From Polaribacter irgensii 23-P (GTDB lineage: Bacteria; Bacteroidota; Bacteroidia; Flavobacteriales; Flavobacteriaceae), in contig NZ_CH724148.1 in assembly GCF_000153225.1 (NCBI RefSeq), forward strand, positions 314,640 to 378,639: a DNA stretch of 64,000 nt. The letters run 5' to 3'. Of the stretch, positions 1 through 64,000 are shown piece by piece; position 1 is the stretch's first letter; the number at the start of each line of letters is the position of its first letter. The notes under the pieces are model-generated. The model worked only from the letters and a program-made list of their open reading frames with translations. It ran no database searches and was not told the origin of the DNA. The translations under genes were made by a program, and so were the position numbers.

Positions 1-747
1 AGAGATTGCATCTGCTGTATGGGGTGCTGTGCAAATCCCATCAATATTTACAAAATGATTGCTTCTTTGCATGACGAAAACAATCACATTACCATACCTG
101 GCTTTTATGACAATGTAGAAGAATTGTCTACAACAGAAAGAGCAGTAATGGCAAAAGCTCCTTTTTCTTTAAAAAACTACGAAAAATCTATAGCAATTGG
201 AGCTGTTTATGGTGAAAATGGATATTCGACGAATGAGAGAAACTCCATAAGACCTACCTTAGATGTAAACGGAATTTGGGGAGGATATATTGGCGAGGGT
301 GCAAAAACGGTCATTGCAAGCAAAGCATTTGCGAAAATTTCGATGCGTTTGGTACCAAACCAAGATTGGAGAGAAATCACCGAATTATTCAAAAATCATT
401 TTGAAAGTATCGCGCCAGCAGCTGTAAAAGTCGTGGTAAAACCACATCATGGGGGCCAAGGTTATGTAACTCCTACAGATAACATCGCTTACCAAGCAGC
501 AAGCAAAGCGTATGAAACTAGTTTTGGTAAAACACCAATTCCACAAAGAAGTGGGGGGAGTATTCCTATTGTTGCTTTGTTTGAACAACATCTAAAAAGT
601 AAAACAATTTTAATGGGATTTGGCTTAGATTCTGATGCTATTCATTCTCCAGACGAGCACTTTGGAATCTGGAATTACCTTAAAGGTATTGAGACCATTC
701 CGTATTTTTATAAATATTTCACTGAATTGTCAAAAAAAAATAACTAG
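1..747 (+). CDS. M20 family metallopeptidase (dipeptidase), C-terminal part, cut by window start
   Basis: This is the last ~248 residues of an M20 zinc peptidase, which hydrolyses dipeptides or short peptides in the cytosol. The reading frame is open from base 1. The segment covers the dimerisation (lid) domain and the end of the catalytic domain. The RSGGSIP stretch and the late D-A-I-H-S-P-D-E-H motif, which carries a zinc-ligand histidine in the family, are intact; the N-terminal zinc ligands lie outside the window. The stop is TAG at 745-747, 7 bases before the next gene, so the two are probably co-transcribed. Odd point: the first ~12 codons read RDCICCMGCCANP where the family has an RD-x-HS-x-x-YGGAVANP-like motif, which looks like several small deletions at the extreme end of the sequence. 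Family assignment is firm; exact substrate is unknown. Confidence 0.9.
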   Translation, partial: RDCICCMGCCANPINIYKMIASLHDENNHITIPGFYDNVEELSTTERAVMAKAPFSLKNYEKSIAIGAVYGENGYSTNERNSIRPTLDVNGIWGGYIGEGAKTVIASKAFAKISMRLVPNQDWREITELFKNHFESIAPAAVKVVVKPHHGGQGYVTPTDNIAYQAASKAYETSFGKTPIPQRSGGSIPIVALFEQHLKSKTILMGFGLDSDAIHSPDEHFGIWNYLKGIETIPYFYKYFTELSKKNN

Positions 748-754
748 AAATCTT

Positions 755-3082
755 ATGAAAATAGCCCTACCGAAGATAGTACTGTTTGGTATCTTTTTTA
801 TGTTGCTGGTAAATTGTTCTAATTCGAAAGAACGAAAACAATTTACTGTTGCAGAATATGAAGCCGCAGCAAAACATATGGACAGAAATTTGTATTCTTT
901 GGTTTACAACCAAGTTTCTGAACGTTCATTTGTAAATGGAAATAAACTATTTTATTCAACCACAAACAAGGACGGAAAAAAGTTCGTTCTCGTGGATGTC
1001 ACCTCTAAGACAAAAGAAGCTGCATTTGACCATAAAAAATTAGCTAAAGTATTGTCCTTAGAAATGAACCAAAAAATAAAAGCAACGGCTTTACCAATTT
1101 CAAATATTTCTTTTTCTAAAAATTTAAAACAGCTCTATTTTACAGCTTCCAAACAAAAATATTCCTACCATTTAGAATTGTTTTCACTGTCTGCAGTTTC
1201 ATCAGGAAGAAAAAGTGCAAGTAAAAATGAACACGTTTCTCCAAACGGCAAGCTAGCTGCATATATAAATAATTTTAATCTTTGGATTCGAAATATAGAA
1301 ACGAATAAGAAAACACAACTTACTTTTAATGGTAAAAAAGACTATGGCTACGCCACTAACAATGCAGGTTGGACTAAGAGCGATGGAGCTGTTTTAAAAT
1401 GGTCTCCAAATTCTGATAAGATTGCCACCTTTCAGCAAGATGCTAGAGGCGTTGGTATGATGTATTTAACCTCTACAAACGTCGGCCACCCGAGATTAGA
1501 GGCCTGGAAACATCCACTTCCTGGAGATACAGAAATATTCAAAATTGAACGTGTTATTATTCATTTGGGAAAAAGACCAAAAGTAGTGCGTTTAAAAATG
1601 GCTCCAGATCTTCAAAGAGGCTCTACAACGGACCATATTGCCGATAGAAGTAATGAATTATTAGATGCACAATGGAGTGAGGAAGGAATAAAATTTGCAT
1701 TTGTTTCCGGTTCTAGAGATCACAAAATTGCGCATTTACAAATTGCTGACGCCAATACAGGTATTGTTACCTCTATCCATAAAGAAGAAGTGGACACCTA
1801 CTATGAATCTGGAGTTAATCATGAAAACTGGAAAGTCTTATTTGACTCCAATGAATTTATCTGGTATTCAGAAAAAACAAATTGGGGCCATATTTACTTG
1901 TATGATCTGGAAACTAAAAAGCTAAAAAATCAAATTACTTCTGGTACTTTTATTGTAAAGCAAGTCCAACATATTGATACAGAAAATAGATTCATTTATT
2001 TTTCTGCAGGTGGAAAAGAAACGGGAAACCCGTATCATGATTACCATTACAAAATAAATTTTGACGGCAGTATTATCACCAATTTAACCCCTTCTAAAGG
2101 AACACATACGGTCACCTTTTCAGATGATTACTCGCTGTTGGTTGACACCTACTCAACAACTACCAACCCACCAATTGCTGTTTTAAGAAATGGGAATGGA
2201 GAAGAAATCATGAATTTAGAAACGGCCGATATTTCTGTATTAAAAGAAAATAACTGGCAAGAGCCCATTGAGTTTTCTGTCAAAGCACGTGATGAAAAAA
2301 CAGATATTTATGGAATTATGTGTATTCCTTCTGATTACGATGCCACAAAAAAATACCCTGTTTTAAATTATATTTATCCGGGGCCACAATCTGGGAGTGT
2401 CGGTGATTATCGTTTTAAACCTGTTTGGAGAGATTTTCAAGCAGTTGCAGAGTTAGGTTTTATGGTAGTTGCTGTTGACGCTATGGGAACACCAATGCGT
2501 TCTAAATCTTTTCATGATGCCTATTATGGAAATATGGGCGATAATGGTTTACCAGATAATATTACTGCAATTAAACAACTTGCAGAAAAATATCCAGGAA
2601 TGGATCTTGAAAAAGTTGGAATCTGGGGCCATTCTGGTGGCGGATTTGCATCTACAAGAGCTGTTTTTACATATCCTGAGTTTTATGACGTTGCAGTTTC
2701 TGGTTCAGGAAATCACGACAATAGAAATTATGAGGCAGATTGGGGAGAAAAATGGCAAGGACTTCTCATTGCCGGCAATATGGAGGGAAAAACAGACGGA
2801 ACTACAAATTATGACAATCAAGCAAATCAATTATTTGCGAAAGATCTAAAAGGGAAATTGTTAATTACACATGGAACTATGGATGATAATGTCCCCCCTT
2901 CAAACACATTGTTAGTCGTTGAGGCCTTAATTAAAGCAAACAAAGATTTTGATATGATTTTTTATCCAAATCAGAGACACGGCTATGGAAATATGACAAA
3001 ATACATGACTAGAAAACGTTGGGATTATTTTGTAACTCATTTATTGGACGCAAAACCAGCAAAAGGTTTTCAGTTAAAATAA
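755..3082 (+). CDS. S9 family prolyl oligopeptidase / DPP-IV-like lipoprotein
   Basis: A 775-residue serine peptidase of the dipeptidyl-peptidase IV type, expected to cleave X-Pro dipeptides from peptides in the periplasm or at the outer membrane. The frame is open upstream, but ATG 755 is chosen because it begins a lipoprotein signal peptide (MKIALPK..., lipobox LVNC, Cys 21). The first ~480 residues form the beta-propeller (DPPIV_N) domain and the C-terminal ~250 the alpha/beta-hydrolase. The triad is visible: Ser627 in GHSGGG, an Asp at 710-711 in HGTMDDNVPP, and His742 in RHGYG. It follows the M20 peptidase by 7 bp and precedes an M1 peptidase, giving a peptide-utilisation cluster. The length fits the family. 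Family is certain; lipid anchoring is inferred from the lipobox. Confidence 0.95.
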   Translation: MKIALPKIVLFGIFFMLLVNCSNSKERKQFTVAEYEAAAKHMDRNLYSLVYNQVSERSFVNGNKLFYSTTNKDGKKFVLVDVTSKTKEAAFDHKKLAKVLSLEMNQKIKATALPISNISFSKNLKQLYFTASKQKYSYHLELFSLSAVSSGRKSASKNEHVSPNGKLAAYINNFNLWIRNIETNKKTQLTFNGKKDYGYATNNAGWTKSDGAVLKWSPNSDKIATFQQDARGVGMMYLTSTNVGHPRLEAWKHPLPGDTEIFKIERVIIHLGKRPKVVRLKMAPDLQRGSTTDHIADRSNELLDAQWSEEGIKFAFVSGSRDHKIAHLQIADANTGIVTSIHKEEVDTYYESGVNHENWKVLFDSNEFIWYSEKTNWGHIYLYDLETKKLKNQITSGTFIVKQVQHIDTENRFIYFSAGGKETGNPYHDYHYKINFDGSIITNLTPSKGTHTVTFSDDYSLLVDTYSTTTNPPIAVLRNGNGEEIMNLETADISVLKENNWQEPIEFSVKARDEKTDIYGIMCIPSDYDATKKYPVLNYIYPGPQSGSVGDYRFKPVWRDFQAVAELGFMVVAVDAMGTPMRSKSFHDAYYGNMGDNGLPDNITAIKQLAEKYPGMDLEKVGIWGHSGGGFASTRAVFTYPEFYDVAVSGSGNHDNRNYEADWGEKWQGLLIAGNMEGKTDGTTNYDNQANQLFAKDLKGKLLITHGTMDDNVPPSNTLLVVEALIKANKDFDMIFYPNQRHGYGNMTKYMTRKRWDYFVTHLLDAKPAKGFQLK

Positions 3083-3170
3083 CATGCTTATAACGCTTGC
3101 TTAAACAGGAATTATAAACATCAAGACCTCGGTTAAAACAGTCCGAACTATAATTTAATAAAATTATAAC

Positions 3171-4820
3171 ATGAAACATCCCTTTTATCTGCACCTCTTT
3201 TTTATCGTTATTTGTTCTTTAAATCTTCAAGCACAAGGTTTGTTAACTGAAAAAGATATTTTTTCAAGACAAGATACACTGAGAGGCTCTATAACACCCG
3301 AAAGAGTTTGGTGGGATTTGACCTATTATCACTTAGAGGTCACTGTAGCACCTGATAAAAAATATATTTCAGGAAAAAACACAATTAAATATACCGTTTT
3401 AAATGTGTACCAGACAATGCAAATTGATTTGCAAACACCCTTGCAGATGACAAAAGTTACGCAAGATGGCAAAGAATTAGCGATTATTCATGAAGGAAAT
3501 GCGCACTTTATTAAACTTACAAAAGCACAGGTAATTGGCAACACAGAGAGTATTATTGTGCACTATGAAAGCAATCCGAAAGAAGCTGTTAACGCTCCTT
3601 GGGATGGCGGATTTTCATGGAAAAAAGACAAAAATGGCAATCACTTTATAGCCACTTCCTGTCAAGGCTTGGGTGCGAGTGTTTGGTGGCCCTGCAAAGA
3701 CCATATGTATGACGAAGTAAAAAGCATGCGGATTAGCGTTACAGTTCCCAGTCATTTAATGGATGTTTCTAATGGTAGATTGGAAAGTATAGAAGACCAT
3801 GGCACTACTAAAACGTACAACTGGTTTGTAAATAATCCAATAAACAATTATGGCGTAAATGTAAATATTGGAGATTATACTCATTTTTCTGAGACCTTTG
3901 ATGGAGAAAAGGGTCCTTTGGACATGGATTATTATGTGCTAAAATACAATCTCGCAAAGGCAAAAAAACAATTTACCGATGCTCCCAAAATGATGAAGGC
4001 TTTTGAGCATTGGTTTGGACCCTATCCTTTCTATAAAGATGGTTATAAGCTCGTAGAAGTTCCTTATTTGGGGATGGAACACCAAAGTTCAGTCACCTAT
4101 GGAAATGAATTTAAACAAGGGTATTTAGGGAGCGATTTATCCGGCACAGGTTGGGGGTTAAAATTCGATTTTATAATTATTCACGAATCTGGTCATGAGT
4201 GGTTTGCAAATAACATTACAGACATCGATGCCGCAGATATGTGGATTCATGAAAGTTTTACCAACTATTCTGAAAGCCTATTTTTAGACTATTATTATGG
4301 TAAAAAAGCAGCGTCTGAATATGTGATTGGTCTTCGAAAATCGATTGCCAATAAAACACCTATTATTGGCACCTACAATGTAAATAAAAGTGGATCATCA
4401 GATATGTACAATAAAGGTGGAAACCTATTACACACCTTAAGGCAACTAATTGATAATGACAAAAAATGGCGCCTTATTCTTAGAAAAATGAATGCTCAAT
4501 TTTATCATCAAACAGTCAAGACAAAACAGATAGAAGATTTTTTAAGTACAGAAACTGGTTTTGATTTGAATCCATTTTTCAATCAATATTTAAGAACTAT
4601 TAAGATACCAACTCTTGCCCACAAAATTGAAAACGACACTTTAAAATATCGTTGGACGAATACAGTTCCTAATTTTGAAATGCCTTTAAAAACTACTATT
4701 AATGGTAAAGAAAAATGGATCTACCCAGCAAGTAATTGGAAAAGTTTAGCGCTAAAATCAGCCGGTACTAGTTTTCTAATTGATGAAAATTTCTATGTTT
4801 TTAATAAAAAAGTAGATTAA
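3171..4820 (+). CDS. M1 family zinc aminopeptidase, exported
   Basis: A 549-residue gluzincin of the M1 aminopeptidase family. It has a signal peptide (MKHPFYLHLFFIVICSLNLQAQ) and so acts outside the cytosol, probably trimming N-terminal residues from peptides. The zinc site is complete: HESGH at 338-342 and Glu361 in WIHESFTN, the standard HExxH-18-E spacing. The substrate-anchoring exopeptidase motif, usually GxMEN, reads GMEHQS, with His in place of Asn; this variant is familiar in Bacteroidota M1 proteins. The protein is shorter than animal or E. coli PepN because it lacks the long C-terminal helical domain. It lies 88 bp after the S9 peptidase on the same strand and probably shares its role in peptide use. 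Its 3' end converges on the cyclophilin gene. Confidence 0.94.
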   Translation: MKHPFYLHLFFIVICSLNLQAQGLLTEKDIFSRQDTLRGSITPERVWWDLTYYHLEVTVAPDKKYISGKNTIKYTVLNVYQTMQIDLQTPLQMTKVTQDGKELAIIHEGNAHFIKLTKAQVIGNTESIIVHYESNPKEAVNAPWDGGFSWKKDKNGNHFIATSCQGLGASVWWPCKDHMYDEVKSMRISVTVPSHLMDVSNGRLESIEDHGTTKTYNWFVNNPINNYGVNVNIGDYTHFSETFDGEKGPLDMDYYVLKYNLAKAKKQFTDAPKMMKAFEHWFGPYPFYKDGYKLVEVPYLGMEHQSSVTYGNEFKQGYLGSDLSGTGWGLKFDFIIIHESGHEWFANNITDIDAADMWIHESFTNYSESLFLDYYYGKKAASEYVIGLRKSIANKTPIIGTYNVNKSGSSDMYNKGGNLLHTLRQLIDNDKKWRLILRKMNAQFYHQTVKTKQIEDFLSTETGFDLNPFFNQYLRTIKIPTLAHKIENDTLKYRWTNTVPNFEMPLKTTINGKEKWIYPASNWKSLALKSAGTSFLIDENFYVFNKKVD

Positions 4821-4846
4821 TCCAACCTACTATTTAAAACAAAATA

Positions 4847-5473
4847 TTATTTTAAAATGTATGCTTTTATAATGAAATCTGTTTTCGGGTATTTCTCGCG
4901 TATAAATTCATTTCCAAACTTTGAAATCGCTTCTTGTTTTCTTCCTAGCTGCCCTCCATAACCATCGTAAAACTTTAAAACATTCTCTTTTCCAGCAATT
5001 ACTCTTGCCACTACGGGAAATCCTATAACACCAGAATACGCCAGTTTATCTAGACGGTAATTGTCTTTTAAATTGATAAATATTTGATTAGACCGACTTT
5101 TTACACCGCCTCTAGCAAATGCAATTGTCATCGCGTCGCTTTTTAAAGTTACTGGTTCGTCGGCTATGCCACTGCGCTCCCAACTACTATTTACTAGCGT
5201 ATCATTGTGAATTCCAAATTGCGCTACAAAATTAGGAATTACTCTAAAAATAGAAATATCTTGATAATAGTTTTTTGTAATTAATTGAAACAATCTATCT
5301 ACACCATTTGGAGACCACACTCTTTTTGCTTCAATATCAAAGTTTCCTTGTGTAGTCTCAAAACGCGCTTTAAAAGTTTCAGGTGCCTCAATTTTTGTCC
5401 ATTTTTCTTTAAATAGTTTTGGACTACAATTACATAATAAAACAAGGATTACTCCATACACTACTTTTCTCAT
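4847..5473 (-). CDS. Cyclophilin-type peptidyl-prolyl cis-trans isomerase, lipoprotein
   Basis: A 208-residue cyclophilin that catalyses proline isomerisation during folding of exported proteins. ATG at 5473 is preferred over the TTG three codons upstream because it starts a short lipoprotein signal (MRKVVYG...LLCNC). The catalytic block FRVIPNFVAQFG carries the conserved Arg, and the later FARGG and QIFINL segments match the core of the fold. The family's active-site region is a little divergent (GIHND instead of GDxTxG), as is common in short bacterial cyclophilins. It stands alone on the minus strand, facing the peptidase cluster. Lipid anchoring to the periplasmic side of a membrane is inferred from the Cys after LLCN. 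Confidence 0.88.
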   Translation of the reverse strand: MRKVVYGVILVLLCNCSPKLFKEKWTKIEAPETFKARFETTQGNFDIEAKRVWSPNGVDRLFQLITKNYYQDISIFRVIPNFVAQFGIHNDTLVNSSWERSGIADEPVTLKSDAMTIAFARGGVKSRSNQIFINLKDNYRLDKLAYSGVIGFPVVARVIAGKENVLKFYDGYGGQLGRKQEAISKFGNEFIREKYPKTDFIIKAYILK

Positions 5474-5576
5474 ATCACTCAATTAAAAATGCGAAGATAG
5501 AAAAACCTTACTACTCTCTAAATGTGTAAAATTCATTATTTTGCTCTATACATATAGAATAAAGACTATTAGGACC

Positions 5577-5947
5577 ATGCAATCCTCTAACACCAAGGAA
5601 TAATTAATGCAGTATCTATGGAAACGTAACAAAGCATTTTTTTTAAGATTTATTAGAAGATTTCTCAGAACCAAGACCAGCAACTAAAACGGTAGCTAAC
5701 CTGTTAAAAAGAATTCATGATAAAAGTTTTATTACGTATTCATTGTTCGAGAAATCTAGAAAATATACTGCTCTGATTAAAAACCCGACTATTTTTCTAA
5801 GCATGTAAATAGTTTAATTAAAAACTTTTTTAATGATTCTGCAAGTCAGTTTGCATCTTTCTTTATCAAAGAAACCAATCTCACGACAGCGCAGTTAGAA
5901 GACTCAAAAAAATAATAGACAATCAAATTAAACAGCAACAAAAATGA
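5577..5947 (+). pseudogene. Decayed BlaI/MecI/CopY-type transcriptional repressor
   Basis: Joining three frames recovers a small winged-helix repressor of the BlaI/MecI family. The first frame starts at ATG 5577 and gives NTKE, an in-frame TAA at 5601-5603, then LMQYLWKRNKAF. The second frame (from 5647) gives DLLEDFSEPRPATKTVANLLKRI and FITYSLFEKSRKY. The third (from 5787) gives DYFSKHVNSLIKNFF, with another shift near 5905 before a final TGA at 5945-5947. The LMQYLW, PATKTVANLLKR and DYFSKH blocks are what a flavobacterial BlaI homologue looks like. One nonsense change and at least three frameshifts make it non-functional. The terminal ATGA overlaps the start of the next pseudogene, as in intact blaI-blaR1 operons. 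Confidence 0.8.
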
Positions 5948-6696
5948 CAATCTACCCACTAAAATCTGCAAGTTGTTTGGCTTTATTATTAATTTTTTAT
6001 CACGGTGCTCTAAAAAAAGAAAAGATACACCACTTAAATCGTTTTTATTTATTAGGAAGTGTTCTGTTTTCATTTTTAGTACTGCTAGCCTCTGTTAAGA
6101 CGAACACAAAGTAAGTAATTGTAGGGTCAATGAAATATTTTTACGTCCTGATTATGTAACTGCTTCCGAAATAATTATTAAAGACGCTACGCTTAACTAT
6201 TGGCAACTATTTATTGGTTTTACCTATTAATTTCTGTTCTCTTCTTAATTCGGTTTCATGTTAATTTATTTAAAATAAGCATAAAAAGAAATAGCAAGGC
6301 CACCTTAATTCTGGTCGAAGATCAAATTCTACCACCTACTTTTCGGAACTGTATATTTATTCATAAAATAGACTGCGTATATAATAAAACTGAAGATAAA
6401 CTCTTTACACACGAGTTAACGCATGTGACCCAAAACATCCCTTAGATATTTTAATTGTCGAATTGCTACAAGCCGTTTTTTGAATCAAACCACTTTTTAT
6501 ATTCTTAAGGAAAACGGTGCTGGTAAATCATGAGTTCTTAGCAGAGGAAAATGTAATCAATCAACATCAAAACACATTCAAATACCTGCATTTATTATTA
6601 AACAAAGCTACTTGGGAAAAAGACCTAAAAATAACAATGCTCCTACACCTCCCATTCCAAAATCACTAAAAAGAAGTAAATACGTATCAAAAATTA
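5944..6696 (+). pseudogene. Decayed BlaR1/MecR1-type M56 membrane metalloprotease
   Basis: The start ATG 5944 overlaps the repressor's TGA. The first frame (5944-6114) reads a typical BlaR1 N-terminal membrane segment, including CLALLLIFYHGALKKEKIHH and NRFYLLGSVLFSFLVLLASV. After frame changes one finds PDYVTASEIIIKDATLNYW (near 6150), RFHVNLFKI, LVEDQILPPTF, then LFTHELTHVTQ with the M56 zinc motif HELTH (around 6409-6430), then LDILIVELLQAVF, an in-frame TGA, and NHEFLAEENVINQHQNTF. The order matches M56 sensor proteases, which in intact systems cleave a BlaI repressor when a signal arrives. Several stops and shifts, and loss of the C-terminal sensor part after ~6600, show that it is dead. 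The boundary at the 3' end is approximate. Confidence 0.8.
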
Positions 6697-6697
6697 G

Positions 6698-6730
6698 AAA
6701 ACCGCATCAAATTAATTTTAATGCGGTTTT
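6698..6730. terminator. Bidirectional intrinsic terminator between M56 pseudogene and ftsZ
   Basis: A perfect 10-bp inverted repeat, AAAACCGCAT at 6698-6707 and ATGCGGTTTT at 6721-6730, separated by 13 AT-rich bases. It has A-runs on one side and T-runs on the other, so it can end transcription from both directions. It lies 22 bp after the ftsZ stop on the minus strand and so marks the end of the dcw operon. Confidence 0.8.
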
Positions 6731-6752
6731 ATTATACTGAGAAAAATAATTA

Positions 6753-8672
6753 TTAATCTACATTGTCATGTAAAAATGAGTTGTTCGATTTAAAATTTAT
6801 ACCATCCTCATCTGTTTGAATCGCTGTTTTAGACCTACTAATTGGCGCATCTACATTCAAATCTAACCCCTGTCTTTTATAAGCCGGCTGCCGCTCAATT
6901 TCATCTATATTTTTACTAAGTTGATCGTTGAACTTATAGTTGAATCCCTTCATTTTTTCGCGTCTCTCCTGCGCTCTTTTTTGAAGTTCGAGAATTGTCA
7001 AATCTAAAGGAGAAACTTCTTCACTTCTTGTTTCAATCGCGTTTATCTCTGACTGCGGCACTCTTGTTTTTAATTCAAATTGAATTTCTTCTTCAACAGC
7101 TTCAACCTGTATTTGTTTTACTGCTATCTGAGAACTTTTTCCAATAGTGGGCTTTGCGTCGAAATCTTCTAACACAAAACGTCTCTCCTCTGCCTTAGGC
7201 TCAGAAACAATTTCTTCTTCCTCAACAACCTCAATACTATTGATATCTATAGCAAGCTTTTCATTTTGTGTATATTTCACTTCTTCGGCGAACTTGACCT
7301 CTGTGTATGTATTTAATGGTAAATCAAATAATAAATCTGCTTGTATTTGTTCTGGAGCTTCATCGATCTTTTCCTCTACTGGAGTAATATTTGTAATAAT
7401 AAAATCTTCTTCAGACTCCAATGCTAAATAAACCTCATTATGAGAAACATCGGTATTTGAAATATTCTCAGAAGTCGGAATTAAATCCATTTCAGGCATT
7501 GATTGCTCGGCTTTAGTTGCAACATCCTCCTCCAAAGCATGTACTACTTTCTGATCAGAAACTGCAGCGATTGATTGGTCTATCGCAGTCCCTAGAGACG
7601 TCGTTTTGTGCTCAAAATTATAAGTCGCTTTTTGCTCGTCCTCTAAAGTGTGTACAATTTTTTTAACTTCTGTATTTGTTATTGTACTTTGCTGGTCTTT
7701 TGCAAAACCCGTCGCAACAATGGTCACAGCGATTGAATCTCCTAACTCCTCATCCTCGCCAATTCCCATAATAATATTGGCATCGTAACCTGCTTCATCT
7801 TGAATAAAGTCGTTAATTTCTCCTATTTCATCTAACGTTACCTCATTGGTGCCAGAAACAATCAACAGCAGCACATTTTTAGCACCTGTAATTTTGTTAT
7901 CATTTAACAATGGTGAATCTAACGCTTTTACAATCGCCGTTTTTGCTCTATCTACACCAGCTTCTTTGGCAGAACCCATAATCGCAGTTCCACTGTTAGA
8001 AAGTACCGTCTTAGCATCATGTAAATCAATATTTTGTTTGTAATGATGTGTAATTACTTCTGCAATTCCACGGGAAGCAGTAGATAAAACCTCGTCTGCC
8101 TTTGAAAAGCCAGCTTTAAAACCAAGATTCCCATATACCTCTCTTAATTTGTTGTTATTAATTACAATTAAAGAATCGACATTTTGTCGCAATTGATCTA
8201 TTCCCAACTGTGCCTGTGCAGAGCGTCTTCTTCCTTCAAAAGCAAATGGCATTGTTACGATACCCACCGTAAGAATGTTCATGTCTTTTGCAATTTTTGC
8301 AATGATTGGTGCTGCCCCTGTTCCTGTTCCGCCTCCCATTCCTGCAGTTATAAACACCATTTTTGTTTGGTTATTTAACATTTGCTGAATTTCTTGCATG
8401 CTCTCTTTGGCTGCTTGTGCACCGATTTCTGGATTTGCTCCTGCTCCCAAACCAGAAGTAAGGTTTGCTCCTAACTGAATTTTATTAGGAACTGGACTAT
8501 TTTCTAAAGCTTGTGCATCTGTATTGCAGATCACAAAGTCTACACCTCTTATTTGTTGGGTATACATGTGATTTACTGCATTACTTCCTCCTCCACCAAC
8601 ACCAATAACCTTAATCGTATTCGATTTCGTTTTTGGCATGTCAAATAAAATATTATCGAATTCTGCGCTCAT
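6753..8672 (-). CDS. ftsZ: Cell division protein FtsZ
   Basis: The 639-residue tubulin-like GTPase that polymerises into the division ring and recruits the divisome at midcell. The GTP-binding core occupies the first ~320 residues, with GGGGSNAV near 26-33 and the tubulin signature GGGTGTG at 113-119. Residues ~330-600 form a long, acidic, low-complexity linker, which is the usual flavobacterial architecture and explains the length well above the ~380 of E. coli. The extreme C-terminus (NFKSNNSFLHDNVD) is the conserved tail that in homologues contacts FtsA. It is the last gene of the dcw block, 68 bp after ftsA, and is followed by the hairpin at 6698-6730. Confidence 0.98.
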   Translation of the reverse strand: MSAEFDNILFDMPKTKSNTIKVIGVGGGGSNAVNHMYTQQIRGVDFVICNTDAQALENSPVPNKIQLGANLTSGLGAGANPEIGAQAAKESMQEIQQMLNNQTKMVFITAGMGGGTGTGAAPIIAKIAKDMNILTVGIVTMPFAFEGRRRSAQAQLGIDQLRQNVDSLIVINNNKLREVYGNLGFKAGFSKADEVLSTASRGIAEVITHHYKQNIDLHDAKTVLSNSGTAIMGSAKEAGVDRAKTAIVKALDSPLLNDNKITGAKNVLLLIVSGTNEVTLDEIGEINDFIQDEAGYDANIIMGIGEDEELGDSIAVTIVATGFAKDQQSTITNTEVKKIVHTLEDEQKATYNFEHKTTSLGTAIDQSIAAVSDQKVVHALEEDVATKAEQSMPEMDLIPTSENISNTDVSHNEVYLALESEEDFIITNITPVEEKIDEAPEQIQADLLFDLPLNTYTEVKFAEEVKYTQNEKLAIDINSIEVVEEEEIVSEPKAEERRFVLEDFDAKPTIGKSSQIAVKQIQVEAVEEEIQFELKTRVPQSEINAIETRSEEVSPLDLTILELQKRAQERREKMKGFNYKFNDQLSKNIDEIERQPAYKRQGLDLNVDAPISRSKTAIQTDEDGINFKSNNSFLHDNVD

Positions 8673-8740
8673 AATAACGTCTCTGTTATAATTTAATATT
8701 TTCTTATTTATTCTTCTTTATTCTGCTTCTCACATTACAA

Positions 8741-10069
8741 TTACTCTGCATTGTCTAAAAAATCTTTTAAACTTTCAATAAATTTTTCAAAAAAGGGTCT
8801 TTTTTTTACAGGTTTTGGCTTTTCTTGCTGCACTTGAGGGATTGTTTCTTCTTGCTCGCTTCTCACATCCTCATCCAAGACCTCTTCAACAACAGCTTCT
8901 CCTTTAAATTCTTTATTTAGTCCTTCCATTAATAAACCCACAGCTGTAGCGTACGCTGGACTTGACAAAGCCTCATCTGAATCCCCTGCCAAATGTTCGT
9001 TTGGAAATCCCACTCGTGCATCCATACCTGTGATGTACTCTACCAACTGGCGTAAGTGCTTTAATTGTGCACCTCCACCTGTTAAGACAATTCCTGCAAT
9101 TAATTTACCTTTTGCAGTTTCATGCCCATAATTCTTTATTTCTAGATATACCTGCTCTATGATTTCCTGAACCCTTGCATGTATAATTTTTGATAAATTT
9201 TTTAATGTAATCTCTTTTGGTTCTCTTCCTCTTAAGCCTGGGATAGAAACAATTTCTGTTTCTTTATTCTCTCCAGGCCAGGCAGAACCAAACTTAATTT
9301 TTAACAGCTCTGCTTGCTTCTCTATAATTGAACAACCTTCTTTTATATCATCTGTAATTACATTTCCTCCAAATGGAATGACCGCAGTATGCCGGATAAT
9401 TCCGTCTTTAAAAATAGCCAAATCTGTCGTACCACCCCCAATGTCTATCAAAGCAACTCCGGCTTCTTTCTCTTCTAAACTCAATACGGCAGAAGCCGAA
9501 GCCAAAGGTTCTAAAGTAATATCGCTTAATTCTAAACCTGCACTTTTTACGCAACGTCCAATGTTTCTAATCGATGAAACTTGCCCCACAACTACGTGGA
9601 AATTTGCTTCTAAACGCCCACCATACATTCCTATTGGCTCTTTAATATCTGCTTGCGAATCTACTTTAAACTCTTGCGGTAACACATGAATAATTTCTTC
9701 TCCTGGCAACATCACTAATTTATGTACCTGGTTTACCAAATTTTCAATATCAGCCTCTTCAATTACTTCATCTGCATTGTTTCGCGTTATATAATCTGAA
9801 TGATGTAAACTTCGAATATGTTGACCTGCAATCCCAACAATAACATCCTCTATTTTCATACCAGAAACACTTTCTGCCTCTTCTACAGCTTGCTGAATAG
9901 ATTGTATCGTTTGGGTAATATTACTCACAACTCCACGCTTTACACCGAGGCTTTTCGCTTTCCCAATACCAATAACTTCTATCTTATTGTATTCATTTTT
10001 ACGACCAATCATGGCAATAATTTTGGTAGTACCAATATCTAAACCAACAGCTATTTTATTGTCTTCCAT
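8741..10069 (-). CDS. ftsA: Cell division protein FtsA
   Basis: A 442-residue actin-like ATPase that tethers FtsZ filaments to the inner membrane and recruits later divisome proteins. The N-terminal phosphate-1 motif VGLDIGTTK, the SHS2/1C subdomain that follows, and the phosphate-2 (LIDIGGGTTDLAIF) and adenosine (GIVLTGGGAQL) motifs are all present. The C-terminus ends in a basic and aromatic stretch (KKRPFFEKFIESLKDFLDN) compatible with the membrane-binding amphipathic helix. ATG 10069 is preferred; an in-frame GTG two codons upstream (10075) abuts the ftsQ stop exactly. It sits between ftsQ and ftsZ, and co-transcription is almost certain. Confidence 0.97.
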   Translation of the reverse strand: MEDNKIAVGLDIGTTKIIAMIGRKNEYNKIEVIGIGKAKSLGVKRGVVSNITQTIQSIQQAVEEAESVSGMKIEDVIVGIAGQHIRSLHHSDYITRNNADEVIEEADIENLVNQVHKLVMLPGEEIIHVLPQEFKVDSQADIKEPIGMYGGRLEANFHVVVGQVSSIRNIGRCVKSAGLELSDITLEPLASASAVLSLEEKEAGVALIDIGGGTTDLAIFKDGIIRHTAVIPFGGNVITDDIKEGCSIIEKQAELLKIKFGSAWPGENKETEIVSIPGLRGREPKEITLKNLSKIIHARVQEIIEQVYLEIKNYGHETAKGKLIAGIVLTGGGAQLKHLRQLVEYITGMDARVGFPNEHLAGDSDEALSSPAYATAVGLLMEGLNKEFKGEAVVEEVLDEDVRSEQEETIPQVQQEKPKPVKKRPFFEKFIESLKDFLDNAE

Positions 10070-10075
10070 TTTCAC

Positions 10076-10801
10076 TTATTTTGTGCACACAACTTGGTTG
10101 TGATATTTTAGAGTAATCATTTTATAATCTTGTATCGTTTTATTTTTAAAAGTAGTATTGTAAAATGCTTTCAACATACTAAATTTTATTTTCATTCTGT
10201 CTAAAGTGCCAAAATCTACTTTATAATCTCCGCTTCTTACTGAAAATTGAAATGTATTGGCGTCAGATTTTATAATTCCTACTACTTCTTTCTGAAGAAA
10301 ATCATCTTCTAATATAGCAAATATCAGCGGCAAAATCAATTGAATATCTGCTGCGCTATCAACGCCAGAAACTAACAATGCGCGAGCTGAATAATTTAAA
10401 GATAATGGTACTTTCACACCTTGTTTATCAATGTAATAAGAAGTCCCATTCCCTGTAATTCTTGCAATTGGTAATCGTTGTTTAACTTTTGATTTCAACA
10501 CACCTCCAATCGTTAAAAAAACAGCTACTTTTTCAACATATGGATTTTCAGAAATCTTCTTTTCTAGACCATATAAATCTATCACAGATTTTGGTTGATC
10601 TACCACTGTTTTATTATTTTGTATTAACAATTTGTTAACTATTTCCTGCGTTAAAAAATTGCGTTTATTTTCTTGAAAACTCACACGTACCGCTGTTACT
10701 TTTTTTGTACTATTTCGCTTAGAAGTGAAACCATATAAAAAGCTTAAAACCCCAATAAAACCTATAAAAAAAAGATATTTCAAGCTTTTTTTAAATCTCA
10801 T
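10076..10801 (-). CDS. ftsQ: Cell division protein FtsQ/DivIB
   Basis: A 241-residue bitopic division protein that links early and late divisome components in the periplasm. It has a short basic cytoplasmic N-terminus, one transmembrane segment (about residues 9-25, YLFFIGFIGVLSFLYGF), and then a periplasmic POTRA-like region with the pattern NPYVEKVAVF...KVKQRLPIARI typical of FtsQ. Sequence identity within this family is low, so position between murC and ftsA is the strongest support. Its start overlaps the 3' end of murC by 11 bp, suggesting translational coupling. Confidence 0.92.
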   Translation of the reverse strand: MRFKKSLKYLFFIGFIGVLSFLYGFTSKRNSTKKVTAVRVSFQENKRNFLTQEIVNKLLIQNNKTVVDQPKSVIDLYGLEKKISENPYVEKVAVFLTIGGVLKSKVKQRLPIARITGNGTSYYIDKQGVKVPLSLNYSARALLVSGVDSAADIQLILPLIFAILEDDFLQKEVVGIIKSDANTFQFSVRSGDYKVDFGTLDRMKIKFSMLKAFYNTTFKNKTIQDYKMITLKYHNQVVCTK

Positions 10802-12143
10802 AGCGCAACTCTTTTAAAAGTTCATTAGACACCTCATCTACCAATACCCCGATATCTCCTGCACCCAGCATAACCACTACTTTTGCTGAAGAATTTTTAA
10901 TATCTTTTAACAGATTATTTTTCTGTGTCAATTTTTTATGCGGATTTTCAATTTTACTCAAAAGCCAACTTGAATCTACTCCAGGAATAGGGATTTCTCT
11001 TGCTGGATAAATATCTAACAATAAAATTGCGTCAAACTTATTTAAGGCCAGCGCAAAATCATCAATAAAATCTCGTGTTCTTGAATACAAATGCGGCTGG
11101 AAAACAACCAAAATTTCAGCATCAGGATACATTTCTCTTACAGAACTTTCAACAGCATATATTGCCGTCGGATGGTGAGCATAATCGTCAATTAGTACAA
11201 AATTTTCTGTTTTAATTTTATAGGAAAACCTACGAGCAACCCCTTTAAAAGTTTCCAAACATTTTTTTATGTTTTCTAAAGAAATGCCATAGACATCTGC
11301 CATTGCGATCGCCGCTAAAGCATTCATAATATTATGACGCCCGGGAACATCAAATGAAATTTTTTCAATTATTGAACTTGGAGTTGCAATGTCAAAAAGA
11401 CAAGTACCACTTTCAATTCTTAAATTGAAAGCCCTATAATCTGCAGGCTCATTTATTGCATATGTCAAGCCTTTTAAAGGAAGTCCTTTTGCAACTATTA
11501 GCGTTTGGGTCACTCTGCTTGCAAACTCTATAAAGGAAGCCGTGAGTGCTTCTGGATTTTCATAAATATCTAAATGGTCGGCATCCATCGAAGTTACACA
11601 TGCAATATTGGGGCTTAATTGCAAAAAAGAACGATCAAACTCATCTGCTTCTACCACACTAATTGTATCACCTCCTAAAATCAAGTTAGCGTTATAGTTT
11701 TCCGCAATACCGCCTAAAAAAGAGGTTGCATTGGCAGTGACCATAATATGACCTAGAATCGCAGAAGTTGTTGTTTTTCCATGCGTTCCTGCAACGGCTA
11801 AACAGAATGTACTTTCGGTAATTTTACCTAAAATTTCAGCTCTTTTGAACACAGCAAACTGCTGTTCTAAAAAATAATTAAGTTGCGTATGATTTTTTGA
11901 AACCGCGGGAGTATAGATAACCAGTGTTTTCTTTTTGTCTAGAAAAGGAGGTAAAATATTTCTTACAACATCTTCATAGTTAATGGCAACACCGAGATGC
12001 TCTAACTCTTTTGTAATCGAAGAAGGCGTTTTGTCATACCCTGCAGTTTTTTTCCCGTTCGCGACGAAATAACGTGCAATTGCACTCATCCCAATGCCAC
12101 CAACTCCGACAAAATAAACGTTCTGTATATTTTTTAAATTCAA
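10791..12143 (-). CDS. murC: UDP-N-acetylmuramate--L-alanine ligase
   Basis: A 450-residue ATP-dependent ligase that adds L-Ala to UDP-MurNAc, the first peptide-stem step of peptidoglycan synthesis in the cytosol. The N-terminal Rossmann motif [12 protein letters not shown] binds the UDP substrate, [10 protein letters not shown] (about 119-128) is the Mur ligase P-loop, and a central DADHLD and a late DDYAHHP motif match the family. The start is TTG at 12141-12143, overlapping the murG TGA as TTGA; no nearer ATG would keep the UDP-binding motif. It sits in the dcw block between murG and ftsQ. Confidence 0.97.
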
Positions 12144-13234
12144 TTCCTTATCAATTTTTCAATTTCATCAACGATGTCTTTGGTTGCCCCTGGAAGGGCC
12201 AATCCTTTTATACTCTCTGACAGGCTTTCCAGCTTTCCAATATCCTGAATCAAAGATTCAAAAACTACGGGAAAAGTAGCTAACTCGTCCTCTGCTATTC
12301 GTATTGCTGCATGTTTCTCAACAATAGATTTTGCATTCTTTGTTTGATGGTCTTCTGCCACGTTTGGTGATGGAATAAAAAGCACAGGTTTCCCCACAAT
12401 ACAAAGTTCAGAAACAGAACTTGCACCTGCTCTAGATATAATAATATCCGCAGCTGCATACACGTAATCCATCCTATTTATAAATTCGTGCACCTGAACG
12501 TTTTTAAGTGCATTGTACTTTTTATATTCTTCAAAATAAATTTTACCACACTGCCAAATGACTTGAATTTCTTTACTTTTTAAAAACTCTAAATTATTTT
12601 CTACGAATTCATTTATTTTCCTAGCACCTAAACTTCCTCCAAGAATTAAAAGCGTTTTTTTTGTTTTGTCAATTTCAAAGAAAGCTTGCCCATCCTCCCT
12701 TTTTAAGTGGATTGATAGCAAATCCTGTCGCACGGGGTTTCCTGTTTTAATAATTTTATCACTTGGGAAAAAACGCTCTAAATAATCGTACGCAACACAA
12801 ATCTTTTTCGCTTTCTTACTCAATAATTTGTTCGTGATTCCTGGATATGAATTCTGCTCCTGAATCAGTGTAGGAATCCCTTTCCTACCCGCCATAATTA
12901 ATACGGGACCGCTAGCAAAACCACCTGTACCAATTGCAATATCTGGTTTGAACTTTCGAATTATATTAGCTGCACTCCACAAACTGTGAATCAATTTAAA
13001 TATAAATACAATGTTTTTGTATGTTATTTTTCTCTGTATACCCGCAATCCACAAACCTTTAATCTCGTATCCTGCCTGTGGAACTTTTTCCATTTCCATT
13101 TTATCCTTCGCACCCACAAATAAGAATTCTGCATTGGGATGTCTCACCTTTATCTCATTTGCAATCGCAATTGCAGGATAAATATGTCCCCCTGTTCCGC
13201 CTCCAGAAATTAATATGCGCATCGAATTTTTCAT
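12140..13234 (-). CDS. murG: UDP-GlcNAc:lipid I N-acetylglucosaminyltransferase
   Basis: A 364-residue GT-B glycosyltransferase that adds GlcNAc to lipid I to form lipid II on the inner face of the cytoplasmic membrane. The N-terminal [11 protein letters not shown] loop and the C-terminal GASSVSE and donor-binding region ([13 protein letters not shown]) are diagnostic. The start could be ATG 13234 or an ATG four codons downstream at 13222 (MRILISGGG), which would be nearer the usual family start. It overlaps murC by 4 bp and follows ftsW after 68 bp. Confidence 0.97.
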
Positions 13235-13302
13235 CTAAACTTTATTATTTTATAAATCGGTTATGCATGCTATTATTCCATATACTTTTTAATGCGCTTA
13301 TG

Positions 13303-14490
13303 CTATATTGTTTCATGTAATATATCTAAGGGATTGTCATCTAAAATATCTTCTTCTGTTTCTTGTTTAGAAGCGCTCACACTTAAAATCATTCCAAGCG
13401 CAAAGCAAGTCATCCAAATAGAAGTTCCTCCACTACTAATCAATGGCAATGTTTGTCCAGTTACCGGAAATAAACTCGCCGCCACAGCCATGTTTATGAT
13501 GGCCTGAAAAACAATGGGCAGACCGACACCAATGACCAACAACATTCCAAAAATTGTAGTTGTTGTTCTGAGTACCACAAAAACTCTAAAAAGTAACAAA
13601 AAGTATATAAAGACAATTGAAATTGCTCCTAAAAGACCATATTCTTCTACAATAATCGCATATATAAAATCTGATGATGATTGTGGTAAAAAGTTTTTCT
13701 GTATACTTTTCCCCGGACCAACGCCTACAGGACCACCCGTAGCAATCGCAATTTTTGATTTTTCTACCTGATACGCTTCTTTCCCTTCTGTACTTGAAAA
13801 ACTCATAATTCTGCTTTGCCAAGTTTGAACTCTATTTGGCATTGCATCCGGAAAAGCTTTTGCTATTAAAACGAAAAAAGAAAGTGCTAAAATACCAGAA
13901 ACTAAAATAAATCCTATGTATTTTAGGGGATATCCGCCTACAAAAACAAGTAATAAGATCATTGTGAAAATAATTGCGGTCGTAGAGAAATTAGCTGGTA
14001 AAATTAAGAGTAAAACCAAACTTACTGGCAACCACAACTGCACTAGACTTTCCTTAAAAACAACCTCTTTTTCTTTATTTCTTGCCAAATATCTCGCTAC
14101 AAAAACCATCAAAACAAGACCTGCCAGTGTCGATGTTTGAAAACCGATACCGACAAATGGAATACGAATCCATCTACTTGCATTTGCACCACTAATCGTT
14201 GTTCCTTGCGCCAATGTATAAATCAACAAAACAATCACAACAGGCATCATCAAAACAGATCCACCAGAAAAATATCGATATGGAATTTTATGCACGCCGT
14301 AAAGCACTGCAAAACCCATAATTAATAAAGCCATATGCTTTAGTAAATATCCAAATGTTGAGCCCGAACCTACTACATAGACCAAGTTTGTACTTGCACT
14401 ATAAACAGGCATAAATGAGAAAATTGCCAAAGCTGCAAAAATCGCCCAAATAGTTCTATCTCCTTTTATATGTTGAAAAATATTTTTCAT
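13303..14490 (-). CDS. ftsW: Peptidoglycan glycosyltransferase / division protein FtsW (SEDS family)
   Basis: A 395-residue polytopic SEDS protein that polymerises lipid II at the septum together with a class B PBP. About ten transmembrane segments are evident. The block GANASRWIRIPFVGIGFQTS corresponds to the conserved SEDS region with the G-x-x-RW-I pattern, and the C-terminal TGQTLPLISSGGTSIW segment is the family's signature. The N-terminus is short compared with enterobacterial FtsW. Its partner PBP (ftsI) is encoded in the same cluster. Confidence 0.96.
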   Translation of the reverse strand: MKNIFQHIKGDRTIWAIFAALAIFSFMPVYSASTNLVYVVGSGSTFGYLLKHMALLIMGFAVLYGVHKIPYRYFSGGSVLMMPVVIVLLIYTLAQGTTISGANASRWIRIPFVGIGFQTSTLAGLVLMVFVARYLARNKEKEVVFKESLVQLWLPVSLVLLLILPANFSTTAIIFTMILLLVFVGGYPLKYIGFILVSGILALSFFVLIAKAFPDAMPNRVQTWQSRIMSFSSTEGKEAYQVEKSKIAIATGGPVGVGPGKSIQKNFLPQSSSDFIYAIIVEEYGLLGAISIVFIYFLLLFRVFVVLRTTTTIFGMLLVIGVGLPIVFQAIINMAVAASLFPVTGQTLPLISSGGTSIWMTCFALGMILSVSASKQETEEDILDDNPLDILHETI

Positions 14491-14556
14491 TAAAAAGTAC
14501 TAAATTCTTAGTGTGTTATATTTTAACTAGAGAGCGAAGACTTGCCCTCAACTTTT

Positions 14557-15939
14557 TTACAGATTTCTTACAGCACTTTTAAACTGACGTCCCCTGTCTT
14601 CATAATTTTCAAACAAATCAAAACTTGCACATGCTGGAGAAAGCAACACGGCATCTCCATCCTCGGCTAATTTGTGCGCCACTTTTACAGCCTCCTCTGC
14701 TCCTGCAGTTTCCACAACAATATCGACCACATTGCCAAACATGTCTTTTATTTTCTGATTGTCAACACCTAAACAAACAATTGCTTTTACTTTCTCTCTA
14801 ACCAACGGAAGTAAATCATTGTAATCATTTCCTTTGTCTACACCTCCAACAATCCATACCGTTTGCCGATCCATGCATTCCAAAGCATAAAAAGTTGCAT
14901 TTACATTGGTTGCTTTTGAATCATTTATATATTCCACTCCTTTTACTTTGGCAACATTTTCTAAACGATGTTCTACGCCCTCGAAATTCGCCAAACTTTC
15001 TTTAATTGCCTCTTTTCTAATCTGTAATAACTGCGCAGCCATTGTTGCTGCCATTGTATTTTTAACATTGTGTTTTCCTTTCACTGTTATCGTTGATATT
15101 GGCATCTTTATTGTTTCTTTATTAATATTGATTATTATGTTATTGCCTTTTAAGAAAGCGCCGTATGCGAGTTCTTTTTTTAATGAAAATGGTACTAATT
15201 TTGCTTTTATCTTGTGCTGTTTTAGCCACGTATTTATTGCGATATCGTCTGCGTCATAAATGAGGTAATCGCTTTCTTTTTGATTTTGTGTAATTCTAAA
15301 CTTTGACGCCACATATTTTTCAAAATCATACTCGTACCTGTCTAAATGATCTGGAGTTATGTTTGTTAAAATTGCGATATGACTGCTGAACTTCTCAATG
15401 CCATCTAATTGAAAACTACTCAACTCTACGACATAGTTTTCATGAGAGACCTCCGCAACTTGCTGTGCAAAACTGACCCCGATATTGCCTGCAAGACCTA
15501 CGTTCAATCCCGCATCTTTTAAAATACGATGCACCAACATTGTGGTAGTGGTTTTTCCATTTGAGCCGGTAATCCCTACAATTGTTGCTGACGTATACTT
15601 TGCTGCAAATTCAATTTCTGATATGACACTGATCCCATTGGCTTTTAATTTTAAAACCAAAGGAACTGTTTCCGGAATGCCAGGACTTTTCATAACCACA
15701 TCTGCTGCTAAAATTATACGCTCTGTGTGCGTAAATTCTTCAAATTCAATCTCATTATTTAAAAGAATATCTTTATACTTTTTACCTATTTTACCACGGT
15801 CGGAAACAAAAACTTTATACCCTTTTTGTTTTCCTAAAAGAGCGGTACCAACCCCACTTTCACCGGCGCCAAGAACCACAAGCATCTTCGCTCCAAAAGA
15901 GCTTGACACTATTTGTTTTTGTACTTCTTGGTTCTTCAT
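14557..15939 (-). CDS. murD: UDP-N-acetylmuramoyl-L-alanine--D-glutamate ligase
   Basis: A 460-residue Mur ligase that adds D-Glu to UDP-MurNAc-L-Ala. It contains the UDP-binding loop LGAGESGVGTA, the P-loop GITGSNGKTTTT, a central TNITPDHLDRY segment and a C-terminal LSPACASFDLF motif, all in family order. The conserved fold begins at MLVVLGAGESG (residue 19). The first 18 residues are an N-terminal extension, so translation might instead start at the internal ATG at 15885. It lies between mraY and ftsW in the dcw block. Confidence 0.97.
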   Translation of the reverse strand: MKNQEVQKQIVSSSFGAKMLVVLGAGESGVGTALLGKQKGYKVFVSDRGKIGKKYKDILLNNEIEFEEFTHTERIILAADVVMKSPGIPETVPLVLKLKANGISVISEIEFAAKYTSATIVGITGSNGKTTTTMLVHRILKDAGLNVGLAGNIGVSFAQQVAEVSHENYVVELSSFQLDGIEKFSSHIAILTNITPDHLDRYEYDFEKYVASKFRITQNQKESDYLIYDADDIAINTWLKQHKIKAKLVPFSLKKELAYGAFLKGNNIIININKETIKMPISTITVKGKHNVKNTMAATMAAQLLQIRKEAIKESLANFEGVEHRLENVAKVKGVEYINDSKATNVNATFYALECMDRQTVWIVGGVDKGNDYNDLLPLVREKVKAIVCLGVDNQKIKDMFGNVVDIVVETAGAEEAVKVAHKLAEDGDAVLLSPACASFDLFENYEDRGRQFKSAVRNL

Positions 15940-15977
15940 TTTTATATCTTGCTAAATGCTATCAGTTCTTAATTTTT

Positions 15978-17204
15978 CTACCTCAACTTTAACGTAACAA
16001 TTGTAAGCACCGCTAAAAGAATCCCAATAATCCAAAAACGAACCACAATTTTACTTTCATGGAAGCTTAACTTCTGGTAATGGTGATGTAATGGGGCCAT
16101 TCTAAACACTCTTCTACCCTCACCAAACTTACTTTTTGTGTATTTAAACCAAAAAACTTGAATGATTACAGAGAGGTTTTCAATTACAAAAATCCCTGCA
16201 AGTATCGGCAGCAACAATTCTTTTCGAATTGCAATTGCAATCACAGCAATAATTCCACCAATCGTTAAACTCCCAGTGTCCCCCATAAATACTTGGGCAG
16301 GATAGGTGTTATGCCAAAGAAAGCCTATTAAAGCGCCTGCAAAGGCAAGAATAAAAACGGTCATTTCTCCAGAGTTCGGGATGTACATGACATCTAAATA
16401 ATCTGCGAAAACAATGTTCCCAGAGACCCATGCAAAAACAGCTAAAGTAACCACCATGATTGCTGAAGAACCCGCAGCCAAGCCATCGATTCCATCTGTT
16501 AAATTTGCACCATTAGAAATACCTGTAACGATGAAAACAACGATGAAAATAAAAATGATCCAACCATATTCCTCATACCCGGTCCCTAAAAAACGAAGGG
16601 CTTCTGTATAGTCTAATTCATTGTCTTTTAAAAAAGGAACTGTTGTTTTAGTTGATTTGTGTGCGGCTCCAAAAACAGTTTTTCTACCATTCTCTTGAGC
16701 TATTTGCTGTGCAGCTGGCAATTGCTCTTTAATGGTTACATCTTCATGAAAATAAAGCATAGAACCTACAATAATACCCAATCCCACTTGTCCAAGGACT
16801 TTGAACTTTCCTTTTAAGCCCGCTTTGTCTTTTTTAAATACTTTAATATAATCGTCTAAAAACCCGATCAAACCCATCCATACGGTCGTAATTATTAGGA
16901 TAATAACGTAGATATTATCTAATTTGGCTAATAAAAATACCGGAATTAAAGTGGCTAAAATTATAATAATGCCTCCCATAGTTGGGGTTCCTGACTTTTG
17001 AACCTGTCCTGCCAAGCCTAAATCTCTAACAGATTCACCTACCTGTTGCTTTTGCAAAAATTTAATAATTACCTTTCCATTAATTGCCGAAATGAGCAAT
17101 GATAAAATGAAAGCTGCCGCCGCTCTAAATGTAATAAATTGAAAGACACTAGCTCCTGGGAAACTAAATTGGCTTTCTAGATATTCGAATAAATAATACA
17201 GCAT
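15978..17204 (-). CDS. mraY: Phospho-N-acetylmuramoyl-pentapeptide-transferase
   Basis: A 408-residue integral membrane enzyme with about ten transmembrane helices that transfers phospho-MurNAc-pentapeptide to undecaprenyl phosphate, making lipid I. The catalytic aspartate signatures are visible: [13 protein letters not shown] and [12 protein letters not shown], together with [16 protein letters not shown] and the late APLHHHYQ segment that contacts substrate. It is longer than E. coli MraY (360) because of a ~45-residue insert (about 150-200), usual for Bacteroidota. It lies 2 bp after murE. Confidence 0.97.
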
Positions 17205-17206
17205 TT

Positions 17207-18673
17207 TTACTTATTTTTTAGTTGATTAAAACAATTTTTCACTTCCTCTAAGTCGTCAAAATGAATTCGAACTCCGTTTGTTTCTTGATAATTTTCATGC
17301 CCTTTTCCTGCAATAAGTAAAATGTCTCCAGGTTCAGAAAACTTACAAGCCGTTCTAATTGCCTGCTTTCTGTCTAAAATTGTAAGTGTCTTTTTATAGT
17401 TTTGCAATGCAATACCAGCTTCCATATCCTCTAAAATAGTCTGTGGATTTTCTGTTCTCGGATTGTCCGACGTAAAAATTACCTGATTGCTTAATTGCGA
17501 AGCAATGTGCGCCATTTTAGGTCTTTTTGTTTTGTCCCGATCTCCCCCGCAACCCAAGACCGTAATTACCTTTTCAGCACCAATCTTAATATCGTTGATA
17601 GTTTCTAACACATTTTTTAAGGCATCTGGTGTGTGTGCATAATCTACTATTGCTGTCACCCCATCTTGTGAAATCACATATTCAAAACGCCCACTTACAC
17701 TTTCCAGCGCACTCAATATCGTTAAAATCTCAAGCTTTTCTAAACCTAATAATTCTGCTGTTGCAATAACTGCTGTTACATTATAAATGTTAAAAACTCC
17801 AATTAATTTTATCCAAACCTCGGTACCATCCAAAGCAATCAAAGTTCCAGACAATTGTTTTTCTAAAATTTTAACTTTATAATCAGCAGCCGTTTTTAGA
17901 GCGTATGTTTTCTTAATTGCTTTAGAGTTCTGCAACATAAAACGCCCATTTTTGTCATCTATGTTCGCAAGTACAAAGGCAGATTTTGGCAAGGTGTCAA
18001 AAAAGTGTTTTTTTACGTTTCTGTATGCTGCAAAAGTGTCGTGATAATCTAGATGGTCGTGCGACAGATTTGTAAAAACTCCACCAGCGAACGTTAAACC
18101 TTCCGTTCTTTTTTGATGAATTCCATGAGAACTCACCTCCATAAAACAAAAATCAACACCAGCATCAATCATTTTGTCTAGATACGAATTGATTGTAACA
18201 GAATCTGGCGTAGTATGTGTAGCCTTGAACTCGGTTTCATCTACAAGCACCTTCACTGTAGACAGCAAACCAACCTTATACCCTGCCTTTTTGAATAATT
18301 GATATAGTAGCGAAGCTACCGTTGTTTTCCCATTCGTACCCGTTACACCAATCAAAGGGATTTTTGAAGAAGGATTGTCATAAAAGTTTGAGGCCATAAT
18401 TGCCAAAGCAATTTTTGTGTCCGATACTTGAATGTAGGTCACCCCCTCTTTTTGTTCTTTGGGAAAATCCTCACAAACAACTACGATTGCACCCAAATTA
18501 ATTGCCTTGTCTATAAATAGATGACCATCTATTGCAACTCCTTTTAACGCAATAAAAGCGGTATTACATGCTGCTTTTCTAGAATCAAAAACAAGGTTTT
18601 TTACGACAATATTTGTCTCACCAAAAATTTTATTAGCGGAAACCTTGTATAGTATGTCTTTTAAATTTTTCAA
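17207..18673 (-). CDS. murE: UDP-N-acetylmuramoyl-L-alanyl-D-glutamate--2,6-diaminopimelate ligase
   Basis: A 488-residue Mur ligase that adds the third stem residue to UDP-MurNAc-L-Ala-D-Glu. The P-loop reads [14 protein letters not shown], followed by TTPDS, the SHDHLDYH motif and a C-terminal [10 protein letters not shown] segment. The D-N-P-R motif is the accepted signature for meso-diaminopimelate specificity, so the organism should have DAP-type peptidoglycan. The start is TTG at 18671-18673, one base after the ftsI stop region; no closer ATG preserves the N-terminal domain. Confidence 0.97.
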
Positions 18674-18674
18674 A

Positions 18675-20690
18675 CTATGATAATTTTAAAGTAATCGTTT
18701 TTCCTTTTATTAATTCCGCTCCCTTTTCCAAGGATTGATATTGCACTTTACCAACACCAGAAATTTTCACTTTTAAACCAATATTTTCTAATAGTGACAC
18801 TGCATCCATCCCAGACATCCCCTTAACATTAGGTATTGAATTGTCGTATTCCTCTAGACTATCTTCATATTCAAAATATGCTTTCTCTATTTCAACAAAC
18901 CTTGCCTTTTCACTTACAACCTCACTATCTAAAGGAGTTGTTGTGTATATTTTTTGGGCAATTTCTTTAAATACTGGCGCTGCAACGGTGGCTCCATAAT
19001 ACCCTTTTTCTTTCTTGGGATCGTGAATAACCACGATACAAGAATACTTCGGATTGTCTGCGGGAAAAAACCCAGCAAAAGAAGCAACGTAACGCTTGTT
19101 AGAATAGCCCGCAGCCACTTTTTCACCATTTTTATCAATGTGTTTTGGAAGGTATTTTTTGGCAGTTCCTGTTTTTCCTGCCATAGAAAAATTGGAAGAA
19201 TAAATATTACTTGCCGTTCCTCGAACTACTACATTTTCCAATACCTTTCTCACTTTTCTCAATGCAGTCTCCGAGGCAATTTTCGGATTTACAATAACGG
19301 TCTTAAAAAGCCTTTCCGTTGCGTCCTGCCTTCTTAATTCTTTTATAAAACGAGGCTTCACCATTATTCCATTATTTGCAATAGCATTATAAAACATAAG
19401 TATTTGCATGGGAGTCACTGAAATCCCATAACCCCAAGACATCCATTCTAACGAGATTTTATTCCATCTTTTATCTGAGGGTACGGGTACTATTGGTATT
19501 CCCTCACCCTTGATTTCAAAACCGATTGGTTCTGTGAATCCATACGCCTCTATTTTCTTGATAAATTTCTCAGGTTGATGATCGTACTGCTTTTTAATTA
19601 ATTTCACAATTCCTACATTAGAAGAAACCTCTAACACTCTCGCAGCAGATATCTTACCGTACCCCCCTTGATGCGAGTCTTCAACCTTTGAACCATGAAT
19701 ATAAATCCTGCCTTTTTCAGTATCTACAACGGTAGCGGTATCAATCAACTGATCATCTAAAGCGGCCATTAAACTTGCTACTTTAAAAGTCGAACCTGGC
19801 TCATGACTTTCCCAAACAGCATAGTTTCGTTTTTCGTAGTACGTACCTTTTTTAGTTCTTCCTAAATTGGAGATTGCTTTGATTTCTCCAGATGCTGTCT
19901 CCATCACAACTGCACAACCGTGTTCTGCATCAAAATATTCCAACTGACTCAACAAGGCATGGTGTGTAATGTCTTGAATATTCACATCGATGGTCGTAAT
20001 GATATCATGTCCATCAATGGGTTCTTTTTCATTGTAATCTGCAATTGGTTTCCATTGGTTTTTAGCAATTTTCTGCTCCCATCTCAATCCGTTTTCACCT
20101 TTCATATATGCTGCAAATGCCCCTTCAATTCCAGCTCCACCTCTAAAATCATCATACCCAATTGTGCGCTCTGCTATTTTCCCGATAGGATGCGCTCTTT
20201 CCGTGCGCTGCTTTGCGATAAACCCTCCTTTATAAACCCCGAGGTTAAAAATTGGGAACTCTCTCATCTTGAGATAATCTGTATATCCTATGTTTCTTGT
20301 AATTAAAAAATAGCGTCTTTTTTTATTCTTGGCCCTTCTTAAAGTTTTTTCATAGTAGCTTGCCGAAGACCCTAGCATCCTTGAAAGCTCAACGGACAAC
20401 CCTTTAACATGCTTTTCAAAAATGGCCTCATCTACAGTGACTAAGTCCATGAAAATATTGAATTTAGACATGGATGTTGCCAACAAATTACCGTCTGCTG
20501 CATATACGTTTCCTTTGTTTGCGTATATTGTATCTTGTCTAATTGTCAGTTCTGTTGCTAATTTCCTGTAAGTATCCCCCTGGACATACTGGAGATTGAT
20601 CACTCTAAAAATTATTGCCAATAAAAAAAACGTCATAAAAACCGCTACCAAGTAGAATTTAGTAAGAATGTTTTTCTTCTGAGTTGCCAA
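18675..20690 (-). CDS. ftsI: Penicillin-binding protein FtsI (class B PBP, septal transpeptidase) with PASTA domain
   Basis: A 671-residue bitopic transpeptidase that cross-links septal peptidoglycan. One N-terminal transmembrane helix (about 10-29) is followed by the PBP dimerisation/pedestal domain and the transpeptidase domain, with Ser300 in STFK, SSN at 356-358 and KTG at 506-508. Residues ~610-671 form a single PASTA domain (IPNVKGMSGMDAVSLLEN...), common in Bacteroidota FtsI but absent from E. coli. The start is TTG at 20688-20690. It sits between ftsL and murE and should partner FtsW. Confidence 0.97.
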   Translation of the reverse strand: MATQKKNILTKFYLVAVFMTFFLLAIIFRVINLQYVQGDTYRKLATELTIRQDTIYANKGNVYAADGNLLATSMSKFNIFMDLVTVDEAIFEKHVKGLSVELSRMLGSSASYYEKTLRRAKNKKRRYFLITRNIGYTDYLKMREFPIFNLGVYKGGFIAKQRTERAHPIGKIAERTIGYDDFRGGAGIEGAFAAYMKGENGLRWEQKIAKNQWKPIADYNEKEPIDGHDIITTIDVNIQDITHHALLSQLEYFDAEHGCAVVMETASGEIKAISNLGRTKKGTYYEKRNYAVWESHEPGSTFKVASLMAALDDQLIDTATVVDTEKGRIYIHGSKVEDSHQGGYGKISAARVLEVSSNVGIVKLIKKQYDHQPEKFIKKIEAYGFTEPIGFEIKGEGIPIVPVPSDKRWNKISLEWMSWGYGISVTPMQILMFYNAIANNGIMVKPRFIKELRRQDATERLFKTVIVNPKIASETALRKVRKVLENVVVRGTASNIYSSNFSMAGKTGTAKKYLPKHIDKNGEKVAAGYSNKRYVASFAGFFPADNPKYSCIVVIHDPKKEKGYYGATVAAPVFKEIAQKIYTTTPLDSEVVSEKARFVEIEKAYFEYEDSLEEYDNSIPNVKGMSGMDAVSLLENIGLKVKISGVGKVQYQSLEKGAELIKGKTITLKLS

Positions 20691-20701
20691 TGTTTCTTAT
20701 T

Positions 20702-21022
20702 TTAATTCGTTATTTTTATTTTCTTCGGAGGAGTCTGAGAAGGCAGCAATCCTCTTAATTTTGCTTTCGCTCTGATATTCGACTCCATTTTCATTCGCAT
20801 CAAAATAGTACCAGTATCCACATATTCTGCTCTCAGCTCCCTTTTCAACTTATTTAATTCTGAAATTGCAATTACTTTTCTGTCTGAATTGTGAGCACTA
20901 GAGATCATAATTAAAAGCAAGCCTACTACAAAAATGAAAACACGCCAATTTTTAAAAGCAGATTCATCTGTAAGGAAACTTCCTCTCAGAAAACCATACA
21001 CTCCTTTTTTAATTTTAGACAT
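20702..21022 (-). CDS. ftsL: FtsL-like division protein
   Basis: A 106-residue bitopic protein with a basic cytoplasmic N-terminus, one hydrophobic segment (about 28-42, VFIFVVGLLLIMISS) and a short extracytoplasmic helical region (ISELNKLKRELRAEYVDT) that could form the coiled coil of the FtsQ-FtsL-FtsB complex. Sequence similarity across FtsL proteins is minimal; the call rests on topology, size and its invariant place between rsmH and ftsI. It lies 1 bp after the rsmH stop. Confidence 0.85.
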   Translation of the reverse strand: MSKIKKGVYGFLRGSFLTDESAFKNWRVFIFVVGLLLIMISSAHNSDRKVIAISELNKLKRELRAEYVDTGTILMRMKMESNIRAKAKLRGLLPSQTPPKKIKITN

Positions 21023-21023
21023 T

Positions 21024-21923
21024 TTACTTTTTTAAAGTTGCGATTCTTAATTTAGCACTGCGGGCCCTGTTATTTACTTTAACCTCCTTGGCATCGGGTA
21101 CTATTAATTTCCCTACTTTTTGCATGGGAACCTCTATATTTCCAAAAAAATCTTTTTCTGGCTCACCTATAAAAAGGCCTGTTCTAATAAATCTTTTCAC
21201 CAGTCTATCTTCTAAAGAATGGTAAGAAATAACGCTCAACCTTCCTTTCTCTTTTAACAAGTTTGGTGTTTGCAACAAAAACTCTTTCAACACCTCTAAT
21301 TCTTCATTTACTTCAATTCTTACAGCTTGAAATATCTGCGCTAATATTTTGTGTTCTACAGCATTTGGCAAATACTTCTGAAGTGCCTCTTTTAATTGGA
21401 AACTTGTTTCTATTTTCTCTTCTTGTCTTTTCTCTACAATGGTTTTTGCAATATTTCTAGAGTTTCTTAATTCTCCGTACAAAAACAAAATTTCTGCTAA
21501 TTTTTCTTCTGAGTACGTACCAATAACCTCCTTGGCAGAAACTTTAGATTTCTGATTCATCCGCATATCTAAGTCACCGTCAAAACGGGTAGAAAAACCT
21601 CTATCAGCCTCGTCAAATTGATGAGAAGAAACTCCTAAATCAGCTAAAATACCATCTACTTTTTTTACTCCGTGAAATCTTAGAAACCTTGAGATATATC
21701 TAAAATTTTCTGGAATTAAAGTAAAACGAGCATCCTCAATTATATTTTCTAAAGCATCGGGGTCTTGATCAAAACCAAACAGTCTTCCCGAATCACCAAG
21801 ACGACTTAGAATTTCTTTAGAATGACCACCACCACCAAAAGTAACATCTACATAAATGCCATTTTCTTTGATCGCTAAAGCATCAACACTTTCTTTTAAT
21901 AAAACTGGACTATGATATTTCAT
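21024..21923 (-). CDS. rsmH: 16S rRNA (cytosine(1402)-N(4))-methyltransferase
   Basis: A 299-residue SAM-dependent methyltransferase that modifies C1402 of 16S rRNA in the P site. The N-terminus YHSPVLLKESVDAL, the SAM loop VDVTFGGGGHS, ILADLGVSSHQFD and the C-terminal NNRARSAKLRIA are all strong RsmH signatures. Its start overlaps the 3' end of mraZ by 14 bp, the usual arrangement at the head of the dcw cluster, where both genes share one promoter. Confidence 0.97.
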   Translation of the reverse strand: MKYHSPVLLKESVDALAIKENGIYVDVTFGGGGHSKEILSRLGDSGRLFGFDQDPDALENIIEDARFTLIPENFRYISRFLRFHGVKKVDGILADLGVSSHQFDEADRGFSTRFDGDLDMRMNQKSKVSAKEVIGTYSEEKLAEILFLYGELRNSRNIAKTIVEKRQEEKIETSFQLKEALQKYLPNAVEHKILAQIFQAVRIEVNEELEVLKEFLLQTPNLLKEKGRLSVISYHSLEDRLVKRFIRTGLFIGEPEKDFFGNIEVPMQKVGKLIVPDAKEVKVNNRARSAKLRIATLKK

Positions 21924-22377
21924 CGAATTCTGTATTTCCCATTACCTCCTCAGCCAATGCTGCAAAATCTAAAGCAGCAGCATCAATTGCTTTTTCGTAA
22001 TTATCTTTATCCCAAATCTCTATTATATTGACTGCAGAGGACAACACAACCTGTTTTTTAATCCCTGCAAAATCAGCTAAATCTTTAGGAATCAAAACTC
22101 GTCCTGCGGAGTCAAATTCAACTATTTTTACACCGGCAGTAAACCTTCTAATAAAGTCGTTATTCTTCTTAACAAACTTATTTAACTTGTTAATCTTACT
22201 CATTATTAGCTGCCACTCTTCCATAGAATACAATTCTAAACAAGGTTGAAAAACAGCTCTTTTTATGACAAACCCCTCATTTAAAACTGGTTGCAATTGC
22301 TTTTTAAGCGCAGATGCGAATAACACCCGGCCTTTAGCATCTGCTTTACATTCATATGTACCAATTAGATTTATCAC
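21910..22377 (-). CDS. mraZ: Transcriptional regulator MraZ
   Basis: A 155-residue protein with two SpoVT/AbrB-like (MraZ) repeats, one near the N-terminus (GTYECKADAKGRVLFASALKK) and the second around 85-135 (DSAGRVLIPKDLADFAGI). In other bacteria MraZ forms a ring that binds direct repeats in its own promoter and controls the dcw operon. The start is GTG at 22375-22377, giving the standard N-terminus MINLIGTYEC. Three phased GTGGT boxes lie 41-65 bp upstream of the start codon, which supports autoregulation. Confidence 0.96.
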   Translation of the reverse strand: MINLIGTYECKADAKGRVLFASALKKQLQPVLNEGFVIKRAVFQPCLELYSMEEWQLIMSKINKLNKFVKKNNDFIRRFTAGVKIVEFDSAGRVLIPKDLADFAGIKKQVVLSSAVNIIEIWDKDNYEKAIDAAALDFAALAEEVMGNTEFDEIS

Positions 22378-22399
22378 GAATAAACTATTTAATAGATAT

Positions 22400-22407
22400 C
22401 AAAAATA
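22400..22407 (-). promoter_or_regulatory. -7 promoter element for the dcw operon
   Basis: The minus strand reads TATTTTTG, a match to the Bacteroidota -7 consensus TAnnTTTG. It lies 23 bp upstream of the mraZ GTG, with transcription expected to start near 22395. The GTGGT boxes are just upstream of it. Confidence 0.65.
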
Positions 22408-22417
22408 TATAAATAAT

Positions 22418-22442
22418 ACCACTTTTTACCACATTTCACCAC
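22418..22442 (-). promoter_or_regulatory. Candidate MraZ-box operator: three GTGGT direct repeats
   Basis: On the minus strand GTGGT occurs three times with exact 10-bp spacing (plus-strand ACCAC at 22418-22422, 22428-22432 and 22438-22442). In E. coli and Mycoplasma, MraZ binds short G-rich pentamers separated by 5 bp, one per helical turn. The arrangement and location before mraZ match that pattern. Confidence 0.75.
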
Positions 22443-22548
22443 ATTGTTAATAAGTAAATGAATTCACTCTTAAAAAGGGGAGTTCACTGCCTTCAAATGC
22501 GCAGATAATGTGATCTACATAAAAGATATTTATGTTATAAAAAAGAAT

Positions 22549-22556
22549 TACATTTG
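22549..22556 (+). promoter_or_regulatory. -7 promoter element for the hydrolase-engB-rluA genes
   Basis: TACATTTG matches TAnnTTTG and lies 21 bp upstream of ATG 22578. It places the transcript start near 22561, which excludes the upstream in-frame TTG at 22554. Confidence 0.55.
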
Positions 22557-22577
22557 CGTTTAAGTAATCCGAATTTA

Positions 22578-23345
22578 ATGATGACTGATAAGTTAAAGAC
22601 TGAGGGGAAATTCACATATGCAGAGGCAGGAGAAGGTCCTCCTATTATTGTTTTACATGGCTTAATGGGGGCCTTAAGTAATTTTGAAGATACCTTTGAA
22701 CACTTCTCCAATAGTGGTTACCAGGTACTAATTCCTGAATTACCTTTGTATTCACTTCCATTGCTAAAAACTAATGTTAAGAATTTAGCTGATTTTTTAG
22801 TTGATTTTATTGAACTAAAGAAATTAGATAAAGTAATTCTGTTAGGGAATTCTTTAGGAGGACATATTGGTTTATACTTTACAAAACACCACCAAGAAAA
22901 AGTACAAGCTCTTATACTAACTGGCAGTTCTGGTCTGTATGAGAAAGCGATGGGTGATAGCTTTCCAAAACGAGGAAGCTATGAATACATCAAAGAAAAA
23001 ACACAAGGTGTCTTTTTCGACCCAGCAATAGGGACGAAAGAAATGGTTGATGATATTTTTAAAATTGTAAATGACCGAAGCTCCGTTATTAGAACTTTAG
23101 CTATTGCAAAAAGTGCTATTAGACATAATATGTCTGGTGACTTGCCGAAAATGAAACAACCTACCTGTTTAATTTGGGGAAGACAAGATGTTGTAACTCC
23201 CCCAGAAGTGGCTGTGGATTTTCATAAAATACTGCCAGATTCCGATCTCTTTTGGATTGACCAATGTGGGCACGCTGCTATGATGGAAAGACCTCAAGAA
23301 TTCAATACAATTCTTCACAACTGGTTGAAATCCAGAAATATATAA
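22578..23345 (+). CDS. Alpha/beta hydrolase
   Basis: A 255-residue alpha/beta-hydrolase fold protein without a signal peptide. HGLMG gives the oxyanion-hole region, GNSLGGH the nucleophile elbow (Ser), WGRQDVVTP the acid region, and CGHAAMMERP the catalytic His. The start is ATG 22578 or the ATG immediately after it, just downstream of a TACATTTG promoter element. It is followed 4 bp later by engB and then an RluA-type enzyme. Conserved linkage of this hydrolase with engB is common in flavobacteria, but substrate is unknown. Confidence 0.9.
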   Translation: MMTDKLKTEGKFTYAEAGEGPPIIVLHGLMGALSNFEDTFEHFSNSGYQVLIPELPLYSLPLLKTNVKNLADFLVDFIELKKLDKVILLGNSLGGHIGLYFTKHHQEKVQALILTGSSGLYEKAMGDSFPKRGSYEYIKEKTQGVFFDPAIGTKEMVDDIFKIVNDRSSVIRTLAIAKSAIRHNMSGDLPKMKQPTCLIWGRQDVVTPPEVAVDFHKILPDSDLFWIDQCGHAAMMERPQEFNTILHNWLKSRNI

Positions 23346-23349
23346 ATTA

Positions 23350-23961
23350 ATGAAAATTAAGTCGGCAGAATTTATAATGAGTAACAGCAATGTTATGAAA
23401 GCCCCCACCGAAAGAATGCCAGAATATGCTTTTATTGGACGTTCTAATGTGGGTAAATCTTCATTGATTAATATGCTAATGGAACGGAAAGACTTGGCTA
23501 AAATCTCTGGAAAGCCAGGAAAAACACAACTTATAAATCATTTTAAAATAAATGAGGAATGGTTCTTAGTCGATTTACCTGGCTATGGATACGCTTCAGT
23601 TTCAAAGAAGAAAAGAGTGATTTTCCAATATTTCATCGAAAATTACTTTAAAGAAAGAGAACAACTAGTTTGTACTTTTGTGCTTATTGATTCCAGACAC
23701 GATCCTCAAAAAATAGATTTAGACTTCATGCAATTTCTTGGTGAAAATCAAATACCCTTTTGTATTATTTTCACAAAAGCAGACAAATTAGGAAGCTCTA
23801 AATTAAACAAACAAATTACCTCCTACAAAAAGAAATTATTACAACATTGGGAAACGTTGCCCACATCCTTTCTAACCTCCTCTAACACTAGCTTGGGAAG
23901 AACAGAGTTTTTAAACTTCATTGACGGTGTAAATGAAGATGTTGCCAAAGATTTTAAATAA
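23350..23961 (+). CDS. engB: Ribosome biogenesis GTP-binding protein EngB/YsxC (YihA)
   Basis: A 203-residue TRAFAC GTPase needed for assembly of the large ribosomal subunit. The G1 motif GRSNVGKS is at residues 30-37, G3 DLPGYG at 75-80 and G4 TKAD at 142-145, with the family's KPGKTQ in the switch I region. The length is typical. It lies 4 bp after the hydrolase and 36 bp before the pseudouridine synthase, probably one transcript. Confidence 0.96.
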   Translation: MKIKSAEFIMSNSNVMKAPTERMPEYAFIGRSNVGKSSLINMLMERKDLAKISGKPGKTQLINHFKINEEWFLVDLPGYGYASVSKKKRVIFQYFIENYFKEREQLVCTFVLIDSRHDPQKIDLDFMQFLGENQIPFCIIFTKADKLGSSKLNKQITSYKKKLLQHWETLPTSFLTSSNTSLGRTEFLNFIDGVNEDVAKDFK

Positions 23962-23997
23962 GCATCGAACCAACACATCGTATTATTTAAGTATCCT

Positions 23998-24684
23998 ATG
24001 AACTCCACAAAAGAGAACTTACAAGTTTTATTTGAAGACAACCACATTATTATTATAAATAAAAGAGCTGGTGATATTACGCAGGGTGACAAAACCGGCG
24101 ACAAGCCTTTAAGTGATGTGATCAAAGAATACATAAAAGAAAAATACAACAAACCTGGCGAAGTTTTTATCGGTACCGTTCACAGATTAGACAGACCTAC
24201 TTCTGGTATTGTAATTTTTGCAAGAACCTCTAAAGCATTGACCCGTCTGAATAAAATGCTACGGGACAAAGTTATTGATAAAACCTATTGGGCACTTGTA
24301 AAAAATGCACCGATTAAAGCCACTGACACGATTACAAACTTCTTAAAAAAAGACACAAAAAAGAATAAATCTTTTGTGTACAAGAAAGAGATCGAAGGGT
24401 GTAAAAAAGCAGTTTTACACTACAAAATTCTTCAAAAGCTAGAAAGTTATTGTTTGCTCGAAATAGACTTAGAAACCGGCCGACACCACCAAATTAGAAC
24501 CCAGTTGTCACATATTGGAAGTGTGATCAAGGGCGATTTGAAGTATGGAGCTTCGCGATCAAACAAAGACGGAAGCATAAGTTTACATGCTCGTAAAATA
24601 AAATTCACGCACCCCGTTTCTAAAGAAGAAATAGCAATTACTGCGCCCACTCCAAAAGATATCATTTGGAATGCATGCCGCTAA
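23998..24684 (+). CDS. RluA family rRNA/tRNA pseudouridine synthase
   Basis: A 228-residue pseudouridine synthase. The catalytic block GTVHRLDRPTSGIVIFARTSKA has the conserved Asp, and the later ETGRHHQIRTQLSHIG segment is the second family motif. It lacks an N-terminal S4 domain and is short, as in the RluA/RluC-like proteins of this phylum. The exact RNA target cannot be told from sequence. Its stop is 2 bp from the stop of the convergent adenine deaminase gene. Confidence 0.93.
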   Translation: MNSTKENLQVLFEDNHIIIINKRAGDITQGDKTGDKPLSDVIKEYIKEKYNKPGEVFIGTVHRLDRPTSGIVIFARTSKALTRLNKMLRDKVIDKTYWALVKNAPIKATDTITNFLKKDTKKNKSFVYKKEIEGCKKAVLHYKILQKLESYCLLEIDLETGRHHQIRTQLSHIGSVIKGDLKYGASRSNKDGSISLHARKIKFTHPVSKEEIAITAPTPKDIIWNACR

Positions 24685-24686
24685 AC

Positions 24687-26309
24687 CTACTTTACTTCTA
24701 AAGAGGTGAATCGAAAAGTAGTTCCATCAAACAATCCCTTGTCTGATAATTTTAAAGCAGGAATCACTAACAATGCCATAAAGGATAAACTCATAAAGGG
24801 CGCACTTAAAGTGCTTCCCATTTGTTTTGCCATTTTATCTAAATCAGCATAAGCCCTCCCTATTTCTTGTGCCGACAAATCAGACATAATCCCAGCGACG
24901 GGTAATGAAACTATTTTTTCTTCAGATGCGTTTACAGCGCAAATACCGCCCCTATTTTCTATAATTAAATTTACCGCTCGACAAATGTCAGCGTCAGAAA
25001 CTCCCACGGAAATGATATTATGAGAATCGTGCCCAACAGAGCTTGCAATAGCACCCTCCTTGAACCCAAAATTTTTAATGAATGCAATCGCAGGAACTTC
25101 ATTTTTATACCGATTTACAACGGTCATTTTTAAAATATCAGCACGTGTATTTGACACCAAATTACCCGCTATAATTTTAGAATTCACTTCGATTTGGTTG
25201 GTCACCAAAGCACCATCTAAAGCTTCAATAACTTTAATTTTTTTCGACGACGATTCCAACCTAAAATCAGCAACCTCCTTTTTATCAGTATTAAAGTTGT
25301 TTAGTATTTCAAAAGGAACAGATGCTACAAAACTTACACCGTTTTTAGCCACCAAAACACCATTAATATAGGTTTCTAAAACCTTAAAATTTTCTAGATT
25401 TTCCACTACTATAAAATCTGCAGCGGCTCCTTGCTCCAGCAAGCCAACCTCTAAATTGTAATGCTCCACTGGATTTATACACGCTGCTTGTAAGACTTTA
25501 AAAACATCGATTCCCTTTGCCACAGCTCTTGCACATAGCTGATTTATATGACCTACTAAAAGATCATCTGGATGCTTGTCATCTGAACAAAACATCATGT
25601 TCTCAAAATACTCTGGTAATAGATCAATTAGCGCTTCAAAGTTCTTTGCAGCACTCCCTTCTCGCACTAATATTTTCATTCCTTTCTGCAACTTTTCCAG
25701 GGCTTCTGCTGCAGTAAAACATTCATGGTCTGTAGAAATCCCTGCAGCAATGTATTTCGTCACATCTTCTCCTCTCAATCCTGGAGCATGACCATCGATG
25801 GGTTTATTATTGTCTTTTGCGTGTTGTATTTTTTTAAGCACCTCTTCATCGTCAAATAAAACCCCGGGATAATTCATCATTTCTGCGAGATATTTAATAT
25901 CGGGATTTTTCATCATCCATTTAATATCCTCAGAATCTATAATTGCACCCGCACTTTCAAATGAGGTTGCAGGAACACAACTTGGTGCACCAAAATTAAA
26001 TTTTAACGGGACTTTTTTTCCGTTTTCGATCATAAATTCTACACCCCGAATACCCAATACATTTGCAATTTCATGCGGATCTGAAACGGTAGCAACCGTG
26101 CCGTGAATTACCGCAATTTTCGCAAATTCTGAAGGCACCAACATTGAGCTTTCTATGTGAATGTGAGCATCTACAAAACCTGGTAAAATAAAATGATTAA
26201 CTGCGTGCGACGCTTCTCGAATTGCTACAATCTTTCCATCTTCAACAACGACTTCACCTTTATAAATTCGTTTTTGTAAGATGTCGACAATATTCCCCTG
26301 TACAATCAT
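24687..26309 (-). CDS. ade: Adenine deaminase
   Basis: A 540-residue amidohydrolase that converts adenine to hypoxanthine and ammonia in purine salvage. The metal-binding motif [14 protein letters not shown], followed by [14 protein letters not shown], and SDDKHPDDL in the second half of the barrel are specific to the Ade/AdeC family. The C-terminal domain includes SVGHDSHNI, also diagnostic. A TAAATTTG promoter element lies 20-27 bp upstream of the start. It is a single-gene unit facing the RluA gene. Confidence 0.96.
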
Positions 26310-26328
26310 TTTTTAAAATTATTTACTA

Positions 26329-26336
26329 CAAATTTA
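26329..26336 (-). promoter_or_regulatory. -7 promoter element for ade
   Basis: The minus strand reads TAAATTTG, matching TAnnTTTG, 19 bp before the ade ATG. Confidence 0.5.
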
Positions 26337-26361
26337 CAAAGAATAAAAGGCGCTTTATACT

Positions 26362-26910
26362 TTATAACGGATAGATTACCTGATGCAAAGGAATATCAAA
26401 ATCATCGATATCTTCTATTTCTTGAATAGGTGTGAAAAAATTTAACCCGATGAATTTGGCATCCTCTCGACATTTTAATAAAAATCGATCATAAAACCCT
26501 TTGCCATATCCTACTCGATATTTTTTAGCATCAGAAATTAATAAAGGAATAAAAATCATATCTAAAACCGGTTCATAAGTCTGTTCTCCGTCTATAGGCT
26601 CCATAACACCAAATTTATTTAATTCTAATATGCTGTTCTCTTCTAAATAAAAGTGAGTCAAGGAGCTGTCTTTAAAATTACATTTACTCACCACAATCCT
26701 TTTATTTTTAGCTCTAAAATAAGCGATCAAAGGCGCTGTATCAATCTCTTTTAAAAGCTCTATAGAGAGAAAGAAATGAACATTTTTCACGGCAGAAATA
26801 TCCAAATCATACACTTGCTGGTACATATTCTCTTGCAGCTCCCTAATTTCTTCAAAAGACAAAGCTGCTCTTTTTTGTTTGTATATACGCCTGAGTTCTT
26901 GCTTGTTCAT
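26362..26910 (-). CDS. 5-formyltetrahydrofolate cyclo-ligase
   Basis: A 182-residue enzyme of one-carbon metabolism that converts 5-formyl-THF to 5,10-methenyl-THF using ATP. The C-terminal GYGKGFYDRFL motif is the family's signature and binds ATP phosphate; the basic N-terminus KQELRRIYKQKR contributes to nucleotide binding. Length is normal. It begins 1 bp after the stop of the MmcQ/YjbR gene and is probably co-transcribed with it. Confidence 0.94.
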   Translation of the reverse strand: MNKQELRRIYKQKRAALSFEEIRELQENMYQQVYDLDISAVKNVHFFLSIELLKEIDTAPLIAYFRAKNKRIVVSKCNFKDSSLTHFYLEENSILELNKFGVMEPIDGEQTYEPVLDMIFIPLLISDAKKYRVGYGKGFYDRFLLKCREDAKFIGLNFFTPIQEIEDIDDFDIPLHQVIYPL

Positions 26911-26911
26911 T

Positions 26912-27280
26912 TTACTTATTTTCTAATTCTATCTGCAACTTTTTCGTCAATCCGCTTACAACCAATTCATAAGAATGATTGATTAATTCTCCTACCAAAT
27001 CTTCAGAGACATCACTATTATTCATAGTAACCGTATTCCAAAGTCTTTTATTTGAGTGCCAACCAGGAACAATACCCTCAAATGCAGCGCGCAGCGTTAT
27101 CGCTTTGTCAGGATTACATTTTAAGTTTATTTTTTGCGCACCTTGTTCCCAAGCATCCAATCTTATAAGCACAAAAATTTTACCCATGACCTTAAAAACG
27201 AGGGTTACATCGTCAAAAGGAAAGTGCTCCGTAACTCCTTTTTTTGCAATACAAAAATCTCTTAACTCTTCAATATCCAT
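26912..27280 (-). CDS. MmcQ/YjbR family protein
   Basis: A 122-residue protein of the YjbR/MmcQ family, a small CyaY-like fold annotated as DNA-binding in E. coli. Visible family features are the early CIAKKGVTEHFPFDDVTLVFKV, MGKIFVL, INLKCNP and the VPGWHSNKRLWNTV block. It is cytosolic, with no signal peptide or membrane segment. It heads a two-gene unit with the cyclo-ligase, but no functional link is known. Biochemical role is not established. Confidence 0.9.
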   Translation of the reverse strand: MDIEELRDFCIAKKGVTEHFPFDDVTLVFKVMGKIFVLIRLDAWEQGAQKINLKCNPDKAITLRAAFEGIVPGWHSNKRLWNTVTMNNSDVSEDLVGELINHSYELVVSGLTKKLQIELENK

Positions 27281-27335
27281 AAAATCTTCGCGTTAAAAAG
27301 ATCATTTTTATATATTTAAAAGTATCTTTATCTAT

Positions 27336-27343
27336 CAAATTTA
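27336..27343 (-). promoter_or_regulatory. -7 promoter element for the mmcQ/yjbR-cyclo-ligase pair
   Basis: The minus strand reads TAAATTTG (TAnnTTTG), 55 bp upstream of the ATG at 27280. Confidence 0.45.
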
Positions 27344-27357
27344 CAATTATTATTTAA

Positions 27358-28338
27358 ATGGAAAATGAATTTCTAAGCAACACTTCCATCATCTGTTATT
27401 CTGACAAGGAATTTGAAAAATCTAATTTTTCTGCTATTTCCGAAATAAATTTAAGTGAGCACCCGGCAGATGTAAAGTGGGTGAATACATATGGAATTAG
27501 ATTTCATGAATCTTTTAAAAAAGTAATCCAACAAAACAAATTAGACGACTTTTTAATAAAACTATTAGGAGATGAAGAACATCCAAATAAAGTAATTGTT
27601 TTAGACAATATACTATTTATATCGATCCGTGTACTTCTTACCAAGTCTAACCAATTAGAGTCTGAGCAAATAATTTTTATTGTTTCTGCAGATTTTCTCT
27701 GGTCTATTCAAGAGAGAAAAGGTGACTATTTCAACTGGATTCGCGAGCGACTCGTTGGGGACAAAGGAATCGTTAGAAAGAAAAAAACAGCCTATCTCTT
27801 ATTTTTATTATTAGAATCTATAATCGACAATTATCACGAAACCTACCAAGAAAATGCTGCATTAAATTCTGACAAATTGAACTCAGAAAACATAAAGCCA
27901 ACCCCTGAATTTACCTCCTTAGTAGAAAAAAGAAAACAGGAGCTTTTCAATTTTAAAAGAGCCACCATCAGTTTAAAAGATACGATTATTAAGATAGAAA
28001 AAATAGACATCGATGGTTCTGACACCAAATACTTTGGTGAATTAAAAGAGCAAACCAATAATCTAATTTCAAATATAGATTTTGAACTTCAAGAGTTAGA
28101 AAGTAAAATAAACTTAATTTTTAGTATTCAAGGGCATCGTTTAAACGAGGTAATGAAAACGCTTACGATTTTATCTGTTATTTTTATTCCGCTCACTTTT
28201 CTGGCGGGGATTTATGGTATGAATTTCGTTAACATTCCTGAACTAAAATCTAAAAATGGATACTTTCTTTTATTAGCCGTTATGGCTTTTGTTACCGTTA
28301 TTTCCGTGTGGTATTTTAAACGTAAAAAATGGTTTTAA
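27358..28338 (+). CDS. CorA-like Mg2+/divalent cation transporter
   Basis: A 326-residue 2-TM-GxN family protein. A soluble alpha/beta N-terminal domain is followed by a long helix and two C-terminal transmembrane segments, the first at about residues 270-288, ending in the signature YGMNF that lines the pore, and the second near 302-320. The positively charged tail KRKKWF is typical. CorA proteins move Mg2+ into the cytosol; a Co2+ or Zn2+ preference cannot be excluded. It is monocistronic. Confidence 0.92.
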   Translation: MENEFLSNTSIICYSDKEFEKSNFSAISEINLSEHPADVKWVNTYGIRFHESFKKVIQQNKLDDFLIKLLGDEEHPNKVIVLDNILFISIRVLLTKSNQLESEQIIFIVSADFLWSIQERKGDYFNWIRERLVGDKGIVRKKKTAYLLFLLLESIIDNYHETYQENAALNSDKLNSENIKPTPEFTSLVEKRKQELFNFKRATISLKDTIIKIEKIDIDGSDTKYFGELKEQTNNLISNIDFELQELESKINLIFSIQGHRLNEVMKTLTILSVIFIPLTFLAGIYGMNFVNIPELKSKNGYFLLLAVMAFVTVISVWYFKRKKWF

Positions 28339-28474
28339 CTTTTAACTTAATTATTAGAAAAAAGAGCATCTTTCTTTTATTTCTTTAAAAAAGCATGCGA
28401 TGCGTTTCAACCTTCTTAAACAGTCTTTCGTAAGAAAATGATCAGAGTTATTTAAACCAACCATTTAAAGTTTG

Positions 28475-28810
28475 GTGAAAATTGATTTAAAAATAGCTAT
28501 ACTTCCTATTGGAATAATTTGCGTTTCTGTATTGGCTAATCAAACTGGTTGCTGTTACATCTTAACGAATAAACGGATTCCTTTTCTAATTTTAATTATC
28601 GCATTGCACCGAGTGTACAAAGATACTTTTAGGCCCATGGAATAAAAGTATTGGAATCCTTTGATCCCCGCTATGTATGAGACCTATCCTCCTTCAAGAT
28701 CTATAAATTTTGAATATACATTCACGTTGGCTTTTTCAGCTTCTCTTAAAAAAAACAAAGAGAACATCAATACCAAACAGAAACGTTTAAAAGAAACCAA
28801 TTACGCATAG
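28475..28810 (+). pseudogene. Possible degenerate gene of unknown function
   Basis: The ~500 bp between the CorA-like gene and the cyclase hold no intact gene, but one frame is open from GTG 28475 to TAG 28808-28810 apart from a single TAA at 28643-28645. The first part reads a hydrophobic start (LKIAILPIGIICVSVLA), then RVYKDTFRPME; after the stop comes YWNPLIPAMYETYPPSRS and a lysine-rich tail. I do not recognise the family. The long near-open frame and ordinary codon content suggest a decayed gene, but chance cannot be ruled out. Confidence 0.3.
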
Positions 28811-28844
28811 AAATCACTGCTCCACTATTCGTTTTTGAAATACC

Positions 28845-29594
28845 TCATTTTATAATCTTATATAATACAGGCTTGCTTGGAGTGGCATCATTTTCAAATG
28901 GTGCAATCATTAAATTCAACAAATATTCCCCATCTTCAACCGCATTTGGAACGTAAATAAACTCTGTAATTGTAGCATCTAAGCGCACTATGCCAGCAGT
29001 ATTCCAAAATGCATTGTGCACTAACAATTGTCCGCCGTCTTTTTCTTTATCTACAGAAGGCAAGTCAATTAATAAATGTTTGATTCCTTTTTCACGCAAA
29101 TAGATAGCCGCTTCCTCCAGTAAATAGGGCGGATTTGTATTTGAGTACTGCATTGATTTCTTTTCTTTTAGATTTGGTATGGTCCGAATTACGATTGCAT
29201 CTCGTTTCTTATTTCGCAGCGCAGTTTTCAATTGTTTTTCAGAAATAACAAAGTCTTTTCCACTACTTTCTGGAGCAACTGTAACGACCTCTGCAACAAA
29301 GAAATAATGTTTTAAATTTTGATTTATAGAATGAAATTCTTCTGTAATATGTCCCACACATTCCGTGTGTGTAATGTGCGCATGTGGATTAAAATGAATG
29401 TTGTTAAAGTTGACCACCGCACCCTCTGACACCTTTGCAATTTCGCCATCGAAATCTACCGGAAATATTTTTGGCGCCCCAACATACCAGGCATTTACAT
29501 TTTCTTTTGATACATCTAATGCAATAGAAATATCTATGGGTTCAGAAACATCAATGGTAATTTTTCTAGAATTGTACTCTATAATTGCTTTCAT
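28845..29594 (-). CDS. Cyclase family protein (kynurenine formamidase-like)
   Basis: A 249-residue metal-dependent hydrolase of the cyclase/KynB fold. ATG 29594 (MKAIIEYNSRK) is chosen, since a TATCTTTG promoter element covers the region before it. The metal site motif, usually HxGTHxDxxxH, appears as HFNPHAHITHTECVGHI, with His in place of the usual HxGT pattern; other family features (DLPSVD, HNAFW) follow. The family includes arylformamidases and polyketide cyclases, so the substrate is not clear. It stands alone downstream of the hemW-like gene. Confidence 0.8.
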   Translation of the reverse strand: MKAIIEYNSRKITIDVSEPIDISIALDVSKENVNAWYVGAPKIFPVDFDGEIAKVSEGAVVNFNNIHFNPHAHITHTECVGHITEEFHSINQNLKHYFFVAEVVTVAPESSGKDFVISEKQLKTALRNKKRDAIVIRTIPNLKEKKSMQYSNTNPPYLLEEAAIYLREKGIKHLLIDLPSVDKEKDGGQLLVHNAFWNTAGIVRLDATITEFIYVPNAVEDGEYLLNLMIAPFENDATPSKPVLYKIIK

Positions 29595-29627
29595 GTTTCC
29601 TAAAATTAATTCTTTTTTGTTTGTGCA

Positions 29628-29635
29628 CAAAGATA
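29628..29635 (-). promoter_or_regulatory. -7 promoter element for the cyclase gene
   Basis: The minus strand reads TATCTTTG, a TAnnTTTG match, 33 bp before ATG 29594. It overlaps an upstream in-frame region, which argues against a longer protein. Confidence 0.5.
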
Positions 29636-29682
29636 AGTTTTAAACCCACAAAATGCTTCAGTTTCTATAGATTAGAGAAAAC

Positions 29683-30813
29683 CTATTCATTCAACATAAA
29701 AAGATCTGCAGCAATTCCATCAACGAGAAACCATCCTTTTTTTCTTGTTTTTAAAGTTCCATTTTCAACAAATAACAACGCTTCCTCAATGTGTTTTTTA
29801 GAATGTTTCTCTAAATAATTTAGATACTTTTCTCCAAATTTATCTTTAATTTTATCTAAAGAAACGCCCCACATAGTTCTCAAACCTGTCATCACGAACT
29901 CGTTGTAACGATCTGTAAGAGACAGAGTTTCTCTTTCGATTAGCAGTGCGTTTTCTTGGATAGCTTTAATATATTTGACATTATTTTTAACATTCCAACT
30001 GCGTTGTTTTCCATCAAAAGAGTGTGCAGAAGGTCCAATACCTAAATAAGCAACACCAAACCAATACGCAGAATTATTCTTACCAAAAAAACCTTCTTTC
30101 CCAAAACTAGACAATTCATAGTGGATAAAACCCGCAGTGGCCAACTCCTTCGTTAAAATCTGAAATTGTTGCTGTGTCTTTGTATCATCTACATTTTTAA
30201 TTTTCCCTTTTTCTATCATTGTTTTTAAAGCAGTATATGGCTCTACAACAAGTGCATAGCTAGAAATATGAGGAATTCCAAAACTCAGTGCTGTTTTTAT
30301 ATTTGTTCTCCATTCTTCGTTCGTACATCCAGGGATTCCATAAATTAAATCCAAAGAAATATTATCAAAATAACGTGTTGCTAATGCCAATGATTTCTTT
30401 GCCTCTGCGGCGTTGTGTGCACGATTCATTAACTTTAAATCCTTTTCAAAAAAGGATTGAACACCAATACTCAATCTATTTATTGGAGATTTAGAGAGTG
30501 CTATTAATTTTTCTTCGGATAAATCGTCGGGGTTTGCCTCTAACGTAATCTCTGGATTCTCTATCACTTCAAAATTTAGATATACCGCAGCTATTAATCC
30601 CCTAATTTCTTCAGTACTTAATACAGATGGTGTTCCTCCTCCAAAATAAATAGTTTCTATAATGGCACCTTTTAGTTCCTCTTTTCGCAACTTTATTTCT
30701 CTTACTAGAGAAACAAGCATCTCTTCTTTTTTCTTTAAAGAAGTAGAAAAATGAAAATCACAATAAAAACATGCTTGTTTACAAAATGGTATGTGAATAT
30801 AGATGCCTGCCAT
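29683..30813 (-). CDS. hemW: HemW-like radical SAM protein (coproporphyrinogen III oxidase-like)
   Basis: A 376-residue radical SAM protein. The 4Fe-4S motif CKQACFYCDF (CxxxCxxC) begins at residue 11, preceded by the typical IYIHIPFC, and followed by FGGGTPS and RLSIGVQSF. A fourth-cluster cysteine that distinguishes true HemN is not apparent, so the heme chaperone HemW is the better call than the oxygen-independent oxidase. Its ATG shares one base with the ruvC stop, so the two genes are translationally coupled. Confidence 0.92.
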   Translation of the reverse strand: MAGIYIHIPFCKQACFYCDFHFSTSLKKKEEMLVSLVREIKLRKEELKGAIIETIYFGGGTPSVLSTEEIRGLIAAVYLNFEVIENPEITLEANPDDLSEEKLIALSKSPINRLSIGVQSFFEKDLKLMNRAHNAAEAKKSLALATRYFDNISLDLIYGIPGCTNEEWRTNIKTALSFGIPHISSYALVVEPYTALKTMIEKGKIKNVDDTKTQQQFQILTKELATAGFIHYELSSFGKEGFFGKNNSAYWFGVAYLGIGPSAHSFDGKQRSWNVKNNVKYIKAIQENALLIERETLSLTDRYNEFVMTGLRTMWGVSLDKIKDKFGEKYLNYLEKHSKKHIEEALLFVENGTLKTRKKGWFLVDGIAADLFMLNE

Positions 30814-31370
30814 TACTTTTTAACTCGTTTTTCGTTTTCTTTCACAAAACTCGTCCACCCTGAATAATTTTTACCTCCAACTACTTTCCCTGAATTATAA
30901 AAATGACACACAGCCGCCGCTAGACCATCTGTAGCATCTAAGTTTTTGGGCAAAGTTTTTAGATTTAATAAAGATTTCAACATCATTGCGACTTGTTCTT
31001 TACTGGCATTTCCATTTCCCGTAACGGCCATTTTTATTTTCTTTGGAAGGTATTCTGTAATCGGAATTTCGCGTGACAAGCCCGCAGCCATGGCCACTCC
31101 TTGTGCTCTGCCTAATTTTAGCATTGACTGCACATTTTTACCAAAAAAGGGAGCTTCAATTGCAATTTCGTCAGGGTTATAGGTATCTATTAATTCGATC
31201 GTTCTCTCGAATATTAATTTTAATTTTAAATAATGATCATCGTATTTTTTTAGCATCAGTTCATTCATTTGAATAAACTCCATCTTCTTTCCAATAACCT
31301 TTATCAAACCAAAACCCATGATGGTGGTTCCTGGATCTATCCCTAAAATAATTTTTTCTATTTTCACCAT
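30813..31370 (-). CDS. ruvC: Holliday junction resolvase RuvC
   Basis: A 185-residue endonuclease that cuts Holliday junctions in the RuvABC pathway. ATG 31370 ([14 protein letters not shown]) is chosen because it gives the normal family N-terminus; the open frame further upstream has no family similarity. The catalytic acidic residues are seen in GIDPGT (Asp), IEAPF (Glu) and the late [11 protein letters not shown] (Asp pair). The start of hemW overlaps its stop by one base. Confidence 0.96.
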
Positions 31371-31562
31371 AAATCTATCTAAAAGTACCGCAAGAAAAAC
31401 CAAACTTTTACACCTGTATTGCCTTCTTATTTCTATTTCTAAAAGCATCAATTATAACTGACCACAGCTTACTTCATTCTTTGATTGCTTACAAAACTCA
31501 GGGTTTTCTTTATCTCTTATCGATGTCTGTAATTTACCGCCCCGAAAGTAAGCCCCTGAAAT

Positions 31563-31694
31563 TTAAAATAAAGCTTCTAAAATAGCTTCCATTTTAAACC
31601 ATAATAGTATTGCCAATCCCAATAGCGCGATAAAAAGAAGCCCTTTTGTAGGTTTCGCTTCTTTTTTTCTACCAAACTTTCTTCTGAATTCCAT
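31563..31694 (-). CDS. Small single-span membrane protein, unknown function
   Basis: A 43-residue gene, ATG 31694 to TAA. It has a very basic N-terminus (MEFRRKFGRKKEAKPTKG), one hydrophobic segment (LLFIALLGLAILLWF, about 19-33) and a short acidic tail (KMEAILEALF). The positive-inside rule predicts the N-terminus in the cytosol. It fills the 387-bp space between ruvC and mnmD, on the same strand. The rest of that space (31371-31562) shows nothing recognisable. Support comes from codon use and plausible topology; I know no named family. Confidence 0.6.
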   Translation of the reverse strand: MEFRRKFGRKKEAKPTKGLLFIALLGLAILLWFKMEAILEALF

Positions 31695-31757
31695 TTATTG
31701 TATTGTTTAAATGTACATAAATAAGCGATTAACCACCCATATAAAATTGGCACCTCG

Positions 31758-32435
31758 TTAAGAAGCGCTTTTCTTAGTAGCTCTTAACATTTCTCTTTTT
31801 CCAGGAGGTCCTGGAATTCGTTCTACAATAAAACCAACTGCCTGCATGGCTCTTCTTGCGCTGCCTTTGGCACAATAAGTAACCAAGACTCCATCTTTTC
31901 TAATCGCATCAAACATCTTTAAAAAAATGGCTTCTGTCCACAATTCTGGTTGATTTTTCGCTCCAAAAGCGTCAAAATAAATCAAATCAAATGCCTCTTT
32001 ATCCGTAATGTCTTGAAAAAATTGTTTTCGCTTTGTAAGTTGAAATTCTTTAGAAATTTCCTGTTTCTCTTCCCAAGGTAGCGCGTGCATTTTATCAAAA
32101 ATATCTTGATCTGCGGTCGCTTTTAATTCCTCAACATAATTCAATTTTAAGACCTCTGCTGCTGCAACAGGATATGCTTCAACGCCAACATAGTCAATCT
32201 CTACTTTTTTATCCCTACCTTCTAGAAAAGTAATAAATGTATTTAAACCCGTACCGAAACCGATTTCTAAGATTTCGATTTTTTTAGCACTAGTGGAAAC
32301 TATATCTAAACCAGCACGTAAAAAAACATGATATGCTTCTTGGATAGCCCCGTGTTTAGAATGATATTGCTCGTCCCAATCGGGTAAATGAATGGTGGTA
32401 GAACCGTCTGATGTAATTAAAATTTCTCTCTTCAA
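31758..32435 (-). CDS. mnmD: tRNA 5-methylaminomethyl-2-thiouridine methyltransferase MnmD
   Basis: A 225-residue SAM-dependent methyltransferase that performs the last step of mnm5s2U34 synthesis in tRNA anticodons, corresponding to the methyltransferase half of MnmC. The N-terminus TSDGSTTIHLPDWDEQYHS, the SAM loop EIGFGTGLN, and FDAFGAKNQPELW and VTYCAKG are specific to this family. The start is TTG at 32433-32435; the next Met is deep inside the domain. A TAAATTTG element only 11-18 bp upstream predicts an almost leaderless transcript. The FAD-oxidase half is absent, normal outside proteobacteria. Confidence 0.95.
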   Translation of the reverse strand: MKREILITSDGSTTIHLPDWDEQYHSKHGAIQEAYHVFLRAGLDIVSTSAKKIEILEIGFGTGLNTFITFLEGRDKKVEIDYVGVEAYPVAAAEVLKLNYVEELKATADQDIFDKMHALPWEEKQEISKEFQLTKRKQFFQDITDKEAFDLIYFDAFGAKNQPELWTEAIFLKMFDAIRKDGVLVTYCAKGSARRAMQAVGFIVERIPGPPGKREMLRATKKSAS

Positions 32436-32445
32436 AACTATTAAA

Positions 32446-32453
32446 CAAATTTA
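32446..32453 (-). promoter_or_regulatory. -7 promoter element for mnmD
   Basis: The minus strand reads TAAATTTG, 10 bp before the TTG start, implying a leader of only a few bases. Confidence 0.5.
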
Positions 32454-32511
32454 TGAAGTCCCTGGAATAGAACCCTCGTTAGTATAGAATGTACTTACAT
32501 TGTAATTCCTG

Positions 32512-33021
32512 TTATTTTACGTTCAGTAAAACACCACTAGCCTCAAAAGAAAACTCCTTTCTAACCCTTATAATTTTTGATATTTCCTCTTCAGACTTTC
32601 CGGCATCTTCGGCATAATGACGCAATTCGTCTACAGATGTAATTTTTAAGAATGCCTTTCCTGAAACAATAACTTTTTCTCCTGTGGCATCTAAAGGCAG
32701 AAAAAAGCCGTAATCTTTAAAGCGAACCATCGTTTCTGCAGTTGCTCCTAAAGGCAACTTCATCCAACAACCTTTCTTAGTACACAACGCTTTAATAGTA
32801 CTTGAAAATTTCACAAGTGCCGTATCTCCAAAATGCATGTTTTCAAATTTCGCAAACATTTCTGTAGAACTCATCGCGTTGTCCTCTGTTATTTTCTCTC
32901 CAAAAGAGGCAAATTTTAGTTGATTTGAAGAAGGTGGTATCGTTATACTTTCTTTTTTGTTCTGTTTACAAGCTGAAAGACTAAAGAGTAGAACAAGGCA
33001 GTAACCAATAACTAATTTCAT
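32512..33021 (-). CDS. DUF4920 domain lipoprotein
   Basis: A 169-residue lipoprotein (MKLVIGYCLVLLFSLSAC lipobox) carrying one DUF4920 domain, an OB-like module of Bacteroidota. Family features include FGEKI at the domain start, CTKKGCWMKL with two cysteines, VRFKDYGFFLPLD, and the RHYAEDAGKSEEEI stretch. Function is unknown; the Cys-x4-Cys could hold a metal. A TATATTTG promoter element lies 26 bp upstream of the ATG. Confidence 0.85.
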   Translation of the reverse strand: MKLVIGYCLVLLFSLSACKQNKKESITIPPSSNQLKFASFGEKITEDNAMSSTEMFAKFENMHFGDTALVKFSSTIKALCTKKGCWMKLPLGATAETMVRFKDYGFFLPLDATGEKVIVSGKAFLKITSVDELRHYAEDAGKSEEEISKIIRVRKEFSFEASGVLLNVK

Positions 33022-33046
33022 GAGTATTGTATTTAAACATTGCCTA

Positions 33047-33054
33047 CAAATATA
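33047..33054 (-). promoter_or_regulatory. -7 promoter element for the DUF4920 gene
   Basis: The minus strand reads TATATTTG (TAnnTTTG), 25 bp upstream of ATG 33021, divergent from the ilvE promoter 55 bp away. Confidence 0.55.
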
Positions 33055-33109
33055 ATAAATTTAACAGCAAAACGCCGATTTATATATTCCTTACGATGAA
33101 TAAATTATG

Positions 33110-33117
33110 TACATTTG
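33110..33117 (+). promoter_or_regulatory. -7 promoter element for ilvE
   Basis: TACATTTG matches TAnnTTTG and lies 24 bp upstream of ATG 33142. Confidence 0.6.
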
Positions 33118-33141
33118 TACTCGAATTTAATACAATAAAAT

Positions 33142-34197
33142 ATGAGCGCTACCATAGAAATCACACGTATAGAAAAGTCTAAAATAGCATCTGTAGATTT
33201 TAACAATCTGCCCTTTGGAAGTGTTTTTTCTGACCACATGCTTACTTGCACCTATAAAAACGGGAAATGGGAAAGCCCTGTTATTGTTCCTTACGCTCCG
33301 ATCGCTTTAGACCCTTCTGCTAAGATTTTTCATTATGGACAATCTATTTTTGAAGGAATGAAAGCCTACAAGGATGCCAAAGGAAACACCTTATTATTTC
33401 GACCTTTAGAAAACTGTAAGCGTTTAAATAAATCTGCAGAGCGCTTGGTAATTCCTCAAATTCCTGAGGACGTTTTTATGCAAGGTCTAAAAGAATTGCT
33501 AAAAGTAGACGACGCTTGGATTCCTACAAATGAAGGAAGCTCTTTGTACATAAGACCTTTTATGTTTGCCTCAGGCAACGGGTTTCATGCATCTCCCGCA
33601 GATGAATATAAATTAATGATCTGTACTGCGCCCTCTGGTGCTTACTTTGCAGGAAAAGTAAACGTTTTAATTGAAGAGAAATATGCGCGTGCCGCAAATG
33701 GTGGTGTTGGCTTTGCGAAAGCAGGTGGTAATTATGCGGCGCAATTTTACCCTACACAATTGGCGATTGAAAAAGGCTACAACCAAGTAATTTGGACAGA
33801 CGATAATACGCACGAATACATCGAAGAGGCGGGCGCAATGAATATTTTTGTTAGAATCAATGACACCTTGCTAACAAGCCCAACAAACGATCGAATTTTA
33901 GACGGCATCACACGTAAAAGTATACTTCAACTTGCCGAGGATTTAGACATCGCTGTTGAAGTAAGAAAAATATCTGTTGCAGAAGTCGTTATAGCCGCTC
34001 AGTCTGGCACTTTGAAAGAAATGTTTGGAACTGGAACTGCCGCGGTAATTTCGCCAATTACTGGCTTTGGATTTCAAGAAAAAGACTATGAGCTACCAAC
34101 ATTAGAAATGCCTTTTGCAAGCATTCTGAAAAAAGCAATTACTGATATTCAAACAAATAAATCTGAAGACCTCCACGGTTGGAGAGTTCAACTATAA
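33142..34197 (+). CDS. ilvE: Branched-chain amino acid aminotransferase
   Basis: A 351-residue class IV PLP-dependent transaminase that interconverts Leu, Ile and Val with their 2-oxo acids. Signature segments include FHYGQSIFEGMKAYK, RPLENCKRLNKSAERL, the active-site Lys region GGVGFAKAGGNYAAQF, EEAGAMNIFV and GTAAVISPI. This is the long IlvE type (about 350 residues) related to eukaryotic BCAT. The gene has its own promoter and is followed by a strong terminator at 34214, so it is monocistronic. Confidence 0.96.
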   Translation: MSATIEITRIEKSKIASVDFNNLPFGSVFSDHMLTCTYKNGKWESPVIVPYAPIALDPSAKIFHYGQSIFEGMKAYKDAKGNTLLFRPLENCKRLNKSAERLVIPQIPEDVFMQGLKELLKVDDAWIPTNEGSSLYIRPFMFASGNGFHASPADEYKLMICTAPSGAYFAGKVNVLIEEKYARAANGGVGFAKAGGNYAAQFYPTQLAIEKGYNQVIWTDDNTHEYIEEAGAMNIFVRINDTLLTSPTNDRILDGITRKSILQLAEDLDIAVEVRKISVAEVVIAAQSGTLKEMFGTGTAAVISPITGFGFQEKDYELPTLEMPFASILKKAITDIQTNKSEDLHGWRVQL

Positions 34198-34213
34198 AAA
34201 AACATCCATTCTA

Positions 34214-34245
34214 AAAGCATCAATTTATATTGGTGCTTTTTTTTT
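34214..34245 (+). terminator. Intrinsic terminator after ilvE
   Basis: AAAGCATCAAT (34214-34224) pairs with ATTGGTGCTTT (from 34229) with one G-T pair, and is followed by nine T residues. Confidence 0.8.
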
Positions 34246-34265
34246 ATCTTTAGTTTTTGCTTTTT

Positions 34266-35210
34266 ATGACAAAACAACTTTTACTTGTTTTTTGTTTTTC
34301 TTTATTGTGCCGCAACACAGCAATAGAATTAAATAAAAAAACATCCTTATCTAAACAGTATATTACCGTTTTAGGAATTGCACAAGATGCAGGTTACCCC
34401 CATATTGGTTGTCAAAAGTCCTGTTGTACAAACTTCTATGAAGGCAAGTATAAAAAACAAAAAGTAGTTTCTTTAGGGTTGGTAGATACTGAAAATAAAC
34501 AAAAATGGTTGTTTGAAGCAACTCCAGACATTGCGACACAATTAGCTGATTTAGAACAAAATCACTTAAAGACAAATGAGCTCATTGATGGTATCTTTTT
34601 AACACATGCTCACATTGGTCACTATACTGGATTAATGTATTTCGGAAAAGAAGCACTAGGTCAAAAAGAGACTAAAGTATTTGCAATGCCAAAAATGCGG
34701 ACATATTTGACTAAAAATGGCCCTTGGAGTCAACTCGTAAAGTTGAGAAATATTGTTTTTAATAAGCTACAAGCGGATTCGACACTTGTCTTAAATAACA
34801 AATTAAAAGTAACTCCTTTTTTAGTGCCCCATAGGGACGAATTTTCTGAGACCATTGGCTATAAAATTGAAGGAATGCACAAAACAGCTTTATTTATTCC
34901 TGATATAGACAAATGGGAGAAATGGAAAAAAAATATTGTTATAGAAGTTAAAAAAGTAGACTACGCGTTTTTAGACGCTACCTTTTTTCAAGATGGTGAA
35001 GTTGATAGGCCCATGGCCAAAATCCCGCATCCCTTTATTGAAGAGACGATGCGCTTATTTAAAAAAGAAGCTATTTCAATAAAAAATAAGATTTACTTTA
35101 TTCATTTTAATCATACCAATCCAGCATTACAAAAACTTTCGAACGAAAAAGCCATTGCTCAAAAATTAGGTTTTAATTTTGCTATTGAAGGCATGCGCCT
35201 CGACTTGTAA
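34266..35210 (+). CDS. MBL-fold metallo-hydrolase, PqqB-like
   Basis: A 314-residue metallo-beta-lactamase fold protein. ATG 34266 is chosen over a TTG upstream. An N-terminal hydrophobic stretch (QLLLVFCFSLLC) suggests export, perhaps as a lipoprotein (Cys near 15). The zinc motif is HAHIGHYTG (HxHxGH), with later His and Asp ligands in VPHRDEF and FIPDID, and FIHFNHTNP near the end. It resembles PqqB, including a Cys cluster (GCQKSCC) after the GIAQDAGYPH start of the fold. No other pqq gene is in the window, so a role in PQQ synthesis should not be assumed. Confidence 0.85.
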   Translation: MTKQLLLVFCFSLLCRNTAIELNKKTSLSKQYITVLGIAQDAGYPHIGCQKSCCTNFYEGKYKKQKVVSLGLVDTENKQKWLFEATPDIATQLADLEQNHLKTNELIDGIFLTHAHIGHYTGLMYFGKEALGQKETKVFAMPKMRTYLTKNGPWSQLVKLRNIVFNKLQADSTLVLNNKLKVTPFLVPHRDEFSETIGYKIEGMHKTALFIPDIDKWEKWKKNIVIEVKKVDYAFLDATFFQDGEVDRPMAKIPHPFIEETMRLFKKEAISIKNKIYFIHFNHTNPALQKLSNEKAIAQKLGFNFAIEGMRLDL

Positions 35211-35248
35211 TCTTTAAACAGTCTGTTTATAATTGATAATACTCACCT

Positions 35249-35572
35249 ATGAATAATCCTAAAAATAGTTATTTTACTTTTTCACTTGTGATGCTTTTAG
35301 CACTTGTTTTTTATAAATGCCGGACAAAAAAAGAAACTGCCTATAAAAATTTTACATACAATGAAAAGTATCTTTTTAACACAAATCTAAAAAAACAACA
35401 ATCTAATATTCTTTATCTTTTAGATGGAAAAAAGATTTCTTCAGTCATAATGGGAGAAATAAACCCTGACAGCGTCTCTTCTATGCATGTAATAAAAGAC
35501 GCAGAAAAAATAAAAACATACACGCAAGAACAGTACAACAGTATTCTTCTCATTCACTTAAAAAAACAATAA
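35249..35572 (+). CDS. Small exported protein with a TonB-plug-like 'DGK' motif
   Basis: A 107-residue protein with an N-terminal hydrophobic segment (about 9-21) ending in Cys 24, which suggests a membrane or lipid anchor. The C-terminal half reads LLDGKKIS, then EINPDSVSSMHVIKDAEKI, then YTQEQYNSILLIHLKK. This follows the pattern D-G-K...I-P-D-x-I-x-S...V-x-K-D...Y...G-V-I-x-I-x-x-K seen in the plug domain of SusC/TonB receptors and at the C-terminus of many Bacteroidota M56 proteins. Here it stands alone. It precedes the DUF1684 gene by 1 bp and they are probably co-transcribed. Function is unknown. Confidence 0.65.
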   Translation: MNNPKNSYFTFSLVMLLALVFYKCRTKKETAYKNFTYNEKYLFNTNLKKQQSNILYLLDGKKISSVIMGEINPDSVSSMHVIKDAEKIKTYTQEQYNSILLIHLKKQ

Positions 35573-35573
35573 A

Positions 35574-36191
35574 ATGAAAAAAACAACAATCTTACTCTGT
35601 ATTATTGCCATCTTGCAAGCCTGCAACTCGCAACAAAAAAGAGCAATAGTAGGAGCAACTGAATATCAGCAACAATTAAACGCCAGCTATAAAGACGCTT
35701 CTAAAACACCTTTAAAAAAGAAAGACTTAAAGATATTTAAAGGTTTAGACTTCTTCCCTGTAGACTCCTCTTTTATTGTAATTGCCACCTTAGAGAAAAT
35801 AACAAATGCGCCAACTTTTGAAATGGCTACAACCACAGATAGGACTGCCCTTTACAAAGAATATGGATACTTGTCATTTTCTTTAGAAGGAAAAAAACAC
35901 CAATTAACGATCTATCGAAGTCAGGATGATTTAAAAGATGTCGCATTCAAAAATAATCTTTTCCTACCTTTTACAGACGCTACATCGGGAAATGAATCCT
36001 ACGGTGGAGGACGCTATATGGATGTAATGACAACAGATGAAAATTCAAATGGTACCATCACCTTAAATTTCAATAACACCTACAACCCTTACTGCGCTTA
36101 TAACGATAAATATTCATGCCCACTTACGCCAAGAAAAAATCATTTGGATGCAACCATTAAAGCTGGAGTTAAAGTTTTCAAGAAATACTAA
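35574..36191 (+). CDS. DUF1684 lipoprotein
   Basis: A 205-residue lipoprotein (MKKTTILLCIIAILQAC) with a DUF1684 domain. The C-terminal signature YGGGRYMDV, then TLNFNNTYNPYCAYNDKYSCPLTP, is diagnostic and contains three conserved cysteines or aromatic residues that could form a small metal or disulfide site. Function is not known. It lies 1 bp after the plug-motif gene. The 144 bp after it show nothing clear. Confidence 0.88.
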   Translation: MKKTTILLCIIAILQACNSQQKRAIVGATEYQQQLNASYKDASKTPLKKKDLKIFKGLDFFPVDSSFIVIATLEKITNAPTFEMATTTDRTALYKEYGYLSFSLEGKKHQLTIYRSQDDLKDVAFKNNLFLPFTDATSGNESYGGGRYMDVMTTDENSNGTITLNFNNTYNPYCAYNDKYSCPLTPRKNHLDATIKAGVKVFKKY

Positions 36192-36335
36192 TGTTAGTAA
36201 ACTTATACCTATCTATGAAAATCCTTCCAGCTCAAACGTCCCTATATATTAAGAATAGAAAAGGCGTTTCCATTTCTTAAAATATCCAAAATACATCGGA
36301 AGATTTAAATTTATACTCCATTTAGAACATCAAAA

Positions 36336-37037
36336 TTAGGGATGTATAGAAATCTCACTTTTCAGATCCAATTCAATTGCAACTTCCAAAGCTTCTAAAT
36401 GGAATTTACGAACTTTTAGTTTCGTTGCTGCATGTGCTTTCTTGTTTAACTTCGAAAACATTTCTGCCGCTTTAATTGCGCTCATCAACAAGGCATCTTG
36501 AGAGACAATAATATCTAAAAAACCAGCTTCTACCGCCTGTTTAGAATTATAGATTTCCGCATTGTTCACACTCCTATTTAAATACACTTCAGATAAACGT
36601 GCTTTTGCAATTGCAATTCCAGCATTGTGCATGGTCATACCTATCATTACCTCATTCAACCCAATTTTAAAGTCACCCTCCACACCAATTCTATAATCTA
36701 CAGAAAGCAGTAAGAATGCACCTTTTGCAATTGCATGACCAGAACAAGCCAGAATAATAGGCTGCGGAAAAGCCAACATTCTAAGGGATAGACGAGATCC
36801 TTTTGTCACCAGTTCCTTTGCTGAATCTGATGATTTTGCCATGACTTTTAAATCAAATCCTGCAGAAAAAATCCCAGATATACCCGTTAAAATAACGACT
36901 TTATTTTCTTGCTCTGCGACATCTAAACTTGCATTTAAACCTGCAATTACCTCGTGAGAAATCGCATTTGCCTTTCCGTTATTAATGGTAATTATTGCGT
37001 AATTCTCTTCTGCTTTATAACTAACGAATGCATTCAT
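36336..37037 (-). CDS. Enoyl-CoA hydratase/isomerase (crotonase) family protein
   Basis: A 233-residue crotonase-fold protein. ATG 37037 (MNAFVSYKAEEN) gives the usual N-terminus; the frame continues upstream without family similarity. FSAGFDLKVM is the acyl-CoA oxyanion-hole region, and GHAIAKGAFLLLSVDYRIG the second one, in place of the common G-x-AxGGGxxLAxxCD. The catalytic Glu positions of authentic hydratases are not clearly conserved, so the reaction is uncertain. It is a single-gene unit between the DUF1684 and CLC genes. Confidence 0.88.
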   Translation of the reverse strand: MNAFVSYKAEENYAIITINNGKANAISHEVIAGLNASLDVAEQENKVVILTGISGIFSAGFDLKVMAKSSDSAKELVTKGSRLSLRMLAFPQPIILACSGHAIAKGAFLLLSVDYRIGVEGDFKIGLNEVMIGMTMHNAGIAIAKARLSEVYLNRSVNNAEIYNSKQAVEAGFLDIIVSQDALLMSAIKAAEMFSKLNKKAHAATKLKVRKFHLEALEVAIELDLKSEISIHP

Positions 37038-37146
37038 TATCCTGAATTTATAATTCAAAACAAGGTACACTAAAATTTTTAACAGCAAAATGATTGTCTA
37101 AAAAGATACTCCCTTTAGTCCCTCTGTAATTTTATTTTTATTTGTC

Positions 37147-37154
37147 TAGATTTG
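37147..37154 (+). promoter_or_regulatory. -7 promoter element for the CLC gene
   Basis: TAGATTTG, a TAnnTTTG match, 47 bp upstream of ATG 37202. Confidence 0.5.
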
Positions 37155-37201
37155 CACAAAACTAATCTGACATCTCCCACTAGTATGCGTGCTTAAAATA
37201 T

Positions 37202-38503
37202 ATGAATACGATTAAAAAATTCCTTCTTTCATTTCAACAAAGCTTCTCTTTCCTATTTCTTTTAAAGTGGACTATTATTTGTTTGCTCATTGGAGCACTT
37301 GCAGGAAGTGCCTCTGCTGTTTTCTTATGGACTTTAGAATGGGCAACTACCTATAGAGAAAACAATGTCTGGATTATTGCATTGCTGCCAGTTGGTGGTC
37401 TTTTCATCGGGTTGTCGTATCATTATTATGGAGAAAGTGTTGTAAAAGGAAATAATTTACTGCTAGAAGAATATCATACCCCTAAAAAAACAATTCCCTT
37501 CAAAATGGTTCCTTTGGTGTTTTTAGGAACCATTATCACCCACTTATTTGGAGGTTCTGCCGGCCGTGAAGGGACGGCTGTCCAAATTGGAGGTGCCATT
37601 GCAGACCAATTCACTAAAATTTTTAAACTTTCTAATCTTGATCGAAAGATACTGCTGATCGCTGGAATAAGTGCTGGATTCTCTGCTGTTTTTGGAACTC
37701 CTTTAGCCGGAGCTATTTTTGCTCTCGAAGTATTGCTTATTGGTCGCGTAAAGTATGATGCCCTTTTACCCAGTTTTCTGGCTGCCATTTTTGCAAACTA
37801 TTTTTGCACTGTTTGGCAAATTTCTAATCACACACATTATACCATTTCAACGGTTGCAGAACTAACACCAATTTCCGTTTTGTGGTCTTTATTTGCAGGC
37901 ATTATTTTTGGTCTCGTCAGCCTTTTATTTTCAAAGTCTACGCATCTTTGGACAGGATTATTTAAAAAATACATTTCATATCCCCCGCTTCGTCCTGTAA
38001 TTGGTGGAATCTTTTTGGCCATAACTGTATACCTGATGGGAACAACAAAGTACATAGGACTTGGTATCCCCACCATTGTAGATGCCTTTAACATTGATTT
38101 AAATTCGCATGACTTCTTTCTAAAATTAATCCTCACTTCTTTTACTTTGGGCGCTGGATTTAAAGGAGGAGAAGTAACGCCTTTATTCTTTATTGGTGCG
38201 ACCCTTGGAAATGTTCTTATTTGGTTTATCCCGCTGCCAATGCCTTTACTGGCAGGTATGGGTTTTGTAGCAGTATTTGCAGGAGCCACGAATACTCCTA
38301 TTGCTTGCACAATTATGGGAATTGAGCTATTTGGAATTGAATCTGGTGTTTTTATCGCATTGGCCTGTACTACTTCTTACTTGTTCTCTGGGCATTCCGG
38401 AATTTATACTGCACAAGTTATTGGCAGTCCAAAACATGCATTTTTCGCAAATGAGAAAGGGAGTACATTAGAAAATCTAATACCCAAGAAAAACAAAAAA
38501 TAG
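37202..38503 (+). CDS. CLC-type chloride channel/transporter
   Basis: A 433-residue polytopic CLC protein with about ten hydrophobic segments. The gating-glutamate motif appears as GGSAGREGTAVQ (GREGT for the usual GREGP), and the later GAGFKGGEVTPLFFIGATLG corresponds to the second pore motif. The classical GSGIP segment near the N-terminus is not seen. It lacks C-terminal CBS domains. Whether it is a channel or a Cl-/H+ exchanger, or handles fluoride, cannot be decided. Its stop lies 6 bp from the convergent BT_3928-like gene. Confidence 0.9.
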   Translation: MNTIKKFLLSFQQSFSFLFLLKWTIICLLIGALAGSASAVFLWTLEWATTYRENNVWIIALLPVGGLFIGLSYHYYGESVVKGNNLLLEEYHTPKKTIPFKMVPLVFLGTIITHLFGGSAGREGTAVQIGGAIADQFTKIFKLSNLDRKILLIAGISAGFSAVFGTPLAGAIFALEVLLIGRVKYDALLPSFLAAIFANYFCTVWQISNHTHYTISTVAELTPISVLWSLFAGIIFGLVSLLFSKSTHLWTGLFKKYISYPPLRPVIGGIFLAITVYLMGTTKYIGLGIPTIVDAFNIDLNSHDFFLKLILTSFTLGAGFKGGEVTPLFFIGATLGNVLIWFIPLPMPLLAGMGFVAVFAGATNTPIACTIMGIELFGIESGVFIALACTTSYLFSGHSGIYTAQVIGSPKHAFFANEKGSTLENLIPKKNKK

Positions 38504-38509
38504 CGTTAT

Positions 38510-39478
38510 TTAAAAATTTATTTCTTTAACATCTACCCAATTTTTCTTTTGTGTAACCGTTCCTTTATTTAAAATTATTACTCCTGGATTTGCTCTAATC
38601 ATCGTTTTTAAAGCCGTCTCGTCGCAGAATAAAAACTCAAAAGGCAAGTTGTACTTTTCTTTCGCTATAGATAAATCATCTGAAAAAGAGGCAGAAACAC
38701 CATAAACGGTATATCCTTGTTTCATTGCTTTTTCGGAAACTTTTTTAATTTCAGAAAATCCAGCAGCATCTGCCTTCTTCAGATTATAGATAATGACCAA
38801 CAGTACCTTTTCCTTTTCTAGAAGTATGGGCGCCAAGTCTTCTTGCATGTCTTCCAACATAAAATCATGCACTGGCGGAATCGAACCATCTTTAGGATAT
38901 TTCATTCCCTCCTGTAGATTATTGCCAATAGCATATGCTCTAAAATCAATAAGAGGTAAATGCGTAAGTACATGTTGAACAATAAACAAAAAAGTCGCTA
39001 ATGACAAAAACGTAATTAGTTTTGGAATTTGACCTTTGAAAATAGGTTTTATAAATTTGATGTTTACCAGAAGAATAATTATGAATCCAATTAAAATGAC
39101 ATTCTTATAAAAGGTTTCCCAGGGTGTTAATTTAATAGCATCTCCAAAACAACCGCAGTCTGTAACCTTGTTATAAAAAGCAGAGTACCACGTTAAAAAC
39201 AAAAAAATCAAACTTAAAACCAACAAACTCCAAACTGTAAGCTTTGACTTGTAACCGATTAAGATCATCACTCCTAATAAAATTTCTGCAACAATTAAAA
39301 CAATCGCAAAAAGCAAAGCAAACGGAATTAAAAACTCCATATTTAAGACAGATTCCGAGAAATACTCTTGAAACTTATATTGAGAGCCAATGGGATCTAC
39401 CAATTTTACAAATCCTGAGAATATAAATAAAGCGCCTACTAGAATTCTTGAAAACTGGACCATGCCTTTTTGAATCAT
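38510..39478 (-). CDS. BT_3928-like membrane protein: DoxX/MauE-like plus thioredoxin-like domain
   Basis: A 322-residue protein. The first ~175 residues contain four to five transmembrane helices of the DoxX/MauE type (SRILVGALFIFSGFVKLVDPIG at the start, TDCGCFGDAIKLTPWETFYKN between helices). After a fifth hydrophobic segment near 150-165, the rest is a soluble thioredoxin-like domain lacking the CxxC active site. The CGCFGD motif is typical of these putative quinone/redox-linked proteins. It lies about 58 bp downstream of the DUF1599 gene on the same strand. Function is unproven. Confidence 0.85.
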   Translation of the reverse strand: MIQKGMVQFSRILVGALFIFSGFVKLVDPIGSQYKFQEYFSESVLNMEFLIPFALLFAIVLIVAEILLGVMILIGYKSKLTVWSLLVLSLIFLFLTWYSAFYNKVTDCGCFGDAIKLTPWETFYKNVILIGFIIILLVNIKFIKPIFKGQIPKLITFLSLATFLFIVQHVLTHLPLIDFRAYAIGNNLQEGMKYPKDGSIPPVHDFMLEDMQEDLAPILLEKEKVLLVIIYNLKKADAAGFSEIKKVSEKAMKQGYTVYGVSASFSDDLSIAKEKYNLPFEFLFCDETALKTMIRANPGVIILNKGTVTQKKNWVDVKEINF

Positions 39479-39536
39479 AATTTACTTCTTTTGTTGCGAA
39501 TAAAATGGCTCTACCCTTCGCACTATTGCATTCCTT

Positions 39537-40091
39537 TTAACTTTTTACCTGTGCTTCTGCTTCTAAGAGAATCATGGCAAATACGGCATAGTTAATCATG
39601 TCTTGATAATTAGCATCAATACCTTCAGATACCAGTGTCTTCCCCTTATTATCCTCAATAGATTTCACTCTTAATAATTTCTGGAGGATAAGATCCGTTA
39701 AACTAGAAACACGCATTTCTCTCCAGACTTCCCCATAGTCGTGATTTTTATCCATCATCAACTGCTTTGTCACTTTGCGAAGTGCATCGTACAAGATGGT
39801 TGCCTCGGCTGTATTTAAATCTGGTGTTGCTACAATTCCTTTTTCCAATTGAATTAAAGCCATTATTGAATAATTAATAATTCCGATAAACTCAGACTTT
39901 TCGTCCTCATCTACTTTGCGCACCTCATTTTCTTGCAATTGCCGAATCCTTTGTGCTTTGATAAAAATTTGATCTGTTAAGGAGGGTAAACGTAAAATTC
40001 TCCATGCCGACCCATAATCAGACATTTTTTTTATAAACAAACTTCTACATTCGTTCATGACAGCGTCATATTGTTTTGAGGTATCTTGCAT
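39537..40091 (-). CDS. DUF1599 domain protein with tandem repeat
   Basis: A 184-residue cytosolic protein made of two similar halves. KMSDYGSAWRILRLPSLTDQI in the first half matches KNHDYGEVWREMRVSSLTDLI in the second, and both are followed by K...R...I/Q segments and a hydrophobic INYSIMALIQLE / INYAVFAMILLE helix. This is the DUF1599 (nucleotide-modification-associated) domain, duplicated. Function is unknown. It is divergent from the LOG gene. Confidence 0.88.
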   Translation of the reverse strand: MQDTSKQYDAVMNECRSLFIKKMSDYGSAWRILRLPSLTDQIFIKAQRIRQLQENEVRKVDEDEKSEFIGIINYSIMALIQLEKGIVATPDLNTAEATILYDALRKVTKQLMMDKNHDYGEVWREMRVSSLTDLILQKLLRVKSIEDNKGKTLVSEGIDANYQDMINYAVFAMILLEAEAQVKS

Positions 40092-40116
40092 TTTATCCTG
40101 TTAAAAAGTATTTTAC

Positions 40117-40124
40117 CAAAAATA
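40117..40124 (-). promoter_or_regulatory. -7 promoter element for the DUF1599 gene
   Basis: The minus strand reads TATTTTTG (TAnnTTTG), 25 bp upstream of the ATG at 40091. Confidence 0.5.
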
Positions 40125-40147
40125 CTAAATCCTGTATCCTTTTCTTT

Positions 40148-40155
40148 TATTTTTG
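40148..40155 (+). promoter_or_regulatory. -7 promoter element for the LOG gene
   Basis: TATTTTTG, 25 bp upstream of the TTG at 40181. It lies inside the upstream extension of the open frame and so supports the TTG start. Confidence 0.55.
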
Positions 40156-40180
40156 CAAAAGAATTTTAAAACCTATTATA

Positions 40181-40762
40181 TTGAAAAAAATCGTTGTTTT
40201 TTGTGGAGCTAGTTTAGGCTTTAACCCGGTCTATAAAGAGGCTGCAGCAACCCTAGGAACGTACTTTGTAAACCATGGAATTGGTTTGGTTTATGGTGGT
40301 GCAAAAATAGGAATGATGGGCATTATTGCCGACACTATTCTAGAAAAACGAGGAGAAGTTATCGGTGTAATTCCAATCTTATTAGAAAAGGAAGAGGTGC
40401 TCCATCCCGGTGTAGAAGAAATGATTATTTGTAAAAAAATGAGTGATCGAAAAGTAATAATGAGCAAGTTAGTCGATGGTTATATTGCGCTCCCTGGAGG
40501 TTTCGGTACTTTTGACGAACTCTTTGAAGTGCTCACATTAGGACAATTACAGATTGAAAACAAACCAATTGGACTTCTAAATATTAATGGCTTTTTTGAC
40601 GCACTACTGGTACAATTAGATAAAATGGTCACAGAGGGCTATTTAAAAAAAGAAAACAAGGACTTGTTAATTGTTGCTACTTCGGTAGCCGAATTAATGT
40701 TAAAAATGAACGATTACAAAGCTCCGAAAACTGGTCATGTAATTCATAAAGTAGTACTATAA
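40181..40762 (+). CDS. LOG family protein (cytokinin riboside 5'-monophosphate phosphoribohydrolase-like, TIGR00730)
   Basis: A 193-residue Rossmann-like protein of the LOG family, which hydrolyses nucleoside 5'-monophosphates to base and ribose 5-phosphate. TTG at 40181 gives the normal N-terminus (KKIVVFCGASLGFNP) and lies just after a promoter element; the frame upstream to 40076 has no similarity. The signature PGGFGTFDELFEVLT and VYGGAKIGMMGIIA, MSDRKVIMS motifs are clear. It is separated from folP by 1 bp. Confidence 0.93.
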   Translation: MKKIVVFCGASLGFNPVYKEAAATLGTYFVNHGIGLVYGGAKIGMMGIIADTILEKRGEVIGVIPILLEKEEVLHPGVEEMIICKKMSDRKVIMSKLVDGYIALPGGFGTFDELFEVLTLGQLQIENKPIGLLNINGFFDALLVQLDKMVTEGYLKKENKDLLIVATSVAELMLKMNDYKAPKTGHVIHKVVL

Positions 40763-40763
40763 A

Positions 40764-41585
40764 ATGACACTAAATTGCAAGGGTACTTTAATCGACTTGA
40801 CGACACCAAAAGTAATGGGTGTTTTAAACATTACTCCAGATTCTTTTTTTGATGGGGGAAAATATAAAAACGAAGTTGACATTTTACGGCAGGTTGAAAA
40901 AATGCTCTTTGATGGCGCAGCCTTTATAGATGTTGGTGCCTATTCTTCGAAACCTGGTGCACTCCATGTTTCGGAAGAAGAGGAACTTAAAAGAATAGTA
41001 CCCGTTATCAATCTCTTAATACAAAACTTTCCCGAGATCATTATTTCGACAGATACCTTTAGAAGTAAAGTCGCCCTAGAAACAGTGGGGAATGGAGCAG
41101 CAATTATAAATGATATTTCTGGAGGAAATCTAGACGCAGAGATGTTTACTACGGTTGCCCAATTAAAAGTTCCTTATATTTTAATGCACATGTTAGGCAC
41201 CCCTCAAAACATGCAAAAAAACCCAGTATATAAAGATGTGATTGCAGAAATTATTTCGTTTTTTGCAGCGAAAATAAACCAGCTGCATCAATTAAATTTA
41301 AGTGATATTGTCATTGATATGGGTTTTGGATTTGGAAAAACAAATGCTCACAATTTTGAAATATTGAAAAACTTATCACTTTTCAAAAGTTTAGAGGCAC
41401 CCATATTAGCGGGTCTTTCTAGAAAATCTATGCTCTATAAAACCTTGGATATCTCTGCTCAGGAAGCTTTGAATGCAACTACCTCGGCAAACACGATTGC
41501 GTTGCTAAATGGTGCAAACATATTGCGTGTGCATGATGTAAAAGAAGCTGTGGAAGCCGTCAAGATTGTAGCTCAAATTAAGTAA
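40764..41585 (+). CDS. folP: Dihydropteroate synthase
   Basis: A 273-residue TIM-barrel enzyme that joins p-aminobenzoate to 6-hydroxymethyl-7,8-dihydropterin diphosphate in folate synthesis and is the target of sulfonamides. GVLNITPDSFFDGGK, the phosphate loop DVGAYSSKPGA (Bacteroidota variant of DIGGESTRPG), NDISGGN, DMGFGFGKT, AGLSRKSM and the terminal LRVHDVKEA are all in place. It lies 1 bp after the LOG gene and 40 bp before cdaA, forming a likely operon. Confidence 0.96.
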   Translation: MTLNCKGTLIDLTTPKVMGVLNITPDSFFDGGKYKNEVDILRQVEKMLFDGAAFIDVGAYSSKPGALHVSEEEELKRIVPVINLLIQNFPEIIISTDTFRSKVALETVGNGAAIINDISGGNLDAEMFTTVAQLKVPYILMHMLGTPQNMQKNPVYKDVIAEIISFFAAKINQLHQLNLSDIVIDMGFGFGKTNAHNFEILKNLSLFKSLEAPILAGLSRKSMLYKTLDISAQEALNATTSANTIALLNGANILRVHDVKEAVEAVKIVAQIK

Positions 41586-41625
41586 ATTATTTATTAGTAT
41601 TTTAGCCTAAATTCTTATCCTTCCT

Positions 41626-42402
41626 ATGTTCGATTTTATTGAATTTTCTTTGCTTGATGTTTTAGATATCTTACTAGTAGCCACACTGCTGTACTATATC
41701 TATAAATTACTAAAAGGCACTGTTGCCATAAATATTGTGTTGGGAATTGCTATTGTTTTTGTTATTTGGAAAATAACAGAAGCACTAAAAATGAAAATGC
41801 TCAGTGGCATTCTTGGAACCCTTTTAGGAGGTGGTGTGGTTGCATTGATTATTGTATTTCAGCAGGAAATACGAAAATTTTTATTAATGGTAGGCACAAC
41901 AAACTTTACGAACAAAAGAAATTTCTTAAAACAACTAAAATTTTTACATACAGAAATAGGGTCAGAAATTGATACTGAAATCATTTTAAAAGCCTGTAAA
42001 AAAATGTCTAAAACAAAAACAGGCGTTTTGATTGTTATCGAAAGAACCAATAGTTTAGATTTTTTAATAAATACAGGAGACAAAATGAATGCCTTAGTCA
42101 ATGAGGCATTATTGCAAAGTGTTTTTTACAAAAACAGTCCACTTCATGATGGTGCTTTAATTATTAGAGACAACTACATTGTTGCCACAAGAGTCGTGCT
42201 TCCCATTTCTGATAGCTTAAAAATTCCTTCAAGATTTGGTTTAAGGCATAGAGCGGCAATTGGTGTTTCTGAAAAAACAGATGCTGTTTGCTTGCTCGTC
42301 TCTGAGGAAACTGGAGAAATCTCATACATAAAAGATGGCGAGTTTGAATTGTATAACGATTTGCCTGAGCTCAATGAAAAGCTGCGAAAAGACTTAATGT
42401 AA
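41626..42402 (+). CDS. cdaA: Diadenylate cyclase CdaA
   Basis: A 258-residue membrane enzyme that makes cyclic di-AMP from two ATP. Three N-terminal transmembrane helices (first ~75 residues) are followed by the DAC domain, with the catalytic DGA at 175-177 and RHR at 207-209. In Firmicutes cdaA is followed by cdaR (ybbR); here the next gene is a convergent ABC transporter, so the regulator, if any, is elsewhere. The linkage with folP is typical for Bacteroidota. Confidence 0.95.
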   Translation: MFDFIEFSLLDVLDILLVATLLYYIYKLLKGTVAINIVLGIAIVFVIWKITEALKMKMLSGILGTLLGGGVVALIIVFQQEIRKFLLMVGTTNFTNKRNFLKQLKFLHTEIGSEIDTEIILKACKKMSKTKTGVLIVIERTNSLDFLINTGDKMNALVNEALLQSVFYKNSPLHDGALIIRDNYIVATRVVLPISDSLKIPSRFGLRHRAAIGVSEKTDAVCLLVSEETGEISYIKDGEFELYNDLPELNEKLRKDLM

Positions 42403-42483
42403 ACCGAAAAACATGGCTTAATGAACCTTTTTAATCATCACTCTGCGCAGTACAAAAATGAACCTCCAATTCCTGCGTTTCTT

Positions 42484-44250
42484 TTAAGAAGCCGCTTCTA
42501 AACTAAACTGCTTGTCATACAAATTTTTGTAATATCCATTTTCTTTTTCCAACAAAGAGGAATGTGTTCCTTCCTCAACAATTAAGCCCTTATCCATTAC
42601 AATAATTTTATCCGCACTTTTAATTGTTGCTAAGCGATGTGCAATTACAATTGAAGTTCTATGTTTTGTAATAGTCTCTGTAGCGTACTGAATCATTTTC
42701 TCTGCAAAGGCATCTACAGAAGAAGTAGCTTCATCTAAAATCAGAATACTCGGTTTGCTTAAATAAGCTCTTAAAAAAGCAATCAGTTGACGTTGTCCAG
42801 AAGAAAGCATTGCCCCTCGTTCCTTTACATTGTAGTCATAGCCTCCTGGAAGCGTCATAATAAAATCATGAATTCCTATTTGCTTTGCAGCCACCTCCAC
42901 CTCTTCTTTAGAAATAGTAGGGTTCTTTAATGTGATATTATTTAAAATAGAATCTGAAAATAAAAAAACATCTTGCAACACAACAGCCACTTGATTTCGT
43001 AAACTTTCTAATTTATATTCTTCAATAGGAATGCCATCAACACATATACTCCCACTGTCAATTTCATAAAAACGATTAATTAAGTTGATAATTGTAGACT
43101 TTCCTGCTCCTGTAGCTCCAACAATAGCGATTGTTTGGCCTTTTAAAACCTCTAAATTAATTCCTTTTAATACCTCTTCCCCGTCAACATAGCTAAATCG
43201 CACTTCTTTAAAACTAATATTGCCAGCTAAATTGTCTGCTACAATGGTTCCATTTTTAGAAATTGCACTTTGTGTATCAATAATTTTAAAGACTCTTTCG
43301 CCAGAAACAATTCCCATTTGTAGCTGATTAAATTTATCTGCAATCTGACGCAAAGGTCTAAATAACATTTGTGCCATTTGCACAAAAGCCATCACGGTTC
43401 CTGGCCCTGGAACTGCACCTCCAATGACTTGCTTACTGCCAAACCAAACGACCAAACCGATACCTACCGATGATAAAATTTCTGCAATTGGGAAGAAAAT
43501 GGAAAAATACCAAATGGTCTTTATATATGCTTCTTTGTGTTTGTTATTTATGTCTTTAAAATTATCATCTTCAATTTTCTCTCTGTTGAAGAGCTGGACT
43601 ATTTTCATTCCAGTAACGCGCTCCTGCACAAATCCATTTAAATTAGCAACCTGATTTCTAACTTCTTGAAAGGTAGTCTTTATGGCTTTTTGAAAAACTT
43701 TTGTAGCATATAGCAATACTGGTAACACTGCAATTGCAATAAATGCTAACTTCCAGTTGATGACAAACATCACCGCAATCACTGCAAACATTTGCAAAAC
43801 ATCACTCACAATTGTAAAGACACCACTGCTAAAGAATGCTGCAATTGTTTCGATATCAGAAACCACTCTTGTCACCAAACGCCCAACTGAGTTTTTATCA
43901 AAATAAGACATTCTAAACTGCAAAATATGTCTAAATATTTTTGCCCTTATATCTCTAATAATGTGTTGTCCAACCCAGTTTGCATAATAGATAAAGGTAA
44001 ACCTTAAGAGTACCTCTAAAATCAAAACACCTAGCATTAGCAGCACACTATTTAGCAACCCCTCAGAATCTTTGTTAGCGATATATAGGTCTACTGTATC
44101 TTTTAAAATAATAGGCGTCAGAAGTGCTACACCCGACAAAATAATGGTAGCACATACCGCAATTATAAAATTACGCTTGTAGTTCTTCGCAAAACTCATG
44201 AGTCTTAAAAAAATCTCTAAATCAAAAGCATTTCCTGTTTTATTTGCCAA
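42484..44250 (-). CDS. ABC transporter, fused permease/ATP-binding (MsbA/LmrA-like exporter)
   Basis: A 588-residue half-transporter with six transmembrane helices followed by a nucleotide-binding domain. Walker A GATGAGKST (Lys384), signature LSSGQRQL, Walker B ILILDEATSSVD and an AHRLATI switch His are visible. It should dimerise and export lipids or hydrophobic compounds. The start is TTG at 44248-44250, 3 bp after the truA stop. Closest in type to lipid A/multidrug exporters, but not assignable. Confidence 0.94.
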   Translation of the reverse strand: MANKTGNAFDLEIFLRLMSFAKNYKRNFIIAVCATIILSGVALLTPIILKDTVDLYIANKDSEGLLNSVLLMLGVLILEVLLRFTFIYYANWVGQHIIRDIRAKIFRHILQFRMSYFDKNSVGRLVTRVVSDIETIAAFFSSGVFTIVSDVLQMFAVIAVMFVINWKLAFIAIAVLPVLLYATKVFQKAIKTTFQEVRNQVANLNGFVQERVTGMKIVQLFNREKIEDDNFKDINNKHKEAYIKTIWYFSIFFPIAEILSSVGIGLVVWFGSKQVIGGAVPGPGTVMAFVQMAQMLFRPLRQIADKFNQLQMGIVSGERVFKIIDTQSAISKNGTIVADNLAGNISFKEVRFSYVDGEEVLKGINLEVLKGQTIAIVGATGAGKSTIINLINRFYEIDSGSICVDGIPIEEYKLESLRNQVAVVLQDVFLFSDSILNNITLKNPTISKEEVEVAAKQIGIHDFIMTLPGGYDYNVKERGAMLSSGQRQLIAFLRAYLSKPSILILDEATSSVDAFAEKMIQYATETITKHRTSIVIAHRLATIKSADKIIVMDKGLIVEEGTHSSLLEKENGYYKNLYDKQFSLEAAS

Positions 44251-44253
44251 AAT

Positions 44254-44979
44254 TTAATATTTTATTTGTGTTAAAAACAGGCCCTTTGCCGGAACAGACA
44301 ATCCTGCATTGCTTCTATTTTTACTTTCTATAATTTGACGAAATTCCGCTATAGATATTTTCCCCAAGCCAACATCAACCAAAGTTCCAACAATAGCCCT
44401 TACCATATTTCTCAAAAACCGATTCGCTGAAATATGAAATATTAATAAATTACCCTCCTGCCTCCAAAAAGCTGCGGTCACGTTGCAATTAAAAGTATGT
44501 ACTTCTGTCTTCACCTTTGAAAATGTTTGAAAATTTTCGTATTCTAATAATAGAATTGCAGCCGCATTCATTTTAGAGAGATCTGGCTTTTGAGAGTGAA
44601 TCTGCCAAGAGAAATCTAATAAAAATGGATTACGTCCCAACCATATTCGATACTCATAACTCCTACTTTTTGCATCAAATCGTGCATGCTTATCTTCCAA
44701 CACTTCAAGTACCTTATCCACTGAAATGTCATTCGGTAAAATTGAATTCAGTTTGTGTACAAAATTATTTTCAATGAGAATTTCCGTATTAAAATGAGCA
44801 AACATTTGCACGGCATGAACACCAGTATCTGTTCTTCCCGCACCTACAACCTCTACTTTACTTTGCAAAACAGTACTGATTGCATTATTTAATTTTTCCT
44901 GTACAGAGACCATATCTGGTTGAATTTGCCAACCGTGATATTTTGTCCCGTTGTAAGAAAGTTCTATAAAATATCTCAA
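44254..44979 (-). CDS. truA: tRNA pseudouridine(38-40) synthase TruA
   Basis: A 241-residue enzyme that converts U38, U39 and U40 in the anticodon arm to pseudouridine. The catalytic Asp is in GAGRTDTGVHA, and the RSYEYRIW and RFLRNMVRAIVGTLVDVG motifs follow. The start is TTG at 44977-44979, giving the usual MRYFIELSYNGTKYHGW. It is divergent from the phosphoesterase gene and probably co-transcribed with the ABC transporter. Confidence 0.96.
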   Translation of the reverse strand: MRYFIELSYNGTKYHGWQIQPDMVSVQEKLNNAISTVLQSKVEVVGAGRTDTGVHAVQMFAHFNTEILIENNFVHKLNSILPNDISVDKVLEVLEDKHARFDAKSRSYEYRIWLGRNPFLLDFSWQIHSQKPDLSKMNAAAILLLEYENFQTFSKVKTEVHTFNCNVTAAFWRQEGNLLIFHISANRFLRNMVRAIVGTLVDVGLGKISIAEFRQIIESKNRSNAGLSVPAKGLFLTQIKY

Positions 44980-45030
44980 TTAAAATTATTTTTGTAGCTG
45001 GTAAAATTACGGAATTTATTTTGTTATTAG

Positions 45031-45038
45031 TATTTTTG
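45031..45038 (+). promoter_or_regulatory. -7 promoter element for the YfcE-like gene
   Basis: TATTTTTG (TAnnTTTG), 38 bp upstream of ATG 45077. A second TATTTTTG occurs at 44987-44994. Confidence 0.45.
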
Positions 45039-45076
45039 ATTCTTGAAGAGTCGTTAATTTTTCCTACCACCTCCCA

Positions 45077-45574
45077 ATGAAAAAAATATTATTAATATCC
45101 GATACTCATAGTTTTATCGATGACCAAATTTTAAAATTTGTAAGGCAAGCAGATGAAGTTTGGCACGCAGGAGATATTGGCAATTTACAAGTTACAGACA
45201 CAATCAAAAGCCTAAAGCCTTTAAGAGCTGTATTTGGAAATATAGATGACCACGATGCGCGCGCTGAATTCCCTTTAGATCAAAAATTCGAAGTTGAAGA
45301 TGTAACCATATGGATTACGCATATTGGGGGCTACCCCAATAGATATGACCAAAGAGTGCGAGAAGAATTAAAAATAAATACGCCCACCATTTTTATCTCT
45401 GGACATTCCCATATTTTAAAAGTACAATATGACAAAAAGCTAAAGTTGTTGCACCTAAATCCTGGAGCTGCAGGCAATCATGGTTTCCATAAAGTAAGAA
45501 CAATGCTCCGATTTGAACTTGCTGCAGGGGCCATAAAAAATTTAGAAATTATAGAGTTGGCCCAGCGGGGGTAA
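45077..45574 (+). CDS. YfcE/MJ0936-family metallophosphoesterase
   Basis: A 165-residue calcineurin-like phosphodiesterase. The two-metal site is seen as SDTHS (D, H), HAGDIG, VFGNIDDHD, ITHIGG and SGHSH. Proteins of this family hydrolyse phosphodiesters or phosphoproteins; the natural substrate is unknown. It is usually next to truA and an ABC transporter in flavobacteria, as here. Its last 26 bp overlap the 3' end of the histidine kinase gene on the opposite strand. Confidence 0.92.
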   Translation: MKKILLISDTHSFIDDQILKFVRQADEVWHAGDIGNLQVTDTIKSLKPLRAVFGNIDDHDARAEFPLDQKFEVEDVTIWITHIGGYPNRYDQRVREELKINTPTIFISGHSHILKVQYDKKLKLLHLNPGAAGNHGFHKVRTMLRFELAAGAIKNLEIIELAQRG

Positions 45575-47387
45575 TCGCATTTTTTTCCATTATAGGCAAC
45601 TCTGCAAATACGGTAGTCCCTTCATTAAGCACAGAATCTATTAAAAATTTCCCTTGCATCATTTGTATTCTTGCATGAATTTGGTTAATACCTATGCCAT
45701 CCTTAGTAGACGTAAGTGTCTTATCAAAACCCTCACCGTCATCTTCGATTTGAATAAGTAATCTTCCATTTTTCTCTTCTAATTTTACAAGTGCTTTTGA
45801 TGCTTTACTGTGCTTTAAAATATTATTGACAAATTCCTGAATGATGTTATTTGCTTTAATTTCAAAATTTTGGTGATACCTCCTCAAATTTTTGATATCT
45901 GTATTTATTTGAAGTTGCGAGTTGGAATATTTTTCTGACATTTCCTTAATCGCATATTTCAATCCAAACTTTAGCAATACCGAAGACACTAAACTATGTG
46001 ATAAGTCTCGAATCGTTTGTGAAGCTTCTGTAATAATTTGCTGCGTCTTATCAATCTCTGTTGGAAAAACTCCATTAAACTGCATTTTAGTAGCTTGCAA
46101 ATGTAAATTAGCCGACGATAATAAAGAGCTTACACTGTCGTGTAATGTTTCCGCAATTTGCTTACGCTCTGTCTCTTTACCATCTAATGTTGCGTTTAAA
46201 ATACGCACCTGCGCTTCTGATTTTAATTTCTCTAATTTATTCTTTTGAGCCAATCTTGTTTGCGCCAGCTTTAATTTTAAGTTTTTCTGACGTAATTTAT
46301 AATTGAATACGATCACTCCAGAACTAACCGTTAATAGAAGAATTAAAAGAATAAAAAAAATGATCGTTCTTTTCTCTTCTAGCTCTTTTAACTTAAGATC
46401 TGATGCTGCCGTATTCGCTTGTTTCTTTGCGATATCCAATTGATATTTTTCGTATACCTGTCTTACAATATGGTCAAATTCTACACTTTGTAAGCTGTCT
46501 TTAATAAGAAAAGATTTTTCTTGATAATCATATGCTTCAAAATCTTTTAAATTATATAACGCCCAAGCCAAGTTAAAGTATAAATCTTCTTTATATCGGA
46601 TCGCTTCGCTACTATTATCCTGTTCTATAAGGTCCAAAGCACTGGTGTATATCTCTTTGGCTTTCTTAAAATTATCCTCTAGCATATAAATACTTGCGAG
46701 ATTTGTTAATGCAGAGGCTTCGTTTAATTTATTTTTATGCAGCTTTCTAATTTCAAGAGCTTGGAGAGAATATTTTTTAGCCACACCATAAGATCCTATT
46801 TTTATGAATGTAGCAGATAAATTGTTATAAGCACCCGCTTTTATAGAAGACAAATCCTCATCTATAAAGTTCATTTGAATAATTTTATTATAATAGCTTA
46901 TAGCGCTATCTTTCTTTTCTAATAATGAATATTCAACTCCAATCTTTAACAGATTGTCTGCTAATAAATAACTGTTAACTGGAACTTCTGTAAAAGTATT
47001 TAATCTTGGGTGGTCTAGAAGCACCTCTTTCTTTAGCAAAAACAAAGATTTTTTTAAATATAAGATTGCTTTATCATGATCCTTAATTTTAGAAAAATTT
47101 TCACCTAATAGGAAAGCTGTCAAGTAGCGTAAGACAGTATTGTTTGATTTTTCAAGTTCAGTGAATAGTGCAAGTCCAAACTCTAATGACTTAGAATACT
47201 CTTCATTCTCATAATACTGTCGAATCTCTTGGTACCGTATAACCTGAAGAGAGTCTTTTTTTTGAGGAAATGGCAAAGGAGAAACTTGAACTGATCTAGC
47301 TTCCCCTTTATTATTTGCTATTATTATATGGTTACCAATGCGAATCGTTGCCAATACAAGCAACACACATCTTAAATATCTGTTCAT
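45549..47387 (-). CDS. Sensor histidine kinase with TPR repeats (NarL-type, HisKA_3)
   Basis: A 612-residue sensor. ATG 47387 (MNRYLRCVLLVL) begins a signal/anchor; the frame upstream overlaps the lipoprotein gene without family similarity. An extracytoplasmic region of about 300 residues carries TPR repeats (AYNNLSATFIKIGSYGVAKKY, LTNLASIYMLEDNFKKAKEIY). One transmembrane segment (about 340-362) follows, then a coiled coil and the HisKA_3 motif with His416 in AETLHDSVSS, and a C-terminal HATPase (N-box NNILKHSKASK, G1 DDGEGFD, G2 GIGINQI). It should phosphorylate the LuxR-type regulator encoded upstream at 48184-48849. The stimulus is unknown. Confidence 0.93.
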   Translation of the reverse strand: MNRYLRCVLLVLATIRIGNHIIIANNKGEARSVQVSPLPFPQKKDSLQVIRYQEIRQYYENEEYSKSLEFGLALFTELEKSNNTVLRYLTAFLLGENFSKIKDHDKAILYLKKSLFLLKKEVLLDHPRLNTFTEVPVNSYLLADNLLKIGVEYSLLEKKDSAISYYNKIIQMNFIDEDLSSIKAGAYNNLSATFIKIGSYGVAKKYSLQALEIRKLHKNKLNEASALTNLASIYMLEDNFKKAKEIYTSALDLIEQDNSSEAIRYKEDLYFNLAWALYNLKDFEAYDYQEKSFLIKDSLQSVEFDHIVRQVYEKYQLDIAKKQANTAASDLKLKELEEKRTIIFFILLILLLTVSSGVIVFNYKLRQKNLKLKLAQTRLAQKNKLEKLKSEAQVRILNATLDGKETERKQIAETLHDSVSSLLSSANLHLQATKMQFNGVFPTEIDKTQQIITEASQTIRDLSHSLVSSVLLKFGLKYAIKEMSEKYSNSQLQINTDIKNLRRYHQNFEIKANNIIQEFVNNILKHSKASKALVKLEEKNGRLLIQIEDDGEGFDKTLTSTKDGIGINQIHARIQMMQGKFLIDSVLNEGTTVFAELPIMEKNAITPAGPTL

Positions 47388-47415
47388 GCCTTTAAAAATA
47401 CAACAATTATTTCCA

Positions 47416-48090
47416 TCAATAGCTAAAGGAAGTATCGTAAACAACTCTCGGCTTTCTTTCCTTTCTTGCAGCAACTCCCTTTCCAAATAACGCGTGGTTT
47501 ACAAAATCGATCTTTAAAATTTTGGTAATTGGAATATCAACGGTCAACGAAAATACTTTCTGCGTACTTGGTCCATTCCTTAAATGCACTTCATAAATTC
47601 CCAATAATTTATTGTATAAAAATGTGGCTACAACATTGTCCTCTACTTCAAAATCTAACTGAAGTGTACCATCCTCATTAGTTGTCAACCCGTACGTCTT
47701 TAAAAATTTTGTTTCGCCTCCTTTTGCAAAATTAATGTTCTCATCTTCGATCGTAAATTTAGCCCTTTCCCCAACCGTATCGTCAAACAGCCCAACACTT
47801 AATCTATTGTCGCTCAGCGCTAAACTTTGTGAATATTGATTTTTTGTATCAAATACCACTTTAGACAAATGAAACTCCTTCGTGTTTGAAGTTACGTCAT
47901 CATGTGTAACAGAAAGCGTGTTATTTAAAACCTGATAAGCGATGGAGTACACACCGTTCGCATCTCTCTTTAGTTCTATTTGTTTTAGCAGGGCTTCTGG
48001 AGTTTCATCTATATCGAGTTCGTTGTTAGAACAAGAGGTGAAACCTAATGCTGCGAAACAAAACAAAAAAGTAAAGGCTATTTTTCTCAT
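47416..48090 (-). CDS. Lipoprotein of unknown function between regulator and kinase
   Basis: A 224-residue protein with a clear lipoprotein signal (MRKIAFTFLFCFAALGFTSC). The rest is predicted beta-rich, with many alternating hydrophobic strands (GVYSIAYQVLNNTLSV, LQLDFEVEDNVVATFLYN, YEVHLRNGPS), and ends in a basic region (AARKERKPRVV). I recognise no family. It lies 93 bp after the response regulator and 28 bp before the kinase, on the same strand, so it may be an accessory sensor or a target of the system. The C-terminal sequence is compositionally unlike the rest. Confidence 0.75.
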   Translation of the reverse strand: MRKIAFTFLFCFAALGFTSCSNNELDIDETPEALLKQIELKRDANGVYSIAYQVLNNTLSVTHDDVTSNTKEFHLSKVVFDTKNQYSQSLALSDNRLSVGLFDDTVGERAKFTIEDENINFAKGGETKFLKTYGLTTNEDGTLQLDFEVEDNVVATFLYNKLLGIYEVHLRNGPSTQKVFSLTVDIPITKILKIDFVNHALFGKGVAARKERKPRVVYDTSFSY

Positions 48091-48106
48091 AATATTATAT
48101 TTAAAC

Positions 48107-48123
48107 TAGTTTATTTTAAACTA
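48107..48123. repeat. Inverted repeat TAGTTTATTTTAAACTA before the lipoprotein gene
   Basis: TAGTTTA and TAAACTA flank three T residues. It overlaps a perfect 12-bp palindrome TAAACTAGTTTA at 48102-48113. The pair lies 12-33 bp upstream of the lipoprotein ATG (48090), where it could be an operator or an RNA hairpin affecting translation. Confidence 0.4.
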
Positions 48124-48183
48124 ACCGGCTGTAATTGTAATCGTGACAATAACGATTTGTGCTCTTGTATGCTTTTATGTGTA

Positions 48184-48849
48184 TCAGACAAGGTTATACT
48201 TTACAGCATATATTGCCAAGCCAACCGAATTTTTTACGTTTAACTTTCTTAATAGTTTTTTTCTGTATGACTCTACAGTATGATGGCTAATGTTCATCTT
48301 TTCTGCAATCTCACTTGTGCTTAGTTCTTTAGAGACAAGCCTTAAAACATTTTTTTCTCTTTCTGTTAAAGAATCAAAAAGAAGATCTTGTGGCATGTCT
48401 CCTGTCCTTGCTTTTTGACCAGATATTGATTTTAACAACTCTTTCTGAATGTCGCTGCTAAAATATTGCTCTCCATTCGCGACTGCTTTTATTGCATGGA
48501 CAATATGTGCTCCTGCATTGTTCTTAGAAATATAACCACTTGCTCCTAAACTTAATACTTCTTGCACAATGCGAACATCATCGTAACTTGACAAAACAAT
48601 TACTTTTTGCGCTATTCCTTTTTCCTGAAAATATCTTAAAACTTCAAAACCATCCAGAATCGGCATGGTGATGTCCAAGATGAGAACGTCTGCTCGGTTT
48701 TCCTTCTCGTTAAACCACTCTATTACAGCTTGGCCAGTTAAAGAAAAGTCTATTATTTCAATATTTTCGTCAGTCTTTATTACCGCTATAATTCCTTCGA
48801 TTAAAATCTTATGATCATCAGCTACGTGAACAAATATCTTTTTCTTCAT
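48184..48849 (-). CDS. LuxR/NarL family response regulator
   Basis: A 221-residue response regulator. The receiver domain has acidic DD at 11-12, the phospho-acceptor Asp59 in LILDITMP, and the switch region VIVLSSYDD with a later GYISKNN carrying the Lys. The C-terminal LuxR helix-turn-helix is clear: LTEREKNVLRLVSKELSTSEIAEKMNISHHTVESYRKKL. It is the first gene of a regulator-lipoprotein-kinase unit. Its promoter region carries a TAAATTTG element and phased CCCTGAA sites, so it probably regulates itself. Confidence 0.95.
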   Translation of the reverse strand: MKKKIFVHVADDHKILIEGIIAVIKTDENIEIIDFSLTGQAVIEWFNEKENRADVLILDITMPILDGFEVLRYFQEKGIAQKVIVLSSYDDVRIVQEVLSLGASGYISKNNAGAHIVHAIKAVANGEQYFSSDIQKELLKSISGQKARTGDMPQDLLFDSLTEREKNVLRLVSKELSTSEIAEKMNISHHTVESYRKKLLRKLNVKNSVGLAIYAVKYNLV

Positions 48850-48858
48850 TATGATTTA

Positions 48859-48866
48859 CAAATTTA
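48859..48866 (-). promoter_or_regulatory. -7 promoter element for the response regulator operon
   Basis: The minus strand reads TAAATTTG (TAnnTTTG). The transcript should begin near 48854, only about 5 bases before the ATG at 48849. Confidence 0.55.
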
Positions 48867-48890
48867 AGTTAGTAATTTAGATTCTACAAT

Positions 48891-48951
48891 CCCTGAAAAC
48901 AGTATATTTTTTATACCCCTGAATTCAGGGTACAAGACCCTGAATTCAGGG
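48891..48951. promoter_or_regulatory. Candidate operator: two CCCTGAATTCAGGG palindromes plus a half-site
   Basis: Perfect 14-bp palindromes at 48917-48930 and 48938-48951 start 21 bp apart (two helical turns). A half-site CCCTGAA at 48891-48897 lies about 40 bp upstream of the predicted transcript start. The outer flanks (48904-48915 and 48952-48963) are also inverted repeats of ATATTTTTTATA, so the whole block is nearly symmetrical. Location before the response regulator suggests binding by that LuxR-type protein. Confidence 0.6.
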
Positions 48952-49077
48952 ATATAAAAAATATCAAATAATTGAAATACAGTCTTTTAAATAATATTAA
49001 AATTACACCTTATAAGCTCAATAACAGAAAAAATAATAAATATTAATTTCTGAATAATCAATTTACATACACTCCAT

Positions 49078-49101
49078 AAAAAAACCGAGAATAAATCTCG
49101 G
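49078..49101 (-). terminator. Intrinsic terminator after the DUF4293 gene
   Basis: On the minus strand CCGAGA, a 5-base loop and TCTCGG are followed by seven T residues. It lies 36 bp beyond the stop codon. Confidence 0.8.
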
Positions 49102-49136
49102 CTTTCTTTCGCACTAAATATACTAAGATGTTAGTT

Positions 49137-49568
49137 TTACCGCAATCTATCTGCAGATTTTACAAGATCTTCATCCTTTTTAATCGCTTTATTTGCCAAA
49201 ACAATAAACAAAACAGCAAAAATTGGTATGAACATCCCAATACCCTTCTTAGAAACAGCAGCTTCTCCAGGTAACATTAGAGATACATAAATCAATAATC
49301 CTAATAAAATAAGATTTACCAAAATTGTCAATCGGCCGATAACAAATTGTAATTTTCTATTGTTATACATAAAAATTGCAATACACGCTAAAATTGCCGA
49401 CACTAGAAATAAAATAGGAATACTCTTTAGCTGATACGATTCACTTTTTAGTAAATCAACGGCAAAAACGCTATTTTCTTTTGTTTTCCATAAATCAAAA
49501 AAAAATACAAGTATTCCAGAAAAAATAAAAGTACTAAATAAATATATAGTTTGTATTCTTTGTATCAT
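49137..49568 (-). CDS. DUF4293 membrane protein
   Basis: A 143-residue protein with four predicted transmembrane segments (about 6-25, 48-66, 75-96, 110-128), beginning MIQRIQTIYLF as in nearly all DUF4293 members. The family is restricted to Bacteroidota and almost always lies divergent from rho, exactly as here. Function is unknown. A TACTTTTG promoter element lies 17 bp upstream and a terminator follows the gene. Confidence 0.9.
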   Translation of the reverse strand: MIQRIQTIYLFSTFIFSGILVFFFDLWKTKENSVFAVDLLKSESYQLKSIPILFLVSAILACIAIFMYNNRKLQFVIGRLTILVNLILLGLLIYVSLMLPGEAAVSKKGIGMFIPIFAVLFIVLANKAIKKDEDLVKSADRLR

Positions 49569-49585
49569 TTTTAATTTCTGATGTG

Positions 49586-49593
49586 CAAAAGTA
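49586..49593 (-). promoter_or_regulatory. -7 promoter element for the DUF4293 gene
   Basis: The minus strand reads TACTTTTG (TAnnTTTG), 17 bp upstream of ATG 49568. Confidence 0.5.
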
Positions 49594-49639
49594 GTTTATT
49601 CTTTTTTAAAAAGAAAACCTAAAACTAAAAAAAAAAGTA

Positions 49640-49647
49640 TATATTTG
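49640..49647 (+). promoter_or_regulatory. -7 promoter element for rho
   Basis: TATATTTG (TAnnTTTG) predicts a transcript start near 49653, giving a leader of about 105 bases before ATG 49759. The leader includes a GCTGTT...AACAGC stem (49669-49674 with 49691-49696). Confidence 0.55.
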
Positions 49648-49758
49648 TTGAACACAACCCCATAAAAAGCTGTTTTGTAGAACTATACTTAACAGCAATA
49701 TTCAAAAAACACTCAAATCTTACAAATCAAGATTCATATTTAACTTAATTATTTTATA

Positions 49759-51465
49759 ATGTTCGAAATTTCGGAACTGAAAGCAAAAACTCTTGCTGAA
49801 TTACAAGGTATTGCCAAGTCTATTGGTCTTGCCAAAACAAGTCAATTGAAAAAATTAGATTTAGTATATCAAATTTTAGACACGCAAGCTTCAAATCCTT
49901 CAAAAGCAACTACAATAACAACTCCTGGCGAAAGCGGAATTGAAAAAATAGACAAACAAAAAAGAAAGCGCGTTGTGAAAAAACCAGCAGCCTTCAAAAG
50001 TACCCCCATCTTTGATAAAAAAGAAGTACCTGAAAACAGTGTAGACGCAAAAACAGTGTCCGCCCCGGGGCAGGATTCGGTGCCTTCGCCTATCGCAACT
50101 CCTCAAAGAAAACCACTTCCAAGAAAAGAAAGTAAAGTTGAGGAAAAGAAAACTGTTACAGTGTCTAAAATCAAGGAGGAAAAGCAAGAAACAAAGCCTG
50201 CTAAACAGGCTAATAAGCCACAACAAAACAGGAACAACCCACCTCAGAGCAGCAAACCTAAAAATAACAATCAAAGTAGAGAAAAAACCAACACCAGTAG
50301 AAATAACGGAAATAAATCTACAAATAGATATAAAGATCCCGATTTCGAGTTTGACGGTATTATAGAAAGTGAAGGCGTTTTAGAAATGATGCCTGATGGC
50401 TATGGTTTCCTTCGCTCTTCTGACTATAACTATTTGTCATCTCCTGATGACATCTACGTTTCTCAATCTCAGATTAAACTTTTTGGTTTAAAAACTGGAG
50501 ATACCGTTTTAGGAAATGTTCGTCCACCAAAAGAAGGAGAAAAATATTTTCCTTTGATAAGAGTATCAAAAATAAATGGATTGAATCCAAACATCGTGAG
50601 AGATCGTGTTTCTTTTGAACATTTAACCCCCCTCTTTCCGCAAGAAAAGTTCAATTTAGCAGAAAAAGGAAGCTCATTATCCACGCGCATTATCGACTTA
50701 TTTTCTCCTTTAGGGAAAGGACAGCGTGGTATGATTGTAGCGCAACCGAAAACAGGTAAAACAATGTTACTAAAAGATGTTGCCAATGCAATTGCAGCCA
50801 ACCATCCCGAAGTATATCAAATTGTTTTGTTAATAGATGAACGCCCAGAAGAGGTGACAGACATGAAGCGCAACGTTCGTGGTGAAGTAGTTGCTTCTAC
50901 CTTTGACGAGCCTGCAGAGAAACATGTAAAAGTTGCTAATATTGTGTTAGAAAAAGCAAAACGTTTGGTAGAATGTGGACATGATGTTGTTATTCTTTTA
51001 GATTCCATTACTCGTTTAGCACGTGCATACAATACTGTTGCACCTGCCTCTGGAAAAATACTTTCTGGTGGTATTGATGCCAATGCTTTACACAAACCAA
51101 AACGCTTCTTTGGTGCTGCTAGAAACATAGAGAATGGTGGATCTTTAACAATTATTGCAACTGCTCTTACAGAAACAGGCTCTAAAATGGATGAGGTAAT
51201 CTTTGAAGAATTCAAAGGAACTGGAAACATGGAGCTACAGTTGGATAGAAATATTTCGAATAGAAGAATATATCCAGCCATCGACTTAATTAAATCTTCT
51301 ACGCGAAGAGATGACTTATTATTAGACGCCAAAACTGTGCAAAGAATGTGGGTACTGCGAAAATATTTAGCAGATATGAATCCTATAGAAGCGATGGAAT
51401 TTATTAACGATAGAATTAAATTCTCTAAAAATAATGACGAATTTTTAATTTCTATGAACGGATAA
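49759..51465 (+). CDS. rho: Transcription termination factor Rho
   Basis: A 568-residue hexameric RNA helicase that terminates untranslated transcripts. An N-terminal Rho_N helical domain ([20 protein letters not shown]) is followed by a ~130-residue Lys/Pro/Asn-rich insert (about 55-195), then the RNA-binding OB domain ([15 protein letters not shown]) and the ATPase core with Walker A AQPKTGKT and the Q-loop/R-loop region. The polar insert is normal for Bacteroidota and explains the length compared with 419 in E. coli. The gene is monocistronic, with a strong hairpin after it. Confidence 0.98.
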
Positions 51466-51498
51466 AAGAACAATAAACCAATCTATAGTACAGCTATA

Positions 51499-51534
51499 AT
51501 AACCTTTTTGAGCGCTCTCAAAAAGGTTATTTTT
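51499..51534 (+). terminator. Intrinsic terminator after rho
   Basis: A 14-bp perfect stem (51499-51512 with 51517-51530, ATAACCTTTTTGAG and its complement) with a 4-base loop and a following T-run. From 51540 to 51735 nothing recognisable was seen. Confidence 0.85.
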
Positions 51535-51736
51535 AGCGATAACTATTCATTTCTTTCCGCCATCCTTAAAGGCTAACAAACAAGAAGACCGCATTAAAAT
51601 TCCATACCATGAAAGATGACACCTTGTTTAGAATCCAATATCAAAAAAGCAACTCTCTCACAATTAAAAATCTAAAACATAGGAACAGCACAAGACAGGC
51701 TGTCTTAATCTGAACACTTCCCATAGCATAAAAAAT

Positions 51737-51770
51737 AAAAATCCATTCAAAATTAATTGAACGGATTTTT
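51737..51770 (-). terminator. Intrinsic terminator after the PpiD-like gene
   Basis: AAAAATCCATTCAA (51737-51750) pairs with TTGAACGGATTTTT (51757-51770) with one position that becomes a G-U pair on the minus-strand transcript. The T-run lies on the minus strand side, and the site is 22 bp beyond the stop codon. Confidence 0.75.
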
Positions 51771-51792
51771 AATTTATTTAAAAGAGTGTCTA

Positions 51793-53916
51793 CTAATTTG
51801 AGCCGTACATACTTGCTCTATTATCTTCCACTTCTGAAGCACTTTTAATTGCCTCATAAATTTTAAAAGTCATTGCTTTTCTCGATGCTGAAATTCTCTT
51901 TCTATTAACTTCGTAATTTGGCAATGCTGTTGGTGCCTCTTTTTTGTTTAAAGCAAAAGAGAACACGCCTCTATTACCTACTATCGCATTGTAAACTTTG
52001 TTTAATTCTGCACCGTACATTGCACCTACGATTTTGGGCTCTACACCCACTCCAACCAAAGAAGCTGTTTTTAGATTTACATCTTTTGCATTTCTTACTG
52101 TTGTATTGTTAGCTGCTGCAATCGCTGCTAAAGAGCTTCCTTTTAAATTTGCCGAAATTAGTGCCGCCTTCTTTTCATTTAACAAAATAGGTCTTACTGT
52201 ATTGAGCGCTTTTTCCACGGACATAAGTCCTTTTTCTGTTTTTGAAGTAACCACCGCGACTACATAACTTCCTGTTAAATCAAAACGATTGAAACTTCCA
52301 ATCTTAGAATCTCCTTTAAAAGCCCAAGAAACAATCTGTCTTTCATTTCCTAAACCTGGAACGTTTTCGTCTAATACCTCTAAGCCCACTGCCGCTCTTA
52401 AGTTATAGTTGTTTTCTTTCGCTAAAGCAGTGTAATCTGTAGTTTTTGAAACTGCCAAAGCGAATTGCTCTGCTTTTTGAAAGAAATCATTTTCCGTCGC
52501 TTCCGAAGGAATAATTTTACTCGCATACGTTGACAATTTCAACACTTTTTGAGTATTTTTTGTGTCATCAATACGAATCACATGGTATCCAAAAGGAGTC
52601 TCTACAACACCCACAGCTCCTTTACTATTTGTAAAGGCATAATCTCTAAATGCAGGAGTCATTCTCGCATAATTAAACCAATCTAAATCACCACCTTTGG
52701 CAGCCGAACCTGTATCTGAAGACAAGCTCTTTGCTAAAGATGCAAATTTACTGTCGCTTCTCTTTACAACCCTTAAGATACTATCTGCTAACTCTTCTGC
52801 TTGTGCTTTTGTTCTTGAAACCTCTGCAGTCCCTCGCTGAGAGCCTAGAAAAGGAATTAAAATATGACTTGCTCTTACCGAATCTGGCATTTTTGTAACC
52901 GCTCTTATTTTTGAAATTTTGAAATAACCCTGATCTTTGTATGGACCAAAAACATCCCCTTCATTTCCTGAAAAAATATCATTTGCTACTGCTTGGCTTA
53001 TAGAAGCATTGAATTTATAGTCTTCATCTAGATTTAGATCAGAACCATTGTCTACTAAAAAAACCTTGTCGTCTGTTGCGTTTTTAAAACCCACAATCAC
53101 TTCGTTATTTCTATCGGATGCATCACCAATCAATGAACCTACTTTTTGTTTGATTGCCTCTTCATCTTCAGCAGTGGCTTTAATATCAAACTTTACATAC
53201 GAAATGTCTCTCGTTGAAACTGCCTTAAACTCGTTCTCATTTGCCTTAATATATGCCGCTACTTCAGATCTTTTAATAGAAACTAGGCTATCTGCAATAC
53301 TTGCATAAGACACGTATACAAAATCACCACTTAATTTAGTGTTTTCTATTACATATTCCATTTCTCCCTCTTTTAGAGAAGCTCCTAAACCGGCAGTAAC
53401 TAAGCTATTGTATGTGTTTGTTTCTGTGTTTTCTTTTATCTGACCCATATAGTTAGACCAAGCAGACCACAACGATTGATTGTTTTCTTTGGTATCCGCT
53501 AAAAACTGTTTGAATTTTAATTCATCAAACAATCCCGCCTCATTTTGAAACTGTGGATTGTCTTGTACTGAGGGTACTTTTAAAATTTCTGACCATACAT
53601 CTTGTTCGCCAACTGAAATTCCTGCATCCTCTAGTTGATTCTTATATATTTTTTTTCTTAAAATATTATCCCAAACAGCGTTAGCTGCTTGCATTTCAGA
53701 AACTTCAGAACGACTATTTTGTTTATACTGATCTACCGCCTCTGCAAATTCTTGCCTTGAAATCGCTTCTCCATTCACCTGTCCTACCTCATTCACTTTA
53801 CTTGAACTAAAAAAATCTCCTAATGTTGAGGGATCTAATACAAAAGCAAATAATGCTAAACCAATTATAATTATTAAGAACATTGAACGTTCTCTAATTT
53901 TTGATAAAATTGCCAT
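51793..53916 (-). CDS. PpiD/SurA-like membrane-anchored peptidyl-prolyl isomerase
   Basis: A 707-residue periplasmic folding factor. It has one N-terminal transmembrane helix (about 12-27, MFLIIIIGLALFAFVL), a SurA_N-like chaperone domain, one clear parvulin (PPIC) domain around residues 340-450 starting RASHILIPF and including GGDLDWFNYARMTPAFRDYAF and PFGYHVIRID, and a C-terminal region that completes the fold. It should assist outer-membrane protein folding. It is the last gene of the coaX-to-ppiD envelope block, 120 bp after the CNNM gene. Confidence 0.93.
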   Translation of the reverse strand: MAILSKIRERSMFLIIIIGLALFAFVLDPSTLGDFFSSSKVNEVGQVNGEAISRQEFAEAVDQYKQNSRSEVSEMQAANAVWDNILRKKIYKNQLEDAGISVGEQDVWSEILKVPSVQDNPQFQNEAGLFDELKFKQFLADTKENNQSLWSAWSNYMGQIKENTETNTYNSLVTAGLGASLKEGEMEYVIENTKLSGDFVYVSYASIADSLVSIKRSEVAAYIKANENEFKAVSTRDISYVKFDIKATAEDEEAIKQKVGSLIGDASDRNNEVIVGFKNATDDKVFLVDNGSDLNLDEDYKFNASISQAVANDIFSGNEGDVFGPYKDQGYFKISKIRAVTKMPDSVRASHILIPFLGSQRGTAEVSRTKAQAEELADSILRVVKRSDSKFASLAKSLSSDTGSAAKGGDLDWFNYARMTPAFRDYAFTNSKGAVGVVETPFGYHVIRIDDTKNTQKVLKLSTYASKIIPSEATENDFFQKAEQFALAVSKTTDYTALAKENNYNLRAAVGLEVLDENVPGLGNERQIVSWAFKGDSKIGSFNRFDLTGSYVVAVVTSKTEKGLMSVEKALNTVRPILLNEKKAALISANLKGSSLAAIAAANNTTVRNAKDVNLKTASLVGVGVEPKIVGAMYGAELNKVYNAIVGNRGVFSFALNKKEAPTALPNYEVNRKRISASRKAMTFKIYEAIKSASEVEDNRASMYGSN

Positions 53917-54036
53917 ACGATTTAATTTATTTTGGTGGGCGAATATACGATTTGGAATTTAATATTGCAACCCCTTTTAAGCTAAATACAAGGAAGCCCA
54001 CTGTTGTTTTAAGTTCAGTAGTATAAAACTGAACGT

Positions 54037-55302
54037 CTAATCTTCTGGATTTACAATTTTCATAGTAACTACATCTATTTTTGCACCACTTGTATTGAGA
54101 ATTCGAATTTCAAAACCTTCAATATCTAGCACCTCATTTTCTTCTGGTATGTTCTCTGTATGCTCAAGTATAAAACCACCAAGAGTCTCATAGGCCTCCG
54201 ATTTTGGAATTTCTAAATCGTATTCTTCGTTTAAATAATCTACTTCCAATCTTGCTGAAAATTTAAACGTAAATTCATCTATTTTCTCTTCTAAAAACTC
54301 TTGAGAATCGTGTTCGTCTTCAATTTCACCAAACAACTCCTCTACAATATCCTCTACTGTTATCATACCTGAAGTGCCTCCATATTCGTCTACCACTACG
54401 GCAACACTTTTGCGCTTCTTCATCAAGATATTTAAGATGTTGTTGATCATCATCGATTCTGGTACAATTTCAATAGGAAGTAAAATAGATTTAATAGTTT
54501 TTGGTTTTTTAAAAAGCTCAAAAGCATTTATATATCCAACTACATCGTCCATAGAGGACTTATACACCAGCACCTTAGACAGGCCAGTTTCAATAAAAAT
54601 ACTTTCTAGATTGGTTACCTTCTCATGAATTTCTACAGCTGTAATTTCTGTCCTAGGCACCATTACCTCTCTTCCTTTTACATTGTGAAATCCTAATGCA
54701 TTTTGAAAAATCTGAATTTCAGAATCCATTTCATCGTCATCATTACCCGTTTCTAACTGCTCAATAATATAATTCCCCAACTCCTCTTTACTAAATTCTA
54801 CTTGCTGCTCGTCTGCATTTGTTTTAAAAAAGACGCGCAAAAAGAAATCTGAAATTAAAGTTATAAATTCTGAAAAGAAATGAAACAATACATAAAAGAT
54901 GTATGCTGGTAACGCAAATATTTTCAAAACCTCATTTGCATAAATTCTAAAAATAGCTTTTGGTAAAAACTCTGCAGTAACCAATATAACAATGGTAGAA
55001 ATAACAGTCTGAGTGATTAATATTGAAAAATTATTAAACGTTCCTAAAGGCAGGACTCGAACTAAAAATCTTCCCATGTAATAACTATATACGACGAGCG
55101 CAATGTTATTTCCCACTAACATTGTGGTGATAAACTTTGAAGATTTTTGTGTGATTTTGTTTAGAATTCTGGGAATAAAGCCCTCGCGCTTTTTCTCTAA
55201 CTCGATGTGCAGCTTATTTGCAGAAACAAATGCAATTTCCATCCCCGAAAAAAAAGCGGAAAGTATGATGGATAAGAATATAATAATAAGCTCAATTCCC
55301 AT
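54037..55302 (-). CDS. CNNM/HlyC-CorC family protein with CBS pair (hemolysin-like)
   Basis: A 421-residue protein. The N-terminal CNNM (DUF21) domain has four hydrophobic segments and begins LSAFFSGMEIAFVSANK; two CBS domains follow (MVPRTEI at the first, VVVDEYGGTSGMITVEDIVEELFGEI at the second), and a C-terminal CorC_HlyC domain (YETLGGFILEH) ends the protein. Members affect Mg2+ efflux or, in flavobacteria, are related to GldE of the gliding machinery. No gldD is adjacent, so GldE is only possible. It lies in the envelope operon. Confidence 0.92.
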   Translation of the reverse strand: MGIELIIIFLSIILSAFFSGMEIAFVSANKLHIELEKKREGFIPRILNKITQKSSKFITTMLVGNNIALVVYSYYMGRFLVRVLPLGTFNNFSILITQTVISTIVILVTAEFLPKAIFRIYANEVLKIFALPAYIFYVLFHFFSEFITLISDFFLRVFFKTNADEQQVEFSKEELGNYIIEQLETGNDDDEMDSEIQIFQNALGFHNVKGREVMVPRTEITAVEIHEKVTNLESIFIETGLSKVLVYKSSMDDVVGYINAFELFKKPKTIKSILLPIEIVPESMMINNILNILMKKRKSVAVVVDEYGGTSGMITVEDIVEELFGEIEDEHDSQEFLEEKIDEFTFKFSARLEVDYLNEEYDLEIPKSEAYETLGGFILEHTENIPEENEVLDIEGFEIRILNTSGAKIDVVTMKIVNPED

Positions 55303-55317
55303 TCAGAAATTTATAAA

Positions 55318-55518
55318 CTATTGATTTTGACTATTTCTTTTTTCTACTTTTTTTCTAAAATGTCTTTTAAAGAAGAACATAAAGATCGTTAAAGCTGCAA
55401 AACCTAAAAACAAATAAGCTCTGCTTCTTTCTTCGCTCCATCGAACAACACCTTCCACCAAACAAATAAACCCTACCACTAAATACCCGTATTGAAAAAA
55501 TTTCCAAAGTTTGTTCAT
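55318..55518 (-). CDS. Small two-span membrane protein, unknown function
   Basis: A 66-residue protein with two hydrophobic stretches (about 9-24 and 34-50) and a highly basic C-terminus (KRHFRKKVEKRNSQ). It lies between lptC (4 bp upstream) and the CNNM gene (15 bp downstream), on the same strand, and is conserved in this position in related genomes as far as I recall. No function is known. Confidence 0.8.
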   Translation of the reverse strand: MNKLWKFFQYGYLVVGFICLVEGVVRWSEERSRAYLFLGFAALTIFMFFFKRHFRKKVEKRNSQNQ

Positions 55519-55522
55519 AATT

Positions 55523-56086
55523 TTATTCTTTTGTTGCTATTCTTCCTATTGTTTTTTTTGCTAAATGTTCACTTAAATCTTCTTTACATTCAAAACCAAT
55601 TCCTTGAATCGTGTCCTGTTCTTTGTACAAAGTAAATGCTTTTTCTGACACGAAATATTTTGTTTTTTGATCCCAAAATAACTGTACTGTTTCCAACCTC
55701 GATTTATCTGTATGATTTAAAACTACTACATTCCCTTGAATCTCTGAAACTTCTGTTTTGGAATAAGACCGAGCATAATCCCCAATTATAGTTACCGAAT
55801 CTTTTCCTTCATTTTCAAAATTAATGATTTTAATTCCTTCGGGAAACTCGTTGTACGGATGTTTTTTACGATTGCTAAAATCTAGGAGTATTGGCGTTAT
55901 TAATTTAGACGTAACTCTCCCAGAATCTTTATAAACATGATATGCTTCTTTCGCAATACCAATTGGTAAATTTTTTTCTTCTAAAAAGTTACGAACCTCT
56001 TCCGAATTATTTGAGCATGCAAAAAGCATTGTTGTAAACGAAGTTACAACAATGCTTTTTGCTACTATTTGTGTATGGTTTTTCAA
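55523..56086 (-). CDS. lptC: LPS export periplasmic protein LptC, lipoprotein type
   Basis: A 187-residue protein of the LptC family, which in E. coli bridges the LptBFG transporter and LptA during lipopolysaccharide transport. The lipoprotein signal ends FACSNN. The OstA-like beta-jellyroll region is seen in the stretches YSKTEVSEIQGNVVVLNHTDKSRLETVQLFWDQKTKYF and DTIQGIGFECKEDLSE. The start is TTG at 56084-56086; an internal Met would destroy the signal. It lies 4 bp after the TPR gene. Confidence 0.88.
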   Translation of the reverse strand: MKNHTQIVAKSIVVTSFTTMLFACSNNSEEVRNFLEEKNLPIGIAKEAYHVYKDSGRVTSKLITPILLDFSNRKKHPYNEFPEGIKIINFENEGKDSVTIIGDYARSYSKTEVSEIQGNVVVLNHTDKSRLETVQLFWDQKTKYFVSEKAFTLYKEQDTIQGIGFECKEDLSEHLAKKTIGRIATKE

Positions 56087-56090
56087 ACAA

Positions 56091-57422
56091 CTATTTATTT
56101 GGTATTCTTACCGTTTCTCCAATCCAACATTTTATTGTGAATTTTCCTCCGGGAATTGCTGTTGCATTAAAAATATCTTTTTGACTTGGTACATTTGCAG
56201 CATAGGTGCTAATATATTTTCTTGCTTTTGCAGTAATACTTGGATCTACAGCAGCAGCTCTTTTCGCCATGTTTAAAGCGGCTACATAAACCATTCTTTT
56301 TTCAAACAAATTTTCTCCACAGTCATTTACACTTCCTTGATACAAAGTAGCAATAAACAAATATGCACTTCCATAACGCGGGTTGAAAGTTAATGCTTCT
56401 CTGGCTAAACTTCTGGCTTTACTCAATTGTCCTCTGTCTTTTGCCGATTGTGCAAACTTTAATTTATACTTCGCTTTCTTCAAAACATCTGTTTCAATTT
56501 CGAAAGACTTGAGTCGCATTGCAGATGCTCCGGACTCATCGCCATTATTTTCTAAAACGTTTGCTAGGAAAGCGTAAGCTTCAGGAGAGGGAGACGCTTC
56601 TGCAAATGAACGCACTAGCTTTTCAAATAAAGGTTCTTTTTGACATCCTTTGTTGAACATTCTAGAAACCGATCTTTTCAACCAAACTGCATCCATTTTA
56701 TTCGCCTCAAAATCTCTTTCGTAAAGCGGAACTAAGCGTTCACAAGTTGCAATTTCTGAAATTATTGCATCCAAACCCCCTTCTACTGTTCCCAAAGCTT
56801 TTGAATTTATGGTGTACGCTCTTTTTAATTGCGCACCTCTCTTATCTAGTACTTTAGTAGTATCGCTGTATTTGATTAGTTTTTTGGCATAACCTGCAAG
56901 TTTGATATTTACATTTTCTAACACGTCATCATAGGTATCAAAAACTTTCTGTGGGTTCGTATCTTTGTTTCGATCAGTTACCCCTTGAAAATAAATATAT
57001 AAATTCTTAACACCCATTTTTGTTGGATCTATACTGTACCCTTTTTCTAGAATAGAAAAAATAACGTCATCTGAGGCTAACTTATTCTCAAATAAATAAG
57101 TGGCGTAATCACTATGTACTTTTGCAGGGTTCTGCTTCGGGTAGTATTGCAATCGCTGCTCATAAACCCTTTGTGCCAAAACAGGATCTTTTCTGATATC
57201 TTCTGCAAGTGTAGAACCTATTTTATAGATATTTACAGATAAATCTTTACAATTATCTAATAGAAAAATCCAATTTACATACGCTTCTTCGTATTTTTTA
57301 GATTGATAATCACCTTTAAAAAGATTATACTTGATAGTACAATCTTGGTTTGCATTTTGAGCATTTGTTTCAAGTGTTGTTATCAATAACAAAGCAGCTA
57401 GTAAAAACGTAATTTTATTCAT
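56091..57422 (-). CDS. Exported TPR protein of unknown function
   Basis: A 443-residue protein with a signal peptide ending NAQ (MNKITFLLAALLLITTLETNAQ). It is helical with several TPR-like units (NLFKGDYQSKKYEEAYVNWIFLL, AKSARSLAREAL..., YGSAYLFIATLY). Related proteins are found in the same gene order in flavobacteria. It may act as a periplasmic scaffold with the outer-membrane protein encoded upstream. No more specific function is supported. Confidence 0.8.
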   Translation of the reverse strand: MNKITFLLAALLLITTLETNAQNANQDCTIKYNLFKGDYQSKKYEEAYVNWIFLLDNCKDLSVNIYKIGSTLAEDIRKDPVLAQRVYEQRLQYYPKQNPAKVHSDYATYLFENKLASDDVIFSILEKGYSIDPTKMGVKNLYIYFQGVTDRNKDTNPQKVFDTYDDVLENVNIKLAGYAKKLIKYSDTTKVLDKRGAQLKRAYTINSKALGTVEGGLDAIISEIATCERLVPLYERDFEANKMDAVWLKRSVSRMFNKGCQKEPLFEKLVRSFAEASPSPEAYAFLANVLENNGDESGASAMRLKSFEIETDVLKKAKYKLKFAQSAKDRGQLSKARSLAREALTFNPRYGSAYLFIATLYQGSVNDCGENLFEKRMVYVAALNMAKRAAAVDPSITAKARKYISTYAANVPSQKDIFNATAIPGGKFTIKCWIGETVRIPNK

Positions 57423-57439
57423 TTTTAAAATTTTATAAA

Positions 57440-58738
57440 TTAATCAATTTTTCTTTTTCTAAACCAAGATTGTGCGCCAGAAGCCGTCAAAGACAAACTG
57501 ATTCTTACATTGAAGTAGTTCTCTTCAATTAAGTTATTTGCAGTAGTACCCCTTTTACCAAATTCAAAACCCAAGTTTATGCTAGAAGCTTGTTTCAATG
57601 GTAAACCCAGACCAAAAGACATGCCAAAGTCCTCAATTGATGTAAAATTAGAACTGGTATCCACACCATTAATCGCCAACCCTAATTTCTCGTATTTTAA
57701 ACCGGCGCGATAAGTAACCCTTTTAAGATAACTTGAAATTGAATTTATTTTCGGCAGATAAAAACCTCCTAAAGACAGTCTATTAGATCGCTCATACCGA
57801 TATGCCGAAGCTGAATTGTTTATAAAACCATCTGCTTGCAATGCATCTTGATTTTGAAATTCTGCACCTACATGCCACTTATCGTATACACCCAAACCAA
57901 TTCCTAAAACAGTTTTCATCGGTAATTTATAAGCACCAGAAATCGCGCTACTTGCAATGGTATCTCGTGGGATGTCAGCCCCTCCTCCAGAAACAGTGAG
58001 TGAGTACAAATATTCATCTCCAGTAGTATTTAAATCGCTTCCTAGCTTTATCGTGGCTCCAGCATTTAGATACTTTTTATTCTTTAATATTTTATTGTAT
58101 TGTGCTCCAAAGGTTACGGCAGTTCCACGAATAACACTTTCTTCTTTATACCGCGTTGCTAATGCAACAGCTGCTCTTTGATTAAGAATGCTGTTTTCTA
58201 TGGCTCCAAAACTGTACTCAATTTCAATTCCTAGAGCCAATTCTTTGAAGGCCTTTATTCCAAAACTACCAAAAAGTCTGTTCACACCACCTTCGCCACT
58301 ATAAACAGTAATGGCTGATAATTCATTATCCCCCTTGTAAGTATTGTTTGTTAAAGAATATCCCACAGATGATAATGGCTGCAAACCGAATGAAAATCCC
58401 GCTTTGTCACCTATAGGAAAGCCTAAGGCGATATAATTTAAACTTGTTGATATTGAACTCTGCTCAGTTTCTGCGGTTTTTAAAGTAAGATCATTGTTTA
58501 GAACTCCAAAGGCATACGTTGTCTGTCTTAAAAAAGCATTTGCAGCAGGATTTGTAAAATTCAAATACTTGAAATGGTTGAAGGCTACTCCAATGCCCCC
58601 CATTGTTGCATTTTCAACTGTTTTCGGTGTATACTGGTCTCCAATTCCAAAAAAAGAATAGGGAGAGGAGCTTGTTCTTTGGCCAAGTAGGGTTGTTGCA
58701 CTTATAAATAAAGAAACTATTAAAATCTTTCTAATCAT
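57440..58738 (-). CDS. Outer-membrane beta-barrel protein
   Basis: A 432-residue exported protein (signal MIRKILIVSLFISATTLLGQ). It is rich in alternating beta strands with aromatic ends (YALGFPIGDKAGFSFGLQPLSSVGYS, YFNVRISLSLTASG) and has the N-terminal SSPYSFFGIGDQ motif typical of FadL/PorV-like Bacteroidota barrels. It may transport hydrophobic compounds or form part of an export system. Its ATG overlaps the coaX stop as ATGA. Confidence 0.85.
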   Translation of the reverse strand: MIRKILIVSLFISATTLLGQRTSSSPYSFFGIGDQYTPKTVENATMGGIGVAFNHFKYLNFTNPAANAFLRQTTYAFGVLNNDLTLKTAETEQSSISTSLNYIALGFPIGDKAGFSFGLQPLSSVGYSLTNNTYKGDNELSAITVYSGEGGVNRLFGSFGIKAFKELALGIEIEYSFGAIENSILNQRAAVALATRYKEESVIRGTAVTFGAQYNKILKNKKYLNAGATIKLGSDLNTTGDEYLYSLTVSGGGADIPRDTIASSAISGAYKLPMKTVLGIGLGVYDKWHVGAEFQNQDALQADGFINNSASAYRYERSNRLSLGGFYLPKINSISSYLKRVTYRAGLKYEKLGLAINGVDTSSNFTSIEDFGMSFGLGLPLKQASSINLGFEFGKRGTTANNLIEENYFNVRISLSLTASGAQSWFRKRKID

Positions 58739-59463
58739 TTTTCTACGTTAAATTTTAATATTTCATTTAATCCTTCTAAAAGAAAATTTTGATTGGCAAA
58801 TATGCTACTTTTAAATTGTTTTGACAAGAATTTTGTGTCTCCTCCTGTTAAAACTATTGTTAAATCACAATATTCCTTCTGATAGTCTTCTATATAGCCT
58901 TTTATCTCTTTTTGTACCCCATTTAAAACTCCCGAAATAATGCTCTCTTTAGTGGTATTTCCCGTTAAATTATTACCTTCAAAAACATCTACTAAAGGCA
59001 GATTTGCCGTAAAGAGATGTAAAGATTGATAGCGCATTTTTATGCCAGGAGAAATTGCACCTCCCAAATACACCGCGCTACTCGTTACAAAGTCGTAAGT
59101 AATACAAGTTCCTGCATCAATCACTAAAACGTTTTTATTTGGAAATTTTACCACGGCAGCAGCTACCAAAGCAATCCTGTCCACTCCAAGTGTTTTTGGC
59201 GTCTTATATTCGTTTTTAAACGGTACTTTCGATGCCGAAGAGACTACCTGAAAGGTCGTAATAGCATTTAATTGTGCCCATTTTTTTTCTGAAAGCGCTG
59301 TTACATTAGATATAATTCCAGTAGTAATGTTATTTTCCTTTGCAATTTTCTTTATTTCCGAAATAATTTTTGTTTTGTCAAAAACAAACAAAGAAATACA
59401 TTTATCTCCCTCAAAAACAGCGGCTTTAACGCGAGAATTACCAATATCAATCACTAAGTTCAT
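58735..59463 (-). CDS. coaX: Type III pantothenate kinase
   Basis: A 242-residue ASKHA-fold kinase that phosphorylates pantothenate at the start of CoA synthesis. The N-terminal DIGNSRVKAAVF phosphate loop, TLGVDRIALVAAA and VIDAGTCITYDFV motifs are diagnostic of CoaX. It heads the envelope operon and overlaps the outer-membrane protein gene by 4 bp. A TAAATTTG element ends 5 bp upstream of the ATG, which may produce a leaderless transcript. Confidence 0.96.
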   Translation of the reverse strand: MNLVIDIGNSRVKAAVFEGDKCISLFVFDKTKIISEIKKIAKENNITTGIISNVTALSEKKWAQLNAITTFQVVSSASKVPFKNEYKTPKTLGVDRIALVAAAVVKFPNKNVLVIDAGTCITYDFVTSSAVYLGGAISPGIKMRYQSLHLFTANLPLVDVFEGNNLTGNTTKESIISGVLNGVQKEIKGYIEDYQKEYCDLTIVLTGGDTKFLSKQFKSSIFANQNFLLEGLNEILKFNVEK

Positions 59464-59467
59464 CAGA

Positions 59468-59475
59468 CAAATTTA
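59468..59475 (-). promoter_or_regulatory. -7 promoter element directly before coaX
   Basis: The minus strand reads TAAATTTG; the final G is only 5 bases from the coaX ATG, so transcription may begin at or next to the start codon. Confidence 0.45.
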
Positions 59476-59537
59476 GCTAAAAAATAAAAAATAACACAAT
59501 TTTTGAAGTTTTCTTTAGCAGATGTAAAAAAACATTT

Positions 59538-59545
59538 TATATTTG
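59538..59545 (+). promoter_or_regulatory. -7 promoter element for tRNA-Phe
   Basis: TATATTTG (TAnnTTTG), 16 bp upstream of the mature tRNA 5' end. Confidence 0.6.
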
Positions 59546-59561
59546 CATCCGCTAAGGCAAT

Positions 59562-59634
59562 GGTACCTTAGCTCAGTTGGTAGAGCAAAGGACTGAAAAT
59601 CCTTGTGTCCCTGGTTCGATTCCTGGAGGTACCA
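59562..59634 (+). tRNA. tRNA-Phe (GAA)
   Basis: A 73-nt tRNA. The acceptor stem pairs GGTACCT (59562-59568) with AGGTACC (59627-59633); the D arm AGCTCAGTTGGTAGAGC, the anticodon stem AAGGA/TCCTT with loop CTGAAAA (anticodon GAA at 59595-59597), and the T loop TTCGATT are all present. The T stem has one T-T mismatch. The genome does not encode the CCA tail (ACA follows). Confidence 0.97.
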
Positions 59635-59849
59635 CATTAAACACTCGTAACAGTCTATTTATTAGAATGTTACGATTTTTTTGTTTCTCACAACCTCTTC
59701 AGTATAGCTATATTTGCACCATTTTTCTTGAAACCTTATTAACGTATACTGCTGTTATTCAAATTGTTCGTGCAGATAGATGCCAATAAATCATTTAAAA
59801 ATTATTAATGATTCTATAATTATGTAAGAAGGTGTAAACTGTTCCTATA

Positions 59850-59882
59850 TTCAAGGGTCTTTAAAACTCACTGAATTCAGGG
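59850..59882. promoter_or_regulatory. Candidate operator related to the response-regulator sites
   Basis: CTGAATTCAGGG at 59871-59882 repeats 12 of 14 bases of the palindrome seen before the response regulator; TTCAAGGG at 59850-59857 is a weaker half-site 26 bp upstream. They precede the DUF285 gene remnant by 12-44 bp. The rest of 59635-59849 shows nothing clear. Confidence 0.35.
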
Positions 59883-59893
59883 ATTGACGCGTC

Positions 59894-60806
59894 TTGTTTT
59901 ATTTTCTACGGTTACAAAAAAATAATACGAAGAAAATTACTTTTTTATTCGTATTTTTTTCAATGTTTGGATATTCCCAAACCCCAATTACCGATGCTAA
60001 TATTCAAACTGCGATAAACACTTGTTTAAGCACAAAACCTGAAGATGGAATGTGTAGTGAAAGTGAATATGGTATTATGCCAGAATGGGATGTAAGTCAA
60101 GTAACTAATATCTCAAATGCTTTTTTGGGGAAAACTGATTTTAACGGTGACATTAATGGCTGGGATGTAAGTAATGTTACTAATATGACGTGTATGTTTC
60201 TAGAAGTAGGCTCTTTCAATAAAGATGTAAGTGACTGGAATGAGAGCAGTGTAACTAATATGAATGATCTATTTGCTAATACCACTGCTTTCAATAAACC
60301 TATGGGAGATTGGGATGTGCGTAATGTAACTAATATGACTTCTATGTTTCAAGGAGCATCTTCTTTCAATGGAGGATATAAGTTCTTGGGATGTGAGTAG
60401 TGTAACCGATATGAGTTATATGTTTTTAGGAGCCACTGCCTTCAATCAAAATATATCAGGTTGGTGCGTTACAGATATTGGCACAGAGCCAACTTTTTTT
60501 AGTACTAATTCAGCGTTGTCTGACAGTAATAAACCAGTTTGGGGCACGTGTCCAGATTCTTCTCTTGGGGTTAATGACCAAAACTTAACCAACGTTTCCA
60601 TGTACCCAAATCCAACAGACAGTACTTTGTTCATATCGGGGAATGAAAGTCCGATAGCAGTGACTATTTACAATGTGTTGGGTAAAAAAGTACTTTCTAT
60701 AAAAAATACAAACAACATTAACGTAAAAGCATTAACAAGTGGTGTGTATACCATCCGTATTTCAGAGGGTAGACGTCAAACCAATAGAAAGTTTGTAAAG
60801 AACTAA
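59894..60806 (+). pseudogene. Broken DUF285 (BspA-like) surface protein with T9SS sorting domain
   Basis: Two frames together encode an exported protein. The first frame has a signal peptide (KKITFLFVFFSMFGYSQ) and DUF285 repeats of 25 residues, each beginning WDVSNVTNM and containing MF...FN; it ends at a TAG (60398-60400). The second frame continues the repeats (DISSWDVSSVTDMSYMFLGATAFNQ) and ends in a type A T9SS sorting domain (VSMYPNPTDSTLFI...GVYTIRISEG). A one-base insertion near 60371-60376 (GGAGG) explains the break. No ATG starts the signal peptide: the expected position is ACG at 59927-59929, and only a TTG at 59894 opens the frame. It is likely a recent pseudogene, though sequencing error is possible. 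Confidence 0.8.
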
Positions 60807-60870
60807 ATCTAAAACACTCCGTTTAAGTATAACGCTGCTGTTTACCAAAGTAAACTTAATAATAGAAACC

Positions 60871-60900
60871 AAAACCCACTTATTTACTTCGGTGGGTTTT
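60871..60900. terminator. Bidirectional intrinsic terminator between the DUF285 remnant and lysR
   Basis: AAAACCCAC (60871-60879) pairs with GTGGGTTTT (60892-60900) around a 12-base loop, with T-rich flanks on both sides. Confidence 0.75.
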
Positions 60901-60927
60901 CTGTTTCAAATCTATAGCGAACAACTC

Positions 60928-61806
60928 CTAAAGGAATTGAAGCACCTCTTTAAGCATCGGATTAGTATTCTTGTTGTTCCAAATTATAGAAAGTGTTGTT
61001 TTTTGTGAAATCATATCCAATTCTATAAATTTGATTTGATACCCCCGTTTTTGTGCTAAGGATTTTGGCACAATAGAAATTCCAAGTTTATTTTCTACCA
61101 ACTTAAAAATAGAACTCGAATGGATAGTGTTGTGAGAATTTAGAGGCGTAAAACCACAATCATCAAAAATTTGCATGACTTTTTCGTGATATGACGCGCT
61201 GTATTGTGCATCAAAAAGAATAAAAGATGCTTCTTTAAACTGTCTCAAACTTTTAAAGTTACCCGCATCTACCTCGTGGTCTTTTGGCAATACCAAACAG
61301 AAATTTTCCTTTAAAATCGGTTTAATTTCTAAAGTCCTAGGTATTCTCTCTAGACGCACAAAGCCAATATCCAAAGAAAAAGAAAGTAAACCTTCAATTT
61401 GTTTTTGATTGTCAATTTCTTTTAAATTGTACAAAATATTCGGGTGATCTTTTTCGAAACGCAACAACAAATTAGGAATCACATCTTGCATGGCTGAACC
61501 TACATATCCAATTTTCAATGCTCCGCTCTTCCCGTCCTGTAATAATTTTGCATTTTCTAAAGTATGCGAAAGTGTTTCTAATTGCAACGAAAATTCTACT
61601 TTTAAATAGGCACCAACCTTTGTTAACACAACTTTTCTGTTGTGTCTTTCAAACAAAACAACACCCAAAGCTTCCTCTAGAATTTTAATCTGACGACTAA
61701 GTCCTGGCTGAGAAATAAATAATTTCTCAGCCGCCTTTCTAAAATGTAATTCTTCCGCAACTGCTAAAAAGTAGCGCATGTGCCGCAACTCTATTTGATA
61801 ACTCAT
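60928..61806 (-). CDS. LysR family transcriptional regulator
   Basis: A 292-residue LysR-type regulator. ATG 61806 (MSYQIELRHMRYFLAVAEEL) is chosen. The N-terminal HTH reads FRKAAEKLFISQPGLSRQIKILEEALGVVLFERHNRKV, and the rest is the substrate-binding domain of the IlvY/CbbR type. It is divergent from hutH, with an inverted repeat TTGATGC/GCATCAA in the 83-bp space, so it is a good candidate regulator of histidine utilisation. The effector is unknown. Confidence 0.93.
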   Translation of the reverse strand: MSYQIELRHMRYFLAVAEELHFRKAAEKLFISQPGLSRQIKILEEALGVVLFERHNRKVVLTKVGAYLKVEFSLQLETLSHTLENAKLLQDGKSGALKIGYVGSAMQDVIPNLLLRFEKDHPNILYNLKEIDNQKQIEGLLSFSLDIGFVRLERIPRTLEIKPILKENFCLVLPKDHEVDAGNFKSLRQFKEASFILFDAQYSASYHEKVMQIFDDCGFTPLNSHNTIHSSSIFKLVENKLGISIVPKSLAQKRGYQIKFIELDMISQKTTLSIIWNNKNTNPMLKEVLQFL

Positions 61807-61815
61807 AGTTATTAA

Positions 61816-61847
61816 TTGATGCAATAAACAATATCAATAAGCATCAA
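61816..61847. promoter_or_regulatory. Candidate LysR operator between lysR and hutH
   Basis: TTGATGC (61816-61822) and GCATCAA (61841-61847) form a perfect 7-bp inverted repeat with an 18-bp AT-rich spacer, placed about -54 to -23 relative to the predicted hutH transcript start. Confidence 0.55.
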
Positions 61848-61856
61848 AAATAAGAA

Positions 61857-61864
61857 TAACTTTG
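61857..61864 (+). promoter_or_regulatory. -7 promoter element for hutH
   Basis: TAACTTTG (TAnnTTTG), 25 bp upstream of ATG 61890. Confidence 0.6.
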
Positions 61865-61889
61865 AAAAGAACACCAGATACTTGAAAAA

Positions 61890-63389
61890 ATGACCTTTAA
61901 ATACGGAATAGATCACTTAACAGTCTCTAAAGTAATCGCAATTGCTGAAGGAAACCTGCAAGCGGAATTGACAAGTCAAACCATAACAGTCGTGCAGGCA
62001 AGCCGAGCAAAAGTAGAAAAAATGGCGAGTGGCACAAAAGCGGTCTATGGAATAAATACAGGATTCGGTCCGCTATGCGACGTTCAAATTACCCCTTCAG
62101 AAACCAATACATTGCAAAAAAACCTCTTGATTACCCATGCAGTAGGCGTAGGTGAAAACATTGACAAAAAATTGTCAAAAATAATGATGATTTGCAAAGT
62201 ACACGCATTGTGCCAAGGTTATTCTGGAGTACGATTGGAATTAATAGAACGTATTATCTACTTCATTGAGCATGACTTATTGCCTGCTGTACCAGAACAA
62301 GGTTCTGTGGGTGCCTCTGGAGATTTAGCACCCTTGTCACACTTGTTTCTGCCTATTATTGGTGAAGGCGAGTTTTGGGTAGGTACTAAAATTGTTCCTG
62401 CAAAAGAGATATTGGCAGCACATCAGCTAGCAATACTTCCACTAGCAGCAAAAGAGGGTTTAGGTTTAATCAATGGCACGCAGTTTATTCTAGCACATAG
62501 CATCACCGGACTTGTAAAAATGGAATACCTATTAGATTTAGCAGACGTATGTGGCGCTATGAGCATTGAAGGATACAAAGGAAGCTCAGCTCCTTTTAGA
62601 GAAGAACTACACCGAATAAGACCTTTTAAAGGAAGTATAAAGGTTGCAGAAAGAATGAGAAACCTGTTTAAAGATTCTCAAAATATTACTTCACATGAAA
62701 ATTGCGAGCGCGTTCAAGATCCATATTCTATGCGTTGTATACCTCAAGTGCACGGTGCTTCTAGAAACGCATATTCTCATTTATTGGAATTGGCAGAAAT
62801 AGAAATGAATGCTGTGACAGACAATCCAATAATCTTGAGTGATACCGAAGCTATTTCTGGGGGTAATTTTCACGGTCAACCGCTGGCAATGGCCTTAGAT
62901 TATTGCTCAATTGCCGCTTCAGAATTAGGAAATATTGCAGACAGACGTTGTTATTTATTATTAGAGGGCAAGTATGGTTTACCCCGCTTATTAACAAAGA
63001 GCGGTGGTTTAAATTCCGGATTTATGGTTCCGCAATACACTACAGCTGCTTTGGTTACCGAAAACAAATCTTTGTGCTTTCCCCCTTCTGCAGACAGCAT
63101 TCCAACTTCGTTAGGCCAAGAAGACCATGTTTCTATGGGAAGTATTTCTGGACGACAGTTCAATCAAATTTTAGGGAATTTAGACAAAATACTCGCTATA
63201 GAATTGATGTATGCAGCACAAGCGTTGGAATTTAGGAGACCGAATACCTTTTCTAAAATCATCGAAAAAAACTACAATATCATCAGAGAGCAAGTGGATA
63301 AATTAGAGGAAGACCGCCTTTTAAAAGACGACATTAAGAACATGATTCTATTAGTGCAAAATAAAAAAATTTCTGTAAAATATAACTAG
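61890..63389 (+). CDS. hutH: Histidine ammonia-lyase
   Basis: A 499-residue lyase that removes ammonia from L-histidine to give urocanate, the first step of the Hut pathway. GSVGASGDLAPLSHL contains Ala142-Ser143-Gly144, which cyclise to the MIO prosthetic group. YGINTGFG near residue 52, DNP and the FHGQP motif, and EFRRP at the end match HutH. Phenylalanine/tyrosine ammonia-lyases share the fold, but the hutU gene 2 bp downstream settles the identity. Confidence 0.97.
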   Translation: MTFKYGIDHLTVSKVIAIAEGNLQAELTSQTITVVQASRAKVEKMASGTKAVYGINTGFGPLCDVQITPSETNTLQKNLLITHAVGVGENIDKKLSKIMMICKVHALCQGYSGVRLELIERIIYFIEHDLLPAVPEQGSVGASGDLAPLSHLFLPIIGEGEFWVGTKIVPAKEILAAHQLAILPLAAKEGLGLINGTQFILAHSITGLVKMEYLLDLADVCGAMSIEGYKGSSAPFREELHRIRPFKGSIKVAERMRNLFKDSQNITSHENCERVQDPYSMRCIPQVHGASRNAYSHLLELAEIEMNAVTDNPIILSDTEAISGGNFHGQPLAMALDYCSIAASELGNIADRRCYLLLEGKYGLPRLLTKSGGLNSGFMVPQYTTAALVTENKSLCFPPSADSIPTSLGQEDHVSMGSISGRQFNQILGNLDKILAIELMYAAQALEFRRPNTFSKIIEKNYNIIREQVDKLEEDRLLKDDIKNMILLVQNKKISVKYN

Positions 63390-63391
63390 AT

Positions 63392-64000
63392 ATGACATTT
63401 AAAGAACAAATTCTACAAGGAATTCCAACGATACTCCCCGCGAAAAGAGAATACCCTAAAGATGCAAACAGTGCTCCAAAAAGGAAAGATATTTTATCTG
63501 TTGAAGAAAAAAAATTAGCAATAAAAAATGCCTTGCGTTATTTCCCAAAAGCATGGCATCCAGAATTGGCAAAAGAATTTGCCAATGAATTAAAAAAATT
63601 TGGTAGAATCTACATGTACAGATTCAAACCAGAATATAAAATATACGCACGGCCCATTTCAGAATATCCTGCAGAAACACAACAGGCCGCAGCAATTATT
63701 CTAATGATTCACAACAACTTGAATCCTGACATTGCACAACATCCAGAAGAATTGATTACCTACGGTGGAAACGGCGCCGTCTTTCAAAATTGGGCACAGT
63801 ACCTTCTTGTTGTTCAGTATTTAGCAATCATGACAGAAGAACAAACCTTGCATTTGTATTCTGGACATCCAATGGGCTTGTTTCCTTCGTCTAAAAATGC
63901 CCCAAGAGTTGTAGTTACCAATGGGATGATGATTCCAAATTACTCAAAACCCAACGACTGGGAAAAATTTAATGCACTCGGCGTTACCCAATATGGTCAA
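63392..64000 (+). CDS. hutU: Urocanate hydratase, N-terminal part, cut by window end
   Basis: The first 203 codons of urocanate hydratase, which uses NAD+ to convert urocanate to 4-imidazolone-5-propionate. ATG 63392 is 2 bp after the hutH stop. It is recognisable from NALRYFPKAWHPELAKEF, YRFKPEYKI, ELITYGGNGAVFQNWAQY, YSGHPMGLFPS and VTNGMMIPNYS. The remainder (about 450 residues or more) lies beyond the window. It is co-transcribed with hutH. Confidence 0.95.
   Translation, partial: MTFKEQILQGIPTILPAKREYPKDANSAPKRKDILSVEEKKLAIKNALRYFPKAWHPELAKEFANELKKFGRIYMYRFKPEYKIYARPISEYPAETQQAAAIILMIHNNLNPDIAQHPEELITYGGNGAVFQNWAQYLLVVQYLAIMTEEQTLHLYSGHPMGLFPSSKNAPRVVVTNGMMIPNYSKPNDWEKFNALGVTQYGQ

Follow-up and report, generated by a model that had tools for sequence, protein, structure and literature searches.

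Palindromes ahead of a LuxR/NarL-type response regulator gene in Polaribacter irgensii: a probable autoregulatory operator respelled across species together with the recognition helix

The question raised by this locus is which protein reads a cluster of palindromes standing just ahead of a minus-strand response regulator gene in Polaribacter irgensii 23-P, and what its binding would do to that gene. A sequence-only reading of the DNA analysed (64,000 nucleotides, here called the window) had assigned the palindromes to the adjacent LuxR-type regulator itself. The features concerned are, in window coordinates:

48938..48951, no strand: distal operator palindrome CCCTGAATTCAGGG, with a layout that is retained in close orthologues
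48917..48930, no strand: middle operator palindrome CCCTGAATTCAGGG, its start 21 bp from that of the distal copy
48891..48904, no strand: proximal degenerate palindrome CCCTGAAAACAGTA, containing the CCCTGAA "half-site" and adjoining the -33 element
48904..48915, no strand: AT-rich arm ATATTTTTTATA, between the half-site and the middle palindrome, forming an inverted repeat with 48953-48964
48953..48964, no strand: AT-rich arm TATAAAAAATAT, reverse complement of the arm at 48904-48915; the two arms flank the palindrome pair
48887..48890, minus strand: presumed -33 element ATTG
48859..48866, minus strand: presumed -7 element TAAATTTG, 20 bp from TTG
48184..48849, minus strand: response regulator of 221 aa, receiver plus GerE/LuxR helix-turn-helix, with His190 and probably Glu193 as specificity residues
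47416..48090, minus strand: protein of 224 aa encoded between regulator and kinase, its N-terminus lipoprotein-like
45549..47486, minus strand: TPR - HisKA_3 - HATPase sensor kinase, presumed partner of the regulator

The two perfect copies of CCCTGAATTCAGGG are present as described, with starts 21 bp apart, and CCCTGAA begins, also as described, a further 26 bp toward the gene. The latter motif had been called a half-site near -40. Its position (about -43) is right, but it reads CCCTGAAAACAG(TA), its gene-side edge adjoins ATTG, and it is in fact a third, degenerate palindrome. The matching flanks exist as well, ATATTTTTTATA and its reverse complement enclosing the palindrome pair, but the first arm sits between the half-site and the middle palindrome. 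The promoter is of the form ATTG-N20-TAAATTTG (N20 counted from TTG) and precedes the gene of the 221-aa regulator, TAAATTTG being read at 48866-48859 of the minus strand. If transcription starts a few bases downstream of TAAATTTG, the three sites are centred at about -43, -69 and -90, in agreement with the -70 and -91 claimed for the two perfect palindromes.

The regulator is of the NarL/LuxR type, with Pfam matches over the cut-offs to Response_reg (72.4 bits; positions 1-111 of 111) and GerE (66.1 bits). The residues of its phosphorylation pocket (D11, D12, D59 and K109) are invariant in 11 aligned orthologues. To the GacA/UvrY subfamily it does not belong by score (NCBIfam 127.1 bits versus a cut-off of 280). 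The kinase encoded after it, which would presumably phosphorylate it, has HisKA_3 and HATPase_c matches over the cut-offs, as expected for a two-component system. Its open reading frame as listed (45549-47486) starts at TTG and overlaps the lipoprotein-like gene (47416-48090); the true start probably lies inside the listed frame. Among 80 loci, some of them cut by contig ends, the kinase is found near the regulator in 68, a relative of the 224-aa protein (without Pfam or NCBIfam match) in 46, Rho in 73 and DUF4293 in 76.

Are the palindromes more than chance? In the 2.76-Mb genome the pattern CCCTGNNNNCAGGG occurs four times, every time spelled CCCTGAATTCAGGG, and the reversed pattern does not occur, which rules out a random repeat. 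From the base composition of the window only about 0.003 copies of the exact 14-mer would be expected in the genome. Each of the four copies precedes promoter-like sequence, and the genome-wide count that the sequence-only reading had called for argues against random scatter. With up to three mismatches allowed, the count within the window is 3 and thus unremarkable (1.35 on average after shuffling, with 16 of 100 shuffles giving at least 3); it is therefore the exact copies, with their spacing and promoters, that carry the significance. A restriction site as the explanation was rejected because other operator classes, which are described below, lack GAATTC.

Searching the genome for a palindrome arm plus spacer plus CAGGGATTG with up to three mismatches yields 16 promoters (control 0), with ATTG at the -33 position in 14 and GTTG in two. 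These promoters are that of the regulator, those of eight repeat units, that of one predicted small RNA (1359916, minus strand) and six others; one promoter architecture would thus head a regulon of 16 promoters that includes the predicted small RNA and predicted secreted or lipoproteins. The repeat units are:

contig C1 of the same genome, at 1741384, 1741794, 2320702, 2321098, 2328817, 2340764, 2375876 and 2379726: eight units of about 180 bp that precede unrelated genes; the region at 2.32-2.38 Mb holds six

Each unit consists of operator, promoter and a conserved tail of about 110 nt, which ends in a T-run and has a weak predicted fold; the unit may serve as a long leader or give rise to a separate short RNA. 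The two remaining exact copies of CCCTGAATTCAGGG head members of this repeat, with the same layout. The first open reading frames of at least 50 aa downstream of the promoter matches lie at a distance of 72 to 864 bases, measured from the start of the match, and encode, judged by eye, lipoprotein-like and small secreted-looking proteins, besides proteins with RES, patatin and Pfam beta-lactamase-family domains. A separate species (G050) likewise has a promoter unit of its own in several copies, ahead of lipoprotein-like genes (L126-L130), and the protein at L126 resembles by eye the protein after the site at 2374187 of the P. irgensii genome.

In all of the 16 promoter matches the proximal site adjoins the -33 element. 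It is therefore conceivable that the regulator, when bound to these sites, acts as a repressor of its own promoter, with RNA polymerase being blocked at -33 by the proximal site. We consider this unlikely, because the sites, wherever promoters were read, form a stack on the upstream side of -33 and do not cover -7 or the start. Upstream of -33 is the usual place of an activator. Activation of its own gene thus remains the preferred reading: regulator dimers would bind to the two distal palindromes and to the proximal site beside the -33 element, and the bound regulator would most likely activate transcription. Both self-activation and the cooperativity of binding are suggested by position and spacing.

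If the palindromes are the operator of the regulator, they should be found also before its orthologues. Relatives of the regulator, paralogues included, are present in 91 of 97 genomes. The loci, obtained by a scan of genome contigs, are mostly from Polaribacter and also from Tenacibaculum, Lutibacter, Aureivirga, Flavobacterium and others. By one fixed rule, a pair of palindromes spaced by 20-24 bp stands where expected relative to the -33 element in 27 of the 30 closest orthologue promoters, and 5 of the next, more distant 20 show this strict layout. Inverted repeats are thus conserved in the promoter of the regulator across orthologues, with a spelling that depends on the class of the regulator as defined by residue 190 of its recognition helix. 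The half-sites read ATCCCTGAA; CTCACTGAA or CTCACGGAA; CTCCCCATA; CTACGTATA; and CTMAGGGTT, and the distal copies inside one promoter change in concert. Promoters of the Lys class often have a single site or a different spacing. Conservation of the motif in its literal spelling must be rejected, since it is missing in 47 of 57 genomes. The sequence-only reading had made the presence of the motif before orthologues a test of the operator idea; in other helix classes the motif itself is absent, but a different palindrome is similarly placed, and its literal absence there therefore counts for the operator idea rather than against it.

For the comparison of regulator and site, 130 regulators were collected, of which 111 (distinct, at least 200 aa) were kept. 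Forty-two of these had no usable site (24 without a promoter match, 18 without a palindrome of at least 6/7 pairs), leaving 69 to be counted. Among the 42 dropped are all ten Lutibacter rows and the window's own copy, which scores 5/7 in the automatic test. Where two sites stand in tandem, the dyad midway between them is a product of the tandem itself and was left out by rule.

The operator class follows residue 190. With Asn, Tyr or Lys at this position, base 4 of the half-site is A in 34 of 35 cases (one ambiguous), and so it is with the single Ala190 regulator; with His, Ser, Arg or Thr it is C in 33 of 33. Lys and Arg regulators have G at base 5 in 14/14 cases. Among 71 sites, a set for which a slightly laxer promoter rule was used than for the 69, the pair of residue 190 and base 4 has the highest shuffle z-score and accounts for 92% of the base entropy, and the pair of residue 193 and base 7 has the second-highest, accounting for 49%. 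Outside the DNA-binding domain the strongest pair among the 22 listed explains 57%; the signal in such columns comes via shared ancestry. Asp193 goes with A at base 7 in 17/17 regulators and Glu193 with G in 44/53. This second correlation is partly confounded with the first, 14 of the 17 Asp193 regulators being of the Ser class and residue 190 accounting for 63% of the base-7 entropy. Within the Asn190 regulators the split is clean (Asp193, A in 2/2; Glu193, G in 21/21), within the Ser190 regulators it is not (Glu193: A three times, G once, one ambiguous).

How often residue 190 has changed can be estimated from trees. On the receiver tree there are 17 changes for all 111 rows and 12 for the 69 rows with sites; on a tree of a neighbouring gene (80 rows, quick method) there are likewise 12. 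When the DNA-binding domain is left out of the tree building, the independent pairs are concordant for base 4, yet only 2 to 3 of them lie on well-supported branches, and with so few pairs none of the independent-pair tests is significant for base 4. For residue 193 and base 7, a few pairings on these trees were reversed or without difference.

What makes residue 190 a plausible determinant is its position. With a C-terminal offset of 10 to the RcsB profile, residue 190 aligns with K180 and residue 194 with S184 of RcsB, which have been named as the two residues of this protein that make sequence-specific base contacts (PMC5829831). Residue 190 also aligns with K194 of DegU, which contacts bases in a published model (PMC9263151). 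In ungapped alignments of the DNA-binding domain to VraR, EsrB and the response regulator chains of the 4wt0 group, these proteins have Lys at the residue-190 position. The 4wt0-group response regulator we take to be LiaR.

The correlation can be looked at also from the side of the genomes. Five class-specific patterns were searched for in 57 genomes, 49 of known regulator class (9 His, 13 Asn, 13 Ser, 1 Thr, 2 Arg, 11 Lys) and 8 unknown. The His pattern was found in 9/9 His genomes and 1/40 others, the Asn pattern in 6/13 and 0/36, the Arg pattern in 2/2 and 0/47, the Ser pattern in 6/13 and 0/36, and the Lys pattern in 8/11 and 0/38, plus G012, an incomplete genome that is one of the eight of unknown class. 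The misses in Asn, Ser and Lys genomes are probably due to the narrowness of the patterns. Reversed controls gave 0, except for three occurrences of the reversed His pattern in G026, where the forward pattern occurs ten times. The sole His-type site in a genome of other known class, the Ser-class genome G025 (L077/L134), may be a chance occurrence inside a gene. In G023 (L135) and G019 (L136) the regulator matches only in the receiver part, ending within or just past it, and these two genomes therefore stay unclassed.

These data bear on whether a different DNA-binding protein reads the palindromes, the regulator gene being merely one of its targets. Such a protein might be suspected because the proximal site does not follow the class: it has GGG beside ATTG in 19/28 Asn-class promoters, and a second factor may therefore act there. 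The proximal site may also be an older site or a weakly bound one. For the palindromes as a whole, however, another protein is quite improbable, since the operator spelling tracks a base-contact residue of this very regulator and the class patterns are almost restricted to matching genomes. That the palindromes represent hairpins in RNA, the remnant of a terminator or a mobile repeat is hardly credible in spite of their strong dyads and of the two exact copies inside the repeated unit of about 180 bp, because the sites vary together with a protein residue and stand upstream of the promoter, at similar spacing to it, ahead of unrelated genes.

The best reading is therefore an operator of the adjacent regulator, as the palindrome covaries with a base-contacting position and the motif is nearly confined to genomes with the matching helix; the assignment made from the window alone is in this respect borne out by strong, if indirect, evidence that the regulator reads the palindromes. 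Taken as a whole, we hold it to be very likely that the LuxR/NarL-type regulator encoded just downstream has in this cluster its autoregulatory operator, most likely an activating one, that the same architecture heads a regulon, and that it has been respelled across species together with residue 190 and probably residue 193. The layout would largely be kept while bases 4 and 5 follow residue 190 and base 7 probably follows residue 193. With somewhat less assurance we favor the view that one orthologous regulator has changed its specificity time and again within a group of related marine bacteria (residue 190 requires at least 12 changes on the neighbour-gene tree), its regulon, made up of its own promoter, predicted small-RNA genes in single or several tandem copies and secreted proteins, being respelled alongside by a simple code in which residue 190 specifies bases 4-5 and, less certainly, residue 193 base 7.

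Sites away from the regulator often head a unit of about 100-120 nt with a strong terminator hairpin, which would be transcribed as a small RNA. In P. irgensii and in G053 this predicted RNA has a GH31 gene on one side and a release-factor gene (PCRF and RF-1 domains) on the other, as identified by Pfam; promoter-like sequence, an intrinsic terminator and conserved synteny, the marks of a small-RNA gene, are all present. The promoter in P. irgensii has a weaker CCCCATATTCAGGG. An RNA model matches in 24 of the 57 genomes (E <=0.01), of which at least four matches are doubtful: those in G003, G011, G015 and G019 look like other terminators. At the match in G036 (L152) no operator was seen. When one genome for each of the 120 genera of the family, that of P. 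irgensii included, was searched with strict filters, the model matched the P. irgensii genome and, in part, G187. A run of C with at least three unpaired bases is found in the 5' half of 23/24 predicted copies and in the terminator loop of 16/24. Rfam at the gathering score gave no match in four loci of the predicted RNA, nor in L005 and L006. In four species (L116, L117, L120 and L121) the predicted RNA is present in tandem copies.

Do the promoters of the predicted RNA follow the class of the regulator? Twenty-five of 30 loci were examined; L153, L156, L159 and L160 looked unrelated and L166 is cut by a contig end. A palindrome (at least 5/7) was found in 22 of the 25, two of them, L140 (out of register) and L157 (weak), being read by eye; 21 of the 22 are in genomes of known class, and 21/21 agree with the class of the regulator. 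It should be noted, however, that the copies from which the RNA model derives had been located by way of His- and Asn-type palindromes, so that the agreement in genomes of these types is partly built in. The nine promoters, from eight genomes, that were neither found via the palindrome nor used for the model (L140, L141, L144, L148, L149, L150, L154, L157 and L165) agree in class in 9/9 cases, and in those genomes two separate promoters thus share the spelling. The proximal site reads CCCCATAAATGGGTATTG, which is Ser-class-like, in small-RNA promoters of Asn-class genomes, e.g., L137 and L144.

Other predicted targets come from His and Asn genomes, where sites are found ahead of lipoprotein-like genes, subtilase genes (L113, L122), the gene of a T9SS-sorted GEVED protein (L103; similar starts in L124 and L131) and that of an HTH_3 regulator (L100; L123 looks alike). 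In five of the nine His genomes a site precedes the gene of an ABC-F-like ATPase, identified by Pfam for L109 and by similar sequences for L103, L111, L114 and L124. Downstream of operators in two species (L249, L108), small secreted-looking proteins containing Cys appear similar by eye.

Among known systems, the MerR, Rex and NrtR families are examples of factor-site coevolution in which the correlation between positions of protein and DNA has its centre in the recognition helix (PMC5045206, in whose main text LuxR does not occur). The present case is alike in this correlation but differs in that the change takes place within one orthologous group, with a promoter layout that is largely unchanged. 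In Flavobacterium psychrophilum the small RNAs Rfp1-89 have been described, of which Rfp18 affects proteases (PMC9723704; in its main text neither "palindrom" nor "LuxR" occurs). They share with the RNA predicted here that they are flavobacterial small RNAs. A description of the motif or of the regulon was not found in the literature searched, which covered few subscription journals.

A further known system is that of GacA/UvrY, a LuxR-type regulator with palindromic sites, sometimes in several copies, upstream of small-RNA genes. The system proposed here has in common with it the type of regulator and the palindromic sites before small-RNA genes, which in our case are predicted. However, the RNAs controlled by GacA/UvrY have GGA loops, whereas the RNA predicted here has unpaired runs of C and, in the four loci searched, is without an Rfam match; and here the regulator gene itself and genes of secreted proteins also carry the site. 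Few links between a regulator and a small RNA are, to our knowledge, known in Bacteroidota. The results thus point to a predicted small-RNA regulon in this phylum that we did not find described. They go beyond the operator idea from which the analysis started in this regulon, in the recoding between species and in the code of residue 190, to which residue 193 is likely to add a second position.

The NarL/LuxR type is one of the most common among response regulators, and predicting its sites is difficult. RcsB, DegU, VraR, LiaR and EsrB share with the regulator from P. irgensii the combination of receiver and GerE domain. They all have Lys at the position of residue 190, whereas here the residue varies with the species within one orthologue, being mostly His, Asn, Ser, Arg or Lys, and each of these goes with an operator of its own. 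Since one or two residues vary jointly with the operator on a promoter geometry that stays largely constant, both the specificity code and a route of regulon rewiring become directly testable, and, if the interpretation is correct, these orthologues are a natural series from which the recognition code of the very large NarL/LuxR family can be read.
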